Origin: Bacteroidota bacterium
GTDB taxonomy: Bacteria > Bacteroidota > Bacteroidia > Chitinophagales > Saprospiraceae
DNA: 64,000 bases
Direction: 5' to 3'
Assembly (NCBI GenBank): GCA_017858735.1
Contig: JAFMBH010000010.1
Span: 1-64,000 of the forward strand
The notes under the pieces were generated by a model that saw nothing but the letters and a program-made list of their open reading frames with translations, was not told the DNA's origin and did no database searches. Positions 1-64,000 of this stretch are shown here, piece after piece (position 1 is the first letter of the stretch; every line of letters begins with the position of its first letter). The position numbers were made by a program, and so were the translations under genes.

Positions 1-435
1 GGTAGTGCATTGGCTGGCGTAACGGGAAGTAATTTTAATATGTTACTGCCAACATCGTTCAATTTTCAAGGTGGCTTCTCCGTTGGGAACTCTTTCTTTA
101 TCTCTTCTTTTGCAAATATCCCCCTCCTGAAGGCTATTAAAAATATTCAATCCATAGAAACCGTTATGGTAATGCCCTCTTGGGAATCAGGTTTTTGGGC
201 TGTAAAAATACCGCTGACCTTATCCAATAGACAGCTGTTTTACGGAGGTTTTGCACTTCGGGCTGGGCCATTGACCATTGGTTCAGATAATATAAAGAGT
301 TGGGTGACAAAATCGTCCTTTACAGGGTCTGATTTTTATTTTGCTTTGCAACTTCCCCTATTTTTCGATAATAACAAACAAAGTAAAGGAAGAGGTGGAA
401 AAAATAGTAATCTTTTCCGTTGCTATTCCTTTTAA
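1..435 (+). CDS. C-terminal part of a DUF5723-like outer-membrane protein (5' end outside window)
   Basis: The frame is open from the first base, so this is the 3' part of a gene that begins upstream; the TTG at position 10 is probably not a start. The visible 144 residues alternate polar and hydrophobic residues like beta-strands. They end with a block (GPLTIGSDN, then TGSDFYFALQLPLFF) that resembles the last strands of Bacteroidota DUF5723 proteins, a family of predicted outer-membrane barrels often found near gliding/type IX secretion genes. A short basic tail follows (KGRGGKNSNLFRCYSF). scpB starts 15 bp later on the same strand, so they may be cotranscribed. The family call rests on pattern recognition of the C-terminus only. 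Confidence 0.6.
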   Translation, partial: GSALAGVTGSNFNMLLPTSFNFQGGFSVGNSFFISSFANIPLLKAIKNIQSIETVMVMPSWESGFWAVKIPLTLSNRQLFYGGFALRAGPLTIGSDNIKSWVTKSSFTGSDFYFALQLPLFFDNNKQSKGRGGKNSNLFRCYSF

Positions 436-450
436 TTAAAATTTTTCACA

Positions 451-1023
451 TTGGAATATATTTCACAACACATTGAAGCACTGATTTTTGCAGCTGATCA
501 GCCAATTAGTATAGAGGATGTACAAGGTTGTTTGGAAGAGGTGTTCGGGTTGGCGCTCTCAGAAGAGGAGGTAATGAGTAGAATTGAAGAAATTTCAAAT
601 CGTTTTGTGAATGAATCCTTTGCCTTTGAACTGATTCAATCGGGAAACTGTTTTCAGTTTTTAACTAAACCTGCTTTTCATAGTACCTTAAATGTTTTTC
701 TTAGAAATAAAACAAGGAAAAAACTTTCAAAAGCTTCCTTAGAAACACTTTCTATCATTGCTTATAAACAACCTGTAAGTAAATTGGAATTGGAAAGAAT
801 CAGAGGCGTTAATTGTGATTATGCCGTGCAAAAGTTACTTGAAAAGGAGTTAATTCTTATTTCTGGAAGAAGCGAAGGGCCCGGAAGACCATTGTTGTAT
901 GCTACGGGTGAAAAATTCTTACATTATTTTGGCATTAACAGTTTAAAAGATCTTCCCCTACCCAAAGAATTTAAAGAACATGAATTTACAGCTGGTGAGG
1001 AATCAGATTTTTCGGAAAATTAA
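451..1023 (+). CDS. scpB: Segregation and condensation protein B (ScpB)
   Basis: ScpB is the winged-helix (kite) subunit that works with ScpA and the SMC ATPase in chromosome condensation and segregation in the cytoplasm. The 190 residues match the family in length and layout: an N-terminal winged helix starting with IEALIFAADQPIS, and a second one with the signature LETLSIIAYKQPVSKLELERIRGV around residues 100-120. The motif GRPLLYATGEKFLHYFG follows in the second half, and there is a short acidic tail. The start is TTG, because no ATG lies in a suitable place and the family N-terminus begins right there. A DUF2480 gene follows 8 bp downstream. scpA is not in the window. Confidence 0.95.
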   Translation: MEYISQHIEALIFAADQPISIEDVQGCLEEVFGLALSEEEVMSRIEEISNRFVNESFAFELIQSGNCFQFLTKPAFHSTLNVFLRNKTRKKLSKASLETLSIIAYKQPVSKLELERIRGVNCDYAVQKLLEKELILISGRSEGPGRPLLYATGEKFLHYFGINSLKDLPLPKEFKEHEFTAGEESDFSEN

Positions 1024-1031
1024 TAAGTAAT

Positions 1032-1547
1032 ATGGAATCAACATTAGTTAATAAGGTGGTTAATAGTGGATTATTAACCATCGATTTAGAAAAATTTTAT
1101 CCGGAGGGTGATTTTATTTATTTTGACATAAAGGATTATCTTTTTCAGGGGTTAATTTTAAAGGAGAAAGATTTTAGAACAGCATTAAAGGAAATTGACT
1201 GGGCTGTTTATAAGGATAAAAACCTGCTTATTGTTTGTTCTGTAGATGCCATTTTACCTTTATGGTCTTTTATGTTAGTCGCTGCTTATGCCACACCTTA
1301 TGCAAAGGCTATTTTTCAGGGAGATAAGGATACTTTTCTTTCAGCCCATTATGATAAGGTAATTTCTCAATGGAAAAAGGAGGATTATGCTGACAAAAAA
1401 ATGGTTTTGAAGGGTTGTAGCGAAAAGGCCGTTCCCGCAGCGGCTTATACGGCTGCAGTGCAGTTTTTACAGCCTGTAGCATCAAGTATTTTCTTCGGCG
1501 AACCTTGCTCAACAGTGCCTATTTATAAAAAAACAAAAGATATTTAG
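1032..1547 (+). CDS. DUF2480 family protein
   Basis: A 171-residue protein that I recognise as the DUF2480 family, common in Bacteroidota and without a known function. Visible features are the N-terminal segment with IDLEKFYPEGD and FDIKDYLFQGLILKEKDFR, a central hydrophobic stretch (ILPLWSFMLVAAYATPYA), and the C-terminal region with GCSEKAVPAAAYTAAVQFLQPVASSIFFGEPCSTVPIYK cut here into two family blocks. It has no signal peptide, so it is probably cytoplasmic. It lies between scpB (8 bp upstream) and a lytic transglycosylase (3 bp downstream), which looks like one transcription unit. The conserved Cys residues near the end could matter, but no activity can be assigned. Confidence 0.85.
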   Translation: MESTLVNKVVNSGLLTIDLEKFYPEGDFIYFDIKDYLFQGLILKEKDFRTALKEIDWAVYKDKNLLIVCSVDAILPLWSFMLVAAYATPYAKAIFQGDKDTFLSAHYDKVISQWKKEDYADKKMVLKGCSEKAVPAAAYTAAVQFLQPVASSIFFGEPCSTVPIYKKTKDI

Positions 1548-1550
1548 AAT

Positions 1551-2471
1551 ATGAAAGAGAATAAATTTTTACAACCTTTTAAATGGTCTCTCATGATTTT
1601 GGGAGCCTTTTCCGGTATTTTTTTTATTTTTTCCTTTGTGACCAATATCGACCTGGGAGAGAACAAAGCGGCAGAACCAGCCATGGTTATTAGATCAATA
1701 ACATTACAGGATGAATATTCCTTTGCTGGTGAGAAGTTAACCATCGAGGATTGGGATATACGGGAACGACTTGAAAGAGAGTTATACGCTAATGTTTTTC
1801 AACATTCAAGCACCATTATCGCTATTAAGCGCTCTATGCGATATTTTCCTATGATAGAAAAAAAATTGTCAGAACATGGCTTACCATCAGATCTTAAATA
1901 CATAGCTGTGGCAGAAAGTATGCTTTCCAATGCGGTCTCTCCGGCGGGTGCAAAAGGAGTATGGCAGTTTATGAAACCTGTTTCCGAGTTTTACGGACTC
2001 GAAATTTCAGAGGAAGTGGATGAGAGGTATCATGTTGAAAAGTCTACGGAAATTGCCTGTAAATATTTGAAACATTTGCATAAAAGATTTGGAAACTGGT
2101 CGATGGCCGCAGCGGCATACAATATTGGGGAAACCAGATTTAAAAAAGAGTTAGATTTTCAACGGGCAACCAGCTATTTTGATATGCAGCTGAATGAGGA
2201 AACCTCCAGGTATGTTTTCCGCTTGTTTGCTATTAAAGCGGTTTTAGAGGATCCTGAATATCACGGTTATCAATTAAAAGGAGATGGCGGATATGCTCCT
2301 ATCGAAGCTACCAAAGTTATTACTGTGGCAAAATCTATTCCCGACTTAGGTTTGTTTGCCCAGGAAAATAAGATTTCATACCGAAAGCTGAAATGGCTAA
2401 ATCCATGGCTTATTGGGAAACAATTGACTAATCCTTTGAAAAAAGAATATATCATTCGTTTGGCCGAATAA
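1551..2471 (+). CDS. Membrane-anchored lytic transglycosylase (SLT/MltD-like)
   Basis: A predicted peptidoglycan lytic transglycosylase that cleaves the MurNAc-GlcNAc bond with 1,6-anhydro product formation. Residues 12-31 form one hydrophobic segment, a signal anchor. The SLT domain spans about 95-215. It includes the catalytic glutamate E122 in YIAVAESML, the block AVSPAGAKGVWQFM, and the downstream AAAAYNIGE signature. The last ~55 residues look like a degenerate LysM-type unit (IPDLGLFAQENKISYRKLKWLNPW cut: IPDLGLFAQEN, KLKWLNPW), as in MltD, which suggests glycan binding. It is encoded directly after the DUF2480 gene and converges with porW/sprE. The enzyme class is well supported; the exact MltD orthology is not. 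Confidence 0.9.
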   Translation: MKENKFLQPFKWSLMILGAFSGIFFIFSFVTNIDLGENKAAEPAMVIRSITLQDEYSFAGEKLTIEDWDIRERLERELYANVFQHSSTIIAIKRSMRYFPMIEKKLSEHGLPSDLKYIAVAESMLSNAVSPAGAKGVWQFMKPVSEFYGLEISEEVDERYHVEKSTEIACKYLKHLHKRFGNWSMAAAAYNIGETRFKKELDFQRATSYFDMQLNEETSRYVFRLFAIKAVLEDPEYHGYQLKGDGGYAPIEATKVITVAKSIPDLGLFAQENKISYRKLKWLNPWLIGKQLTNPLKKEYIIRLAE

Positions 2472-2510
2472 TATAAAACGGATTGCTTTTAAAATAATAA
2501 TCTTGGTCCG

Positions 2511-5501
2511 TTAATTTTTAAGGATTTTAGTATTGAAGAAATCTAAATAGGCATTCGTATTTTTTATCCGAAGTAGTTCGCGATAATTATTAAGGCCTAT
2601 AATAAAAAGCTCGTAAGGCGTTTCACCCAGTTTTAATTCTGATTTATTCTTATCGGCGGTCAGATAATAATTTAAGGCGGATCCCTGATTATTAAAACGT
2701 CGGAGTATTAATAAAGCCTTTCTTGAAGATTCGTCTTCACCTAAAAACAGGTTGGTCATATTTAACTTTTCCAAAGAGAAGTACTTTCGGTTAAAGTCAG
2801 ATATTCCGACCTTAATGCCATTTAGATCGACTGATTGAGGGAATGCAAAAATGACATAATGAACCTGATCAGCTTCAATTTGAAATTGTCCGGATTCATC
2901 TACCCGTTGTCCTGGCATACTTGCCTGAGCCTCGCCTAAAAGTCTAAGTATTTCGGCAGCTCTTCTTTGTTCATCAGTACTGGGGTATTTAGCAATAACT
3001 TCCTGAAGAGCATAAATATATTCTTCTCTACCTTTAAGGCTTCCTGTACAGAGCGCACCCAACAAGGCAAATCTACTATTTAACTTAGTCAATGTGCCAC
3101 TTTTAGCAGGTGCCTGAACGATAAGGTCTAGCGCTTCTGCGAATTTTCTTTCTGTGAACAGTTTATAAGCAAGGTCGTAAAATTGATTTAATTCTTTTTC
3201 TCTGAGCTTTGAAGAAGCTACAAAATTAGGGTCTGAAATAGCCTGGGCGAAATAAGTGCTGCCGTATTTTTCTAATATTTTACTTTTAAAGACATCGGAT
3301 TCGGCTAACTCATTATTTTCGCGGTAGATGAGGAAGAGATAATACCAGATATTTACTTCAATATTGGTCCCTGGAAATCTTTTATCGAGTTCAATAAAAG
3401 CTTTTATTGATTCGGGATAATTGGCAAGTTTTTCCCTGTAAAGAACGCCCAATTTAAACAGAGCGTCTATAATTTTAAGTTCTGCCGCTTTTAGGGCAAT
3501 CTCTGTTTTTGGATAATCACCCAATAATCTATCAATATCTTCCTCGGTAAGATCGGTAACCTTCAATGATCTACCTTTCCTGCTGCTTGCGGTATCTATT
3601 TCAGCAATAGTCTGGGATGGTAAATCAAAAGACAATTTTTGTTCCCCCTGTCGCCAGTTATCCTGCAATGTTCTTGTTCCCCAGACCCGTTCAAATTCAC
3701 GGATACCGCGTTTGAGCGTTTGATCGTCGTAGGCGAAAAAACTACTTTGGGTAGATCCGGTATTTAAGCCACTGAAAGCATTTTCTCGGGCAGTGATAGG
3801 TAAAGCGCTAATACTTCCCTGATTTTTGTTTTCAATTTCGGCCATGCGTTTTTCATCCTCCAGTTTCTTAATTTTGAGGGCTAATTGCATACGGTCTTCC
3901 GGAGAAAGTTTGGAAATGCCAATCAGGCTATCCTGAAGATTTATATTTTCTATAAGGCTTGCAATGTCCGTCAGACTTTCCCTGAGTTTAGCTGTTTCGG
4001 GTTTTCTGGGATCCTCATCGGCCATAGTTTGCAAGGTAGTATCAAGATAATTTTTTGCTGAAAGAAACTCACTATCTTCAAAATAGAGAGATCCCAAAAT
4101 ATAGGCTGACTCTGTTTTTTGGAGTGTATTAATGGTGTTTTTTGCTAAAGATTCCTTGAAATAGGAAATAGCTTCTACGCGTTGATTATTTTTCAAGGCT
4201 AATTGACCTTTATTGTAGTATAATTGATCTAAGTAATCTATATTTTTTTCATCTTTAGCTAGTTTATCGAGATCGGCTAAGGCATCTTCGTAGGAACCTT
4301 TCCCTGCGAGCCAGGCTAATTGCGCCTTATTTATTTTAGCATTGAAAGCCATTTCGTAGTTTGAAGCCCACTTTTCAGCTTGGTCAAAGGCAGTAAAGGC
4401 CTCTGCTTCTTTTTTATCTGTTGAAAATAATTGACCAGCCAGGAAGCTAAGGCTTGCTTTTTCTTTTCGGTCATCTGACAGGCTTATGGATTTTTCCAAG
4501 GCTATATTTGCTTCGGCGATATTATTTTTTTTAAGGTAATAGAAAGCCAAAAGCGGGTACACTTCCTCGAGCACGTAATCGAAGGTAGTTTCGTCGTCGA
4601 TTAATTTTTCCAAAATACGAAGCGCAGAATCGTCATTATCACGTTCTATCAGGGTTCTGGCGAGCCACAACTTTCCTTCCTGAAAGACAGGTCTGTGTTT
4701 TAGGAAATATTTTTTAGGTTCAGCTGCTTTGGCCTCTTTTTTTGCTTCTGCGGCAGCTTGTTTTCTTTTTTCAGCCTCCTCCTTTTTAGCTTTTTCAGCT
4801 TCTGACTCATCTGTTTTTGCCTTTGGCTTAGGTTTAGAGGGCAGGGCTGCTTTACCCTCCTTTTTACGTTTAGCGTTTTGGATTTTTCTTTTTTTAACCT
4901 CCTTGTTGTATTTCTTTCTCTTTTTAAGGGCTTCTTTTTTAGCTTTTTCCCTTTTCTTTGCTTTTTGTTTAGGAGATAAAGTAGATTTTTTTGCGTCAGC
5001 TTTAGCTTTATCTTCCGATTGAGCTAATTTTTCCTCAGGATCAAATTCTGTAATTAAATAACGGAATGCTTTTTCAGCATTTTCATAATCCTCTTTTAAA
5101 AACCAGGCTTGACCGGCGAGTAAATAACAATCGTCCATCCAATAACTTCTGGGATGTAAAGCGACCACACGCGTTACTTTTTTTACAGCTTTGTCGAGTT
5201 CCTGTCCCGCCGATTTTCTATTTGACGCGGTCAGGTAAGGAAAAATAGGAAGTTGTTTTTGATAATTAACCGGATCTTGTGTAGAGAGGGCTAATTTATT
5301 AATTTCCAATATTTCATTTGCATTAAAATATCCATTATACCTTGCAGTGGTATTTTCATATATCTTGCCTAAAATAGATAGGTCAGCTTTCTTTTTCCTT
5401 GTTACACAGCTTGAAAAAGTGAGTACAAAAAGAATAAGATAAATAGGAAGAGTCAGGCTTTTCAAAACTAAAATATTTTTATTACACATAAATAAGCTCA
5501 A
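2511..5501 (-). CDS. porW: PorW/SprE-like TPR lipoprotein (type IX secretion/gliding)
   Basis: A 996-residue lipoprotein that resembles PorW/SprE, a periplasmic TPR protein needed for type IX secretion and gliding motility in Bacteroidota. The signal peptide ends in a lipobox with Cys32 (TFSSC). The following block ENTTARYNGYFNANE and the early TPR-like region LHPRSYWMDDCYLLAGQAWF are typical of the family. Residues ~157-263 form a very lysine- and alanine-rich, probably coiled-coil insert. TPR-type repeats follow to about residue 520, and the C-terminal half carries further helical repeats and a domain with FAFPQ and FNRKYFS blocks. The gene is monocistronic and divergent from an M23 peptidase gene. 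ATG5489 is an alternative start. Orthology is inferred from pattern, length and lipobox. Confidence 0.8.
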   Translation of the reverse strand: MSLFMCNKNILVLKSLTLPIYLILFVLTFSSCVTRKKKADLSILGKIYENTTARYNGYFNANEILEINKLALSTQDPVNYQKQLPIFPYLTASNRKSAGQELDKAVKKVTRVVALHPRSYWMDDCYLLAGQAWFLKEDYENAEKAFRYLITEFDPEEKLAQSEDKAKADAKKSTLSPKQKAKKREKAKKEALKKRKKYNKEVKKRKIQNAKRKKEGKAALPSKPKPKAKTDESEAEKAKKEEAEKRKQAAAEAKKEAKAAEPKKYFLKHRPVFQEGKLWLARTLIERDNDDSALRILEKLIDDETTFDYVLEEVYPLLAFYYLKKNNIAEANIALEKSISLSDDRKEKASLSFLAGQLFSTDKKEAEAFTAFDQAEKWASNYEMAFNAKINKAQLAWLAGKGSYEDALADLDKLAKDEKNIDYLDQLYYNKGQLALKNNQRVEAISYFKESLAKNTINTLQKTESAYILGSLYFEDSEFLSAKNYLDTTLQTMADEDPRKPETAKLRESLTDIASLIENINLQDSLIGISKLSPEDRMQLALKIKKLEDEKRMAEIENKNQGSISALPITARENAFSGLNTGSTQSSFFAYDDQTLKRGIREFERVWGTRTLQDNWRQGEQKLSFDLPSQTIAEIDTASSRKGRSLKVTDLTEEDIDRLLGDYPKTEIALKAAELKIIDALFKLGVLYREKLANYPESIKAFIELDKRFPGTNIEVNIWYYLFLIYRENNELAESDVFKSKILEKYGSTYFAQAISDPNFVASSKLREKELNQFYDLAYKLFTERKFAEALDLIVQAPAKSGTLTKLNSRFALLGALCTGSLKGREEYIYALQEVIAKYPSTDEQRRAAEILRLLGEAQASMPGQRVDESGQFQIEADQVHYVIFAFPQSVDLNGIKVGISDFNRKYFSLEKLNMTNLFLGEDESSRKALLILRRFNNQGSALNYYLTADKNKSELKLGETPYELFIIGLNNYRELLRIKNTNAYLDFFNTKILKN

Positions 5502-5636
5502 ATTTCGTTATTTATTATAAAATTGAGGGCTTAATTAACTTCTTGTTTTATTTTATTTTCGAAGTTAGAAAGAAAACTGTAACCTTTGTATTTTATTGTA
5601 CGTTGAAAAATCTTCTTTTTGTTTAAATTTCATATC

Positions 5637-6551
5637 ATGGCGACAAATATTTTTAGTAAGGAAGGCTGGGCACAATTTAGAGAAAATCTAAAAAATAAAT
5701 TTCGTTTGGTCATAATGAATGAGGATACTTTTCAGGAGATTGCCTCTTTTAAACTTACTTTATTTAATTTTTATTTATTGGGTAGTAGTATTTTGGTGTT
5801 CGTCGGATTTTTAGCTCTGCTCTTTATTGCGGTGACGCCAATAAAAAGATATTTACCAGGTTATGGGCTTGGAAGTAGTAGCGAGGAGGTCTTAAGTTTA
5901 ATGCGTAAGGTAGAAGAAATTGAAAATGAAATGAGTGCGCAAAGAATTTATTTGACGAACGTAAGACGCATGTTAACAGGTGATGTTGAAACCGTCGATG
6001 ATATTCCCGTTCCGGAAAAAAACTTACTGAGTAATTTAGTTAATCTGGAGGAGCAAAATATTACTTCCCCCTCGGAGGAAGACAATCAATTAAGAAAAGA
6101 GGTGGAACTTGAAAAGATTGGTAATATGGCCAAGAGATCGCGTTATTCTGGGTTTAGTAAATCGGAGGATCTTCCCATTGAAGGGGTCTTTTTTGTGAAT
6201 CCTTTAAAAGGAGAGATTAGTTCTCAGTTTGATCTTAAAAAAAATCATATCGGTGTTGATATTGTTGCACCAAAGAATACGGCGATAAAAGCAGCTTTAT
6301 CAGGCTATGTTTTTTTAGCTGACTGGACCTTGGAGACTGGTCATACCATAGGTATTCAACATGCCAACAACTTAATAACATTTTATAAGCACAATGCCGC
6401 CCTTTTAAAAAAAGTAGGCGCTTTTGTGAAAGCTGGCGAAGCTATCGCCATTATTGGTAACACAGGCACAAAAACAGACGGACCCCATCTCCATTTTGAG
6501 TTGTGGTACAAAGGAATCGTTATGGATCCCACAGATTTTATCTCTTTCTAA
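5637..6551 (+). CDS. M23 family metallopeptidase, membrane-anchored
   Basis: A predicted LytM-type zinc endopeptidase that cuts peptidoglycan cross-bridges or stem peptides from the periplasmic side. The ATG at 5637 (MATNIFSKEGW) is preferred over the TTG at 5619, because Bacteroidota homologues begin there. The order is a ~45-residue cytoplasmic head, one membrane segment around residues 46-66, a coiled-coil-like linker (VLSLMRKVEEIENEMSAQR region) and a C-terminal M23 domain. The domain has the metal motif HIGVD (H204, D208) and HLHFE (H284, H286), so the catalytic set looks complete. The HAD phosphatase gene starts 14 bp downstream. The target could be the enzyme's own wall or a partner hydrolase. 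Confidence 0.9.
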   Translation: MATNIFSKEGWAQFRENLKNKFRLVIMNEDTFQEIASFKLTLFNFYLLGSSILVFVGFLALLFIAVTPIKRYLPGYGLGSSSEEVLSLMRKVEEIENEMSAQRIYLTNVRRMLTGDVETVDDIPVPEKNLLSNLVNLEEQNITSPSEEDNQLRKEVELEKIGNMAKRSRYSGFSKSEDLPIEGVFFVNPLKGEISSQFDLKKNHIGVDIVAPKNTAIKAALSGYVFLADWTLETGHTIGIQHANNLITFYKHNAALLKKVGAFVKAGEAIAIIGNTGTKTDGPHLHFELWYKGIVMDPTDFISF

Positions 6552-6565
6552 CCATTTAACTGAAT

Positions 6566-6997
6566 ATGCAACAATCTAATGATTCCCGACTGCAACATGC
6601 ATTCAACGAAAAAGGGGAGGCCCTTAGCCCTCTTCTTCCTGAACATGTCAAAAATTTTTTAATCGATATTGACGGTACTGTCTGTGATGATATTCCTAAT
6701 GAAGAGCCAGAAAGAATGATTTCAGTAATGCCTTATCCCGATGCACTTAAAATTATAAATAAGTGGTTCGAGGAAGGGCATAGTATTTATTTTTTTACCT
6801 CCAGAACGGAGGAACATCGCGCTGTCACCGAGGCTTGGTTGAATAAAAATGGATTTAAGTATCACGGCATAATATTCGGCAAACCACGGGGCGGAAACTA
6901 TCATTGGATAGATAATCACATCATAAAAGCAACCAGATTCTCGGGTAAATTTTCAGATCTGGTGGTGGAAAAAAAAGATATTTTACCTAGCCAATGA
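6566..6997 (+). CDS. Small HAD-family phosphatase (often mislabelled phosphoheptose isomerase)
   Basis: A 143-residue haloacid-dehalogenase-fold hydrolase. Motif I is FLIDIDGTV, with nucleophile D34 and acid/base D36. Motif II lies in YFFTSRTEEH, and the region KPRGGNYHWIDNHIIKAT carries the late acidic residues. Close Bacteroidota homologues carry the same blocks and are frequently named phosphoheptose isomerase, but there is no SIS (sugar isomerase) domain, so that name is not justified. The substrate is unknown; a nucleotide or sugar phosphate is plausible. It follows the M23 gene by 14 bp, and its 3' end overlaps the convergent epimerase gene by 11 bp. Confidence 0.85.
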   Translation: MQQSNDSRLQHAFNEKGEALSPLLPEHVKNFLIDIDGTVCDDIPNEEPERMISVMPYPDALKIINKWFEEGHSIYFFTSRTEEHRAVTEAWLNKNGFKYHGIIFGKPRGGNYHWIDNHIIKATRFSGKFSDLVVEKKDILPSQ

Positions 6998-7889
6998 GAT
7001 TTTTTAGTGCCTCATCCATTTTTTTGTATGTAAATTGAAATCCTGCACTTATTATTTTTTCAGAAGATACTCTGGCACTATTTGTCAGCACGGTGGACAT
7101 TTCCCCCATCGCAGTAGTTAATAACGTACGAGGGATTGACCATACCATCCGCCAGGGTAATTTACTCTGTGCGTTCATTGCTTTGGCAAAATCATACATT
7201 CTTTCAGGATTTGGAGCCACTGCGTTGTAAATTCCTTTTACTTGTTCATTTTGAATAGCAAAAACGAAAAGTTGGACTAAATCTTCTTCATGAATCCATG
7301 AATACCATTGATCCCCCGAATTAAATGACGTTGATATGCCCATTTTCCATGGTAACAGCATTTTTTGAAGGGCACCCCCCCTTGGGCTGAGCACAATACC
7401 TATTCTAAATAGGACTAACCGGGTATCCTGGTCAGCTGTTTCAAAAACAGCATTTTCCCACGCTGTACAACTTTTTGATAGAAAATCGTCACCCGCAGCA
7501 TGTTCTTCTGTCAGAATTTCATTATCTCTGTCACCATAAAAGCCAATGGCTCCGGCAGAAAGATATAAGGCTGGTCTGTGATAATTTTTAAAACAATAGG
7601 CCAGTAATTGATTACTTTTTACCCGGCTTTCAGTTATCTCCTTTTTTCTGCGTTCAGTCCATAATTTGTCCGCTACGCCAGTACCCGCAAGATTTATTAC
7701 AATATCTACCTCTTTGAATGCGTTTCCATCAGCGACACCCTTATCTACGTTCCATAGGAAAGTAGGAAAAATGGGATTTGCTGGTTTAGATCTGCTTATT
7801 AAACGAATGTTATACCCTTCGTTTTTAAGTGTTTGCGCTAAAAGTTGCCCGACAAGTCCTGTTCCACCAGCGATAAGAATTGTTTTCAT
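6987..7889 (-). CDS. TIGR01777 family epimerase (NAD-dependent, SDR-like)
   Basis: An atypical short-chain dehydrogenase/reductase of the TIGR01777 (YfcH/SULA-like) family, about 300 residues. The start at 7889 (MKTILIAGGTGLVG) is chosen because the eight codons before it are not part of the family. It shows the nucleotide-binding GGTGLVG loop at residues 7-13, then VDIVINLAGTGVAD, the region LYLSAGAIGFYGDR, and WYSWIHEEDLVQLF. The C-terminal DUF1731 part is present (MGEMSTVLTNSARVSSEKI). The reaction of the family is not established; NAD(P)-dependent epimerisation or reduction of a nucleotide sugar is assumed from the fold. The 3' end overlaps the HAD gene on the other strand. Confidence 0.9.
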   Translation of the reverse strand: MKTILIAGGTGLVGQLLAQTLKNEGYNIRLISRSKPANPIFPTFLWNVDKGVADGNAFKEVDIVINLAGTGVADKLWTERRKKEITESRVKSNQLLAYCFKNYHRPALYLSAGAIGFYGDRDNEILTEEHAAGDDFLSKSCTAWENAVFETADQDTRLVLFRIGIVLSPRGGALQKMLLPWKMGISTSFNSGDQWYSWIHEEDLVQLFVFAIQNEQVKGIYNAVAPNPERMYDFAKAMNAQSKLPWRMVWSIPRTLLTTAMGEMSTVLTNSARVSSEKIISAGFQFTYKKMDEALKNLIG

Positions 7890-7985
7890 TAGATAGAATT
7901 TGTATATAATCAACGATTTTACAACCTAAAAGTTCCATATTTCAATAAAATGCATAATAAAGGTGCAATAGTCCTTTTTACCTTG

Positions 7986-7993
7986 TATTTTTG
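7986..7993 (+). promoter_or_regulatory. Candidate -7 element upstream of the ABC importer operon
   Basis: The octamer TATTTTTG fits the Bacteroidota -7 consensus TAnnTTTG and lies 10 bp before the first possible ATG (8004) of the binding-protein gene. A clear TTTG -33 box is not present about 20 bp upstream, so this is a tentative call. Confidence 0.35.
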
Positions 7994-8003
7994 CCTTAAT
8001 TAA

Positions 8004-9767
8004 ATGATTGAAATGAAATTCTTTTTGTTAGCCCCCCTAGCTATTTTGACCCTCTTTTCATCGTCTTGTAGAAGAGAAGAACAGTCAAGTATGCACAAAA
8101 GATCCTTTAATGAGGTATCTATTCGACTCGAAGCTGAGCCAGACAGATTAAATCCACTGCTTAGCACCATTTCTTATTCGAGACAGGTTTTTGATCCTTT
8201 GCATTTGTATTTAATGAATTATGACCCAACTACTTTGGTATTAGTTCCACAATTGTTAAAGGAGACCCCGAAAATTGAATTAATTAAAAATGGCGTTTTC
8301 GAAGGGGGAACTAAATATAGTTTCGAAATCAGGGAAGAAGCGGTCTGGGACGATGGTAAGCCAGTTATGGCTGCTGATTATGAAGCCACATTAAAATTGA
8401 TTTTTAATCCCTTCCTGCCTACCCTTGGTTACAGAACTTTTTTGGAAAATATCCAGTCATTTGATATAGATAAAATGAATCCTAAAAAATTCACTATCAT
8501 ATTAAATGATACGTATTTTGCCGGACTAGAATCTCTGACGAATGTGGTTCCTGTACTTCCAAAACATATTTTTGACGCGGATAATAGTCTGGATACCGTT
8601 TCATTATTAAAACTAATTAGTGACCCGTCACCAGAAAATCAACTTAAAAATTATCCATTCATTAAGGATTTTGCAGATTATTATTTAGGGGAATTTTTTA
8701 GCAGAAATCCGGAAGGCGTTAATGGGGCAGGGCCTTATAAGTTAGTGTCCTGGCTGTCGGGTCAGGAAATATTATTAGAAAAAAAACAAGCCTGGTGGGG
8801 GGATAAACTCGCAACGGATAATGCCGCTTTTCAAGCTTTTCCCGATAAGTTGTTATTTAAGATTATTCCCGACCCTGTTTCTGCATTGGCTGCTTTAAAA
8901 AATGAGGAAATAGATGTTATGCAAAATATTGCTCCGGAAGATTTTCTGGATTTAACGTCAGACAGCACAACAAAAGCACATTTTTCTTTCTATACCCCTT
9001 CTTCTTTAAGTAGTTATTATATTTCCTTAAATACCAGATTGCCTATTCTTTCTGACAAGAAAGTGAGAAGAGCCTTCGCTCATGCGATTGATGTAGATGA
9101 ACTTATCAAAAATGTTTTTATTGGTTTCGGTACAAGATGCGCAACACCATTGCACCCAAGTTCGGCAGAATATAATGCAGACCTTAAGCCCATAACCTTT
9201 TCTATTGAGAAAGCTAAAAAATTATTGGCTGAAGCTGGCTGGAGCGATACGGATAAAGATGGTATATTAGATAAAAAAATTGGGGGCAAAAAGACTGCCC
9301 TGCGCGTTAAATATTTAGCAAACGCCAGTAAAGCTAGTTCTATGACGCTTGCCGAACTTATAAAAAGTAATGCAAGAAAAGCAGGCATAGATGTAGTTAT
9401 CGATGCTAAAGATGCTAATACACTCCTTGATAAATTGCGTAGCAGGGAATTCGAAATGATTTCAGCAGGTCGTTCTATCACACCCCAGTGGAGTCCTTCA
9501 CAAAATTGGCGAACCGATGCGGATAATCGAAGTGGTTTTGGCAATGAAAAAACAGATGAATGGATTGATGCATTGGAAAGAGAGCCTAATCAATCTAAAA
9601 GATGGGTGATTTCAAAAAAGCTTCAGGCAGAAATTTATGAAGAGCAACCTGAAATCATGTTGTTTTGCCCACAGGAGCGTTTGGTTATTCATAAAAGATT
9701 TGAAGCAGTCTCCACAGCGGTATGGCCCGGCTTTCATCCTGTAGCTTTTAAACTCATTAAAGACTAA
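8004..9767 (+). CDS. ABC transporter substrate-binding lipoprotein (SBP family 5)
   Basis: A 587-residue extracytoplasmic solute-binding protein of the peptide/nickel type (family 5, OppA/DppA fold). It would capture a peptide or similar solute for the two permeases encoded right downstream. A lipoprotein signal ends at Cys22 (LFSSSC); ATG8013 (MKFF) is an equally good start. Family blocks include EAEPDRLNPLLS near the mature N-terminus, WDDGKPVMAADYEATLKLIF, GAGPYKLVSW, KVRRAFAHAIDVDELI and AKKLLAEAGW. The C-terminus holds the usual lobe with EQPEIMLFCPQ. The first permease starts 9 bp later. The solute cannot be named from sequence. Confidence 0.92.
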   Translation: MIEMKFFLLAPLAILTLFSSSCRREEQSSMHKRSFNEVSIRLEAEPDRLNPLLSTISYSRQVFDPLHLYLMNYDPTTLVLVPQLLKETPKIELIKNGVFEGGTKYSFEIREEAVWDDGKPVMAADYEATLKLIFNPFLPTLGYRTFLENIQSFDIDKMNPKKFTIILNDTYFAGLESLTNVVPVLPKHIFDADNSLDTVSLLKLISDPSPENQLKNYPFIKDFADYYLGEFFSRNPEGVNGAGPYKLVSWLSGQEILLEKKQAWWGDKLATDNAAFQAFPDKLLFKIIPDPVSALAALKNEEIDVMQNIAPEDFLDLTSDSTTKAHFSFYTPSSLSSYYISLNTRLPILSDKKVRRAFAHAIDVDELIKNVFIGFGTRCATPLHPSSAEYNADLKPITFSIEKAKKLLAEAGWSDTDKDGILDKKIGGKKTALRVKYLANASKASSMTLAELIKSNARKAGIDVVIDAKDANTLLDKLRSREFEMISAGRSITPQWSPSQNWRTDADNRSGFGNEKTDEWIDALEREPNQSKRWVISKKLQAEIYEEQPEIMLFCPQERLVIHKRFEAVSTAVWPGFHPVAFKLIKD

Positions 9768-9776
9768 AGAGGTGCT

Positions 9777-11180
9777 ATGCTAACTTATTTATTAAAAAGA
9801 ATTAGCACCCTGTTTTTGTCTTTATGGATTATATCTGTCTGCCTTTTTTTTCTTCAGAAAAATGCCTCTGTTGATTTGGTTATGCTTCAAAACAAAGCAA
9901 GATCAAACGGTTCGTTTTACGTTCATCCGCTGTCAGCAGAAAAGGTCTATAGAGCTGAAGCTGTAAGGTTAAACTTAGACAAACCTCTTTTTTATTTTTC
10001 TGTGCAGTCCGCTATGTTTCCTGACACTTTTTATAAAGTGCAGTATCCTGAAGCAATAAAAATTCAAAAAAAATTATTACTGGAAACTGGTGACTGGGCT
10101 TTGGTCCAAACTTATTACCAGTCATTAACGGCATTTTACGAAAAAGTTGAGCAAACTGAAAATAGCACATTATCTATCTTCTGGAAACAGCAATTACAAG
10201 AAATGGCCAATACTTCTGACTTGTCGGCGGTAAAAACTGCTTGTCAAGTTTCAGACGAAATGAGGGAGCCTTACATCGAAGAAATAAGGAAAATAGAGAA
10301 CCTGGTGAATCGCTTGTCTTACCAAAAACCTTCTTTTTTTGCATGGCTTCCTTCTCCCAGATGGAATGGTCCCGACAATCAGTTTCATAACTGGTTCAGT
10401 AAGGTCACCAAAGGGGATGTAGGCACTTCTTCCAGAGATGGCCGGCCCGTAATGGATAAATTAATGGAAGCCATTCCCTGGACATTGTGGGTGAATGGAT
10501 TGGCTATACTTCTGGCTTATATGATTGCCATGCCTTTAGGGATTTTAATGGCGATCCTTCCCAAGAGGAAGTGGTTGAAATCGATAAATAATATTTTACT
10601 TGCTCTGTATGCTCTACCAGCTTTTTGGGTGGGTAGTTTGTTATTGTTTCAGGCTACTTTGCCAGAATATGGGTTTTCCTTTTTCAGCATTAGCGGTTGG
10701 TCCAACCTTCAACGAGAGGGAGGATTTTTAAGTCAACCGATTCCTTTTTTACTTCAATTAAGCCTTCCCGTTTTTTGTATGGCTTATGGTCTGGCGGCCT
10801 ATTTAACGAGTTACATGCAGTCAACATTTTCGAAAGTTCTCAATGAACCCTACCTGCTGTTTGCTAAAACAAAAGGGTTGTCCAAGGCACGGCTTTATTT
10901 CATACACGCACTTCCAAATGCTCTTTTACCACAAATCGTTTTTGTTGCCGGCATCATTCCTGCTTTAATTACGGGTTCCGTGGTTATTGAGGTTATATTT
11001 AATGTTCCCGGTATGGGCAGATTATTTATAGATTCAATGCTCAGCCAGGATTGGACTACGGTTTACTCTTTTGTTTTACTTGTTTCTATACTTACTGCGG
11101 CGGGACTCATTCTGTCAGATATACTGCTTGTTGTCACCGATCCAAGAATTCGATTAACCAGGGAAAATAAAAACGAATGA
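9777..11180 (+). CDS. ABC transporter permease, DppB-like, with large periplasmic insertion
   Basis: The first membrane subunit of a peptide-type ABC importer. TM1 is at residues ~9-27. The conserved permease domain begins at ~235 (WTLWVNGLAILLAYMIAMP) and holds five more membrane segments. The EAA-type coupling loop is near KTKGLSKARLYFIHALPNALLP, and the family end GSVVIEVIFNVPGMGRLF is present. At 467 residues it is clearly longer than the ~310-340 usual for DppB. The extra length lies in the loop between TM1 and TM2 (about residues 30-234), which looks helical and soluble. It overlaps the next permease by 4 bp (ATGA), so the two are probably translationally coupled. Confidence 0.9.
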   Translation: MLTYLLKRISTLFLSLWIISVCLFFLQKNASVDLVMLQNKARSNGSFYVHPLSAEKVYRAEAVRLNLDKPLFYFSVQSAMFPDTFYKVQYPEAIKIQKKLLLETGDWALVQTYYQSLTAFYEKVEQTENSTLSIFWKQQLQEMANTSDLSAVKTACQVSDEMREPYIEEIRKIENLVNRLSYQKPSFFAWLPSPRWNGPDNQFHNWFSKVTKGDVGTSSRDGRPVMDKLMEAIPWTLWVNGLAILLAYMIAMPLGILMAILPKRKWLKSINNILLALYALPAFWVGSLLLFQATLPEYGFSFFSISGWSNLQREGGFLSQPIPFLLQLSLPVFCMAYGLAAYLTSYMQSTFSKVLNEPYLLFAKTKGLSKARLYFIHALPNALLPQIVFVAGIIPALITGSVVIEVIFNVPGMGRLFIDSMLSQDWTTVYSFVLLVSILTAAGLILSDILLVVTDPRIRLTRENKNE

Positions 11181-12325
11181 AGTTAAAAATCTTTTTTTCT
11201 CTGGTTCTTTTCCTTGCTGTTTTTGGTGATTGGATAGCCAATGAAAAACCGGTTTATTGCCAATATCAGGGAAAAGCATACTTCCCACTAATAGAAGTCC
11301 CATTTGTAAAACTGGGATGGGTAGATTGGCCAGCAGATTTTCAAAATGATAACTGGAGTAATTTACCCTATGAAAAAGTAATTAAAACACTCATTCCCTA
11401 CAGTCCTGAAACCATAGACAGGAATAATCTTGGATTAAAAAGTCCATTTGCGGCTCAAAATACAAATGGATATCGGGAGAGGCATTGGATGGGAACAGAT
11501 AGAATTGGAAGGGATGTTCTGGCTGGTTGGCTCAGAGGGTTTAGACTGGCATTGAGTATTGGGCTTTTATCGATTTCTATCGCGGGCATTTTAGGTATAT
11601 TTATGGGCGGCTTAGCAGGCTTTTATGGCAACGATCGGTTTCATTTACCTGTTTATAAGGGCTTTTTTTTACTATTTTGGTTGGTCGGCTTTCTTTACTG
11701 GATATATCAAGGTTTTGAGACGAATGGAAGCAATTTAAGTATTTTAATTTGGTTAGGTATCTGGCTGATCATTGGTGTCCTAGTGTATTATATGCCAGTT
11801 ATAGGTAAAAGGATTGCTTTACCCATAGACTGGATGATAAGTTTAATTATTCAGGCCATAGATGCCATTCCGGCGCTATTTTTTTTACTCGCCTTGTTAC
11901 CATTGATTGAAAATCCAGGTTTATTTCATGTTATTATACTTATTGCTTTCATAAGATGGACGGGAATAGCTCGATTGGTAAGAGCAGAATTTTTAAGAAT
12001 AAGGGATTTGGAATATATTCAGGCGGCGCACCTTTTAGGAATAAAGAATTTTCATATTTGCTGGAAGCATATTTTGCCTAATGCCATGGGTTCTGTTTGG
12101 ATAACTTTTGCTTATAGTTTTGCCGGAGCTATTTTGCTGGAGGCTTATTTAGGATATTTAGGCATTGGAATGCCTGCGGGTACCATTAGTTGGGGTAGCC
12201 AAATGCAACAAGTAAGGGAAAATCCAGCCGCCTGGTGGTTAGCGGTGTTTCCAGGATTAGCCATTTTTTTAATGCTATTTAGCCTTCAAAAAATGGGGGA
12301 GAAATTAGAATCTAAGGTTTCTTAA
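11177..12325 (+). CDS. ABC transporter permease, DppC-like, with extra membrane segments
   Basis: The second membrane subunit of the peptide-type importer. After TM1 (residues ~5-20) comes a ~100-residue periplasmic part ending in the family motif HWMGTDRIGRDVLAGWL (103-119). The coupling loop is AAHLLGIKNFHICWKHILPNA near residue 290, cut here as AAHLLGIKNF and HILPNA, and the end has LGYLGIGMPAGTISWG. Two additional hydrophobic stretches at ~163-178 and ~188-205 lie between the normal TM2 and TM3, so it probably has eight rather than six membrane spans. No ATPase gene (DppD/DppF type) is adjacent; the ATPases must be encoded elsewhere. Confidence 0.9.
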   Translation: MKLKIFFSLVLFLAVFGDWIANEKPVYCQYQGKAYFPLIEVPFVKLGWVDWPADFQNDNWSNLPYEKVIKTLIPYSPETIDRNNLGLKSPFAAQNTNGYRERHWMGTDRIGRDVLAGWLRGFRLALSIGLLSISIAGILGIFMGGLAGFYGNDRFHLPVYKGFFLLFWLVGFLYWIYQGFETNGSNLSILIWLGIWLIIGVLVYYMPVIGKRIALPIDWMISLIIQAIDAIPALFFLLALLPLIENPGLFHVIILIAFIRWTGIARLVRAEFLRIRDLEYIQAAHLLGIKNFHICWKHILPNAMGSVWITFAYSFAGAILLEAYLGYLGIGMPAGTISWGSQMQQVRENPAAWWLAVFPGLAIFLMLFSLQKMGEKLESKVS

Positions 12326-12515
12326 CGCCTTGGTTTGGGTAATATTTTATCTTGCTTTTTTTCGAGAAAAGTCTTGTTTCAGCTTGTTTTTTAAGGGCAT
12401 TATTCTTCCGGAATTCTGCCGTTTGATTCATTGCGGGACACCCTGATTTTCTATTACAGCCAGTGTAAATGGTAGAAAGGATTAAAATCATTATAAAAAA
12501 GATGCGATTTTTCAT
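12312..12515 (-). CDS. Small predicted lipoprotein
   Basis: A 67-residue protein with a short signal peptide and a lipobox ending at Cys20 (IYTGC). The mature part is only ~48 residues, basic, and starts CNRKSGCPAMNQ. Bacteroidota genomes often encode such tiny lipoproteins with a GCP motif just after the lipidated Cys and a Lys-rich tail that has LFSKK-like blocks, so I regard it as real although short. Its 3' end overlaps the convergent permease gene by 14 bp. No function is known to me. Confidence 0.6.
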   Translation of the reverse strand: MKNRIFFIMILILSTIYTGCNRKSGCPAMNQTAEFRKNNALKKQAETRLFSKKSKIKYYPNQGVKKP

Positions 12516-12530
12516 GAAAATTAATTACAA

Positions 12531-12563
12531 TTGATTGATATTTCGTAGAATATGCTATATTTG
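12531..12563 (+). promoter_or_regulatory. Candidate Bacteroidota promoter for the HU gene
   Basis: TATATTTG at 12556-12563 fits the -7 consensus TAnnTTTG. A TTGATTG stretch at 12531-12537 offers possible -33 boxes with spacings of 22 or 18, so the -33 is less certain than the -7. The leader to the HU start codon would be about 110 bases. Confidence 0.5.
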
Positions 12564-12677
12564 TTTTGTAAAAATAGGAATTAATGAATTAAGTTGTGCT
12601 TGATTTATCTAATTATTATGCTTACATTTATTGACTTATTTTTTAAAGGGAAAATTAAACTTAAAAAACTATTTTAA

Positions 12678-12950
12678 ATGAACAAGGGAGATCTTATTAA
12701 CAAAATTGCATCAAGTGCAAAAATCACAAAGGTACAAGCTACTGACGCGTTAAATGCTGTAGTAGAAGGAATTGGACAAGAGCTTAAAGAAGGTGGTAAA
12801 GTAACACTTATTGGCTTTGGTACTTTTTCTGTTTCACACAGAGAAGCAAGAAGTGGTCGTAACCCAAGAACGGGTGAAACTTTAACTATTGAAAGTAAAA
12901 ATTCAGTGAAGTTTAAAGCAGGTAAAGAATTATCTGATGCTGTAAATTAA
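12678..12950 (+). CDS. HU family DNA-binding protein
   Basis: A 90-residue histone-like protein that bends DNA as a dimer and compacts the nucleoid. It has the full HU layout: helices with MNKGDLINKIASSAKITK and the turn GKVTLIGFGTFSV. The beta-arm carries the signature GRNPRTGE, including the proline at the arm tip, and the C-terminal FKAGKELSDAVN is present. The length is that of canonical HU. It stands alone, with its own predicted promoter upstream and a strong hairpin terminator about 30 bp downstream. Confidence 0.97.
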   Translation: MNKGDLINKIASSAKITKVQATDALNAVVEGIGQELKEGGKVTLIGFGTFSVSHREARSGRNPRTGETLTIESKNSVKFKAGKELSDAVN

Positions 12951-12980
12951 GCAGAAGGATAAACCTTGAACTACAAGAAA

Positions 12981-13014
12981 AAAAGGGCAATCTTTATTAA
13001 TAGATTGCCCTTTT
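12981..13014 (+). terminator. Intrinsic terminator after the HU gene
   Basis: A perfect 13-bp stem (AAAAGGGCAATCT at 12981-12993 with AGATTGCCCTTTT at 13002-13014) encloses an 8-base loop. The T run at the end of the stem and the following GATTTTTG make a good rho-independent terminator. The A run at the other side could let it work on the minus strand as well. Confidence 0.9.
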
Positions 13015-13054
13015 GATTTTTGCTTCCCGTTATTAAATTAAATAATACAGCGTC

Positions 13055-14203
13055 ATGAAATTTGGTACTAAAGCGATTCATGCAGGCGTTGAGCCGGACC
13101 CAGCGACAGGAGCGGTGATGACCCCCATTTATCAAACATCAACGTATGCACAATCCTCCCCAGGTGTGCATAAAGGATATGAATATGCCAGAACAGGGAA
13201 TCCTACCCGCACCGTTTTGGAAAATAATCTGGCCGCATTGGAAAATGGTAAATTCGGTATCTGTTTTAGTAGTGGCCTCGCCGCTATGGATGCGGTAATC
13301 AGACTTTTACAGCCAGGCGACGAAGTGCTGGCTTGTGATGATTTATATGGAGGTTCATACAGATTGTTAACGAAGGTGCATGGTGGTTTTGGCATTAAAA
13401 GTAGGTTCGTAGGTATGAATAATCTAACGGCTTTTGAGTCTGCTATCAGACCCGAAACTAAGTTAATATGGATTGAAACGCCAACGAACCCAATGTTGAA
13501 TATCGTAGATATTTTAGCCATTTGTGATATAGCAAAGAAAAAGGGAATATTAACCTGTGTTGATAATACTTTCGCTTCTCCCTACCTGCAAAATCCGCTC
13601 GATTTGGGCGCAGATATTGTGCTTCATTCCGCTACTAAATACATAGGTGGACATTCCGATGCAGTTCACGGTGCCGTAGTAACCAATAGTGAGGTGTATG
13701 CTCAAAAATTGAAGTTTATTCAAAATGCTGTGGGTGCCGTTCCCGGTCCACAAGATTGTTTTTTGATTTTACGCGGCATTAAAACATTACACATACGCGT
13801 GGAGAGGGCCTGCCAAAATGCAGCTAAAATCGCCGATTTTCTTAGGTCTCATTCAAAAATCAAACAAGTATTTTACCCTGGTTTCATAGATCATCCAGGT
13901 CATGATATCGCCGCTTCCCAAATGAGGCATTTCGGTGGTATGGTTTCATTTAATTTGTTTACCGATACCCTGGATTATGCTGAAAAATTACTGGCTAATA
14001 CCAAATTGTTTACTTTGGCAGAATCATTAGGAGGCGTTGAATCTTTAATTGGGCACCCGGCTACAATGACCCATGCTTCTATTCCAAAAGAGGACAGACT
14101 TAAAGTTGGTTTGACAGACTCTTTAATTCGACTTAGTGTGGGTATTGAAGACGTCAGTGACTTAATCGATGACTTAAATGAGGCTATTGACCATTTACCC
14201 TGA
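13055..14203 (+). CDS. Cys/Met metabolism PLP enzyme (cystathionine gamma-synthase or beta/gamma-lyase)
   Basis: A 382-residue fold-type I PLP enzyme of the trans-sulfuration family. The PLP lysine is K195 in HSATKYIGGH, and phosphate-binding and substrate residues are visible in YARTGNPTR, FSSGLAAMDA, WIETPTNP and VDNTFASPYLQ. The C-terminal end has ESLGGVESLIGHPATMTH. In the cytoplasm the family either makes cystathionine from an activated homoserine and cysteine or splits cystathionine. The sequence alone does not separate MetB from MetC/CTH activity. It stands between the HU terminator and dprA with an ~86-bp gap, so it is probably monocistronic or weakly linked to dprA. Confidence 0.9.
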   Translation: MKFGTKAIHAGVEPDPATGAVMTPIYQTSTYAQSSPGVHKGYEYARTGNPTRTVLENNLAALENGKFGICFSSGLAAMDAVIRLLQPGDEVLACDDLYGGSYRLLTKVHGGFGIKSRFVGMNNLTAFESAIRPETKLIWIETPTNPMLNIVDILAICDIAKKKGILTCVDNTFASPYLQNPLDLGADIVLHSATKYIGGHSDAVHGAVVTNSEVYAQKLKFIQNAVGAVPGPQDCFLILRGIKTLHIRVERACQNAAKIADFLRSHSKIKQVFYPGFIDHPGHDIAASQMRHFGGMVSFNLFTDTLDYAEKLLANTKLFTLAESLGGVESLIGHPATMTHASIPKEDRLKVGLTDSLIRLSVGIEDVSDLIDDLNEAIDHLP

Positions 14204-14289
14204 TTTTTTTTGACCTTACTTTTCTTTATTCCCTTAACCAAATATCTACGCCTTTACGCCTGATTTTTTAACCAATCAGTTTGCGTATT

Positions 14290-15378
14290 ATGGAAGATTA
14301 TATGTTGTTTGCCGTAGGGTTAACAAAAGTTCACCATGTTGGTCCAGTGCTGGGTCGACAACTTATTCATTATTGTGGAACGCCCGAGGAGGTTTTTAAT
14401 GCTTCCGCCAGGCAACTATTGAAGATTCCAGGTGTTGGGAATAATATTGTCAATGAAATTCGTTCCCGAAAAGTACTCGACATCGCGGAACAGGAATTAA
14501 AGGTTTGTGAAGAAAAAAAAATAAAAGTACACTATTTTAAGTCTCCCGATTACCCTTCCCGATTAGCTGTTTTACCGGATAGCCCCATTGTGTTATATCA
14601 ACAGGGGCATCTCGACTGGGAAGATAGGTTTATCTTGTCGGTCGTCGGCACCAGAAAACCCTCTCCTCATGGCATTGAAGCGTTGGGAAAAATTTTAGAG
14701 GGTTTAAAACCGTTTAACCCCATTATTGTCAGCGGTCTGGCATTTGGCATTGATGCGGCCGCTCATCTGTTTTGCCTTAAAAATGATCTGCGCACCGTAG
14801 GCGTTATCGCCCATGGTCTCGGAAGTGTTTATCCGGCAGATCACCGTGAACTGGCAGCTAAAATATCGAAGCAAGGCGCCATTCTTTCCGAATATCCATG
14901 GTCTGTGAGGGCTGAAAAGGAGTTCTTCCCAATGAGAAATAGAATTATCGCAGGATTAAGTGACGGTGTGTTAGTGGTTGAAACGGCTGAAAGAGGTGGT
15001 TCCATGATAACTGCCCAACTAGCTAATGATTACCACAAGGAGGTCATGGCTTTGCCTGGTAGAATATCAGATAAATGGTCATCAGGTTGTTTGAAAATGA
15101 TTAAAAATCAAGAGGCTTCTCTTGTTTCAGCTTCTCAAGACATCGTTCGGATTCTTCAATGGGAAGAGTCACAGGAAAAACAAATGATTATTCCTTTTTT
15201 GGAACCACAAGAAATATTTTTATTAGATTTATACGCTGATGCCCATCCTATTTCTTTGGAATATCTTTTTATTCATGCTCAGCTTTCTATTGGATCGTTA
15301 ACACAACTTTTGCTGAATATGGAATTTAAAGGCTTGATTAAAGAATTACCAGGAAAAAGGTATCTAAAATTAATATAA
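14290..15378 (+). CDS. dprA: DNA-processing protein DprA
   Basis: DprA loads RecA onto incoming single-stranded DNA during natural transformation. It has an N-terminal helix-hairpin-helix/SAM-like part (LLKIPGVGNNIV), then the Rossmann-like Smf domain. Its signature blocks are VVGTRKPSPHG, IVSGLAFGIDAAAH, GLGSVYPADHREL, FPMRNRIIAGLSDGVLVVE and GGSMITAQLAND. A C-terminal winged-helix segment (AQLSIGSLTQLLLNMEFKG) closes the protein. The ATG at 14290 is preferred over the TTG at 14281. The stop codon overlaps the start of the alkaline-phosphatase-like gene by one base (TAATG), so translation is likely coupled. Competence itself cannot be judged from this gene alone. Confidence 0.96.
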   Translation: MEDYMLFAVGLTKVHHVGPVLGRQLIHYCGTPEEVFNASARQLLKIPGVGNNIVNEIRSRKVLDIAEQELKVCEEKKIKVHYFKSPDYPSRLAVLPDSPIVLYQQGHLDWEDRFILSVVGTRKPSPHGIEALGKILEGLKPFNPIIVSGLAFGIDAAAHLFCLKNDLRTVGVIAHGLGSVYPADHRELAAKISKQGAILSEYPWSVRAEKEFFPMRNRIIAGLSDGVLVVETAERGGSMITAQLANDYHKEVMALPGRISDKWSSGCLKMIKNQEASLVSASQDIVRILQWEESQEKQMIIPFLEPQEIFLLDLYADAHPISLEYLFIHAQLSIGSLTQLLLNMEFKGLIKELPGKRYLKLI

Positions 15379-16481
15379 TGAGGATGAATTTTTTAAATAT
15401 CGGGTTTGTTTGTTCGGGATTATTCCTGACACCTTTTATTGGGTCGACGCAAGATTTAATGAAACAGTCGAAACCTGTAAATATCATTTTAATGCTGGCT
15501 GACGGGGTTGGGATAAACCAGATGTCCGGTAGTTTGTACCAGTACAACCATGCACTGTTAGTTGAAAAAATGCCGTTTATAGGGCTTCAGAAAACGAACT
15601 CTTTTAATAGTTTGAATTCTGATCCAGCCGCCGCAGCTACGGCCATTGCCTGCGGGGTGAAATCTTTTGACGGGGCCCTAGGGGTTAATATGGATTCAAT
15701 ATCCATTCCGTCGATAGTGAAAATTGGGGCTGATAATAATATGAAAACGGGGGTAGTTACTACGGCAAGCATGACCCACCTGTCTTCAGCCGCCTTTTGG
15801 GCTCACTCTTCTGCTTATAATAATGAGGAATACATTGCTTCCCAGTTGGCCGGCTCGCCTTTAGATCTTATTATTGGTGGTGGGAAGAAATTTTTCACAG
15901 ACAGACAGGATAAAAAAAATCTACTGGAAGACCTTCAGCGTCAAGGTTATCAGACTTTGTCTATCCTTCCAGAGGAAAAATCTTTCCCAATGGGTGATAT
16001 TACTAAGAAATATGCAGCGTTTACAGCTTTTGATTTGCCTCTTACTGTAATGGAAGGTCGAAAATATTTATCGTCCGCCGTTTCTTTTGCTATTGATTTT
16101 CTAAATACAAAAGATAAGAAAAATGATGGATTCTTTTTATTGGTGAACAGCGCCCAGATTGCTATGGGCGCAAAGCTCAATAACCCTGATTATATGCTGT
16201 CGGAGTATAACAATTTTGATGAAACGCTGGAGAAAGTACTGGATTTTGCTGAAAGGGATAAGGAAACATTGGTCATCGTTACGTCGGCATTTGAAACAGG
16301 AGGATACTCGGTAAACCCAGGATCAACGCGAGAGAAATTACAACATGAATTTACAGGAAAAACAACTACAGGTACGCTCGTACCTGTTTTTTCTCAAGGT
16401 CCGGGCGCTATAATATTCACCGGATTCTTTGAAAATATTGACTTTTTACCGAGATTAAAAGCTTTATTTGGTTGGAATTAA
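15378..16481 (+). CDS. Alkaline-phosphatase-fold protein with the active site lost (predicted pseudoenzyme)
   Basis: A 367-residue protein clearly in the PhoA-type alkaline phosphatase family. It has a hydrophobic N-terminal signal region, the block [58 protein letters not shown] and [11 protein letters not shown]. However, the nucleophile serine (S102 of E. coli PhoA, normally TDSAA) is proline here (SDPAA, P83). Metal ligands are also changed: E322 to N257, D327 to A262, H331 to K266, D369-H370 to A304-F305, and H412 to T330. Only the D51 equivalent (D42) and the Thr near T133 remain. The frame is intact, so this looks like a retained non-catalytic protein. It is probably exported. It follows dprA by a TAATG overlap and converges with lipA (18-bp overlap). 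Confidence 0.85.
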
Positions 16482-17348
16482 ATGTCTTTCTGCATGATAG
16501 GAAGAACGAACCAACGGGCCACTTTCTACATAATCGAATCCACGGCGTAAACCCTCCTCTTTATAGAAAGCAAAGGTGTCGGGATGAATAAATTCAGCGA
16601 CGTCAAGGTGCATTTTAGTGGGTTGTAAATATTGTCCTATGGTAAGCACATCGCAACCGTGAGCTACCAGGTCATCCATAGTTTTTAAAACTTCTTCTTT
16701 TGTTTCACCCAGACCGACCATTATTCCCGATTTGGTTCTTTTCCCAAAAGCTTTGGTTCGTTTAGTCTGTTCTAAACTCCGGTCATACTTAGCCTGCGGT
16801 CTCACTAATCGGTAGAGTCTTTGTACGGTTTCCATGTTATGAGAAACTATTTCCTGACCGGCACTAATCATTCTTTCTAATGCCTCCCAATTTCCTTTCA
16901 CATCAGGAATGAGGCTTTCAATGGTAGTATTTGGGCTCAGTAATTTAATCTGGTGAATGGTTTGGTACCAAACTTCTGCACCTCTGTCTGCTAGTTCGTC
17001 TCTGTTTACAGAAGTTATCACGGCATGTTTTACCTGCATTAACATGACAGCTTCTGCCACTCTTCCAGGCTCTTCAATGTCATATTCTGTTGGTTTTCCC
17101 GTTTTTACAGCACAAAAAGAGCAAGATCTGGTGCATATATTACCTAAAATCATAAAAGTGGCTGTACCTGCTCCCCAACATTCACCCATATTGGGGCAAC
17201 TTCCTGACTGGCATATAGTATGTAATTTATAGGTATCAACTAATTCCCGGACCTTCTTAAACTCGGGACCGATAGGAAGTTTAACTCGAAGCCAATCGGG
17301 CTTTTTTGAAGGTCTTTCTTTAGCACCTGCAATGGGTAATTCAACCAT
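16464..17348 (-). CDS. lipA: Lipoyl synthase
   Basis: A radical SAM enzyme that inserts two sulfur atoms into protein-bound octanoyl groups to make lipoyl cofactors for 2-oxoacid dehydrogenases and the glycine cleavage system. The 294 residues carry both iron-sulfur motifs: C46, C51 and C57 (auxiliary cluster, [12 protein letters not shown]), and C72, C76 and C79 (CTRSCSFC). Near the end the conserved serine motif VRSSYHAE is present. Other family blocks are [20 protein letters not shown] and [11 protein letters not shown]. The upstream gene on the same strand ends 24 bp past its start side, so the barrel-like gene and lipA may be read together. The 3' end overlaps the alkaline-phosphatase-like gene. 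Confidence 0.97.
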
Positions 17349-17371
17349 GAATCTATATTATCTTTTAATGA

Positions 17372-18217
17372 CTATTTCCTTTTTCCAAGACGCAAATTTA
17401 CAAAAAGATTGAGGAAAATATTTTGGTTATTGTCAATCCCTGACATTTCATTATCGGCCAGAATGGGCACATCCCTTATAAATGCGTCTGCCATGAGTCC
17501 AATTTCAGCAGAACGGATAAACTCACCATAAGCGCCCCAATCGAAATGTAAACTTCCCTTTATATTTATACCAGGTACTATGCCAAGTTCATCCAGCCCT
17601 TTTGTTAGTTTATCTGCGCCAAAAATGTCATCCCAATTTAAAAAACGAGAGGCATTTTCAGCTGAATATCTTTCACTTCGAATGCTGGTGAAATTTCCAG
17701 GAGTGTCAGAAGTATGCCTTAAAACAAGATAATATGGTTTTAAAAGACCTAATGTTGGCCCACCTTCATAACTTATCCCTATGGCTAAGCCCTTTCTTTT
17801 TCCCTTTTCAGATAAAAATCTCTTCTCTCCAACGCCTACTCTCAGCGGGTAAAAGTTGTTTTGTTTGCCAAAGATAAAGCCACGGAATGTTCCCCTCGGA
17901 CCTGACAACGATATATTTCTTTGCTGTCTGGATTCAATGGGGTCTTTTAATTCACCAAATTCTGCAAAGTAAAATTGCGATAGGTTATATTTTTTTATCT
18001 TTCCCAGCTGATAGCCAAAACTGAATCCATTCGTATAAATACGTGCGTTAACCCCACTTTCTTTTTGAAATAATATACCTTTATCCTGATTGTAATTATT
18101 TCTTCCCAATGATAAGGTCTGTTGAGCTGCCAGGCTTACGTATATTACCATGCCTAAAAAGGTCAAATACATTAACCTGAAATCAGGACGCGCATTTATT
18201 ATTTTATCGTTGGACAT
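17372..18217 (-). CDS. Conserved Bacteroidota protein, probable outer-membrane beta-barrel
   Basis: A 281-residue protein with a hydrophobic stretch at ~14-31 ending in SLAAQQ, which looks like a signal peptide behind a ~13-residue polar head. The rest alternates short strands rich in Gly, Tyr and Phe. I recognise a pattern shared by uncharacterised Bacteroidota proteins: GVNARIYTNGFSFGYQLGKIK, cut as IYTNGFSFGY and GKIKKY, then FGKQNNFYPLRVGVG, LKPYYLVL, ERYSAENASRFLN and NLRLGKRK at the C-terminus. A terminal barrel strand seems likely. An alternative start is the Met at residue 16. lipA follows 23 bp downstream on the same strand. The function is unknown. Confidence 0.75.
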   Translation of the reverse strand: MSNDKIINARPDFRLMYLTFLGMVIYVSLAAQQTLSLGRNNYNQDKGILFQKESGVNARIYTNGFSFGYQLGKIKKYNLSQFYFAEFGELKDPIESRQQRNISLSGPRGTFRGFIFGKQNNFYPLRVGVGEKRFLSEKGKRKGLAIGISYEGGPTLGLLKPYYLVLRHTSDTPGNFTSIRSERYSAENASRFLNWDDIFGADKLTKGLDELGIVPGINIKGSLHFDWGAYGEFIRSAEIGLMADAFIRDVPILADNEMSGIDNNQNIFLNLFVNLRLGKRK

Positions 18218-18342
18218 TTTACTTCATTTTATGTAATACAAATTTTAACTCGCTTAGGTTCATGTAGCTTTAAATGCTTTTTTTATTAATGATAAATATA
18301 ATAAAAAAATGTTAATTTACCTTCAATAAATGAGGCCTTAAC

Positions 18343-19626
18343 ATGTTGGACGTTTTAATATACAGTGAGCATTCGTCAAAAAGATTCCAATATGTACTGG
18401 ATTGGATTTTTAAGGGAGTTTCTTCTTTTCAAATCACTGATGATGTAGATCTCGTAAACAAATATAAAGGGCCTCTTATTGTTTACAGTAATAAGCATAT
18501 TCGACAGGATGCTTTGCAAATACCGGATAGCGAATATTTGTGGCGTCGAAAGAGCGAGCCGGTATTACCTGATTTGGCATTGGTTACCTTTCCCTTGAAT
18601 AATCTCAATGTAGATATTTTCTCTTTTATATTTTATTCATTGGCCAGATGTGAGGAGTATAATAAAAGTGATCTTGACGCATGGGGCCGATTTAAAGCGG
18701 AAAATAGTGTTGCATTCAAAAATAATTATTTGCAAATACCCTACCTGGACTTAGTTAAGGTCCGGTTGTTTGACTTTTTAAAGGAAAAATGGCCTTCTTT
18801 TATGGTTCCTTTGCCCGTTTACAAAAGACAAATTTCTTATGATATCGATGTCGCCTGGGCTTATCTTTATCGTTCTATTCCGAGGCATTTTTACGGTATT
18901 TGTCGGGATGTATTGCGTCGTGATTTTTCTTCAATCTATCATCGATGGCAGGTCCTGACGGGTAACGAAGCAGATCCGTATTTTACTTTTAGCCGCTTGT
19001 TAACTACTCATGTCGCTTTAGGTGATCAGCCCATATTTTTTTGGCTAATGGGCAATAAATCTAAAATAGATCGTGCTGTTGGACTTAAATCTAAAGCGTT
19101 TAAACAATTAATCCGGGATGTTTCAAGTAAGTACCGCATAGGCTTACATCCTTCAATGAAAAGTGGATTAGCTTTTGAATCGTTGAAAAAGGAATATAAC
19201 TTCTTGTCCTCTTTGGCTGAAAGAAAGATAATTCATTCGAGACAACATTATCTTTTGTTAAATATGCCGGATACTTACCATAATCTCATTAAAATGGGTA
19301 TTGAAAATGACTATTCCATGGGTTATGCCACTCAATGTGGATTTCGAGCGGGTACTTGTTTTCCATTTCTTTGGTTTGATGAACAGAGAGATGTCTGCAC
19401 CAGGTTAACTATTCATCCTTTTCAGGCCATGGATGTGACCTTTTGGGTCTATGGAGAAAATACATCTGAAGGCATTTTAGCTACCCTTGAAAGCATAGAG
19501 AATCAGTGTAAATCGGTGGGTGGCACCTTCACTTTCATCGCTCATAATAGTTCGTTTTCAGGTCCGGGAACCTGGAAAGAGTGGGAAGAAATTTATTTCA
19601 CCTTTTTAAAAAATACAAATATATGA
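18343..19626 (+). CDS. DUF7033/NodB-like polysaccharide deacetylase family protein
   Basis: A 427-residue protein with an N-terminal region of the DUF7033 type and a C-terminal carbohydrate-deacetylase-like (CE4/NodB) barrel. Visible barrel features are the strand SYDIDVAWAY (D167 and D169 at the usual metal/base place), IGLHPSMKS (H269) and the later GFRAGTCFPF block. CE4 enzymes remove acetyl groups from GlcNAc-containing glycans. Here a second metal His is less obvious, so activity is not certain. There is no signal peptide, so a cytoplasmic glycan or glycolipid precursor would be the target. The stop codon overlaps the upp start by 4 bp (ATGA). Confidence 0.8.
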   Translation: MLDVLIYSEHSSKRFQYVLDWIFKGVSSFQITDDVDLVNKYKGPLIVYSNKHIRQDALQIPDSEYLWRRKSEPVLPDLALVTFPLNNLNVDIFSFIFYSLARCEEYNKSDLDAWGRFKAENSVAFKNNYLQIPYLDLVKVRLFDFLKEKWPSFMVPLPVYKRQISYDIDVAWAYLYRSIPRHFYGICRDVLRRDFSSIYHRWQVLTGNEADPYFTFSRLLTTHVALGDQPIFFWLMGNKSKIDRAVGLKSKAFKQLIRDVSSKYRIGLHPSMKSGLAFESLKKEYNFLSSLAERKIIHSRQHYLLLNMPDTYHNLIKMGIENDYSMGYATQCGFRAGTCFPFLWFDEQRDVCTRLTIHPFQAMDVTFWVYGENTSEGILATLESIENQCKSVGGTFTFIAHNSSFSGPGTWKEWEEIYFTFLKNTNI

Positions 19627-20273
19627 TTACTATAATTCATGATACCCCTTCTATCGCTGGTAATTATTTAGCCGAGTTACGCGATGTTACCGTACAACAG
19701 AACAAGGTGCTTTTTCGAAGAAATATTCAAAGACTGGGTGTTTTTATGGCCCACGAATTAAGTAAACATTTATCCTTTGAGATAAAAAAAATTCAAACTC
19801 CATTAGGCATTGCCGATTGTACGATGGTGAATACCCCCATCGTTTTAGGAACCATATTAAGAGCGGGATTACCTATGCACCAGGGATTTTTAGACGTATT
19901 TGATGAGGCAGAAAATGCCTTTTTAACAGCGTTTAGAAAACATCACGGAAGTGGAAAATTTGACATTGAAATGGAATACGTTTCCTGCCCAGATCTTACT
20001 GGTAAGTGCCTGATTTTAATAGATCCTATGCTAGCAACGGGAGCGTCTATCATAAAGGCGGTAGAATATTTAGCTAAATACGGACAACCCTCATCGATTC
20101 ATATTGTATCAGCAATTGCTTCAAAGGAAGGGCTGAATCAAGTACATAAAAAATTGCCGCAGGCTCATATTTGGATTGGTGATGTTGACGAAGAGTTAAC
20201 AGCAAAATCATATATCGTTCCGGGTTTAGGTGATGCAGGTGATTTAAGTTTTGGCGAAAAATGTCAAGACTAA
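19623..20273 (+). CDS. upp: Uracil phosphoribosyltransferase
   Basis: Converts uracil and PRPP to UMP in pyrimidine salvage in the cytoplasm. It has 216 residues from ATG19623 (MITIIHDTPSIAG); an open frame reaches upstream to 19581, but that part lies inside the preceding gene and is not family-like. Motifs are ILRAGLPMHQG, the PRPP loop LIDPMLATGASI, the block HIVSAIASKEGL and the C-terminal GLGDAGDLSFG. It overlaps the preceding deacetylase-family gene by 4 bp, which indicates cotranscription, and converges with the LacI-type regulator gene. Confidence 0.95.
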   Translation: MITIIHDTPSIAGNYLAELRDVTVQQNKVLFRRNIQRLGVFMAHELSKHLSFEIKKIQTPLGIADCTMVNTPIVLGTILRAGLPMHQGFLDVFDEAENAFLTAFRKHHGSGKFDIEMEYVSCPDLTGKCLILIDPMLATGASIIKAVEYLAKYGQPSSIHIVSAIASKEGLNQVHKKLPQAHIWIGDVDEELTAKSYIVPGLGDAGDLSFGEKCQD

Positions 20274-20331
20274 TCTCAATACATCTATAAACCGGGTATT
20301 TATTTTTGTTTTTTTTACCAGGATTTATTTC

Positions 20332-21378
20332 TTACATTTTTGTCGATTCTCTTATAAATAGAGTGGATTTAAGTATAATATTAGGAAGAGAGGTAATGTG
20401 CTGGATTTTTCCCTTGTTTTTAATGCTTTGAAATAAAAGGAGGGCAGCCTCTTTTCCAATGGAAAATGCTGGTTGCGTAAGGGTCGATAAGGCAGGGTTT
20501 AATAAAGCGGCAGTGGGCAAATTTGAAAAACTAATAATTTTTAATTGTTTGGGTATCCTGATATTTATTTCTTTACAAATATGATAGGTTTGAATGGCTA
20601 ATTTTTCTACAGATGAAAATATGCCCAATGATTCCGGTAAGGGTTGTAAGAAATCTCTGATAATCTGAAAACTTAAGGTTTCATCCGTTCCTGCTTCAAT
20701 AATATGAATGTAATCAGGCTCGATTTGATATTGCTTTAGTGCGGCCAAAAATCCGTCTTTCCGATGATTAATAGCGGACATTTGGTTGGAAAGAGAAAGA
20801 AAGGCATAATGTTTGCAATGGCTTTTTATTAAATGTTCTGTGGCCTGGAAACCAGCTTGATAGTCGTCAGTAGTTACCCTTGGCGCGTCAACATCAAAAT
20901 TAGCTCTGTCAAAAAAAACAAAGGGAATACCTTTTTGCACCAATTCGTGATAATGAGCATTATTATTTGTAGTACCGGAAGATGAAATCAGGATGCCATC
21001 TACCCGGCCATTTAACAAATGTTGGATAATCTGTTCCTCTTTTTCCGGTATTTCATGGGTTATATATATAAGGACATGGTATTTTAATTCCTCGGCAATA
21101 GATTCAATACCGTTGATAACCAAAGAAAAAAAGTTATGCGCAATTTCGGGGATCACCACCGCAATCGTTTTACTGGAATTTCTCCTCAAGCTGCTGGCAA
21201 ATGGATTGGGTTGATAATTTAGTTGTTTTGCCAGCGCTAATACTTTTTCCTTCGTTTCAGCTTTTATCTCGTAGCTGTCGTGTAGTGCTTTTGAAATGGT
21301 AGAAACGGACAGGTTAAGTTCCTTTGCCAATTTTTTAATATTCATATTTTCCATGTCCTTCTCATTTTTAAATGTCAA
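20332..21378 (-). CDS. LacI family transcriptional regulator
   Basis: A LacI/GalR-type regulator of 337-348 residues: an N-terminal helix-turn-helix (IKKLAKELNLSVSTISKALH), the hinge region NPFASSLRR, then a periplasmic-binding-protein-like sensor domain (IAVVIPEIAHNFFSLVINGIE cut as IAVVIPEIAHNFF, DGILISSSG, FVFFDR). The true start may be any of three Met codons (21378, 21354, 21345); 21345 or 21354 fits the family best. It is divergent from susC with 147 bp between them, and a LacI-type palindrome lies in that gap. This makes it the probable local regulator of the downstream saccharide operon. The inducer is unknown. Confidence 0.93.
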   Translation of the reverse strand: MTFKNEKDMENMNIKKLAKELNLSVSTISKALHDSYEIKAETKEKVLALAKQLNYQPNPFASSLRRNSSKTIAVVIPEIAHNFFSLVINGIESIAEELKYHVLIYITHEIPEKEEQIIQHLLNGRVDGILISSSGTTNNNAHYHELVQKGIPFVFFDRANFDVDAPRVTTDDYQAGFQATEHLIKSHCKHYAFLSLSNQMSAINHRKDGFLAALKQYQIEPDYIHIIEAGTDETLSFQIIRDFLQPLPESLGIFSSVEKLAIQTYHICKEINIRIPKQLKIISFSNLPTAALLNPALSTLTQPAFSIGKEAALLLFQSIKNKGKIQHITSLPNIILKSTLFIRESTKM

Positions 21379-21412
21379 GTTACTTTAATTTATTTAATTC
21401 TGAGAGAAGAGT

Positions 21413-21428
21413 ACGAAAACGATTTCGT
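21413..21428. promoter_or_regulatory. Probable LacI-family operator
   Basis: ACGAAAACGATTTCGT is a near-perfect palindrome (7 of 8 base pairs match) with the central CG that LacI/GalR operators share. It sits between the divergent LacI-type gene and susC, closer to the regulator. It fits autoregulation, control of the sus operon, or both. No second copy was noticed. Confidence 0.75.
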
Positions 21429-21525
21429 AATTAAATATTGAAGTTTCTATAATTGCCTATTTAAATTTTATCAGATTTGTTTAATTCAAATATTATTAGG
21501 AATATTTTAAACGTAAAAGAATAAA

Positions 21526-24480
21526 ATGAAAGCAAAAAAAATGAAGTCACTGATTTTATTGTTTTTCCTTGGATTATTGGCTACGAATTTCGTTTCCGCA
21601 CAAAGTAGGGTAATCAAAGGCACAGTAATTGACGAAAACAAGGAAGCGTTGGTTGGTGTAAATGTACTCATGAAAGGGAGTGATATTGGAACAACTACCG
21701 GATTAACTGGTGAATTTTCTCTTGAGACGACTATGGAAAATCCTACCTTGGTTTTTAGCTACGTTGGATACAAGACGAAGGAAATTCTTGTGAAAAATGA
21801 GTTAATTCTTTTGGTGTCATTAGCACCCGATTTGACAACGCTTTCTGAGGTGGTGGTCATTGGTTATGGTACCCAAAAGAAAAGTGATTTAACAGGTTCT
21901 GTGGTATCTTTAAGCAAAGAGCGCTTATCGCAATTACCTAATGCGAATTTTGCACAAGCCTTGCAAGGGTCTGTTCCCGGACTTCAGATAAACACCAATA
22001 GTGGTGGCTCGGAGGGAAATGAATTGTCTATCTTAATTCGAGGTAGAAATTCTATTAATGCGGGTAATGGACCACTTATTATTCTGGATGGAATACCCTA
22101 CGTTGGAGGCATTAGTGAAATAAATCCTGCTGATATTGAATCAATTGAAGTATTGAAAGATGCGTCAGCCGCAGCCATTTATGGATCCAGAGGATCAAAT
22201 GGTATTATCCTGATTACCACCAAAAGGGGCTCTAACGAGAAAGTGTCTATTACTTACGATGGTTTTTATGGTATTCAGCAAATTGCCAGAAGACCAGATC
22301 TATTGACAGGGGAAGAATTCTATAATTTTAAAACAACAAGAATTAATTCTCCGGGTACCATTACTCAAACAGAAAAAGCGGTGTACGAATCGGGTAATTT
22401 TGTCGATTGGTATGATTTAGCAACCAGGCAAGGTTCAAGGGGGCAACATTCTTTGTCTATATCCGGCGGAAGCGAAAAAGCCTCATTCTATCTTGGCGCT
22501 ACCTATTTAGATGTAAGCGGTATCGCTGTAAATGATGACTTTAAACGCTATACTTTGCGTCCAAATCTTGATGTTGAGGTTACTCCCTGGTTGAAAATAG
22601 GTTCCAGCTCTCAATTATCTTTTCAGGATAGAACAGGCTTGCCCGTTGAATTTTCTGATAGCAGAAATACTGGTGGAGGGGCCAATTTTTTTAATCCTTT
22701 AACAAAACCTTATAATCCAGATGGAAGCATTGCTATTTATGCATGGCCTGAGTATAACCAGGCAAGAAATCCTTTATCTCCCTTATTAGTAGATAATTAC
22801 GATTATGGTTATCGCGTATTTTCTGCAAATTATGCCGAAATAAAACTGCCGCTCAAAGGTTTGACCTATAAGTTTAATACAGGTATTGAATTTGAAGCCA
22901 ATGATAGAAAGACCTATTATGGAAGAAATACAGCTATTGGTTTCCAGTCTGGTGGTACGGCTGAAACCTACCATTCTATAGAAAAAAACTTAACGGTTGA
23001 AAACATCCTCAATTACAGCAAAACATTTGGAAGTCATTCTCTAAACTTTACCGGATTATACAGTAGTCAGTCTAACGTGTTTGACAGAGATGATTTAGAA
23101 GGCCAGAACTTTCCAAGCGATGTTTTGACTAATTATCAAATGTCCTCCGCACTTCTCTTACAACCTTCCTCTACTTATTTTAAACAAAACCTACTTTCCC
23201 AGATGATTAGAGTCAATTATGGGTTTAATAGTAAATATTTGTTGACCATGACGGCAAGGAGAGATGGTTTTTCTGGATTTGGTTCCGGGACGAAATATGG
23301 TGTTTTCCCTTCTGCTTCCCTTGGCTGGAATGTTCATAAGGAAAATTTTATGCGCAATCTTTCTTTTGTATCTCAATTTAAATTTAGGGCTTCCTATGGC
23401 TTAAATGGTAATCAGGGAGTGGGTAGTTATCAATCTTTAGCCAGACTTTCCTACCGTCCGTATCTGAATGGAACCACTATTTTAGCCGGCTATCTTCCTG
23501 TTTCTTTGGCAAATCCAGATTTGGGCTGGGAATCTACCAAATCATTAAACCTAGGATTAGATTTTGGTTTTTTTGAAGGCAAAATTCAGGGAAGTATAGA
23601 TTATTATCAAAATAGAACCTTCGATTTACTCCTGAATCGCACTATTTCGCCGACACATGGTATAAATTCTATTTTGCAAAATATTGGTGAAACACAGAAT
23701 AATGGTATCGAGTTGGGTATTAATTCTACTAACATTGATGGTCCACAGTTAAAATGGACCACCGGTTTCAATATTTCACATAATAAAAATGCTATCGTTG
23801 ATTTATATGGTGATGGAAAAGATGATTTGGCGAGTCGTTGGTTTATAGGTCAACCTATCAGAGTAAATTTTAACTTGTTGTATGATGGAATATTTAAATC
23901 ACAAGAAGAAATAAAAGCTACTCCCTGGGCAGCAGCAACAGACAAACCTGGCTATGTTAAAGTGGTTGATGTGAATGGCGATAACCTTATAAATGCTTTC
24001 GATAGAACCATCATCGGTCAATTGGACCCAAAACTTATTTGGGGCTTAACCAATACCTTTTCCCATAAAGGATTTACCCTAATGATTTTTATTCACGGAC
24101 AAAGGGGGGTTACTAAAGAAAATCCGCTTCAATTGGATAATGTATTTACTGATGTGGCGCGTAATACCATTAATAAGGATTGGTGGTCTGCGGATAAAAA
24201 TCCTAACGGAACGCATTTTGCAAATGATGCTAACGCAAATTATAGAGGGGTTAATTTTTACGAAGATGCTTCCTTTTTACGCATAAAGGATATTTCCCTG
24301 GCCTATAACTTCTCTAATAAAGGGAAAAACCCCTTTGGTGTTCAAAGTAGTAAATTATATTTTACTGCCAGAAATTTAGCCACTTTTACGAAATATGAAG
24401 GTTTGGATCCTGAATTTACAAATCAATATGGTATTCCTCTGCAAAGAGAATGGCTGGTTGGTCTAACTGTTGGTTTCTAA
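21526..24480 (+). CDS. SusC/RagA-family TonB-dependent outer-membrane transporter
   Basis: A 984-residue SusC-type porin-like transporter that imports oligosaccharides (or other large solutes) across the outer membrane with its SusD lid and TonB energy. A signal peptide (ending near SAQ, residue ~25) is followed by a CarboxypepD_reg-like domain (~27-105). The TonB-box region (LSEVVVIGYGTQKKSDLTGSV cut as EVVVIGYGTQ) and the plug follow, with the plug signature DIESIEVLKDASAAAIYGSRG, cut as IEVLKDASAAAIYGSRG. A long barrel ends in the usual aromatic C-terminus (WLVGLTVGF). susD starts 19 bp later. It lies opposite the LacI-type gene, which probably controls it. Confidence 0.95.
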   Translation: MKAKKMKSLILLFFLGLLATNFVSAQSRVIKGTVIDENKEALVGVNVLMKGSDIGTTTGLTGEFSLETTMENPTLVFSYVGYKTKEILVKNELILLVSLAPDLTTLSEVVVIGYGTQKKSDLTGSVVSLSKERLSQLPNANFAQALQGSVPGLQINTNSGGSEGNELSILIRGRNSINAGNGPLIILDGIPYVGGISEINPADIESIEVLKDASAAAIYGSRGSNGIILITTKRGSNEKVSITYDGFYGIQQIARRPDLLTGEEFYNFKTTRINSPGTITQTEKAVYESGNFVDWYDLATRQGSRGQHSLSISGGSEKASFYLGATYLDVSGIAVNDDFKRYTLRPNLDVEVTPWLKIGSSSQLSFQDRTGLPVEFSDSRNTGGGANFFNPLTKPYNPDGSIAIYAWPEYNQARNPLSPLLVDNYDYGYRVFSANYAEIKLPLKGLTYKFNTGIEFEANDRKTYYGRNTAIGFQSGGTAETYHSIEKNLTVENILNYSKTFGSHSLNFTGLYSSQSNVFDRDDLEGQNFPSDVLTNYQMSSALLLQPSSTYFKQNLLSQMIRVNYGFNSKYLLTMTARRDGFSGFGSGTKYGVFPSASLGWNVHKENFMRNLSFVSQFKFRASYGLNGNQGVGSYQSLARLSYRPYLNGTTILAGYLPVSLANPDLGWESTKSLNLGLDFGFFEGKIQGSIDYYQNRTFDLLLNRTISPTHGINSILQNIGETQNNGIELGINSTNIDGPQLKWTTGFNISHNKNAIVDLYGDGKDDLASRWFIGQPIRVNFNLLYDGIFKSQEEIKATPWAAATDKPGYVKVVDVNGDNLINAFDRTIIGQLDPKLIWGLTNTFSHKGFTLMIFIHGQRGVTKENPLQLDNVFTDVARNTINKDWWSADKNPNGTHFANDANANYRGVNFYEDASFLRIKDISLAYNFSNKGKNPFGVQSSKLYFTARNLATFTKYEGLDPEFTNQYGIPLQREWLVGLTVGF

Positions 24481-24499
24481 ACACATTAAATCAAATCAA

Positions 24500-26173
24500 A
24501 TGAAAACAAGAATTTCTTTTAATATAACCTTTGTTTTACTCTTTATATTTACCTCCTGTGCGGATGATTTTTTAGATGAAAATCCTAGAAATATTATCGC
24601 TCCTGAAAATTTGTATGTCAATAAAGCAGGCTTTGAATTTGGACTGAATGGCCTTTACAGCAGAGTTCGGTATGAAAGAAATGGCGCAAATGGGGGGTCC
24701 AATGTTCTTAATAATTCTGCTATGGTTATTGGGGTCGATAATGCTTACAGTATGATGCCCGCAGGGCGAAGTATTGAGGCCTTTTTAAATACCTGGGGCA
24801 CTACTATGGTTTCAACGAATGGGTATTTACGCGATACCTGGGAATGGTTGTATGGTGTGGTCAATGCTGCAAATACAATTATTATTCGTGCTGAAAATCC
24901 AGATGTTCAATGGTCTTCCACAGAGAAAAATCAAGTCATTGCGGAGGCTAAATTGATTAGAGCATGGGCATACAGGCATTTAACCTTTTTATTTGGTGCC
25001 GTTCCTTTAAATTTAGAGGAATCATCCGGTACAAATATTAAAACCGATTGGGAACGCACGCCTGTAAGTGTCATAAGGACGGCTATGGAAAATGACCTGC
25101 TTTTTGCAGAGCAAAATTTATCCGATCCGGCTCCTTATGACGGCAGGGTCTCAAAGGCAGTGGCTAGCCATTACCTTGCGGAATTATATCTAACCGTTGG
25201 TAAATACCAGGCTGCAAAAGATAAAGCGGCATCGGTAGTTAATAACGCTCTGTATGGCCTTACCAAAACCAGATTCTCAAGTCAATCTGCAAAACCAGGT
25301 ACTCCATTTACAGATATGTTTTTAGATAATAATGCGAACAGAAGCGCAGGAAATAAGGAGGTGCTTTGGGTACTTCAAAATGAATATCTGTCCAATGGCG
25401 GAGATGGAAATATTATGAGGCGTTGGTATGTAAATCGCTATGCTGAAATACAAATTGGCTCAAAACGGCCCGTTACTTTTTCAATAGAGAACGGGGGTAG
25501 GGGCTTGGGCCGATTTAGCGTTACAAAATACGGCCTTTTAATTTATGAAAATAACGATGATCGAGGTTCTTATTTTGGGTGGAGAAAGTTTTATAGATAC
25601 AATAATTCAGCCTCTCTTCCTCCAAAATCAAATTTAGGTGATACGCTCGTTCTTTTAACAGGTACTGGCCCAGCCCATCTGAGAGGTTTTAATGCCGTTC
25701 CTAATGAAACCGTTGGTAACACTGCATCAAACAGGTTAAGGCCCTCTACAACAAAATGGGATTATGCTCCTTCCATTCCAGAAGATGTTCAAAATTCTAA
25801 TAATTATAACGACCAGATCTATTTAAGGGTGGCTGATACTTATCTTTTACTCGCCGAAGCCCAGTTTTATCTAAATGATTTGGCAGGGGCAGCGGCAACT
25901 ATTAATTTAATCAGAGCAAGGGCTAACGCCACTCCTATTACAGCTTCTCAGGTTACCCTGGATTTTATTCTCGATGAAAGATCCAGAGAATTATGGTCTG
26001 AAGAACATCGCCGTTATACATTGCTAAGAACGGGAACCTGGTTTGATAGAACTAAAAAATTTAATTTGATTGCGGGTAAGGTGATAACCCTAAGAGACAC
26101 TATATTTCCTATTCCTCAAGTGGTCATTGATGCTAATCTTTCTAAGACGATGTCTCAAAATCCTGGATGGTAA
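24500..26173 (+). CDS. SusD/RagB-family nutrient-binding lipoprotein
   Basis: The surface-exposed partner that caps SusC and binds the glycan. ATG24500 (MKTRIS) is chosen over the upstream alternative at 24470, because it gives a clean lipoprotein signal with Cys20 (FIFTSCADDFL). The 557 residues show the SusD pattern: an N-terminal block DFLDENPRN, helical TPR-like pairs (AEAKLIRAWAYRHLTFLFG cut as AEAKLIRAWAYRHL), and the family ending with LRVADTYLLLAEAQFYLND, INLIRARAN and ILDERSRELWSEEHRR. A hairpin terminator/attenuator lies between this gene and the glycoside hydrolase gene. Confidence 0.95.
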   Translation: MKTRISFNITFVLLFIFTSCADDFLDENPRNIIAPENLYVNKAGFEFGLNGLYSRVRYERNGANGGSNVLNNSAMVIGVDNAYSMMPAGRSIEAFLNTWGTTMVSTNGYLRDTWEWLYGVVNAANTIIIRAENPDVQWSSTEKNQVIAEAKLIRAWAYRHLTFLFGAVPLNLEESSGTNIKTDWERTPVSVIRTAMENDLLFAEQNLSDPAPYDGRVSKAVASHYLAELYLTVGKYQAAKDKAASVVNNALYGLTKTRFSSQSAKPGTPFTDMFLDNNANRSAGNKEVLWVLQNEYLSNGGDGNIMRRWYVNRYAEIQIGSKRPVTFSIENGGRGLGRFSVTKYGLLIYENNDDRGSYFGWRKFYRYNNSASLPPKSNLGDTLVLLTGTGPAHLRGFNAVPNETVGNTASNRLRPSTTKWDYAPSIPEDVQNSNNYNDQIYLRVADTYLLLAEAQFYLNDLAGAAATINLIRARANATPITASQVTLDFILDERSRELWSEEHRRYTLLRTGTWFDRTKKFNLIAGKVITLRDTIFPIPQVVIDANLSKTMSQNPGW

Positions 26174-26203
26174 TATAATGCTTAATTATAAATGTTGATT
26201 TTT

Positions 26204-26233
26204 AAGGAGAGGTGTTTTTTTACACCTCTCCTT
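26204..26233 (+). terminator. Hairpin terminator/attenuator between susD and the glycoside hydrolase gene
   Basis: A perfect 12-bp stem (AAGGAGAGGTGT at 26204-26215, ACACCTCTCCTT at 26222-26233) with a 6-base T-rich loop is followed by TTT and AAAA. As it sits inside the locus, it may lower expression of the enzymes relative to susC-susD rather than end the unit. Confidence 0.75.
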
Positions 26234-26249
26234 TTTAAAATAAAATGCT

Positions 26250-27647
26250 ATGCGTATTTTCTTAATTTTATTTTTGATTCTTTTTGGGACTGATTTTTTG
26301 CTCGGCCAGGTATTAAAGGATTCAGTACAAACTAAAATATGGAGTAGAAATGCAAAAAGGGACATCGTTTTTAGTGATTGGGTGAATATGCCCGTAAGAA
26401 AGATATCCCATTTAGAAGGTTTTTCAATGCAAAATCCTAAAAAGGTCAATAGGTATGGAAGCCGAACGGACCTTTATGGAAATAAAACGGGCTTTTTTTA
26501 TAAAAAGAAAATAGGTAATCGATGGACGCTCTTTGATCCTTTAGGCGAAATCTATTATGAGGTTGGGGTAACCAGCTTAAGAACAGGGAAATCACCATTA
26601 AACAAGTTGGCCCTTACAACCCAATTTGGCACCGAACCGCAGTGGTTTTCTTCCACGGCGAGCCTGCTTCTTGATAATGGTTTTCATAGTATGGGGTCAT
26701 GGTCCGATGTTTTAGCCGCTAGAGAATATAACAAATCAGCCGTTGATCCCATCGTTTATTCTACGCAGTTAAGTGTTTTAAATGCGTTTAATGCCTTTAT
26801 CCGAAAAGAATTTCCTGAAAGGAAAATATCCAACATTATTTCTTTAGCCTTAGATCCCACCTTTCCCGCTTTTTGCGAAAAGCATCTTATGGAACAGGCA
26901 AAGTTTAAAGATGATCCACATCTGTTTGGTCATTTTTCTGATAATGAACTGCCTTTTTTAATCTCTACCTGGGAATCAATCATTTCCGCAGATAGTAAAG
27001 ATTTTGCCCTTATGGCTGCCATGCATTTTTTGGATTCTCTGAAAATAAATAAAATGGATATCACAAAGGCTCAAAAGGAGGTGTTTATAGCCTCCATCGC
27101 AGAAACGTATTTTAAGGTTGTCTCTTCTTCGTTAAAAAGGGTGGATCCAAATCATTTATATCTCGGTTGTAGAATTCATTCCAGTGCAAAAGAAAATATC
27201 GCCTTACTGCAGGTTGCTTCTAAATATGTAGATATTATGTCCATCAATTACTATGGTTACTGGGATCTAACAGAAAAATTGGCGACGCTTTGGAGTAAAT
27301 ATCTTCAAATTCCTTTCTTTATCACTGAATTTTATACCAAAGGGGATGATGTAGGTATGGGTAATATTTCAGGTGCAGGTTGGATTGTTAGAAATCAAAA
27401 AGATAGGGCGGCTCATTATGAAAATTTTGTGCTCAAATTATTGTCTAACAAACAATGTGTCGGTTGGCATTGGTTTCGCTATCAGGATAATGATCCAGCT
27501 GATCCATCTGCAGATCCTTCAAATAAAGATGCGAACAAAGGTATTGTGAATACGTCTTACCAACCTTATCTTGTTTTATTAGGAAAAATGAAGGAAATTC
27601 ATAGTCTTAAATTTCATTTGATTGATTATTTTGATAAAAAATTGTAA
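26250..27647 (+). CDS. Agarase-like clan GH-A glycoside hydrolase
   Basis: A 465-residue predicted secreted glycoside hydrolase with a signal peptide (~1-20, ending FLLGQ). Sequence blocks look like beta-agarase-type (GH50/GH86-like, TIM barrel) enzymes: RWTLFDPLGEIYYEVGVTSL, cut as RWTLFDPLGE, then GFHSMGSWSD, HFSDNELPF (likely acid/base E233 in DNE), YVDIMSINYYGYWD, FFITEFYTKG (likely nucleophile E360) and CVGWHWFRYQDNDP. No carbohydrate-binding module or type IX C-terminal domain is visible. It lies in the LacI-controlled sus locus, so it probably acts on the glycan taken up by that pair. Naming the substrate as agar would go beyond the sequence. Confidence 0.75.
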   Translation: MRIFLILFLILFGTDFLLGQVLKDSVQTKIWSRNAKRDIVFSDWVNMPVRKISHLEGFSMQNPKKVNRYGSRTDLYGNKTGFFYKKKIGNRWTLFDPLGEIYYEVGVTSLRTGKSPLNKLALTTQFGTEPQWFSSTASLLLDNGFHSMGSWSDVLAAREYNKSAVDPIVYSTQLSVLNAFNAFIRKEFPERKISNIISLALDPTFPAFCEKHLMEQAKFKDDPHLFGHFSDNELPFLISTWESIISADSKDFALMAAMHFLDSLKINKMDITKAQKEVFIASIAETYFKVVSSSLKRVDPNHLYLGCRIHSSAKENIALLQVASKYVDIMSINYYGYWDLTEKLATLWSKYLQIPFFITEFYTKGDDVGMGNISGAGWIVRNQKDRAAHYENFVLKLLSNKQCVGWHWFRYQDNDPADPSADPSNKDANKGIVNTSYQPYLVLLGKMKEIHSLKFHLIDYFDKKL

Positions 27648-27652
27648 AATAT

Positions 27653-29185
27653 ATGCGCAAGTTTAAATGGTTCGTTTTTTTTATCAGTTGCTCTTTTGTA
27701 AGTGATTCTTTTGCCCAGCGGTATAAAGATGTCATCTACGAACGTATTGATACCCTTTCTGATGTTCCATACCATCGCTCTGTGGGACTCTCAGGCCAAA
27801 TGCAGCAGCATTTGCTCGATGTTTATCTGCCGCCGCAACAGGATACCTCGATGAAAAGACCGCTAATGATTTTTATTCATGGGGGTGGATTTAGGAATAA
27901 TACAAAAGTAGGGGCGTTCAACGGATTGGTTTGTACAGGCTTAGCTCAAAGAGGTTATGTCGCTGCCTCTATCGATTACAGACTCGGTATTGACTCTTCT
28001 AATAGCGATGAGGCATACTTTGAAGCTTTTGTAAGAGCGGTTCAGGATGCAAAATCTGCGGTGAGATATTTAAAAGAAAATGCATTAGCCTTTAGAATAG
28101 ATACCGCTCAGGTTTTTATCATGGGAAGTTCGGCAGGGGCCATGACGGCATTGGGTGTAGCTTATTTAGACCAATATGAAGTGCCCGTTTCCATTTCTTC
28201 CAAATGGGGCTTATTGGATCCGGTAAAATCAAGTATTTCCACTAAGGTTCATGGCGTTGTAAATTGTTGGGGCGCACTGATCAATCTTTCCTTTATGAAG
28301 GAAGGAGATGTTCCCGTTTTTTCAGTTCATGGAGAAATGGACAAGACCGTACCCTTTGATTCTTCCTATTCGTGGCATGGTTTCAAATACGGAAGCCTTC
28401 CCATTTTTGAAAAAGCACTTAAATTGGGTTTGCCAACAGGGTACTTGCCGTTTCCTAATACGGGACATACCCTGGATAGTAAAAGGGAAAAGCAAGGCGC
28501 TGCCCTGAATGAAATAGTTCACTGGTTATTTACGCAATTGAAAAATAATAAATCGACGAGTAATGCAGGAATAAAAAGATTTGAAAAGGAAATCCTTGTT
28601 TTTGATAGCCTTAACAATGCTATAAACTATCCGGAGAATTCGGTGCTCGTCACAGGGAGCAGTTTTGTAAGGCTTTGGAAAAATGTGTCTGCCGATGTAG
28701 CTCCATTGTCGGTTATTCATAGAGGATATGGTGGGAGTAATATACCAGAAATGGCTTATTATATCGAGCGTATTGCCTTTCCACATAACCTGAAAGCAGT
28801 AGTCTTATATACAGGAAGTAATGATTTAACTGTTTCAAATAATGATAAATCACCGGTTCAGATTCTTGAAACTTTTAAGCAAATTATCCACACGCTTCGT
28901 AAAAAATTTCCAGAAATACCCATTATTTGGATTGAAATTTCGCCTTCTCCAAGAAGATGGAAAGTTTGGGATAAAATTGAGGAAACAAATACGCTCATTC
29001 GGGAATATTCATCCTCGCAGCCATTGTTGCACACCGTATCAGTTAAAAATGCTTTCCTTGATGAATCAAATCAGCCTATTGGTAAATATTTTGGTAAAGA
29101 TAACCTTCATTATAATGAGGAAGGATATGTGATTTGGGGAAATTCGCTGGCTCCTCAAATTCATAAAATATTGGATGTCAAATAG
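27653..29185 (+). CDS. Two-domain esterase: alpha/beta-hydrolase fused to SGNH (GDSL-like) hydrolase
   Basis: A 510-residue secreted protein (signal peptide ~1-21, SFAQ) with two different hydrolase folds. Residues ~45-295 form an alpha/beta-hydrolase: oxyanion HGGG at 76-79, nucleophile elbow GSSAG with S160, probable acid D230 (HGEMDKTVP) and His272 (NTGHT). Residues ~325-505 form an SGNH hydrolase: block I VTGSSFVRLW (S337), a Gly in GYGGSN, block III TGSND (N390) and block V DNLH (D483, H486). Both sets of catalytic residues look complete. It probably removes acetyl or other acyl groups from the glycan attacked by the adjacent hydrolase, 5 bp upstream. The fusion is unusual. Confidence 0.88.
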   Translation: MRKFKWFVFFISCSFVSDSFAQRYKDVIYERIDTLSDVPYHRSVGLSGQMQQHLLDVYLPPQQDTSMKRPLMIFIHGGGFRNNTKVGAFNGLVCTGLAQRGYVAASIDYRLGIDSSNSDEAYFEAFVRAVQDAKSAVRYLKENALAFRIDTAQVFIMGSSAGAMTALGVAYLDQYEVPVSISSKWGLLDPVKSSISTKVHGVVNCWGALINLSFMKEGDVPVFSVHGEMDKTVPFDSSYSWHGFKYGSLPIFEKALKLGLPTGYLPFPNTGHTLDSKREKQGAALNEIVHWLFTQLKNNKSTSNAGIKRFEKEILVFDSLNNAINYPENSVLVTGSSFVRLWKNVSADVAPLSVIHRGYGGSNIPEMAYYIERIAFPHNLKAVVLYTGSNDLTVSNNDKSPVQILETFKQIIHTLRKKFPEIPIIWIEISPSPRRWKVWDKIEETNTLIREYSSSQPLLHTVSVKNAFLDESNQPIGKYFGKDNLHYNEEGYVIWGNSLAPQIHKILDVK

Positions 29186-29200
29186 TTTAATTAAAATAAA

Positions 29201-29230
29201 AAGCCCGGTTAATTTGCATTAGCCGGGCTT
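29201..29230 (-). terminator. Shared hairpin terminator between convergent sus modules
   Basis: Stem of 12 bp with one G-T pair (AAGCCCGGTTAA at 29201-29212, TTAGCCGGGCTT at 29219-29230). On the minus strand it is followed by TTTTTATTTTAA, a good T run, so it serves the minus-strand sus set best. On the plus strand the T run is weaker but the stem could still work. Confidence 0.85.
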
Positions 29231-29251
29231 CTTATATATAATATTTCCTGT

Positions 29252-29686
29252 TTATCTGATGGAAATATTCGTAGGACTTAAGGTTCTTCTTAAAGAAACC
29301 AGATTATTTGCCGTAACAGCCTCCACTTGTAAACTAAAGGATTTTCCCTTTTCGTTTGGTACCGTGTAAGGAACGGTGACAACATGTACCCTTTCCGTTG
29401 CTGAAAAATTAGGGACAAATGGAACACTTCTCACGAAATTATAGACGCCTGAAGTACCAATTCTTTGATAAAACTTCAACTCTTTAATGTCCGTATTTAA
29501 GGCTTGTGCCTTAATAGTCAGATTTAGGGTGCTGTTTGCTTCGGCACTCGAAGTGGGTGAAACCATGGATGAAACCCGGGCAACATCACCCACAATTTCG
29601 AATAAATCGTTCGTAGGATTATATTCCTTGTGACAGGCAGATAGGAGTATAATCAAAAGTATTAGAATATTATTTAGAATTTTCAT
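29252..29686 (-). CDS. Predicted lipoprotein at the end of the second sus set
   Basis: A 144-residue lipoprotein with Cys18 in LLSACHKEYNP. The mature part is Ser/Thr/Val-rich and looks like one immunoglobulin-like beta-sandwich (LNLTIKAQALNTDIKELKFYQR cut as LNLTIKAQALN and ELKFYQR, with HVVTVPYTVPNEKGKSF). Such small proteins often follow susD genes and may be surface glycan-binding or accessory subunits. It starts 20 bp after the susD stop and ends before the shared terminator. I do not recognise a named family. Confidence 0.7.
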   Translation of the reverse strand: MKILNNILILLIILLSACHKEYNPTNDLFEIVGDVARVSSMVSPTSSAEANSTLNLTIKAQALNTDIKELKFYQRIGTSGVYNFVRSVPFVPNFSATERVHVVTVPYTVPNEKGKSFSLQVEAVTANNLVSLRRTLSPTNISIR

Positions 29687-29706
29687 CGTTCAATACTGTT
29701 TAATAA

Positions 29707-31161
29707 TTAATTAAAAATCCACATCTTAACATCCAGGTCGCGAAAGTTTTGTGTTGCATTGTCTGAATTCCTGGATGTTTCTGAGGTGGGATAAACGGCT
29801 CTCTGAATCCACTTGCCTTTTAAATCTGGATTGTGGTTTGCCGGCAATGATAAACCTGGAAGTATGGTATTGCTATAATCATAGCGACGTAAATCGGTCC
29901 ATGCCTCAGGATTAAGAAAAAGGGCCTTGTATTTTTCGGAAATGATATGAGAAATAGTTAGGTTCTCCGCTCCAACCGCAATCTTAGGGTTAGACGTAAA
30001 GGCAGTAATATTTGCAGCGGACACCCCAATTTTAGTCATATTGGCTCTAATGCCGTCTAAGTAGGCATTGTAAGCATCGGGATTACCTTTTCCTCCGTTC
30101 TGTAAAAGTCTTACCTCCGCTTCAATAAACTTAGCTTCTGCATTGGTAATCATTTGCAGGGGAGCCAATAGACTGAAATTCCAACCAAAAAAATTGGTTC
30201 TGTCATTATAAACGGTCGTTGCTCCAGCACCTGTTCCAGGATTTGTTCCTTTAAACAAAGGATCAGCTGCAACATTTTTAAAGGCAAGTAGAGAAACCCT
30301 GGGGTCAACTACTTCTTGTATTGTGCCATTCATAAGATTCATGAATTGCCCGCCAAATGTGGTAGTTAGATTTCCTGTGTTATTGGCTAAGGCAATAGAA
30401 TGCCATGGACTGAAATTCCTGTCGGTATAAACCAGTTGGAAGTCTTCCGTATTTAATTTTATTCCTTTACTTAAAGCATCTAAAATAGCAGGATAAGCAG
30501 CAGCAGCGCCAGTTTTCTTTGCTGTGTGAAGCAGGTATCTTGCTTTTAGTGTTTGAGCAGTTTTCAACCAATGGCCTATATTTCCTCTGTAAACAATATC
30601 GTCGGTGCCTGGCTTGAATAAAGATTCAGTAGCGCTTAATTCAGTAATTGCTTCATTAAGAAGACGTTGAATGTCTTTGTACACCTCTTCCTGCGTGTCG
30701 TATTTTGGCGCGAAATCTGTCAATTGGTTATCTGAACTTTTATAAGGAATATTTTCCCATAGCGTCGTTGCTAAACCCAGATTGTAAGCAATAACTACTT
30801 TAGCCAATCCACTATAGTGTGGAGAATTGTTGCTGTTTGCTTTCTTAATCATTGCATTGGCATTGGGTATAATATTTAAATATAGATTAACCCAAACACC
30901 GTCAAAAGTACTTCTTAGGTGCGAATCAGTACCAGAAGCAACCAAACTGCCTATCTGCTGAATATAAGAGCTGCTTACAGACGCAGCACTTTGCGTAGAA
31001 TTGGCTGAGAAAAACAAAATGGTAGGCGTCAAGGTGTTCAAACTTGCGTCATTTGTTTTATTGGGATCAATGTTAGTGTCACCACCAATGTAGCTTTCAC
31101 AGTTAGTTACCGTCAATATAAGCGCTAACCAAATTATTTTTTGCAAAAATTTATTTTTCAT
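29707..31161 (-). CDS. SusD-like lipoprotein (SusD-like family 2 type)
   Basis: The lipoprotein partner of the adjacent SusC. The start at 31161 (MKNKFLQ) is chosen over the Met codons at 31170 and 31167 because it leaves a compact lipoprotein signal ending with Cys21 (TVTNCESYIGGD). It has ~484 residues. The early part (YIGGDTNIDPNK), the helical pairs and the C-terminal block YKALFLNPEAWTDLRRYDYS are characteristic of the SusD-like_2 group, which differs from classic SusD. Members of that group are found with SusC transporters for diverse solutes, not only glycans. The gap to the SusC gene is about 30 bp, so it is one operon. Confidence 0.9.
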   Translation of the reverse strand: MKNKFLQKIIWLALILTVTNCESYIGGDTNIDPNKTNDASLNTLTPTILFFSANSTQSAASVSSSYIQQIGSLVASGTDSHLRSTFDGVWVNLYLNIIPNANAMIKKANSNNSPHYSGLAKVVIAYNLGLATTLWENIPYKSSDNQLTDFAPKYDTQEEVYKDIQRLLNEAITELSATESLFKPGTDDIVYRGNIGHWLKTAQTLKARYLLHTAKKTGAAAAYPAILDALSKGIKLNTEDFQLVYTDRNFSPWHSIALANNTGNLTTTFGGQFMNLMNGTIQEVVDPRVSLLAFKNVAADPLFKGTNPGTGAGATTVYNDRTNFFGWNFSLLAPLQMITNAEAKFIEAEVRLLQNGGKGNPDAYNAYLDGIRANMTKIGVSAANITAFTSNPKIAVGAENLTISHIISEKYKALFLNPEAWTDLRRYDYSNTILPGLSLPANHNPDLKGKWIQRAVYPTSETSRNSDNATQNFRDLDVKMWIFN

Positions 31162-31193
31162 TATCATCAATTTCTGTTTTCAAAATGGGTTTA

Positions 31194-34100
31194 TTAAAAT
31201 CCAATATTAAGGTTGAAATTTATATTTCGCGTATTAGGCGTATTTCTGCCTGTAAACCCAACAAGGTTAGAACCAGAACCAAAAGCAAGCGCCTCAGGGT
31301 CATAACCTCTGAAAGGAGTTGATAAAAAGACATTACTAGCTGAAATACCCACTCTGGCGGAGGAAATAGCTTTTCCAAACAAAGATTTTGGTAAACTGTA
31401 AGAAAGATTAATATTTCTAATTCTAAACCATGAAGCGTCTTGCAGATTGAAGGAATGATGCGCATTTATTCCAAAAGCACGATAAGTATTTTCATCTACA
31501 ATAACAGGGGTGGTGTTGACTTTACCATCTGCGGTAACACCATTCCATACTGTCATAACGTTTCTGTCTCCTGTTAACAATGCAGTACCATTCCTTATTG
31601 CATTCATTTCCATAAGATCTACCATATCACCACCTTGTCTTACTTCAAGTAATACATTTAAAGTCAGACCTTTGTAAGATAAAGTATTGTTTAAACCACC
31701 AAACCAATCCGGTAAGGCATTACCAAGTTTGATATATTTACTTTGATCTAAAGCAGGTAAGCCATTGGTACCTATCAGGACTTCTCCCTTTTCATTTCTC
31801 CGCCAATCGTAAGCGTACATGTCGCCCATAGAACCTCCTTCTACGATTCTTAAAGCAGATCTTCCCTGGTTATAAAAGGTAATTTCCTTTAGATTTTCCG
31901 GCATAGATACAACATTGTTGCGTATTCTTGTCCAGTTAATGTCAATGTCCCAGCGGAATTTTCCTTTTAAGGGACTAAAACCGAGAAGAACCTCAACGCC
32001 TTTGTTCACAATCAAGCCAGCATTGGTTGTATATCTGGAATATCCTGTTACGTTACTAACGGGCACATCGATGATTTGATTTTTACTATTTCTTACAAAA
32101 TAATTCGCTTCTAATGAGATCAGATTATTTAGGAAATTAGCCTCAATTCCAACTTCTGACTCAGTGGTAAGTTCTGGCAATAAATTGAAATTACCTATGT
32201 CAAGGTCTCTTCTAAAGCCGCCTATCGTGCCAAAAGGAAAGCCGGGTACTGGTGCAAAATAAGAACCAATCTGATAAGGAGAGGCGTCTTTACCTACCTG
32301 AGCAACAGACCCCCTAAGTTTCATAAAACTGAAAAATGCATTGTCTTTTAGTAAGGTATTACTTACTATGTAGGATACACTCGCCGATGGGTAGAAGAAA
32401 GATCTGTTATCGGCAGGTAAGGTAGATGACCAGTCATTTCTACCTGTGAAGTTGAGATATAAATAATCTTTATAGTCAATTCTCGCGTCAGCAAATACCC
32501 CAACAATTCTTCTTAAGGAATTTGATTTACGGATAAACGCGTTAGATGTATTTAGAATGTTGTAAAAACCAGGGGCTATGAAGCCTTCACCACGAGCACC
32601 TAAGTTTTCACCCTGAATATCAGTGATGGTATTGCCTAAAGTAACATTTATTCCTAAATCTTCATTGATCTTGTGATTTGCCGTTAATATAAAGTTGGAG
32701 TTAAGTTCCATTGAATTGATGGTCTCCTCGGTAATAAATCCACGAACCTGCGTACCCAAATCTAAATCTGGAGGAACAATCCTTGAACGCCTGTCATTAT
32801 AATAATCTGCAGTAATTTGATAGCGCGCTGATAACCATGAATTAAATTTATAATTCAGATTCATATCTCCGTAAACTCTGTTGACATTGGTATTTAAAGG
32901 ACTGCTTTCAGCCATATATCTCGGATTATCAATGGTTCCCGCCGTGATATTCTTTTGTGTACCATCTGCTTTTAGGTAATCATTTACATCAAAAGAAGGC
33001 GACCAGTAGGAGAGAGAGCTATAAATGGATTTATCACCAGACGCTGGATTAACGCCCTTAGAGTTAGCATAATTTATCTGTCCACCAACACTTAATTTAT
33101 CTGACATTTGATGAGTAGCCGATAATTTAGCAGTAACCCTCTGAAAACTAGTATTATAGGTTATACCCTCATTGTTAAAGAAAGAGGCGGAGGTTAAGAA
33201 ACTGGTTTTATCAGAACCACCTGAAAAACTAAGGGAATGATTTGCTGTAGTTCCCTGTCTGAAAAAATCTCTGAAATGTTGATAAAAAGGGTCGCCAGGC
33301 AGGGATGGAGGTCCAAATTGCTGGAAAACAGGAATGGAACCTGTTCTGGCTAATCCATTGATTCCATGTGAATAAACCTCTTGAAGTAAAGGTACCTTAT
33401 CCACTTCCTGGACACCATAACTAGTGGAATAATTTATAGCCGTTTTTCCCGCTTTTCCTTTTTTTGTCGTAATGATTACAGCACCATTAGACGCTCTTTG
33501 ACCGTATAACGCAGTAGCCGCCGCACCTTTTAATATGTTGATACTTTCAATGTCGTCATTGTTTATATCAGCCGCACGGTTCGTGTTCATGAATTGTTCA
33601 TTGCTGTTAACCGCGTTTGTTCCAACAGATGGAAGTACATTTCCTGCATTGGTTGCATTGCTAATAATGATGCCATCTACTACAAATAAAGGCTGATTAT
33701 CATTACTTCCACTTATGGAGTTGATACCTCTAATGTTAATATTTGCACCAGCACCAGGAGAACCACCGGCACTATTAATAGTAACACCCGCTACTTTTCC
33801 TTGCAGTGCATTCACCACGTTAGGTTGGCTGGACTGCATAAGTACCTCAGCCGTTACTTTTTGTGATCCATAGCCGAGAACCTTTTTCTCTTTCGCTATA
33901 CCGAAAGAGGTAACGACCACCTCATCAAGGGTCCTTCCTGCATCCAGGCTGACATTGATGATTAATTGACCGTTGATTGCGGCCTCTAATTTTTCGAATC
34001 CCACATAACTAAATTCCAAAGTACCATTCGCAGGTGCATTGGCTAAGGTATAATTACCCTCTAAATCTGTTGTGGTTCCAATGGAAGTTCCCTTGATGAT

Positions 34101-34226
34101 AACGTTAACGCCTATTAAGGGCTCGTCATCCATACTTGATACTACCTTCCCTGAAACATTGACGTTTTGCCCTGATAGTTGTGTCACTAAGGCAAAAGCT
34201 AAAATGAATGGTAAAATAAACTTCAT
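31194..34226 (-). CDS. SusC/RagA-family TonB-dependent outer-membrane transporter (second copy)
   Basis: A 1010-residue SusC-type transporter. Signal peptide ~1-19 (QLSGQ), CarboxypepD_reg-like domain (~23-100: VSGKVVSSMDDEPLIGVNV), TonB-box region LDEVVVTSFGI, and a plug with the motif INILKGAAATALYGQRASNG. The barrel ends with RNINFNLNIGF. It differs from the copy at 21526-24480 in plug and barrel sequence (ADINNDDIESI versus the other's ADIESI), so it is not a recent duplicate. It heads a susC-susD-lipoprotein unit and points toward the LacI-controlled unit. No regulator or glycan enzyme is adjacent on its strand, so its substrate is open. Confidence 0.95.
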   Translation of the reverse strand: MKFILPFILAFALVTQLSGQNVNVSGKVVSSMDDEPLIGVNVIIKGTSIGTTTDLEGNYTLANAPANGTLEFSYVGFEKLEAAINGQLIINVSLDAGRTLDEVVVTSFGIAKEKKVLGYGSQKVTAEVLMQSSQPNVVNALQGKVAGVTINSAGGSPGAGANINIRGINSISGSNDNQPLFVVDGIIISNATNAGNVLPSVGTNAVNSNEQFMNTNRAADINNDDIESINILKGAAATALYGQRASNGAVIITTKKGKAGKTAINYSTSYGVQEVDKVPLLQEVYSHGINGLARTGSIPVFQQFGPPSLPGDPFYQHFRDFFRQGTTANHSLSFSGGSDKTSFLTSASFFNNEGITYNTSFQRVTAKLSATHQMSDKLSVGGQINYANSKGVNPASGDKSIYSSLSYWSPSFDVNDYLKADGTQKNITAGTIDNPRYMAESSPLNTNVNRVYGDMNLNYKFNSWLSARYQITADYYNDRRSRIVPPDLDLGTQVRGFITEETINSMELNSNFILTANHKINEDLGINVTLGNTITDIQGENLGARGEGFIAPGFYNILNTSNAFIRKSNSLRRIVGVFADARIDYKDYLYLNFTGRNDWSSTLPADNRSFFYPSASVSYIVSNTLLKDNAFFSFMKLRGSVAQVGKDASPYQIGSYFAPVPGFPFGTIGGFRRDLDIGNFNLLPELTTESEVGIEANFLNNLISLEANYFVRNSKNQIIDVPVSNVTGYSRYTTNAGLIVNKGVEVLLGFSPLKGKFRWDIDINWTRIRNNVVSMPENLKEITFYNQGRSALRIVEGGSMGDMYAYDWRRNEKGEVLIGTNGLPALDQSKYIKLGNALPDWFGGLNNTLSYKGLTLNVLLEVRQGGDMVDLMEMNAIRNGTALLTGDRNVMTVWNGVTADGKVNTTPVIVDENTYRAFGINAHHSFNLQDASWFRIRNINLSYSLPKSLFGKAISSARVGISASNVFLSTPFRGYDPEALAFGSGSNLVGFTGRNTPNTRNINFNLNIGF

Positions 34227-34341
34227 ACTGAATAAATGTTTGATTAGTTAAAATCGTTGAAATGTAATAAGTTGAATGCCTTGGTAAAACAAATCACTTA
34301 CGTAATTAAAAGTAATACTTTCGATGTAATTATTACCAAAG

Positions 34342-35778
34342 TCAATGAATATTCATACTGTTTTTTAGTTTTTCCATGGTTTTTATGGCAAAATCTATTT
34401 CTTTGCGATGAGCCCGAAAAACTAAAATGGCCATTCTAATCCATAAAACGCCTAGAATAGTGGTTGAAGACACAAAAATCTGACCATCTTCATGTATCAA
34501 TGCCAGTAGTTTGGTGTTGGCTTCATTGGCATCGCCTTCCTTTGGAACATACCTGAAAAGCGAGATACTTAATGCGGGAAATGGGCCTACTTCAAATCCA
34601 GCGTTTTGAATTTCACCATAAAAATAATGGCTTAAATCAATTTTTTCCGCTAAAACTTGTCGAAATGGAGAAATTCCAAGCATGGACAGGGAAAACCAAA
34701 GCCGCATTCCCCGGAAATGCCTGGTTAATTCCGGGGAGTAATCCGCTGGCGATCGCTCATCCTGCCCTTCCATATCGTCTTGTAAATACGCCGCAGTGTA
34801 GTAGTTTGACTTAAAAAGGTGTTCTGCATTTCGAACTAAAATCACCCCTGAACCATAAGGCATAAACAGACTTTTATGTGGATCCATAACAATGGAATCT
34901 GCTTTTTCCATCCCTTTAAACTTACTTCTTAAGGTTTCAACTAAAAGGAAAAATCCACCGTAGGCTGCATCCACATGAAACCATATTTTATGATTAGAAG
35001 CTATGTCTGCCAGTCTGTCCAATGGATCAATAGCCCCCGTGTTTGTCGTTCCGGCAGAGCCAATAAGAAGAAAAGGTATCAAGCCAAGACCCAGGTCTTC
35101 CTTAATTATGGCCTCCAAAGCCTCCGGTCGCATACTGAAATTTTCATCCATCGGAACATAACGGATGACTGATTCCCCCATGCCAGCTAAGCGCAATGCC
35201 TTTTGTACGCAGTGATGCGTTTCATCTGTTAAATAGATGACAGCTCTTTCAAAATCTCTGGCTTTTAGTTCTTTATGATCCCTCGCGGCAATGATTCCTG
35301 TAAGATTGGCAATAGAGCCTCCAGAAAGTAAACTTCCATGGCTTCGCTGATCATACCCGACCAAGTTACACATCCAGGATATTACCTGGTTTTCCATCCT
35401 GACAGCACCAGGATTTGCAAAATTTACTCCGCTGTAGCGGTTAGTAAGGGCACCTAAAAAATCTCCCCAAGCTGCCGTTTCAATGCCTCCACCTGGAACA
35501 TAGCCAAAGTGTTTGCCACTGCATGGATTAATACCATTTTCAGTAACTGATTGATGGAAAACTTCGAAAATCTGGTCTATTGGATAAGGGTTTTCCTGAA
35601 ATGGCATGGACCCTAACGCTTTTCCAGCATCTTCGTCCCCTAAATAGGCTTTCCCCTCGGGTAAACCATCTAAAAACTGAAGGTAATAGTCTGTGACTTT
35701 TTTTATGAGTTGAGATCGGTCTCCGGGTTGAAGTGATAACAAGTCTGAAAAGTCCTTGCTAGGGTGAATGGAATTCAT
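34342..35778 (-). CDS. Group II PLP-dependent amino acid decarboxylase
   Basis: A 478-residue pyridoxal-phosphate enzyme of the aromatic-L-amino-acid/glutamate decarboxylase group (fold type I), which removes the alpha-carboxyl of an amino acid to give an amine. The PLP lysine is K302 in DPHKSLFMPYGSG, the ring-stacking and carboxylate-binding parts lie in TDETHHCVQKAL and HVDAAYGGFF (D270), and the N-terminal part has the NPCSGKHFGYVPGG region. The substrate is uncertain: tyrosine, tryptophan, DOPA, or something else. The 3' end lies 116 bp from the susC start on the same strand. The gap on its 5' side (35779-35921) separates it from the divergent beta-mannosidase. Confidence 0.92.
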   Translation of the reverse strand: MNSIHPSKDFSDLLSLQPGDRSQLIKKVTDYYLQFLDGLPEGKAYLGDEDAGKALGSMPFQENPYPIDQIFEVFHQSVTENGINPCSGKHFGYVPGGGIETAAWGDFLGALTNRYSGVNFANPGAVRMENQVISWMCNLVGYDQRSHGSLLSGGSIANLTGIIAARDHKELKARDFERAVIYLTDETHHCVQKALRLAGMGESVIRYVPMDENFSMRPEALEAIIKEDLGLGLIPFLLIGSAGTTNTGAIDPLDRLADIASNHKIWFHVDAAYGGFFLLVETLRSKFKGMEKADSIVMDPHKSLFMPYGSGVILVRNAEHLFKSNYYTAAYLQDDMEGQDERSPADYSPELTRHFRGMRLWFSLSMLGISPFRQVLAEKIDLSHYFYGEIQNAGFEVGPFPALSISLFRYVPKEGDANEANTKLLALIHEDGQIFVSSTTILGVLWIRMAILVFRAHRKEIDFAIKTMEKLKNSMNIH

Positions 35779-35921
35779 TTGGTTTTCAATTGGGTTTAAA
35801 AAGTTGGCTAAATTACAATCTTATTGTATTTACCAGTAACAAACTTTCCGAACCTGCAATTTATTTACTAACATTATGTATTTAATTTAACTATCAATAT
35901 ATTACCCCCTTTTTAGAAACG

Positions 35922-38534
35922 ATGAAAACAAAATGGCTTTTCTTGTTTATTTTGACTGTGAATCTTACCTCCACTTTTGCGCAAATACAGATGGAAATGA
36001 AAATTATTCCTTTAGATAAACCATGGTTTTTTCGACAGGCAGGGGAATCAGTCTGGTTAAATGCCTCCGTTCCAGGTACGGTTCATACCGATTTGATGGA
36101 GAATAATAAGTTGGAGGACCCCTTTTTTAGAACCAATGAAAAGGACGCTCAATGGGTAGATAAAGTCGATTGGGAGTACAAGGTTACTTTTCAATTGGAG
36201 GAGTCTTTGCAAAATGCAGACCATGTTTTCCTAGAATTTGATGGCCTGGATACCTACGTCGATGTTTATTTAAATGGAAACCTCCTTTTTTCTGCAGATA
36301 ATTTTTTCGTTGCCTGGCAGGTTGATATAAAACAATATCTCCGCGAAGGGGATAATAATCTTAGACTTTATTTTCATTCTCCTACAAGGGTTGGATTGGA
36401 AATGCTCGATAAGCATGGGTTTGATTTGCCAGCCTCTAATGATCAATCTGAAAATGGGGGATTGGGAAATAGCAGAGTAAGTGTTTTTCTAAGAAAACCC
36501 GGTTATCATTTTGGTTGGGATTGGGGTCCCAGATTAGTCAGTTCTGGTATTTTTAGAGAGGTAAGACTTCGTGCCTGGTCTCATGCAAAACAAAATGATC
36601 TTTACATAAAGCAACTGAAACTAAGCGATTCTTTGGCCGAATTGGAAAGTATATCCGAATTGGTCGTGGCATCATCAGGTGATTATTCCCTGGAATTATG
36701 GTCCGATGAAGAAAAACTCGCCTCAACGTCAATCTATCTGGAAAAGGGGGAACACAATATTGTGCAACCATTCGTCATAGAAAATCCTCAACGATGGTGG
36801 ACTCATGACCTTGGAACCCCACACCTATATCAATTTGACCTAAAATTATTTCACAAGGGTCAGTTGCTGGATATTCAAAGTAAAAAAATAGGTCTTAGAA
36901 CCATAAAAATAGTTCAAGAGCCTGATAAGGACGGTGCTTCTTTCTATGTGGAACTCAACGGAAGACCCATTTTTGCAAAAGGAGCCAATTATATTCCCTC
37001 CGATGTATTTATTCCCCGGGTTACTGACCAGCAATATCAATGGCTCATTCATTCAACCGCTAATGCCAACATGAATATGCTTCGAGTTTGGGGCGGTGGT
37101 TTTTATGAAAATGATATTTTTTATGACCTATGTGATGAATATGGTATCCTCGTTTGGCAAGATTTTATGTTTGCCTGCAGTATGTTTCCCGGAGATGCCG
37201 ATTTTTTAAGAAGAGTTAAGGAGGAGGCTATCTACAATATAAAGAGACTGCGAAATCATCCCTCTATCGCTTTGTGGTGCGGTAATAATGAAATTGATGT
37301 GGCCTGGTCACAATATAAAGAATTTAAAGGCTGGGGTTGGAAACAAAAATATGGACCCGAGAAAAGAAAGTTGATCTGGAAGGCTTATGAAGATGTTTTC
37401 CATAAATTGTTACCAGAAATGGTTCAACAGTATCATGGGGATTCTTTTTACTGGCCCTCGTCACCCTACTATAAAGAAGGTGATCATGCGTCTAAAAACA
37501 CCCCGGCAGGAGATATTCACTATTGGGGTGTATGGCACGAACAACACCCTTTCGATGATTTCTACAAATATATAGGGCGGTTTATGAGTGAATATGGCTT
37601 TCAATCCTTTCCGGAATGGAGAACCGTCGCTTCTTACACTATTCCTGAAGATTGGGATATTACCTCAGAGGTTATGGCTGCTCACCAAAGAAGTGGTATA
37701 GGGAATATGAGAATTAAAAAATACATGGAGGATCATTATCAGATTCCTGAAAATTTTGCTCACTTTCTCTATGTTGGACAATTACTGCAGGCCGAGGGCA
37801 TTCGAACGGCTATTGAGGCGCACCGGCAAGCTATGCCTTATAATATGGGCTCTCTCTATTGGCAATTAAACGATTGCTGGCCGGTAGCTTCCTGGTCGGG
37901 AATGGATTATTTTCAGCGTTGGAAGGCTATGCACTATTTTGTTAAAGCCGCTTTTTCACCCCTTCTCGTTAGCGTTAGACAGCATAACAAACACTTGGAA
38001 ATACGGGCAGTATCTGATAAAATTAGCACCGATTCCTTAACATTAAAAATTAATCTGTTCGATTTTGACGGGAATCTTCTCCAAACTAAGGAAATTCCTT
38101 TCATTACCCCTTCAAATACCTCTAAGGAATTGGCTATTCTTCAGCTCAACGAATGGATTCCAAAGGGCCAGAATGCAAAACGTCTGGTATTAGAAATATT
38201 GGCAGTCGATACGAATAATAAAGTTCATGCCCGCGATCTTCATTATTTTACGCCGGTGAAAGAGCTCGATTTACCCAAAAATCATGGCCTTGAATGTACT
38301 ATTGAAAATAATGGATTGGTCTATATCATAAAATTGACATCAGCTAAATTAGCTAAAAACGTTTATCTTGATTTTCCCGAAATGGAAGGATTCTTCTCGG
38401 AAAATTACATGGATATTATTCCAGGGGAGGAATTAATCGTGTATTTTTCCCCTAAATCATTGGTAAATAAAATATTGACAACAGAAGATTTGAAAATATT
38501 AACCCTTCAGGATACCATAAAAACTAGAAAATGA
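35922..38534 (+). CDS. Beta-mannosidase (GH2)
   Basis: An 870-residue exo-acting glycoside hydrolase of family 2, beta-mannosidase type, with a signal peptide (~1-20, TFAQ). It shows the mannosidase-like N-terminal jelly roll (WLNASVPGTVHTDLMENN), immunoglobulin-like linker and the TIM barrel. The acid/base E457 is in WCGNNE, the nucleophile E557 in SEYGFQ, and the block FHFGWDWGPR/HFGWDWGPRL is typical of beta-mannosidases. The substrate would be beta-mannosyl residues at non-reducing ends of oligosaccharides. The dcd gene starts before its stop codon (4-bp ATGA overlap), which indicates an operon. Confidence 0.92.
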   Translation: MKTKWLFLFILTVNLTSTFAQIQMEMKIIPLDKPWFFRQAGESVWLNASVPGTVHTDLMENNKLEDPFFRTNEKDAQWVDKVDWEYKVTFQLEESLQNADHVFLEFDGLDTYVDVYLNGNLLFSADNFFVAWQVDIKQYLREGDNNLRLYFHSPTRVGLEMLDKHGFDLPASNDQSENGGLGNSRVSVFLRKPGYHFGWDWGPRLVSSGIFREVRLRAWSHAKQNDLYIKQLKLSDSLAELESISELVVASSGDYSLELWSDEEKLASTSIYLEKGEHNIVQPFVIENPQRWWTHDLGTPHLYQFDLKLFHKGQLLDIQSKKIGLRTIKIVQEPDKDGASFYVELNGRPIFAKGANYIPSDVFIPRVTDQQYQWLIHSTANANMNMLRVWGGGFYENDIFYDLCDEYGILVWQDFMFACSMFPGDADFLRRVKEEAIYNIKRLRNHPSIALWCGNNEIDVAWSQYKEFKGWGWKQKYGPEKRKLIWKAYEDVFHKLLPEMVQQYHGDSFYWPSSPYYKEGDHASKNTPAGDIHYWGVWHEQHPFDDFYKYIGRFMSEYGFQSFPEWRTVASYTIPEDWDITSEVMAAHQRSGIGNMRIKKYMEDHYQIPENFAHFLYVGQLLQAEGIRTAIEAHRQAMPYNMGSLYWQLNDCWPVASWSGMDYFQRWKAMHYFVKAAFSPLLVSVRQHNKHLEIRAVSDKISTDSLTLKINLFDFDGNLLQTKEIPFITPSNTSKELAILQLNEWIPKGQNAKRLVLEILAVDTNNKVHARDLHYFTPVKELDLPKNHGLECTIENNGLVYIIKLTSAKLAKNVYLDFPEMEGFFSENYMDIIPGEELIVYFSPKSLVNKILTTEDLKILTLQDTIKTRK

Positions 38535-39067
38535 TTTTAAGCGACATTAAGATACAACAAGCTATTTCGACCGGCGAAATTATTATTGAGCCCTTTGATC
38601 CTGCCTGCCTGGGCACCAATTCATACGATGTGCATCTTTCAAAGTATCTGGCTATTTATACGGCAGAGGTGCTTGATGCTAAACTGCCCAATGAAATTAC
38701 TCAGTTTGAAATACCGGAGGAGGGTATCATTTTAAAACCTGGCGTATTATATCTTGGCTCAACTTTAGAATATACAGAAACACATAATACCGTTCCATTT
38801 CTTGAGGGAAAATCAAGCGTTGGTCGGCTCGGTATAGATATTCACGCCACGGCAGGAAAGGGTGATGTCGGATTTTGCAATCACTGGACCCTTGAAATTT
38901 CTTGTACCCAACCTGTGAGGGTTTACGCGGGTATGCCTATCGGTCAATTGATTTATTTCCAGGTGGCTGGCGAAATTTCCCGCTATTATAATAAAAAGCT
39001 GGACGCAAAATATAATGAAAGAACTATGAAGCCTATGGAAAGCAAAATGTGGAAAAATTTCCAATAA
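38531..39067 (+). CDS. dcd: dCTP deaminase
   Basis: Deaminates dCTP to dUTP (or dUMP in bifunctional types) for dTMP synthesis. The 178 residues include the conserved SLV-type N-terminus (FDPACLGTNSYDVHLSK), the block EGKSSVGRLGIDIHATAGKGDVGF, cut as EGKSSVGRLGIDIHA and GKGDVGF, and HWTLEI with the catalytic glutamate, plus YAGMPIGQLIYFQ. It starts inside the beta-mannosidase gene (4-bp overlap) and is followed 40 bp later by the inositol oxygenase gene. Its place in a sugar-metabolism set is odd and probably due to operon shuffling. Confidence 0.95.
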   Translation: MILSDIKIQQAISTGEIIIEPFDPACLGTNSYDVHLSKYLAIYTAEVLDAKLPNEITQFEIPEEGIILKPGVLYLGSTLEYTETHNTVPFLEGKSSVGRLGIDIHATAGKGDVGFCNHWTLEISCTQPVRVYAGMPIGQLIYFQVAGEISRYYNKKLDAKYNERTMKPMESKMWKNFQ

Positions 39068-39107
39068 ATAAATATTTTTGTTATCTTGTTACGTTAAATC
39101 TACGAAT

Positions 39108-39986
39108 ATGACGCATGTTATAGAGAATCAAAATCAGCCTTTGGCCAGTTTAGATGAATGGGAAGACGACCTTTTACGCCGCTATCCTAACCCAGAGGAT
39201 ATTGCAACCTCGAAAGCGACGGAAGCATACCGCAATTATGAGGAGCCGGCAAGAGATACAGTAAAGGAATTTTACAGATTAAATCATACACATCAATCGT
39301 TTGCTTTTGTAAAGGAAAAACAAAAGGAATACCTCTCTTTTAGTAGAAAGGAAATGTCCGTTTGGGATGCCTTTGATTTTTTAAATCAATTGGTAGATGA
39401 TTCTGATCCGGACACCGATTTAGATCAATTTCAGCATCTTCTGCAGACATCAGAAGCGATTCGTCGTGATGGTCATCCCGATTGGATGGTTTTAGTTGGA
39501 CTCATGCATGATATGGGTAAAGTTCTTTGTCTTTTTGGTGAGCCTCAATGGGCTGTGGTTGGAGATACTTTTCCCGTAGGTTGTGCCTACTCCGATAAAA
39601 TAGTTTATCCCGAATTTTTTTCGGAAAATGTCGATTATACTGATGCCAGATATAATTCTGAGCTGGGCGTTTATGAAAAAAATTGTGGATTGAGAAAGGT
39701 GGATATGTCGTGGGGACATGACGAATATATTTATCAGATAATGAAAAATTATATTCCGGAAGAAGGTTTATATATGCTTAGATATCACTCTTTTTATGCC
39801 TGGCATAGAGAAGGTGCCTATGAATATTTGCTCGATGATCATGATAAAGCGATGTTGCCGTGGGTAAAATTATTCAACCCATACGATCTGTATTCTAAAA
39901 ATCCAGAGCCACCAAATTGGGATGAATTACGCCCATACTACACTAACTTACTGAAGAAATATTTACCGGAAACCCTGAAATTTTAA
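39108..39986 (+). CDS. Myo-inositol oxygenase (MIOX family)
   Basis: A 292-residue member of the di-iron MIOX family, which cleaves myo-inositol with O2 to D-glucuronate. ATG39108 (MTHVIENQ) is preferred over the frame start at 39078. All ligand blocks are visible: HQSFAFV, GHPDWMVLVGLMHDMGK (the HD pair), WGHDEYIY, LRYHSFYAWH and LFNPYDLYSK. The length is close to the human enzyme. The gene is followed 4 bp later by a sodium/solute symporter, which supports import and oxidation of an inositol or similar polyol. MIOX is well known in eukaryotes and scattered in bacteria; how frequent it is in Bacteroidota was not checked. Confidence 0.92.
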   Translation: MTHVIENQNQPLASLDEWEDDLLRRYPNPEDIATSKATEAYRNYEEPARDTVKEFYRLNHTHQSFAFVKEKQKEYLSFSRKEMSVWDAFDFLNQLVDDSDPDTDLDQFQHLLQTSEAIRRDGHPDWMVLVGLMHDMGKVLCLFGEPQWAVVGDTFPVGCAYSDKIVYPEFFSENVDYTDARYNSELGVYEKNCGLRKVDMSWGHDEYIYQIMKNYIPEEGLYMLRYHSFYAWHREGAYEYLLDDHDKAMLPWVKLFNPYDLYSKNPEPPNWDELRPYYTNLLKKYLPETLKF

Positions 39987-39990
39987 TTAG

Positions 39991-41619
39991 ATGAACACCC
40001 TGCAACTAGCTGATTATTTAGTATTTTTTCTATATTTCATCCTGGTTGCAGCCTATGGAATTTGGATTTACAAACGAAAGACGGCAAAGAATGAAACGGC
40101 CCAGGAATTTTTCCTTGCGGAAGGTTCATTAACATGGTGGGCCATTGGTGCCTCGTTAATTGCTTCTAATATATCAGCGGAGCATTTTATCGGTATGTCA
40201 GGTTCTGGTTTTGCCATAGGACTGGCAATATCTTCTTATGAATGGATGTCAGGTCTGGTATTAATTATTGTTGCCCTGTTTTTTATCCCTATGTTTTTAA
40301 AGAACAGGATTTATACCATGCCGCAATTTCTTGCTACCCGATATAATGAGCAGGTAAGCAGCATTATGGCTCTTTTCTGGTTGTTGGTTTATGTGTTTGT
40401 AAATCTTACTTCCATTATCTATTTGGGTGCTTTGGCCATTACATCCATTGCAAACATATCATTCATGACTTGTGTCGTTTCCCTCAGTTTGTTTTCCATT
40501 ATAGTAACCATTGGTGGAATGCGGGTTATAGGCTACACAGATGTTATTCAGGTGGCCGTTTTAATTCTTGGGGGTCTGGTAACAACGTATTTATCTCTCA
40601 CGCTTTTATCTGAGGAATTTGGATTTGGAAAAGATTTTATGGCTGGCTTGAGTATTTTAAAACAAGAAGCACCCGGTCATTTTCATCTTATTCTGGAAAA
40701 GGGGCATCCTCATTACGATAAATTACCTGGACTCGGTGTTATTTTTGGGGGTATGTTGATTAACAATCTGGCTTACTGGGGCTGTAATCAATATATTGTA
40801 CAAAGAGCTTTGGGAGCTGATTTAGCCACGGCAAGAAATGGCATATTATTTGCCGCATTCCTTAAATTACTGGTGCCGCTTATCGTGGTAATTCCAGGAA
40901 TTGCCATGTTCGTTCTTCATGAGAATGGACTTTTTCAAAATGAAATGAGCATGGATGGAGTTATAAAACCTGATCAGGCTTATCCTACCCTCATGAATTT
41001 ATTGCCTTCAGGATTGAAAGGGGTTGCTTTTGCTGCCTTAACAGCTGCGGTGGTGGCGTCTTTAGCTGGGAAAGCTAATAGTATTTCTACCATATTTTCT
41101 TTGGATATATATAAAAAGATGATAAACACCAATGCTTCTGAAAAGCAGTTGGTCAATACAGGACGTTGGGCTGTAGTTATATCTATAACGGTGGCAGCTT
41201 TTGTTGCTCCCGCATTAAGGAGTCTGGACCAGGCATATCAGTTCATACAAGAATACGTTGGCTTTTTATCTCCCGGCGTATTAGCGATCTTTTTATTAGG
41301 CTTGTTTTGGAAAAAAACAACATCGGGAGCGGCCTTATTTGGTACTATTCTAACTATTCCCTTATCAGCAACGCTAAAGTTTCTACCAGACTGGACTGGA
41401 GGAATGTTCCCTGTTTACCCGTTTTTAGATAGAATGTTTATCACTTTTTGGATTGTTTTATTCCTAATGATTATTATAAGTTTATTGACCCCTGCCAGCG
41501 TTCAGCGAAAAGAGATATTACCTTTTGACAAATCAATGCTGGAAGTTAAACCAGCATTTATTATCGGCTCAATTTTAATACTTGGCATTTTGGCCGCGCT
41601 CTACACGGTGTATTATTAA
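39991..41619 (+). CDS. Sodium/solute symporter (SSS/SGLT family)
   Basis: A 542-residue inner-membrane sodium-coupled symporter with about 13-14 hydrophobic segments. Family features are the start with a periplasmic N-terminus and TM1 (DYLVFFLYFILVAAYGIW), the motif FFLAEGSLTWWAIGASLIASNISAEHFIGMSGSG, cut as FFLAEGSLTWWAIG and ASLIASNISAEHFIG, LINNLAYWGCNQYIVQRALGA, cut as NNLAYWGCNQYIVQRALGA, and GVAFAALTAAVVASLAGKANS cut as AALTAAVVASLAGKANS. The MIOX gene lies 4 bp upstream, so myo-inositol is the best guess for the solute. Glucose- or mannose-type sugars are alternatives given the beta-mannosidase in the same set. Confidence 0.92.
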   Translation: MNTLQLADYLVFFLYFILVAAYGIWIYKRKTAKNETAQEFFLAEGSLTWWAIGASLIASNISAEHFIGMSGSGFAIGLAISSYEWMSGLVLIIVALFFIPMFLKNRIYTMPQFLATRYNEQVSSIMALFWLLVYVFVNLTSIIYLGALAITSIANISFMTCVVSLSLFSIIVTIGGMRVIGYTDVIQVAVLILGGLVTTYLSLTLLSEEFGFGKDFMAGLSILKQEAPGHFHLILEKGHPHYDKLPGLGVIFGGMLINNLAYWGCNQYIVQRALGADLATARNGILFAAFLKLLVPLIVVIPGIAMFVLHENGLFQNEMSMDGVIKPDQAYPTLMNLLPSGLKGVAFAALTAAVVASLAGKANSISTIFSLDIYKKMINTNASEKQLVNTGRWAVVISITVAAFVAPALRSLDQAYQFIQEYVGFLSPGVLAIFLLGLFWKKTTSGAALFGTILTIPLSATLKFLPDWTGGMFPVYPFLDRMFITFWIVLFLMIIISLLTPASVQRKEILPFDKSMLEVKPAFIIGSILILGILAALYTVYY

Positions 41620-41684
41620 CTAAAGTTTGGGGTAACAATATTTTAGTTAATAGTATATTTCAACAATGTATTGAAGTTGCTGTA

Positions 41685-42440
41685 TTAAATCCAACTACTT
41701 TTACCATAAGCAAGGTCTGCGCCATCGGAGACTCTATTGAGTTGGTGGCTAAATTGGCCCTCATTTATTTGTTGTGTGGAACAGTGTATTTGGTCATTCA
41801 ATAAAGCTTCTTTGGTATATCTTATTTGAAAATTAGATAGCGTTTTTGATTTAAAAACAGATTCTGGTAAAGCGTTGAGCATCCAGGAAGCGTAGGTTAC
41901 ATTGTTGAGATGATAATTGAAATCCAAATCGAACCAACCTACCTGAGCATTCCATTCAAAATCTGCATTTGACACTAAGGGTAATTTACCGGAAGGTCTT
42001 GGGAGGCAATCAGAGGGCTCTGGAAAGAAACGTTCAATAGACTGGACCAATTCGGGAGGAATAGCCATCATTTTTCTATCATTTAACTCCATCAGCAACC
42101 AGGAAGAACTTGCGGTAGCCAATAAGTTACCTTGCTGGTCAAAAGCTTTAAAATCTCTGTAGGTCAGATGCCTGTCTGCACCGGAGGGAAAAGTTTCAAC
42201 GGTAATAGAGTCACCAAGCACAGGCATTTTGTAAAGATTGACTTCCTTTCTTAATAAAACCCAGGAGGCATTATATTTTTCTAAATGCCAGATAGATAGA
42301 CCAAGTTTAATAACACTTTGCAAGGATGCTTCGTGAAAAACTCTCAGTAAGCCAGGCAAAGTTAACTGTCTGGTATAATCTGTCTCAGCAGCGCGAACTG
42401 TAAAGTCAGTGCGGTATTTAATGTCAGTTATTTGGGACAT
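41685..42440 (-). CDS. Acyl-ACP thioesterase-like hotdog protein
   Basis: A 251-residue double-hotdog protein of the acyl-ACP thioesterase family (FatA/FatB-like), which would release fatty acids from acyl carrier protein. Family features are TDFTVRAAETDYTRQLTLPGLLRVFHEASLQS, cut as RAAETDYTRQLTLPGLL and FHEASLQSVIKLG, the motif WVLLRKEVNLYKMP, TFPSGADRHLTYRDF and the second domain block DLDFNYHLNNVTYASWML with N and H. It is not typical of YbgC-type thioesterases, which are half this size. Transcription goes away from the ribosomal genes; a TAnnTTTG-like element (TAGGTTTG read on this strand) lies 30 bp upstream at 42470-42477. Confidence 0.85.
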   Translation of the reverse strand: MSQITDIKYRTDFTVRAAETDYTRQLTLPGLLRVFHEASLQSVIKLGLSIWHLEKYNASWVLLRKEVNLYKMPVLGDSITVETFPSGADRHLTYRDFKAFDQQGNLLATASSSWLLMELNDRKMMAIPPELVQSIERFFPEPSDCLPRPSGKLPLVSNADFEWNAQVGWFDLDFNYHLNNVTYASWMLNALPESVFKSKTLSNFQIRYTKEALLNDQIHCSTQQINEGQFSHQLNRVSDGADLAYGKSSWI

Positions 42441-42469
42441 TTATGAAATGTAAGGGTTAAATACTCCTT

Positions 42470-42477
42470 CAAACCTA
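42470..42477 (-). promoter_or_regulatory. Candidate -7 element for the thioesterase gene
   Basis: Read on the minus strand this is TAGGTTTG, a match to TAnnTTTG, 30 bp upstream of the start codon at 42440. No clear -33 TTTG was seen at the expected distance, so the call is tentative. The gap 42441-42659 would then hold two divergent promoters. Confidence 0.35.
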
Positions 42478-42535
42478 AGCACAAATATTAATTTTAAGAA
42501 ATTAAACAGTTATTTTTAATTAATTCTATAATTCC

Positions 42536-42567
42536 TTTGGATAGATAAAATTAAAGACTTACCTTTG
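42536..42567 (+). promoter_or_regulatory. Promoter of the ribosomal supercluster (rpsL)
   Basis: TTTG at 42536-42539, a 20-bp spacer, and TACCTTTG at 42560-42567 fit the Bacteroidota RpoD promoter (TTTG and TAnnTTTG) in both boxes and spacing. The start codon of rpsL is about 90 bases downstream, so a leader of roughly 85 bases is expected. It is the clearest promoter in the window. Confidence 0.8.
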
Positions 42568-42659
42568 CCTTCGCTTTTGAAATATGGAGGTTTTTATGAA
42601 ACCAAAATATTAATAGAAAGTAAATAATCAAGCCACTTACAGTAAAACTTTTAGAAGGT

Positions 42660-43043
42660 ATGCCTACTATAAATCAGTTGGTTCGCAAGGGCAGGCTCCA
42701 AATCAAAGAAAAGAGCAAAACCAGAGCGTTGGACTCTTGTCCACAGAAACGTGCAGTTTGTACGAGAGTTTATACGACTACGCCAAAGAAGCCAAATTCA
42801 GCGCTTCGTAAAGTAGCGAAAGTTCGTTTAACGAATGGAATTGAGGTTATTGCTTACATCCCAGGTGAAGGTCACAATTTGCAGGAACACTCTATCGTGT
42901 TAATTCGCGGAGGAAGGGTAAAAGATTTACCTGGAGTACGTTATACTATCGTACGCGGCGCACTAGATACTGCTGGTGTGAACAACCGTAAAAAAAGCCG
43001 TTCTAAATATGGTGCTAAAACACCTAAGCCGGTTAAAAAGTAA
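42660..43043 (+). CDS. rpsL: Ribosomal protein S12
   Basis: A decoding-centre protein of the 30S subunit. The 127 residues carry the conserved [10 protein letters not shown] start, the [14 protein letters not shown] block (streptomycin-region lysine K near residue 43) and the [12 protein letters not shown] end. The KKPNSAL lysine is wild-type in appearance. It is the first gene after the promoter; rpsG follows after 53 bp. Confidence 0.98.
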
Positions 43044-43096
43044 TTATGTTTCACAGGTTCGTCCTAATAATCTGAGCGAGAAACCGCTAATTCAAA

Positions 43097-43564
43097 ATGA
43101 GAAAAAGAAAACCAAAACTAAGAATTATTCAGCCTGACCCCCGTTTTAACGATACACTGGTTACACAGTTCGTTAATAATTTGATGTGGGAAGGCAAAAA
43201 AAGTACCGCATTTGGTATTTTTTACGACGCTATGGACATTGTTCGTGAAAAGACTAAGTCTAACGAACATGAAACTTGGAAAAAGGCGCTTACTAATATC
43301 ATGCCTATGGTTGAAGTTAGAAGTAGAAGGGTAGGTGGTGCCACTTTCCAGATTCCAACAGAAATCAGAGCAAAACGTAAAGTTTCTATTGGAATGAAAT
43401 GGTTAATCCGTTTTTCAAGACAACGTAGCGGGAAAGGTATGGCTGAAAAGTTAGCCTCTGAAGTTATTGCTGCAAGTAAAGGTGAAGGTGCTGCCGTTAA
43501 GAAAAAAGAAGATACGCACAGAATGGCGGAATCTAATCGTGCGTTCGCTCACTTCCGTGTATAA
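43097..43564 (+). CDS. rpsG: Ribosomal protein S7
   Basis: Primary 16S rRNA-binding protein that organises the 30S head. The 155 residues begin MRKRKPK and have the [20 protein letters not shown] block, cut as [13 protein letters not shown], then [17 protein letters not shown] and the C-terminal NRAFAHFRV. In many bacteria S7 is the autoregulator of this operon. The gaps to rpsL (53 bp) and fusA (43 bp) contain no clear leader structure. Confidence 0.98.
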
Positions 43565-43607
43565 ACCATCTGTCGAAATTTTATAAATACCTATTTAAGG
43601 TTCGAAA

Positions 43608-45728
43608 ATGTCTAATAATTTACTTTTTACTAGAAATATTGGAATCGCAGCACACATCGATGCTGGTAAAACGACCACTACAGAACGTATTTTGTTCTAT
43701 ACTGGTATAAGCCACAAAATCGGTGAGGTTCACGATGGTGCTGCTACCATGGACTGGATGGAACAAGAACAGGAAAGAGGTATTACTATTACTTCCGCTG
43801 CTACGAAGTCTGCCTGGTCCTGGAAAGACAATGAATATGTGTTAAACATTATTGACACACCTGGTCACGTAGATTTCACTGTTGAGGTGAATAGATCTTT
43901 ACGTGTTCTCGATGGTCTTTGCTTTTTGTTTTGCGCAGTAAGTGGTGTAGAGCCTCAATCTGAAACTAACTGGAGACTTGCAGATAATTATAAAGTTCCA
44001 AGAATCGGTTTTGTTAATAAAATGGATCGCTCTGGTGCTGATTTCTTTAACGTTGTAAACGACGTTCAAACTAAGTTAGGTTCTGTTGCTATTCCTTTGC
44101 AAGTGCCTATCGGTGCGGAAGAACGTTTCAAAGGGGTAGTTGACTTGATTACCAATCAGGCTATCGTCTGGAATGAGCATGATCAAGGTGCTACTTACGA
44201 AATTGTACCTATTCCCGAAGATTTAGTAGATACCGTTTTCGAATGGAGATCTAAGTTGTTAGAAGCGGTAGCTGAGTATGATGATACTTTGATGGAGAAA
44301 TTCTTTGAAGATCCTAACTCTATCTCAGCTGACGAAATGAGAATGGCTATTCGTCAGGCAGTATGTGATTTAAAGTTCGTTCCCATGATGTGTGGTTCGG
44401 CTTTCAAAAATAAAGGTGTTCAAGCACTCCTTGATGCTGTTTGCGCATTCATGCCTTCCCCTCTTGATATAGAGGCTGTAAAGGGAATTGATCCTGATAC
44501 AGATGAGGAGGTATATCGTAAACCTTCGGTTTCGGAACCATTTGCAGCACTTGCGTTCAAAATCGCAACAGATCCTTTCGTAGGTCGTTTGGCCTTTATG
44601 AGGGTTTATTCTGGTGCACTTGATGCGGGTTCTTATGTTATGAATACAAGGTCTGGCAATAAAGAAAGGATTTCTCGTTTGTATCAAATGCATGCAAATA
44701 AGCAAAATCCTATCGATAGAGTAGAAGCGGGTGATATTGCTGCAGCGGTTGGATTTAAAGATATCCGCACTGGAGATACACTATGCGACTTGAATAAGCA
44801 AATTATTCTCGAGAGCATGGTTTTCCCGGAGCCTGTTATCGCTATCGCTATTGAGCCAAAAACACAGAAAGACCTGGATAAGTTAGGTATGTCTTTAGCT
44901 AAATTAGCTGAAGAAGATCCAACCTTCAGAGTAAGATATGACGAAGACACCAATCAGACAGTAATTAGTGGAATGGGTGAACTTCATCTCGAAATTATCG
45001 TAGATCGTTTACGTCGTGAATTTAAAGTTGAATGTAACCAGGGAGCTCCTCAGGTAAATTACAAGGAAACTTTAACTAAAACGGTTACCCACAGAGAGCG
45101 TTTAAAGAAACAAACGGGTGGATCAGGTTTATTTGCCGATATGGAATTTGAATTAGGTCCAGCAGATGAAACTTTCTTAGATTCTGATGACTTCAAATCA
45201 GGTAAGACTCGTTTACAGTTCCAATGGGATATTGTCGGAGGATCTATTGACAAAAATTATATCAAGCCTATATCTGACGGTTTCAGAGCCATGATGGACA
45301 ATGGCGTTTTAGCTGGTTATTCTTTGGACAGTATGAAAGTTAGGGTTTTTGACGGATCTATGCACGCTGTGGATTCTAAACCGATAGCATTCGAATTATG
45401 TGCAAAGGAAGGCTTCAGAGCTGCAGCCAGTAAGGCGGGTCCAGTGTTAATGGAACCAATAATGAAATTGGAGGTAGTAACACCAGAGGATTATGTAGGT
45501 CCTGTTATTGGTGACTTGAACAGAAGAAGAGGTATGCCAAAAGGGCAGGAGCCAAGACCAGGTGCTGTAAGTATTGCAGCCGAAGTTCCGTTATCTGAAA
45601 TGTTTGGTTATGTTACTCAACTTCGTACCATTACTTCCGGAAGAGCGACCTCGTCCATGGAATTTGCTCACTATAGTGAAGCACCACAGGGCGTATCTAA
45701 AGAAATTATTGAAAAGTCAAAGGGTTAA
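43608..45728 (+). CDS. fusA: Elongation factor G
   Basis: A translocation GTPase that moves tRNA and mRNA on the ribosome. The 706 residues include G1 [19 protein letters not shown], switch [12 protein letters not shown]4 [10 protein letters not shown] and the C-terminal domains IV-V ([12 protein letters not shown] region). Length and motifs are those of translation EF-G. It is not the mitochondrial-like EF-G2, as the canonical switch regions are kept. No tuf gene follows, unlike in the E. coli str operon. The stop codon is in the loop of a hairpin (45716-45738). Confidence 0.98.
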
Positions 45729-45780
45729 TCCCTTTGACTGAATAATAAGAGTGTAATTGGCATACGGGTAAATGTACCCG
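45716..45780 (+). promoter_or_regulatory. Two hairpins in the fusA-rpsJ gap
   Basis: Hairpin 1 has a perfect 9-bp stem (GTCAAAGGG at 45716-45724, CCCTTTGAC at 45730-45738) with the fusA stop codon in its 5-base loop. Hairpin 2 has a 6-bp stem (CGGGTA at 45765-45770, TACCCG at 45775-45780) with a 4-base loop. Neither is followed by a T run, so they may be processing sites, partial terminators or a ribosomal-protein binding leader for the S10 genes, rather than full terminators. Confidence 0.5.
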
Positions 45781-45820
45781 AAAGCTTAAATTTTTTGACA
45801 TAAACTAGCTTTAAAAAGGC

Positions 45821-46129
45821 ATGAATCAGAAGATTAGAATCAAACTTCGTTCCTACGACCATAATCTCGTAGATAAATCGACGGAGAAAATTGTAAAAAC
45901 TGTTCGCAATAGTGGTGCCATCGTAACTGGCCCGATTCCGCTGCCCACAGAGAAAAAAATATTTACTGTGCTCCGTTCACCGCACGTCAATAAGAAATCT
46001 CGTGAGCAGTTCCAATTGAGAACGCACAAACGAATGATTGAAATTTATACTCCAACGCAGAAGACTGTGGATGCCCTATCCAAGTTAGAATTGCCGAGTG
46101 GTGTAGATATTCAAGTTAAATTGACGTAG
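45821..46129 (+). CDS. rpsJ: Ribosomal protein S10
   Basis: A 30S head protein and NusE partner in antitermination. The 102 residues have [20 protein letters not shown], cut as [14 protein letters not shown], the VTGPIPLPT block and the [12 protein letters not shown] segment. It is the first gene of the S10 part and lies 92 bp after fusA, with two hairpins in between. Confidence 0.98.
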
Positions 46130-46185
46130 TCTATTTTCATTGCCCAAATTTAGCAGTGAAATATTTAGATTAAAATAAAAGTCTG

Positions 46186-46812
46186 ATGAACGGATTAATA
46201 GGAAAAAAAATAGGCATGACCAGTATCTATGATAGTACTGGTCGTAACATAGCTTGTACCGTTATTGAAGCGGGACCATGCATTGTTACCCAAGTTAAAT
46301 CATCTGATACAGATGGTTATAACGCTTTGCAGTTAGGTTTCGGCGAAGCTAAAGAAAAGAACACGACCAAAGCGCTCAAAGGTCACTTTGAAGCTGCAAG
46401 CACTACCCCAAAGTCTAATATTATTGAATTCAGAGATTTCAATGCAGTAAGTAAGTCTATTGGAGACGCAATTACGGTGGACGAAATTTTCAGTGAAGGA
46501 GATGCTATTAACGCCATAGGTCAATCCAGAGGTAAAGGTTTCCAGGGTGTAGTGAAAAGACATGCTTTTGCGGGTGTAAATGATGCTACTCACGGTCAGC
46601 ACAACAGACAGCGTGCCCCAGGTTCAATCGGTGCTTCTTCTTACCCATCTCGTGTATTCAAGGGAATGCGAATGGCAGGACGTGACGGTAACGACCGAAT
46701 TAAAATCAAGAATCTTCGTGTAGTTAAAATATTCGCAGATAAGAATTTAATTCTTGTGAAGGGAGCTATTCCCGGACACAATGGTTCTACTGTTATTTTG
46801 GAGAAAAAGTAA
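46186..46812 (+). CDS. rplC: Ribosomal protein L3
   Basis: An early assembly protein of the 50S subunit near the peptidyl transferase centre. The 208 residues have [14 protein letters not shown] at the start, the loop with [17 protein letters not shown], and the block [20 protein letters not shown], cut as [15 protein letters not shown], with the glutamine that is methylated in E. coli in [12 protein letters not shown]. rplD follows after 34 bp. Confidence 0.98.
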
Positions 46813-46846
46813 TTTTTGACTGTCCTTAGGGATTAATATTATTAGC

Positions 46847-47473
46847 ATGAAATTAGTTATTCATAATATAAATGGCCAAGAGACCGGGAGAGAGGTTGAG
46901 TTACCAGATGCAATATTTGGTGTAGAACCTAACAACCATGTCATTTATTTAGCGGTTAAAGCTTACCTGGCAAATCAGCGTCAAGGAACGCATAAGACTA
47001 AAGGTCGTAGTGAAGTTGCGGGTTCAACCCGTAAATTACATAAACAAAAAGGTACGGGTGGATCTCGTAAGGGGGATATCAAAAATCCATTATACCATGG
47101 TGGAGGACGTATATTCGGTCCCGTTCCAAGAGATTACGAGCAAAAATTAAATAAGAAGGTGCGTAAACTTGCCAGAGTTTCTGCTTTAAGCACAAAAGCT
47201 GCGTCAGGTTCTATCGTAGTAGTTGAGGATTTCACTTTTGATAATCCTAAAACAAAAGCTTTCTTGGATATTCTGCAGAACTTAAAAATTTCAGATAAAA
47301 AATCAATTCTGGTTACACCTGAGCATGACAAAATCGTGTATTTATCAGGAAGGAATTTACCAACAGCTAAAGTTATAAGAGCTCAGGATTTAAATGTTTA
47401 TGATATCATGAACGCGAGATCTTTAGTACTTTCTGAAGCAGCTCTTGGAAAGTTAACTGAATCATTAGCTTAA
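46847..47473 (+). CDS. rplD: Ribosomal protein L4
   Basis: Lines the polypeptide exit tunnel and in E. coli represses the S10 operon. The 208 residues start MKLVIHNINGQETGREV and hold the tunnel-loop region KGRSEVAGSTRKLHKQKGTGGSRKGD, cut as STRKLHKQKGTGGSRKGD. The C-terminal NLPTAKVIRAQDLNVYDIMN, cut as LNVYDIMN, is standard. Whether L4 regulates here is not known; no E. coli-like leader was recognised. Confidence 0.98.
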   Translation: MKLVIHNINGQETGREVELPDAIFGVEPNNHVIYLAVKAYLANQRQGTHKTKGRSEVAGSTRKLHKQKGTGGSRKGDIKNPLYHGGGRIFGPVPRDYEQKLNKKVRKLARVSALSTKAASGSIVVVEDFTFDNPKTKAFLDILQNLKISDKKSILVTPEHDKIVYLSGRNLPTAKVIRAQDLNVYDIMNARSLVLSEAALGKLTESLA

Positions 47474-47503
47474 ATCGGGTGTTACCCACTAGTTAGTTGA
47501 ACA

Positions 47504-47803
47504 ATGGCAAACAAGTTTATTTTAATAAAACCACTGATTACCGAAAAATCAGAAGGTCTATCCGGAACACAGAACAACTATTGTTTTCAGGTAGATAAGA
47601 GAGCCAATAAATTGGAGATTAAGAAAGCAGTAGAAGATATGTACTCTGTTGCTGTTGTATCTGTCCATACATTGGTCGTTCCTGGCAAAGCCAAATCAAG
47701 AAACACCAAATCAGGTGTACTTAAAGGTAGAAAACCATCTTTCAAGAAGGCATACGTGCGCATTGGACATGGTGAGGAAATTGATTTTTTCGGCGGTAAT
47801 TAA
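47504..47803 (+). CDS. rplW: Ribosomal protein L23
   Basis: An exit-tunnel rim protein and docking site for trigger factor and SRP. The 99 residues have ILIKPLITEKSEG, the YCFQVDKRANKLEIKKAVE block and GKAKSRNTKSGVLKGRKPSFKKAYV, cut as VLKGRKPSFKKAYV. The gap to rplB (74 bp) holds a 7-bp stem (47823-47829 with 47843-47849) of unclear meaning. Confidence 0.98.
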   Translation: MANKFILIKPLITEKSEGLSGTQNNYCFQVDKRANKLEIKKAVEDMYSVAVVSVHTLVVPGKAKSRNTKSGVLKGRKPSFKKAYVRIGHGEEIDFFGGN

Positions 47804-47877
47804 TATTGTTAACGATTCGTATGAGTAAGATTTTATGGTGTGCTTACTCGTGATGAATCTAAATTGAAAACCATATC

Positions 47878-48711
47878 ATGACAGTTAAAAAGTTTAATCC
47901 AATTACCCCTGGTACTCGTTTTAGAGTGGGTAATACTTTCTCGGAGGTTACTACCGATGAGCCAGAAAAGAGTCTTCTTGCCCCTATCAAAAAGTCGGGT
48001 GGAAGAAACAATACTGGTAAGATGACCATGCGCCAAAAAGGTGGTGGACACAAACGTCGTTATAGAATTATTGACTTCAAAAGGAATAAGGACGGTGTAA
48101 AAGCTGAGGTTATGTCTATTGAATATGACCCGAACCGTACCGCTTATATAGCTCTTCTTCAATACGAAGATGGTGAAAAAAGATATATTATTGCGCCAAA
48201 CGGTTTAGCCGTTGGCTCTACAGTAATATCTGGTCCTGGTGCCCCTCCTACCGTTGGTAATGCCATGGTTTTGAAAGAGGTTCCATTAGGTGCTAACATT
48301 CATGCTATAGAACTTGTACCAGGAAAGGGTGCTTCTATGGCCAGAAGTGCCGGTACTTACGGTACTTTGATGAATAAGGAGGAAAGGTACGTGGTTATTA
48401 AATTACCTTCAGGTGAGGTAAGACGTGTACTTAATACTTGTAAAGCTACCATTGGTAATACTTCAAATCCTGATCATGGATTACAAGTTATGGGTAAGGC
48501 TGGACGTAACCGCTGGTTAGGTAACAGACCAAGAGTTAGAGGTGTAGCGATGAACCCTGTCGATCACCCAATGGGTGGTGGTGAAGGTCGTGCTTCCGGT
48601 GGACATCCTCGTTCAAGGACAGGAATTATGGCCAAAGGTCAGAAAACACGTGATACTCGGAAGAATTCTTCCAGATTGATTATCACTAAGAGAAAAACCA
48701 AAAATCCATAA
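47878..48711 (+). CDS. rplB: Ribosomal protein L2
   Basis: A large-subunit protein near the peptidyl transferase centre that is needed for subunit joining. The 277 residues hold [26 protein letters not shown], cut as [20 protein letters not shown], the [29 protein letters not shown] block, cut as [13 protein letters not shown], and the C-terminal [21 protein letters not shown], cut as [16 protein letters not shown] with the essential His. Confidence 0.98.
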
Positions 48712-48757
48712 CCTAAGGATAGCCTCATAAGCTTAACTTTAACAAATTATATTTGCT

Positions 48758-49027
48758 ATGGCAAGATCAATAAAAAAAGGCCCATACGTTTTTCATAAAC
48801 TACTCGAAAAGGTTATGGAAAGCAAAACAGCGAAGAAAAAATCAGTGATTAAAACCTGGTCGAGATCTTCTATGATTATTCCTGATATGGTGGGTGAAAC
48901 AATAGCAGTGCACAATGGTAAAACTTTTGTTCCGGTATTTGTTACTGAAAACATGGTTGGCCATAAGTTGGGTGAATTTTCTCCAACCCGTAATTTTAGG
49001 GGGCACTCAGGAAATCGTAAAAAATAA
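48758..49027 (+). CDS. rpsS: Ribosomal protein S19
   Basis: A 30S head protein that contacts S13 and the A-site finger. The 89 residues are canonical: [11 protein letters not shown], the [26 protein letters not shown] block, cut as [14 protein letters not shown] and VHNGKTF, and [16 protein letters not shown] near the end. Confidence 0.98.
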
Positions 49028-49071
49028 TTTTGAATTACTAAAATACCTTACTGGTATTCAATGATTTTAAT

Positions 49072-49461
49072 ATGGAAGCAATTGCCAAATTGAAAAATGT
49101 CCCAATGTCAGAACGCAAAATGCGTTTAGTAGTGGATAATATTCGTGGAAAGAAAATAAGTGATGCCCTCTCTATTCTTAGATTTACAAAAAGAGAGTCT
49201 GGTATCTGGTTGAAAAAACTTCTTGACAGCGCTATTGCCAATTGGGGTAATAAAGCTGAGGGAAATGATGTGGCAGATTTCGATCTTTTTATTAAAACTG
49301 CCTTCGTTGACGGTGGTACACAGATTAAAAGATTTCGGCCAGCGCCCCATGGTCGTGCACACAGAATACGTAAACGTACTAACCACGTTACTATTGTAGT
49401 GCAAAATAGGGTACCCCTAGAAAGTGAAACTGTTGCCGTTGCCGCAGCTTCCGAAGAATAA
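49072..49461 (+). CDS. rplV: Ribosomal protein L22
   Basis: Lines the exit tunnel with L4. The 129 residues have [19 protein letters not shown], the central helical part, and the beta-hairpin [21 protein letters not shown], cut as [18 protein letters not shown], with the arginine-rich tip near the tunnel constriction. The tail is short (VAVAAASEE). Confidence 0.98.
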
Positions 49462-49493
49462 TTAATTTATCAAATTATAATATACCAGAAGGT

Positions 49494-50309
49494 ATGGGTC
49501 AGAAAGCTAATCCGATAGGAAATCGTTTAGGAATCATCAGAGGTTGGGATTCCAACTGGTTTGGTGGTAAAGATTTTGCGGCTAAAGTTATTGAGGACGA
49601 ACAAATCCGTAATTATTTACAAGCACGTATCTCTAAAGGGGGTATTGCACGTGTTGTCATAGAACGCACGCTTAAGCGTGTTACTGTAACTATTCATACC
49701 TCTCGTCCGGGTATTGTCATCGGAAAGGGTGGTCAGGAAGTTGAATTGATTCGCGGTGAATTGAGGAAGTTAACTGGGAAGGATATTCAAATTAATATTC
49801 TTGAGATTCGTAAACCTGAACTGGATGCAGTTATTGTAGGTGAAGGTATTGCGAAACAGCTCGAAGCACGTATTAATTACAGACGCGCCATTAAGATGGC
49901 CATTCAGACAACCATGCGCACGCCTGGAGCTGAAGGTATAAAAGTACGTATTTCTGGTCGTTTGAATGGAGCGGAAATGGCTCGTTCAGAAGAATTTAAA
50001 GAAGGAAAAACGCCTCTTCATACTTTTCGTTCCGATATCGATTACTCATGGCAGGAAGCTCAAACCGTTTATGGTAAGATAGGTATCAAAACCTGGATCT
50101 GTAAGGGTGAGGTACTCGGAAAACGCGATCTTTCTCCATCTGTTGCTCAACAAGCCAGTGGTAAACCTGTCTCCGGAAACAATAGTGGAGGTGGTTTCTC
50201 AAGAGGTGGTAACGATAGAGGTGGTGAAAAAGGTGGCGATAGAAGAGACGGAAATCGCAGAAGAGGACCTGGCGGAAATGGAGATGGAAGAAACCAACGG
50301 AAACGTTAG
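49494..50309 (+). CDS. rpsC: Ribosomal protein S3 with a Gly/Arg-rich tail
   Basis: Forms the mRNA entry channel with S4 and S5. Residues 1-~215 are the canonical S3: [22 protein letters not shown], cut as [12 protein letters not shown] and GWDSNWF, the KH domain [18 protein letters not shown], cut as [11 protein letters not shown], and [10 protein letters not shown] further ~50 residues (222-271) are unlike typical S3: GG, RGG, DR and NR repeats that look disordered and RNA-binding. The gene ends in RNQRKR. rplP starts 85 bp later after a candidate internal promoter. Confidence 0.97.
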
Positions 50310-50328
50310 TATTTATTTAAAAAAAGTT

Positions 50329-50336
50329 TATCTTTG
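50329..50336 (+). promoter_or_regulatory. Candidate internal promoter (-7 box) between rpsC and rplP
   Basis: TATCTTTG is a perfect match to the Bacteroidota -7 consensus TAnnTTTG, ~58 bases before the rplP start. The upstream -33 is weak (no TTTG; a GTTA/TTAG at 50305-50309). The gap is the longest between rpsJ and rplF at 85 bp, which would fit a secondary promoter. Confidence 0.4.
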
Positions 50337-50394
50337 CCGAGCTTTAGAATGAAGGGTCATTTCTTTGTGGTTAAAGCCAATAAAAAAGAATTTT

Positions 50395-50814
50395 ATGTTA
50401 CAGCCTAAAAGAACGAAATACCGCAAACAACATAAGGGGCGTATAAAAGGCGTCGCCCAAAGAGGAAGTACTATTGCTTTTGGTAGCTTTGGTCTCAAAT
50501 CTTTGGATAGCGGAAGGTTAACCAACAGGCAAATTGAAGCCGCTCGTATTGCCATGACTCGTTTCATGAAAAGAGAGGGTAAAGTTTGGATTCGTATTTT
50601 TCCAGATAAACCTATTACCTCCAAACCTCAAGAGGTTCGTATGGGTAAGGGTAAAGGTGCCCTTGATCATTGGGTAGCTATCGTAAAAGCTGGTAGAATT
50701 ATGTTCGAACTCGATGGTGTACCAAGAGATGTGGCCGAAGGTGCCCTAAAATTGGCTGCTCAAAAGCTTCCTTGTCTTACTAAAATTGTGGTTCGCCACG
50801 ATATTGCTGAATAA
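50395..50814 (+). CDS. rplP: Ribosomal protein L16
   Basis: Sits at the A-site tRNA in the 50S subunit. The start is ATG50395 ([11 protein letters not shown]); the ten in-frame codons before it are not family-like. The 139 residues have the [39 protein letters not shown] and [20 protein letters not shown], cut as [20 protein letters not shown] and [14 protein letters not shown], blocks, including the conserved Arg in the EVRMGKGKG loop. Confidence 0.98.
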
Positions 50815-50859
50815 TTATCCCGTAAGGGTCTTTGAACATTAATTTAATCCATTTTAACA

Positions 50860-51123
50860 ATGGCTAATAACAGAATAACGGATTTCCGTGAAATGGCTAC
50901 ACTAGACTTACAGGGAGAATTGGAACGCTCCGAATTGCAGTATCAAAAATTGAAATTTGAACATGCAGTTAAAGGTTTAGGTAATCCTCTGGTTTTGAGG
51001 AATCTACGTCGTGAAATTGCGCAAATTCACACGGAACTTAGGTCTAGAGAAATTTTGGTTCTTACTCCGGAAGAACAAAATGGCAGATCTAAAAAAGTGC
51101 GCAGGAGAAGATTAAATTTGTAA
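50860..51123 (+). CDS. rpmC: Ribosomal protein L29 (extended C-terminus)
   Basis: An exit-site protein of the 50S subunit. The helical core is recognised in DFREMATLDLQGELERSELQYQKLKFEHAVKGLGNPLVLRNLRREIAQIHTELR, cut as LERSELQYQKLKFEHAVKG and LRNLRREIAQIHTELR. At 87 residues it is longer than the ~60-70 usual; the additional part is a C-terminal basic tail (EEQNGRSKKVRRRRLNL). Confidence 0.96.
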   Translation: MANNRITDFREMATLDLQGELERSELQYQKLKFEHAVKGLGNPLVLRNLRREIAQIHTELRSREILVLTPEEQNGRSKKVRRRRLNL

Positions 51124-51142
51124 TTGCTAACGTCGCAATATC

Positions 51143-51400
51143 ATGGAAGAAAGGAACTTAAGAAAAACTAGAGTGGGTGTCGTTTCTAGTAACAAAATGG
51201 AGAAATCTATTTCTATTAAAGTAGAACGTAAATTTCGTCACCCTATTTATGGAAAGTTTATTATGAAGACCAAAAAGTTGATGGCTCATGATGAACAAAA
51301 CGAATGTCACATCGGTGATACCGTACGTATTATGGAAACCCGTCCCCTCAGCAAGAATAAAAGCTGGAGATTGGTTGAAGTAATTGAGAGAGCAAAATAA
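51143..51400 (+). CDS. rpsQ: Ribosomal protein S17
   Basis: An OB-fold protein of the 30S subunit body. The 85 residues have [33 protein letters not shown], cut as [14 protein letters not shown] and [11 protein letters not shown], and the block [26 protein letters not shown], cut as [20 protein letters not shown]. rpmC lies 19 bp upstream. Confidence 0.98.
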
Positions 51401-51458
51401 TTTTGAAATTTACGATTTGTAACTTTAACCGTTTTCAAATCCGCTAAATGTACATACT

Positions 51459-51824
51459 ATGATTCAACAGGAATCCAGATTAAGAGTGGCAGATAACAGT
51501 GGAGCTAAAGAAGTTCTCTGTATTCGTGTGCTCGGTGGCTCGAAACGCAGGTATGCTGGCGTAGGTGATACCATAGTCGTTTCAGTCAAAGATACTTCTC
51601 CAGGGGGTATCAAAAAAGGTTCAGTCTCAAAAGCTGTGATTGTTAGAACTAAAAAAGAAATTCGTCGTAAAGATGGTTCTTATATTCGTTTTGATGATAA
51701 TGCATGTGTGTTGCTGAATACTCAAGATGAGCCGAGAGGTTCTCGTATTTTCGGGCCCGTGGCAAGAGAACTTAGGGATAAAGATTTTATGCGGATTGTT
51801 TCCCTAGCTCCTGAAGTATTATAA
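51459..51824 (+). CDS. rplN: Ribosomal protein L14
   Basis: A 50S protein that contacts 16S rRNA at a bridge. The 121 residues start [19 protein letters not shown], cut as [15 protein letters not shown], with ALLN-type end block [27 protein letters not shown], cut as [19 protein letters not shown]. Length and motifs are canonical. Confidence 0.98.
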
Positions 51825-51853
51825 TTTTTTAGCGCCTTCTATAGGTTCAAACA

Positions 51854-52216
51854 ATGCACATGAAAAAAAATATCATTCAACAAAAACGTTTCTCTCCTAA
51901 ATTAAAGGTCAAGAAGGGTGATAAAGTGGTGGTTATTTCCGGTTCTTCTAAAGATAGAACTAAAATACATGAGATAATGGAGGTTTACCCTGAAAAGCAG
52001 CGTGTACTCATTGACCAGGTTAATATGGTTAAAAAACATACCAAAGCCACACAGGAAAATGCCGGCGGCATTATTGAAAAGCCAGCTTCCATTCATATTT
52101 CTAATATTATGGTTGTCGATCCACAAACAAATAATCCAACACGTGTAGGACGTCGTCCTGACAGTGAAGGTAATATGGAGAGATATGCTAAAAAATCAGG
52201 CCAAACGATCAAGTGA
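51854..52216 (+). CDS. rplX: Ribosomal protein L24
   Basis: An assembly initiator of the 50S subunit, KOW-type. The KOW block is [18 protein letters not shown], followed by [18 protein letters not shown] and [13 protein letters not shown]. There are two possible starts (ATG51854 and ATG51860). Its stop codon shares one base with the rplE start (TGATG), so the two are tightly coupled. Confidence 0.98.
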
Positions 52217-52782
52217 TGAAATATACACCAAGACTTCGCGACAAATATTTTAAAGATGTCGTTCCTGCTTTAATGGAGCAGTTTCAGTACAGTTCAGTTA
52301 TGCAGGTTCCCCGCTTAACTAAAATTTGTATTAACCAGGGAGTGGGCGCAGCTACTCAGGATAAGAAAATGGTCGATGCAGCTCTTCAGGAGTTATCTAC
52401 TATTGCCGGTCAAAAAGCTGTTTCTACTAAAGCTAAGACTTCTATCTCTAACTTCAAGTTAAGAGAAAAAATGCCTATCGGGGTTAAAGTTACCCTTCGT
52501 CATAACCACATGTATGAGTTTCTTGACCGTTTGGTTGGCGTTGCTCTTCCAAGGGTAAGAGATTTCAGAGGTATTAATGATAAAAGCTTTGATGGTCGTG
52601 GTAACTACAGTTTAGGAATTACAGAACAGCTTATTTTCCCTGAAATTGATATTGACAAGATTACACGTGTTTCTGGTATGGATATAACTTTTGTATCTAC
52701 TGCCAAAACAGATGCTGAGGCTCTTGCTTTATTGAAAGCTTTAGGTTTACCATTCAAAAATCAGAAAAAAGAAGAAGCATAA
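52216..52782 (+). CDS. rplE: Ribosomal protein L5
   Basis: Binds 5S rRNA in the central protuberance. The start is ATG52216 within TGATG; a GTG codon sits just before it. The ~188 residues have [21 protein letters not shown], cut as [35 protein letters not shown], cut as [15 protein letters not shown], and the final [16 protein letters not shown] block, cut as [12 protein letters not shown]. It overlaps rpsN by one base (TAATG). Confidence 0.98.
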
Positions 52783-53051
52783 TGGCAAGGAAATCATTAA
52801 TAGCCAGAGAAAAGAAACGTCAGCGTTTAGTTGAAAAATTCGCTGAAAAAAGAAAGCAGTTGAAGGCAGAGGGTCGTTGGGATGAGTTGGATTTACTTCC
52901 AAGAAATTCAAGTCCTATTCGTTTGCACAATAGATGTCAGTTAACTGGAAGGCCCAAAGGTTATATTAGACAGTTTGGTCTTTGCAGAGTTAAATTTAGA
53001 GAGATGGCACTGGATGGTAAAATTCCAGGAATCACTAAAGCTAGTTGGTAA
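52782..53051 (+). CDS. rpsN: Ribosomal protein S14 (long, cysteine-poor form)
   Basis: A 30S head protein. The 89 residues include [23 protein letters not shown], cut as [54 protein letters not shown], cut as [14 protein letters not shown] and [19 protein letters not shown]. The zinc-ribbon CxxC pairs of short S14 are absent, so this is the zinc-free long form. It starts at TAATG together with the rplE stop. Confidence 0.98.
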
Positions 53052-53107
53052 TTTCTTAACAACTGTGTAGGTTTCTTCCGAAATACCGCACGGTAAATAT
53101 TTATACA

Positions 53108-53515
53108 ATGGCAGTAACAGATCCAATAGCCGATTATCTAACGCGTATTAGAAACGCGCAAATGGCGGGTCACAGATTGGTTGATATTCCAGCATCCGGT
53201 CTTAAAAAGGCAATCACTGAGATTTTGTATGATCAGGGTTTTATCCTGAAATACAAATTTGAAGAAGGTGGCAAGGGTAATCAGGGACTTATTCGTATTG
53301 CATTAAAATATGATGTACTTACGCGTAAACCTATTATCCGTAAATTGGGAAGGGTTAGTAAGCCTGGACTTCGTAAGTATGCAAAAACAGACGAAATACC
53401 ACGTATTATTAACGGTCTCGGCGTGTCTATCGTCTCTACTTCTAAGGGAGTTATGACTGATAAGAAGGCACGTCAATTGAATGTTGGTGGTGAAATTCTA
53501 CTTTATATCTACTAA
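53108..53515 (+). CDS. rpsH: Ribosomal protein S8
   Basis: Binds the central domain of 16S rRNA and, in E. coli, represses the spc operon. The 135 residues have DPIADYLTRIRNA at the start, the central KPGLRKYAKTDEIPRI block, and the conserved end VSTSKGVMTDKKARQLNVGGEILLYIY, cut as STSKGVMTDKKARQLNVGGE. Confidence 0.98.
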   Translation: MAVTDPIADYLTRIRNAQMAGHRLVDIPASGLKKAITEILYDQGFILKYKFEEGGKGNQGLIRIALKYDVLTRKPIIRKLGRVSKPGLRKYAKTDEIPRIINGLGVSIVSTSKGVMTDKKARQLNVGGEILLYIY

Positions 53516-53541
53516 TTTACTCACTTCTAAATTTATTAAAC

Positions 53542-54102
53542 ATGTCTAGAATAGGTAAAGCTCCTATAACGCTTCCAGGTGGGGTTGAAGTGAGTGTTGG
53601 TAAGAATAATTTAGTTACCGTTAAAGGTCCTAAAGGTTCACTTAACCAACAAATCGATCCAGATTTAACCGTCGATATTAATGGATCAGTTGTTACTGTT
53701 CAACGTCCAACGGATCAAAAAAGGCACAAAACCGTCCATGGTTTATATCGTTCTTTAATTAATAATATGGTTACCGGTGTTTCCACTGGTTTTACAGCTA
53801 ACATCGAACTCATTGGTGTGGGTTATCGTGCAGCGAATACTGGTAAATTATTGGAATTAACTTTAGGTTACTCTCACCCAATTCTTTTTATGCTTCCTGA
53901 TGAGGTTAATTTAGAAACTAAACAGGATAAAGGTGGTAACCCTACTATAATTATGGAATGTATTGACAAGCAGTTACTTGGTCAGGTTAGTGCTAAAATC
54001 AGAGGATTCCGTAAGCCAGAACCTTACAAAGGCAAAGGTGTTCGTTTCGTGGGCGAAATTGTTCGCAGGAAGCTTGGAAAAACTGGGGCTAAAAAGAAAT
54101 AG
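53542..54102 (+). CDS. rplF: Ribosomal protein L6
   Basis: Near the factor-binding site of the 50S subunit. The 186 residues have SRIGKAPITLPGGVEVSVG, VKGPKGSL, and the second domain end EPYKGKGVRFVGEIVRRKLGKTG, cut as EPYKGKGVRFVGEIVRRK. Domain duplication (two similar folds) is the usual one for L6. Confidence 0.98.
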   Translation: MSRIGKAPITLPGGVEVSVGKNNLVTVKGPKGSLNQQIDPDLTVDINGSVVTVQRPTDQKRHKTVHGLYRSLINNMVTGVSTGFTANIELIGVGYRAANTGKLLELTLGYSHPILFMLPDEVNLETKQDKGGNPTIIMECIDKQLLGQVSAKIRGFRKPEPYKGKGVRFVGEIVRRKLGKTGAKKK

Positions 54103-54178
54103 TCCTAACTAATATTTTTTTTATTTGGATCTTGGGTCTGGATTTTTTCCCTACACTAAGATTAGAAAATGTCCAATA

Positions 54179-54532
54179 ATGAAATTGACAAAAGAACAAA
54201 GCAGAACGCGAATTCACTTTAGAATCAGGAAGAAAATTAAAGGCGTTGCCTCTTCTCCTCGTCTAAGTGTTTTCAGAAGCAATAAAGTGATATATGCTCA
54301 GATCATCGATGATACTATTAGCCATACATTGGTGGCTGCAGATTCTCGTGAAAATGACATATTAGGGGTTGGAACAAAGGTAGAGCAAGCTTACAAAGTA
54401 GGTCAGCTTTTAGCAGAAAGAGCCAAAGAAGCAAATATTTCTAAGGTTGTTTTTGATCGTTCTGGATACCTTTACCATGGAAGAATTAAATCATTGGCTG
54501 ATGGTGCCCGTGAGGGTGGACTCCAGTTTTAA
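54179..54532 (+). CDS. rplR: Ribosomal protein L18
   Basis: A 5S rRNA-binding protein. ATG54179 ([19 protein letters not shown]) is chosen; the 18 in-frame codons before it (from 54125) do not fit the family. The 117 residues have the [18 protein letters not shown] block, [27 protein letters not shown], cut as [20 protein letters not shown], and GLQF at the end. Confidence 0.97.
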
Positions 54533-54554
54533 TCATCCTCAACTGTAAAATAAA

Positions 54555-55073
54555 ATGGCAAAACAGAATGAAAATCGGGTGAAACCCGCTGAAACAGAAC
54601 TAAAAGATAAATTGGTTCAACTAAATAGAGTGGCCAAAGTGACCAAAGGTGGTCGTACTTTTAGTTTCGCTGCTATCGTAGTTGTGGGTGATGGTAATGG
54701 TACTGTCGGTCATGGTTTGGGTAAAGCGAGAGATGTCTCTGAAGCAATTACAAAAGCTGCAGATGATGCTAAAAAGAATTTAGTAAAAGTTCCTATCTAT
54801 AAAGGTACCATTCCTCATGAAGTCCTAGGTAAATTTAAAGCTGGTAAAGTTTTATTGAAACCTGCTTCTGACGGTACCGGTGTAATCGCAGGTGGTTCTA
54901 TGCGTGCTGTGTTGGAAATAGCTGGTGTGCACAATGTATTAGCTAAATCTCAGGGTTCTTCTAATCCTCATAACGTGGTTAAAGCTACTATAGAAGCATT
55001 GAAGAACTTAAGAGATCCCCGTGTCATTGCAAAAACACGTAAAATTACTTTAGAAAAACTATTTAACGGTTAA
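54555..55073 (+). CDS. rpsE: Ribosomal protein S5
   Basis: Part of the mRNA entry and accuracy region of the 30S subunit. The 172 residues have [30 protein letters not shown], cut as [17 protein letters not shown], the [27 protein letters not shown], cut as [20 protein letters not shown], and the end [13 protein letters not shown]. rpmD starts 3 bp later. Confidence 0.98.
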
Positions 55074-55076
55074 AAC

Positions 55077-55262
55077 ATGGCAAAGGTAAAAGTAACACAG
55101 ATCAAAAGTATTATCGATCGGCCAAAGCGTCAAAAAGATACGATGGTAGCTTTAGGTCTTAGGAGAATTAATCACTCAGTGATTAAAGAAGTTACTCCTC
55201 AAATAATGGGTATGATTGCCAAAGTAGCTCACTTAGTGGTTACAGAAACGGCGGTTGACTAG
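55077..55262 (+). CDS. rpmD: Ribosomal protein L30
   Basis: A small 50S protein of 61 residues. The family pattern VKVTQIKSIIDRPKRQKDTMVALGLRRINHSV, cut as IDRPKRQKDTMVALGLRR, is complete, and the length is right. It lies 3 bp after rpsE and 32 bp before rplO. Confidence 0.98.
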   Translation: MAKVKVTQIKSIIDRPKRQKDTMVALGLRRINHSVIKEVTPQIMGMIAKVAHLVVTETAVD

Positions 55263-55294
55263 ACAATAACTTACATCAGTTAAAATATCAAGCA

Positions 55295-55741
55295 ATGGAA
55301 TTACATAGCTTAAAACCAGCAAAAGGTGCTGTAAAAAAAGGGAAGCGAATAGCGAGAGGTCAGGGATCTGGTCGTGGGGGTACTTCTACAAAGGGCCACA
55401 AGGGAGCCAAATCCCGTGCTGGTCATAAATTGAAGCGCGGATTCGAGGGTGGTCAAATGCCTCTTCAGATGCGTTTGCCAAAAGTGGGCTTTAAGAATCC
55501 TAACAGAGTTGAATATGTTCCTATTAATTTAGATTATATTCAGCTTATGGTCGAAAAACATAACCTAACAGATATTAACTTAGATTCTTTAAAGGAGCAT
55601 GGTTTCATTGCTCGTTTGGATAGAGTAAAGGTTCTTGGCAGGGGTGAATTAAAGGCTAAGGTTAATTTATCAGTTCATGCTTGTTCTCCCGCAGCTAAAG
55701 AGGCGGTTGAACAAGCAGGGGGGTCTATTGTCCTTGTATAA
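55295..55741 (+). CDS. rplO: Ribosomal protein L15
   Basis: Late-assembling 50S protein of 148 residues. The basic N-terminus LKPAKGAVKKGKRIARGQGSGRGGTSTKGHKGAKSRAGHKLKRGFEGGQMPLQMRLPK, cut as GRGGTSTKGHKGAKSR and FEGGQMPLQMRLPK, and the C-terminal LGRGELKAKVNLSVHACSPAAKEAVE, cut as LGRGELKAKVNLSVHACS, are typical. secY starts 9 bp later. Confidence 0.98.
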   Translation: MELHSLKPAKGAVKKGKRIARGQGSGRGGTSTKGHKGAKSRAGHKLKRGFEGGQMPLQMRLPKVGFKNPNRVEYVPINLDYIQLMVEKHNLTDINLDSLKEHGFIARLDRVKVLGRGELKAKVNLSVHACSPAAKEAVEQAGGSIVLV

Positions 55742-55750
55742 CAAATTATC

Positions 55751-57127
55751 ATGAAACGGTTTATTACAACTTTAAAAAATATTTGGAGTATTACCGAACT
55801 CAGAAATCGTATTCTGACTACGTTAATTGTTCTTGTTGTTTATCGATTTGGAAGCTATATTGTTTTGCCGGGAGTTATTCCTGCTGCACTCGATGCTCAA
55901 AATGCAGCGGGTGATCAAACAAATGATTTGATTGGTCTTATCAATTCATTCACTGGCGGGGCATTTAAAAATGCTTCTTTATTAGCTTTAGGCATTATGC
56001 CTTATATAACTTCTTCGATAGTTATTCAGTTATTAGGCTTTGCTGTTCCCTATTTTCAACGTCTTCAGCAAAAAGAAGGGGAGTCGGGCAGAAAAAAGCT
56101 TAATCAAATTACCCGTCTTTTAACCGTAGCTGTTACGCTGGTTCAAGGTAGCGGTTACCTTACCTACATCAGTACTATGGGTGCTATTGATCCTGCTATT
56201 CCAAAAGCTATTTTTTGGTTCAGTAATATCATCATTTTAGCTGGTGGTACGGTATTGTCTATGTGGTTAGGCGAAAGAATTACAGATCGTGGTATCGGTA
56301 ATGGTGTTTCCTTACTTATTACTGTAGGTATCATTGCTACTTTACCTTCTGCCCTGGGTTTTGAATTTCAGGCTCAATTGGAGAATAATGCTTTGCTACT
56401 ATTTGTATTGGAGATGGCGTTGCTTTTTGTTATTATCATACTTACTATTATGGTGGTGCAAGCTGTTAGACGTATTCAAATACAATTTGCAAGAAAGGCA
56501 GTCGGTAGGGAGGGTTCTTCTCTTCCGAATGCAGGGGCAAGAGATTACATTCCATTGAAGTTAAATGCTTCTGGTGTAATGCCTATCATATTTGCTCAAG
56601 CATTGATGTTTCTTCCTTCTACAGCAATGCAATTTGCATCCGCTGAAGCTGCTTCTTCCAGTAGTTTCCTTATAGCTTTGAATGATTTCGCTTCTGTTGA
56701 GTATAATGTAATTTATTTCCTTTTAATTTTTGTCTTCACTTATGTCTATACGGCTTTGTTAGTGAATCCACAAAATTATTCGGAATATCTTAAAAGACAA
56801 AATGCTTTTATACCTGGGGTTAAACCGGGTGTGCCAACAGCAGAATACATTGATAATATTACAAGTAGAATAACCCTCCCAGGTGCATTATTTCTTGGAC
56901 TTATTGCCATCTTACCTGCTTTCGCAGCTGCTTTCGGTGTTAATCGTTCCTTTTCCATTTTCTTTGGTGGTACGTCTCTTTTAATTTTAGTAGCGGTTGT
57001 ATTGGATACATTAGCTCAGATTGAAAGTTATTTGTTGATGCGCCGATATGATGGTTTGGTTAAATCGGGGAAAGTACAGGGAAGACAAACTGGAAGCCGT
57101 TTACAGGGTCTTGGAAATGAAATTTAA
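55751..57127 (+). CDS. secY: Preprotein translocase subunit SecY
   Basis: The channel subunit of the Sec translocon in the inner membrane. The 458 residues have 10 hydrophobic segments and the signatures NSFTGGAFKNASLLALGIMPYITSSIVIQLL, cut as ALGIMPYITSSIVIQLL, RITDRGIGNGVSL, the cytoplasmic loop RRIQIQFARKAVGREGSSLP, cut as RRIQIQFARKA, LNASGVMPIIFAQAL and YSEYLKRQNAFIPGVKPGVPT, cut as YSEYLKRQNAFIPGVKPG. Its place after rplO is standard. map follows after 94 bp. Confidence 0.98.
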   Translation: MKRFITTLKNIWSITELRNRILTTLIVLVVYRFGSYIVLPGVIPAALDAQNAAGDQTNDLIGLINSFTGGAFKNASLLALGIMPYITSSIVIQLLGFAVPYFQRLQQKEGESGRKKLNQITRLLTVAVTLVQGSGYLTYISTMGAIDPAIPKAIFWFSNIIILAGGTVLSMWLGERITDRGIGNGVSLLITVGIIATLPSALGFEFQAQLENNALLLFVLEMALLFVIIILTIMVVQAVRRIQIQFARKAVGREGSSLPNAGARDYIPLKLNASGVMPIIFAQALMFLPSTAMQFASAEAASSSSFLIALNDFASVEYNVIYFLLIFVFTYVYTALLVNPQNYSEYLKRQNAFIPGVKPGVPTAEYIDNITSRITLPGALFLGLIAILPAFAAAFGVNRSFSIFFGGTSLLILVAVVLDTLAQIESYLLMRRYDGLVKSGKVQGRQTGSRLQGLGNEI

Positions 57128-57170
57128 CTCCATATTATTTTGTGTGAGTTATATATTGCTTTTTTAAACG

Positions 57171-57190
57171 GGGTAATAAAAGTATTATCC
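57171..57190 (+). terminator. Possible weak terminator in the secY-map gap
   Basis: An 8-bp stem with one G-T pair (GGGTAATA at 57171-57178, TATTATCC at 57183-57190) and a 4-base loop is followed by a T-rich tract (TTTATTTTG). The stem is AU-rich, so it could be a partial terminator within the long cluster. Confidence 0.35.
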
Positions 57191-57221
57191 TTTATTTTGA
57201 ATGGTTTTTATATCAGGATAA

Positions 57222-58034
57222 ATGATTCATTATAAAACTAAAGAGGAGGTCGCTTTTATTAAAGAAAGCTGCCAGATTGTTTCTGAAACGCTTGAATATG
57301 TGGCTTATTTTCTCAAGCCGGGTATCAGTACAAAGGAAATAGATGACAAGGCTGAATCTTTTATTTTATCAAAGGGTGGTCTTCCTGCTTTCAAGGGTTA
57401 TAATGGTTTTCCTTCATCACTTTGTATTTCGTTGAATAACGAAGTGGTTCATGGAATCCCTAAATGTGACTTGTTCTTGAAAGAAGGTGATTTGGTTTCT
57501 ATCGATTGTGGCGTTCTTAAAAATGGCTATTTTGGTGACGCAGCTTTTACTTTTCTTTTGGGAGAAGTTTCGGTAGATAATCTTAACCTTTGTAAGGCTA
57601 CTTTAGCTTCTTTGTATAAGGGAATTGAAGTTTCACGTTGTGGAATGAGAATGGGTGACATTGGTTTTTCTATTCAGTCTTTTATCGAAGGAGAATGTGG
57701 TTTTAGTGTAGTTCGTGAATTGGTCGGTCATGGTATTGGTAAACAATTGCATGAGGAACCTGTTGTCTCCAATGCGGGTAAACGGGGATCTGGGCAAAAA
57801 ATCAAAAGTGGTTTGGTTATTGCCATAGAGCCAATGGTTAATTTTGGTAAGAAAGAAGTGGTTGTTCTTGATGATGGTTGGACGGTAGTAACCAAGGATT
57901 CGTCCTACTCCGCTCATTATGAACATACTATAGCTGTTTTTGATGATGGTGTTATGGTTTTATCAGACCATTCTGGCATCGAAAAGGCTTGTGTTGAAAA
58001 CCCTTTTTTAACATCAGTCAGGTTAGAAAGTTAG
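57222..58034 (+). CDS. map: Methionine aminopeptidase (type I)
   Basis: A metalloprotease that removes the initiator Met from nascent proteins. The 270 residues have the metal ligands in SIDCGVLKNGYFGDAAFTF, cut as DCGVLKNGYFGDAA (two Asp), GHGIGKQLHEEP (His), AIEPMVNFG (Glu) and HYEHTIAVF (Glu). The pattern is that of type Ia enzymes without an N-terminal zinc-finger extension. It sits between secY and infA, as in many Bacteroidota and Gram-positive spc operons. Confidence 0.97.
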   Translation: MIHYKTKEEVAFIKESCQIVSETLEYVAYFLKPGISTKEIDDKAESFILSKGGLPAFKGYNGFPSSLCISLNNEVVHGIPKCDLFLKEGDLVSIDCGVLKNGYFGDAAFTFLLGEVSVDNLNLCKATLASLYKGIEVSRCGMRMGDIGFSIQSFIEGECGFSVVRELVGHGIGKQLHEEPVVSNAGKRGSGQKIKSGLVIAIEPMVNFGKKEVVVLDDGWTVVTKDSSYSAHYEHTIAVFDDGVMVLSDHSGIEKACVENPFLTSVRLES

Positions 58035-58105
58035 TTTTTTTACTATTAACTATCAGATTAACTGATTTTTATTACTAAAATGAGTAAACTGAAATAGATT
58101 TTGTT

Positions 58106-58113
58106 TATCTTCG
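58106..58113 (+). promoter_or_regulatory. Possible -7 box upstream of infA
   Basis: TATCTTCG differs from TAnnTTTG at one position and lies 19 bp before the infA start, in a 97-bp gap. The spacing to the start is short and no good -33 was seen. This is the weakest of the promoter calls. Confidence 0.25.
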
Positions 58114-58131
58114 CACTCCGAAATTCGGTAT

Positions 58132-58350
58132 ATGTCTAAAAAAGATTTGATTAAACAAGACGGTATTATTGAGGAAGCTCTTTCAAATGCCATGTTTAGG
58201 GTTAGGTTGGAAAACGACCATCAAATAACAGCAACCATCTCTGGTAAAATGCGTATGAACTACATTCGTATTCTTCCTGGTGATAAGGTTTCTGTTGAAA
58301 TGTCACCCTATGATTTGGCTCGTGGAAGAATTACCTATCGATATAAATAA
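58132..58350 (+). CDS. infA: Translation initiation factor IF-1
   Basis: An OB-fold factor that occupies the A site during initiation. The 72 residues fit the family exactly: [28 protein letters not shown], cut as [18 protein letters not shown], then [32 protein letters not shown], cut as [19 protein letters not shown] and [11 protein letters not shown]. It is followed by rpmJ after 38 bp. Confidence 0.98.
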
Positions 58351-58388
58351 TCGTCCGCTGAAACTTTAACGCTATTAAAAGCAAACAA

Positions 58389-58505
58389 ATGAAAGTAAGA
58401 ACTTCTGTGAAAAAACGATCTGTTGACTGCATTGTAGTCAAACGAAAAGGGAAAGTTTACATTATTAATAAGAAAAATCCTAAACTGAAACAAAGACAGG
58501 GTTAA
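58389..58505 (+). CDS. rpmJ: Ribosomal protein L36
   Basis: A 38-residue protein found by reading the gap between infA and rpsM. Translation gives [20 protein letters not shown], then [18 protein letters not shown] and a stop. This is the cysteine-poor type of L36, with one Cys and no zinc ribbon, as usual in Bacteroidota. It is small and basic and easily missed. Confidence 0.95.
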
Positions 58506-58541
58506 TACCTGTTTGGTTTCCTAAACTATAAACTAAGAAAC

Positions 58542-58919
58542 ATGGCTCGAATTGGCGGTGTGGATTTGCCGAGAAATAAACGTGGTGCTATCGCATTAAC
58601 TTATATTTACGGCATTGGGCGTACAACGGCCCTAAATATTCTTGCGCAAGCTGGCGTTGATGAACATGCTAAAGTGGAAACTTGGTCCGATGACAATATT
58701 AGAGAGATTTCTCGTATTGTTTCTACCGAGTTCAAAACTGAAGGTGAGCTCCGTTCAGAAGTGCAAATGAGTATTAAGCGATTAATGGATATTGCTTGTC
58801 TAAGAGGTTTGAGGCATCGAAAAGGTTTACCTGTAAGAGGTCAACGTACTCGTACCAATGCCAGAACTCGTAAGGGTAAGCGTAAGACTGTCGCAAACAA
58901 AAAGAAGGTAACTAAGTAA
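58542..58919 (+). CDS. rpsM: Ribosomal protein S13
   Basis: A 30S head protein at the A/P-site bridge. The 125 residues have [30 protein letters not shown], cut as [14 protein letters not shown] and [13 protein letters not shown], and the C-terminal basic end [26 protein letters not shown], cut as [20 protein letters not shown]. It opens the alpha part: rpsM, rpsK, rpsD, rpoA, rplQ. Confidence 0.98.
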
Positions 58920-58967
58920 TTCCATCGTAATTGTTTATTAACAGTTACACTAAATGTTTTTTGTAAA

Positions 58968-59360
58968 ATGGCAAAAGCAACCAAAAAAAATGTAAAAAAA
59001 AGGGTGGTAAAAGTGGAATCGGAAGGTTATGCTTTTATTCAAGCTTCTTTTAATAATATTATTGTCTCAATTACCAATAAAGCTGGTCAGGTTATTTCCT
59101 GGGGTTCTGCGGGTAAATCAGGCTTTAAAGGTTCTAAAAAGAATACTCCCTATGCTGCACAAATTGCAGCTGCTGATGCAGCCAAAGTGGCTCATGATGC
59201 CGGTCTTAGAGTGGCTGAAGTTTTCGTTAAGGGGCCTGGTTCTGGTAGAGAAGCTGCTATTCGTGCATTGGATGGTGCAGGTATCAGAGTTTCTGTTATT
59301 AAGGACATGACTCCTATTCCTCATAATGGTTGTCGTCCTCCAAAGAGAAGAAGGGTTTAA
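58968..59360 (+). CDS. rpsK: Ribosomal protein S11
   Basis: Part of the 30S platform near the E site. The 130 residues have [40 protein letters not shown], cut as [19 protein letters not shown] and [14 protein letters not shown], and the end [21 protein letters not shown], cut as [18 protein letters not shown]. The long Lys-rich N-terminus is common in this phylum. Confidence 0.98.
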
Positions 59361-59385
59361 TTCTTAATAGTTAATAATATTCCTT

Positions 59386-60000
59386 ATGGCAAGATATACT
59401 GGTCCCCGTACAAAAAAAGCAAGAGCATTTGGCGAGGCAATTTATGGTCCTGATAAATCATTCGAACGTAGAAAATCACCTCCAGGTCAGCATGGTGCTA
59501 CAAGAAGACGTAAACAACGTTCTGATTACGCAGTTCAACTTACTGAAAAGCAGAAAGTTAAATATACTTATGGATTGCTTGAAAGACAGTTCCGTAATTT
59601 ATTCGAAAAAGCTGCTCGCAAAGCAGGTGTAACTGGTGAAGTTTTACTTCAGTTACTGGAATCAAGACTCGATAACGTTGTTTACCGCTTAGGTATATCG
59701 CCTACGAGAAATGGTGCAAGACAGCTTGTTACGCACAAACATATTCTAGTTAACGGTATTCTAACTAATATTCCATCTTGCTTGCTTCGTCCAGGTGACG
59801 TTATTACGGTAAGAGGAAAATCTCAAAGTTTAGAAATTGTAGCTAACAGCCTGGCAGGTCGTGCCAGTGAAGTTAGAAAATATCCATGGTTAGAGGTTAA
59901 TCCTGATAAGTTTCAAGGTACCTTCATATCTCTACCTGAGCGTAGTCAGATTCCTGAAAAGATTAACGAACAACTCATTGTAGAACTTTATTCCAAATAA
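59386..60000 (+). CDS. rpsD: Ribosomal protein S4
   Basis: Primary 16S rRNA-binding protein; in E. coli it represses the alpha operon. The 204 residues have [20 protein letters not shown], cut as [48 protein letters not shown], cut as [13 protein letters not shown] and [10 protein letters not shown], and the S4-type RNA-binding region [34 protein letters not shown], cut as [19 protein letters not shown]. The cysteine N-terminal zinc motif is absent, giving the zinc-free form. Confidence 0.98.
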
Positions 60001-60052
60001 AAACATTTTATTGACGTTATTTTTGTCATTCTTTGTTTTTTTATTCCGACCT

Positions 60053-61051
60053 ATGAGTATTCTAAATTTTCAAAAACCCGATAAAATTGTTTTACAAAAA
60101 TCAAACGATTTTGAGGGTCTATTCGAGTTTAAACCGTTGGAACCCGGGTTCGGGCAGACTGTTGGTAACTCCTTGCGTCGTGTACTTCTTTCTTCTTTAG
60201 AGGGTTATGCGATTAGTGCAATTCGTATTGCGGGCGTCGATCACGAGTTTTCAACTATACCTGGTGTAGTCGAAGATGTGGTTGAGATTATCCTGAATAT
60301 AAAACAGATTAGATTAAAGAAATTAGTTCCTGAAGATGAATTCGATGGGGATAAAATTTACATGACTATTTCTGGAAAAAATTCATTCTCCGCTGGCGAT
60401 ATTGAAGACCATACCAGCCATTTCAAAATCATGAACCCGTCCCTTCTCATTTGTAGTATGGAACCTACGGTTAATCTTGAATTGGAAATTACTATCACTA
60501 AAGGTAGAGGTTATGTTCCTGCTGACGAGTCTATTACTAAAGACTCTCCAATAGGTGTTATTCCTGTGGATGCCATCTATACTCCAATCAAAAATGTATC
60601 TTACAAAATTGAAAGTACAAGAGTTGGTCAGAGAACAGATTATGAGAAGTTAACTATAGACTTAAAGACGGATGGAACCATTCATCCTGAAGAAGCTATT
60701 AAGGAAGCTTCGAGGATTATGATTCAGCATCTTATGCTTATTACTGATGAGAATATTACCTTTGACGATGCGTCGAGCAAGGAGGAGAATATTGTCGATG
60801 AGCATATACTGCACATGCGGAAGTTATTAAAAACTTCTCTTGAAGATCTTGATTTGTCCGTTCGTGCTTATAATTGTTTGAAAGCGGCTAAGATTAATAC
60901 ATTGGCTGAACTTGTTCATTATGATACGCATGAATTGTTAAAGTTCAGAAATTTTGGTAAAAAATCTCTTGTTGAAATTGAAGAGCTTTTAGTTGAAAAA
61001 GGTCTCAATTTTGGTATGGATCTGGCCAAATTTAAATTGGACGAAGAATAA
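60053..61051 (+). CDS. rpoA: RNA polymerase alpha subunit
   Basis: Assembles RNA polymerase and binds UP elements and activators with its C-terminal domain. ATG60053 (MSILNFQKPDKIV) is chosen; the 14 codons upstream from 60011 are not family-like. The ~332 residues have PLEPGFGQTVGNSLRRVLLSSLEGYAI, cut as EPGFGQTVGNSLRRVLLSS, GVVEDVVEIILNIK, GYVPADES and the C-terminal domain DLDLSVRAYNCLKAAKINTLAELV, cut as DLSVRAYNCLKAAKI, with NFGKKSLVEIEELL. Confidence 0.98.
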   Translation: MSILNFQKPDKIVLQKSNDFEGLFEFKPLEPGFGQTVGNSLRRVLLSSLEGYAISAIRIAGVDHEFSTIPGVVEDVVEIILNIKQIRLKKLVPEDEFDGDKIYMTISGKNSFSAGDIEDHTSHFKIMNPSLLICSMEPTVNLELEITITKGRGYVPADESITKDSPIGVIPVDAIYTPIKNVSYKIESTRVGQRTDYEKLTIDLKTDGTIHPEEAIKEASRIMIQHLMLITDENITFDDASSKEENIVDEHILHMRKLLKTSLEDLDLSVRAYNCLKAAKINTLAELVHYDTHELLKFRNFGKKSLVEIEELLVEKGLNFGMDLAKFKLDEE

Positions 61052-61172
61052 ATTTTATCTAAGAGGTAAGTGCCTGGCTTTTTATACCACTTCTTCTTTA
61101 TCATTTCTGCATTAACCGAATATTGTATAAGCCTTAATCAATGTTTAGTGATGCGACGTTAAATCTTTTTTT

Positions 61173-61682
61173 ATGAATCACGGTAATAAACTTAACCATT
61201 TAGGTAGAAAGTCTGCCCACAGAAAAGCGTTACTTAGAAACCTTACGATTTCTTTGATTATGCACAAAAGAATTACTACTACAGAAGCTAAAGCTAAAGC
61301 TCTCAGGGTTTTTGCTGAGCCTCTTTTTACTAAGTCTAAAAATGATAGCACACACAATCGTAGGGTTATATTTAGTTATCTTCAAAATAAAGAGGCGCTA
61401 ATTGAATTATTCGCAACCGTTGCACCCGCAATAGCTAACAGACCAGGTGGTTACTTAAGAGTAGTGAAATTAGGTTTCAGAAAGGGTGACGCAGCTGATA
61501 TCGCTATTATAGAATTAGTTGACTTCAACGAAGTTTATAAAATTAAATCTGATACTGCTAAGTCAACTGGAAGAAGAGGTCGTCGTGGAAAAGGTTCCGC
61601 CGCAGGTGCTGAATCTTCAGCGGTTGTTGAAGATGCAGTTATGGAGGCAGACGACACGTCTGAATTGGAAAATAAGGATTAA
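61173..61682 (+). CDS. rplQ: Ribosomal protein L17 with acidic tail
   Basis: A 50S protein near the exit tunnel. The core is [24 protein letters not shown], cut as [34 protein letters not shown] and [29 protein letters not shown], cut as [18 protein letters not shown] ~40-residue tail (130-169) follows: first basic ([10 protein letters not shown]), then acidic ([19 protein letters not shown]). It is the last gene of the cluster, with a terminator 25-55 bp after its stop. Confidence 0.97.
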
Positions 61683-61704
61683 TTTATTATATATATTTTT
61701 CTTT

Positions 61705-61743
61705 AAAGGTGGCTATTCATTTTGGATAGCCACCTTTTTTTTT
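61705..61743 (+). terminator. Strong intrinsic terminator after rplQ
   Basis: A perfect 12-bp stem (AAAGGTGGCTAT at 61705-61716, ATAGCCACCTTT at 61726-61737) can extend by two more pairs into the loop and is followed by TTTTTT to 61743. It ends the ribosomal supercluster. Confidence 0.92.
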
Positions 61744-61820
61744 GTCTTTTTAAGTGTTAAGTTTTCGTTTACTTTATTTAAAATTTTAAGTTTCTTCCTT
61801 TCATTGTTGCCTAATAATAC

Positions 61821-61828
61821 TATATTTG
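61821..61828 (+). promoter_or_regulatory. Candidate -7 element for carA
   Basis: TATATTTG matches TAnnTTTG and lies 33 bp before the carA start codon, after the rplQ terminator. A TTTG -33 box at the usual distance is not clear (CCTT/ATTG nearby). Confidence 0.5.
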
Positions 61829-61861
61829 TGAGGTTTTATTATTGGTATACTGCTATATTTC

Positions 61862-64000
<2,139 letters not shown>

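Follow-up and report, generated by a model that had tools for sequence, protein, structure and literature searches.

We consider it likely that the gene at positions 15378 to 16481 of the window, the whole stretch of 64,000 nucleotides of Saprospiraceae DNA analysed here, encodes a pseudoenzyme of the PhoA alkaline phosphatase family, which redundancy has freed from catalysis and which has since been kept for a function other than catalysis, probably binding. Eight of its nine core active-site residues are replaced, the same replacements recur across the genus, and the gene evolves under purifying selection. The features concerned are as follows.

14281..15378, + strand: dprA (PF02481), the upstream partner, whose stop codon shares one base with the start of the pseudophosphatase gene
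15378..16481, + strand: pseudo-alkaline phosphatase, TAB5-like PF00245, 367 aa (profile, homology and residue mapping)
15501..15503, + strand: codon of D42, Asp51 position, kept (alignment)
15624..15626, + strand: codon of P83, position of the nucleophile Ser102 (TAB5 and PhoA alignments)
15816..15818, + strand: codon of Y147, Arg166 position (TAB5 and PhoA alignments)
16146..16175, + strand: codons 257-266, with N257 (Glu322), A262 (Asp327), M263 (Lys328; Trp in TAB5) and K266 (His331)
16287..16292, + strand: A304 (Asp369) and F305 (His370) codons; the six other congeners have Tyr at 305 (alignments)
16365..16367, + strand: codon of T330, His412 position (alignments)
16464..17348, - strand: radical SAM gene, lipoyl synthase-like (LIAS_N match slightly below cut-off), convergent with the pseudophosphatase gene

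Results

An uninterrupted gene of the alkaline phosphatase family

The open reading frame is uninterrupted, with zero internal stops, although its exact start is uncertain because another in-frame ATG lies at 15384. The product belongs to PF00245 by homology, since its score exceeds the curated cut-off (150.5 vs 24.4 bits) and the match covers most of the domain (residues 35-314, profile positions 3-324 of 423). The nearest solved structure recovered by phmmer was the TAB5 alkaline phosphatase 2iuc (E 3.1e-60, query residues 30-367), and the sole PhoA match among the NCBIfam models was far under its cut-off (79 vs 540 bits). An N-terminal export signal is predicted, by eye, over residues 1 to about 24, where a hydrophobic stretch is followed by STQD; with the homology, this suggests that the protein is exported.

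The 3' end of the gene is overlapped by 18 nt by the radical SAM gene, which was the neighbour in 6/6 congener loci. This convergent overlap (window 16464-16481) was observed at the same place in the congener loci L051-L055, at about 6087-6104. Further along the window, the gene for a DUF7033 protein (18343-19626; PF23019, 76 bits) adjoins a upp-like gene, an order which is kept in the congener loci. A possible tandem duplication of the 208-aa ORFs at 46186 and 46847 was tested and proved to be wrong.

Loss of the catalytic and metal-binding residues

Nine core residues were followed (D51, S102, R166, E322, D327, H331, D369, H370 and H412, in E. coli numbering). They were located in one alignment with TAB5 and relatives from the family and in a separate one with PhoA proteins of E. 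coli type from viral contigs. Both alignments are ungapped at the motifs and agree on every replacement named in the initial annotation, which had counted seven changed residues out of nine. All seven replacements were recovered, but this count was too low, as Arg166 is also replaced, by Y147, which brings the number of changed core residues to eight; the change of Thr155 to S136 had likewise been missed. Asp51 (D42) is the sole core residue kept, and H134 matches TAB5, in which the Asp153 position is also occupied by His.

The ligands were assigned to the Zn1, Zn2 and Mg sites according to the part of the published description covered here (PMC3145672). The Zn1 ligands Asp327, His331 and His412 are Ala, Lys and Thr, respectively, in 7/7 genomes of the genus, a single Zn2 ligand (Asp51) is left out of four (Asp51, Ser102, Asp369 and His370), and the Mg ligand Glu322 is lost, being changed to Asn. 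Where active PhoA-type enzymes have a Ser/Thr nucleophile, Pro is found in all seven genomes, and Arg166 is replaced by Tyr in all seven. The protein therefore combines homology to an enzyme family with the absence of its conserved catalytic residues, as pseudoenzymes do. Because the nucleophile and the metal ligands are lost, a two-zinc phosphatase function would not be possible, and we infer from established alkaline phosphatase chemistry that the protein should neither act as a phosphatase nor bind zinc.

AlphaFold2 models were of low quality. Seven rows gave a pLDDT of 33, too weak to inspect the pocket, and the pocket was also unreadable when six PhoA relatives from viral contigs were added (pLDDT 47.6, pTM 0.60). 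Foldseek searches with this second, poor model ranked TAB5 alkaline phosphatase entries first, a result that we do not count towards the mechanism. Among the PDB titles of the Foldseek matches are E. coli enzymes with a single mutation at one or another of the positions discussed above; single changes at such positions cripple the E. coli enzyme. Six IMG/VR 'viral' contigs (L270-L275) carry full or partial PhoA-type phosphatases; four of these six loci are located at the end of their contig and could be of host origin.

That the replacements reflect misalignment or an assembly error is hardly credible. Six of the genomes of the genus are metagenome-assembled genomes or bins, but the same residues are found in seven separate genomes, and the absence of gaps at the motifs against both TAB5 and PhoA speaks against misalignment. 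The initial annotation had also raised the concern that intact catalytic residues might lie elsewhere; in the alignments to the two reference sets, no catalytic residue is displaced to a neighbouring position. We regard it as very improbable that the alkaline phosphatase fold here supports another enzymatic chemistry, whether metal-independent or relocated. The fold is tolerant, as illustrated by the Sphingomonas alkaline phosphatase (SPAP), which departs from the canonical enzyme at the same Ser102 and Arg166 positions, being active with a Thr nucleophile and no conserved Arg, and in which a Lys may replace the third metal, and Lys is found at His331 in three lineages (see below). However, SPAP retains its two-zinc core and the corresponding ligands (PMC3145672, in the part covered here), whereas the pseudophosphatase keeps neither zinc site, its Zn1 ligands being all gone, and no replacement nucleophile or ligand cluster was recognised in the alignments.

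A conserved form under purifying selection

The protein was found in 7/7 sampled genomes of the genus (Saprospiraceae; one genome per species), without stops and 89-93% identical to that of the window. The replacements are identical in the seven genomes except for Phe/Tyr 305, Ser/Thr 136 and Met/Leu 263, and the gene order is the same in six congener loci, as far as each locus extends. The constancy of the replacements is weak evidence when taken alone because columns within the genus average 95% identity, and it partly reflects shared descent. Profile searches covered 398 family genomes and 396 order genomes, in overlapping samples; members of the genus scored at least 830 bits and other relatives at most 318 bits, and since no scores lie in between, the form described here looks confined to the genus.

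The mean pairwise Nei-Gojobori dN/dS of the pseudophosphatase gene was 0.105 over 21 pairs. When calculated in six genomes it was 0.097, inside the range of four neighbouring genes (dprA 0.079, metB/C-like 0.036, oppC-like 0.118 and the DUF7033 gene 0.130), and the intact TAB5-like paralogue described below gave a mean of 0.072 over 10 pairs. These low values, together with zero stops in 7/7 genomes, indicate purifying selection on the pseudoenzyme. Loss is targeted to the catalytic residues. A set of 109 intact relatives has 84 columns with a conservation of 95% or more; of these, 8/9 catalytic columns are changed in the genus vs 17/75 other columns, one of these 17 being an alignment-gap column (Fisher p 0.0002). 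Several of the changed non-catalytic columns adjoin catalytic ones, and 59/84 family-conserved columns are kept in all seven proteins of the genus.

In trees of 24 taxa, the mean phosphatase distance was 3.24 from the genus to the others vs 1.62 among the others, and the corresponding dprA values were 2.71 vs 1.76. The genus stem branch of the phosphatase tree measures 3.22 vs a median end branch of 0.43. The genus is fast overall and its phosphatase even faster, a pattern compatible with constraint that was relaxed along the stem and later restored. A relic whose constraint is relaxed, with decay still to come, would account for this long stem and also for the partial and near-full losses seen in other genera, which relaxation predicts. 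We nevertheless judge it improbable, given the absence of internal stops in all seven genomes, a dN/dS of about 0.10 that is comparable to that of dprA, the same neighbouring genes in six congener loci and the 59 conserved columns that are kept. A retained non-catalytic protein, which the initial annotation had preferred to neutral decay, is supported by the dN/dS of 0.097-0.105, by replacements that are conserved in 7/7 genomes, and by the phosphatase tree, in which the substituted proteins form a separate clade (seven rows, support 100).

Linkage to dprA and repeated loss of catalytic residues

One dprA locus each was identified in 145/150 sampled family genomes, and a PF00245-type gene lies on the same strand, at most 1200 nt downstream of dprA, in at least 79/145 of these loci. 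For this reason, the pseudophosphatase is the positional orthologue of an ordinary, common Saprospiraceae phosphatase. Its coupling to dprA by TAATG, pointed out in the initial annotation, is real, being found in 6/7 genomes of the genus (the seventh, G005, reads TAATAATG), but it is not special, as short spacing is common in the family. Counted from the first Met in the 58 loci with both genes and a recognisable Met, the spacing is below 60 nt in 45/58 loci, six of which come from the genus, and the -1 overlap is also present in three loci outside the genus, all from genus g15. A 3-nt gap to dprA, thought to set the genus apart, was dropped when the gaps proved to have been counted from the match start and not from Met.

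The 150 family matches listed comprise 79 dprA-linked copies and 71 that are not beside dprA, some of which may be contig-end cuts. Degraded copies among the matches listed amount to 9/79 linked vs 0/71 unlinked (p 0.003), or to 6/76 vs 0/71 in a stricter count in which the genus is taken once and G014 is dropped (p 0.029). The number of changed core residues is eight in each of three genus copies and in G024, six in G072, four in G051, three in G063 and two in both G131 and G014. Catalytic loss is seen in five further genera among the 79 linked copies, with intact relatives between them. One more dprA-linked copy, found in G204 by the family profile search, has 7/9 core residues changed. The single order-level copy inspected outside the family (L108) is intact.

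The G014 copy (L125/L241) was set aside because it probably contains a frameshift close to the C-terminus; the C-terminal part of this phosphatase loses its register around the last two metal motifs, in a fragmented assembly. L249 and L251 are short pieces, both overlapping one partial ORF, and were not counted among the degraded copies.

Within one genus, the linked phosphatase is intact in G026 (L262/L124), has two core residues changed in G131 (L263/L031) and seven in G204 (L261/L240). The dN/dS of these linked copies is 0.10-0.17, a rough estimate since dS is above 1.3. An ORF of about 300 aa located 3' of the degraded G204 phosphatase (L240, about 3217-4120) consists of a long Asp/Glu/Tyr repeat followed by a Lys/Arg-rich part.

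A loss tree was built from nine degraded and 34 chosen intact rows after removal of twelve active-site columns. It requires six state changes (bootstrap 5-7), only three of which are forced by well-supported branches. A single origin was rejected, the AU test giving p 0.00012 for one clade of the nine degraded rows, a group defined by residue state, though after an earlier tree had been seen, and under a model that is weak on long branches. Glu322 has become Asn in 3/3 lineages in which it is changed, His331 has become Lys in 3/6 and Ser102 has become Pro in 2/3. We took the weak grouping of G024 with the genus in the first tree for long-branch attraction, since the linked copies of its own congeners are the nearest sequences to the G024 copy (49-50% identity, vs 43-45% to paralogues); the tree without active-site columns still places G024 beside the genus. 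An intact linked copy from G056 is up to 69% identical to other intact linked copies, vs 44% to the pseudophosphatase of the window, 46% to the G024 copy and 47% to the G072 copy. Taken together, these sequence comparisons indicate that catalysis at the linked copy was probably lost several times independently in Saprospiraceae. As this repeated loss is confined, among the matches listed, to one genomic position, it points to a role other than catalysis for the copy beside dprA.

Intact paralogues in the same genomes

The genome from which the window derives also encodes two phosphatases with all nine core residues intact. At least one intact alkaline phosphatase paralogue is present in each of the seven genomes of the genus, and intact paralogues were also found in G024, G051, G063, G072, G131 and G204. 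Such proteins are potential partners, and by analogy with FAM20A, the dead partner of FAM20C (PMC10211241, in the part covered here), the dead subunit might pair with the intact enzyme of the cell and tune its stability, location or activity. Alkaline phosphatase structures are described as dimeric in the portion of PMC3145672 covered here, and the intact enzyme co-occurs with the pseudophosphatase throughout the genus and with the degraded copies of these six other genomes. However, the TAB5-like paralogue is only 36% identical to the pseudophosphatase and is present in 5/7 genomes of the genus, so that pairing looks non-obligatory, and we rate a dimer partner as unlikely.

Discussion

Our preferred reading, a pseudoenzyme retained for a non-catalytic role, can be laid out as a sequence of events. 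In Saprospiraceae, the gene for a predicted exported TAB5-like alkaline phosphatase is commonly located directly downstream of dprA. Further intact phosphatases would have made catalysis at this copy dispensable, and it would have been lost several times. In the genus, the loss has gone near to completion, leaving a protein devoid of nucleophile, Zn1 ligands and Arg clamp, with one of four Zn2 ligands and with Asn in place of one Mg ligand, the rest of the fold being kept under purifying selection. The remodelled, metal-free former active site may then bind a ligand or a protein, Lys266 lying perhaps at the place of Zn1. We propose only tentatively, at somewhat less than even chances, that binding occurs through this site, as against a dimer-partner or purely structural role. 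Simple binding of phosphate is made less likely by the absence of Arg166.

It is also conceivable, if rather doubtful, that the linked phosphatase has a non-catalytic second function that is older than the losses and that would allow the protein to persist each time its catalytic centre is given up. In that case the convergence of several lineages on Lys at His331 and Asn at Glu322 might denote a metal-free binding pocket whose new specificity they share, perhaps in connection with the role of dprA in DNA uptake. No study of the dprA-phosphatase pair was found in the open-licence literature. In the part covered here, a transposon study in Riemerella reports that transformation was lost or decreased in a set of mutants, one of which is affected in an 'alkaline phosphatase family protein', without a link to the pseudophosphatase (PMC8459023).

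The pseudophosphatase resembles TAB5 alkaline phosphatase (2iuc) and TAB5-like PF00245 proteins in its full-length homology, size class and structural motifs, and it has kept both Asp51 and the Asp153-position His. It differs from TAB5 in that the nucleophile, Arg166, all Zn1 ligands and 3/4 Zn2 ligands are changed. Among other pseudophosphatases, STYX and MTMR13 belong to eukaryotic folds of protein or lipid phosphatases, which have no relationship to the alkaline phosphatase superfamily. Like the protein described here, they keep a phosphatase fold without catalytic residues and have been retained in evolution; unlike it, they have known partners (PMC10211241, in the part covered here). No described PF00245 pseudoenzyme was found in the open-licence literature, which covers few subscription papers, and the term 'alkaline phosphatase' occurs nowhere in the main text of a pseudoenzyme review, which is the part covered here (PMC10211241). 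Pseudoenzymes as such are already known as a class.

In metagenomes, gene counts of alkaline phosphatase, a textbook enzyme, are taken as a sign of phosphate scavenging. Dead copies such as the pseudophosphatase would be miscounted in these tallies. The possible natural series from G026 through G131 to G204, together with the nearly fully dead form fixed in another genus, would offer a testable order of active-site loss, and the same series would allow a direct test of the remaining function of the fold.
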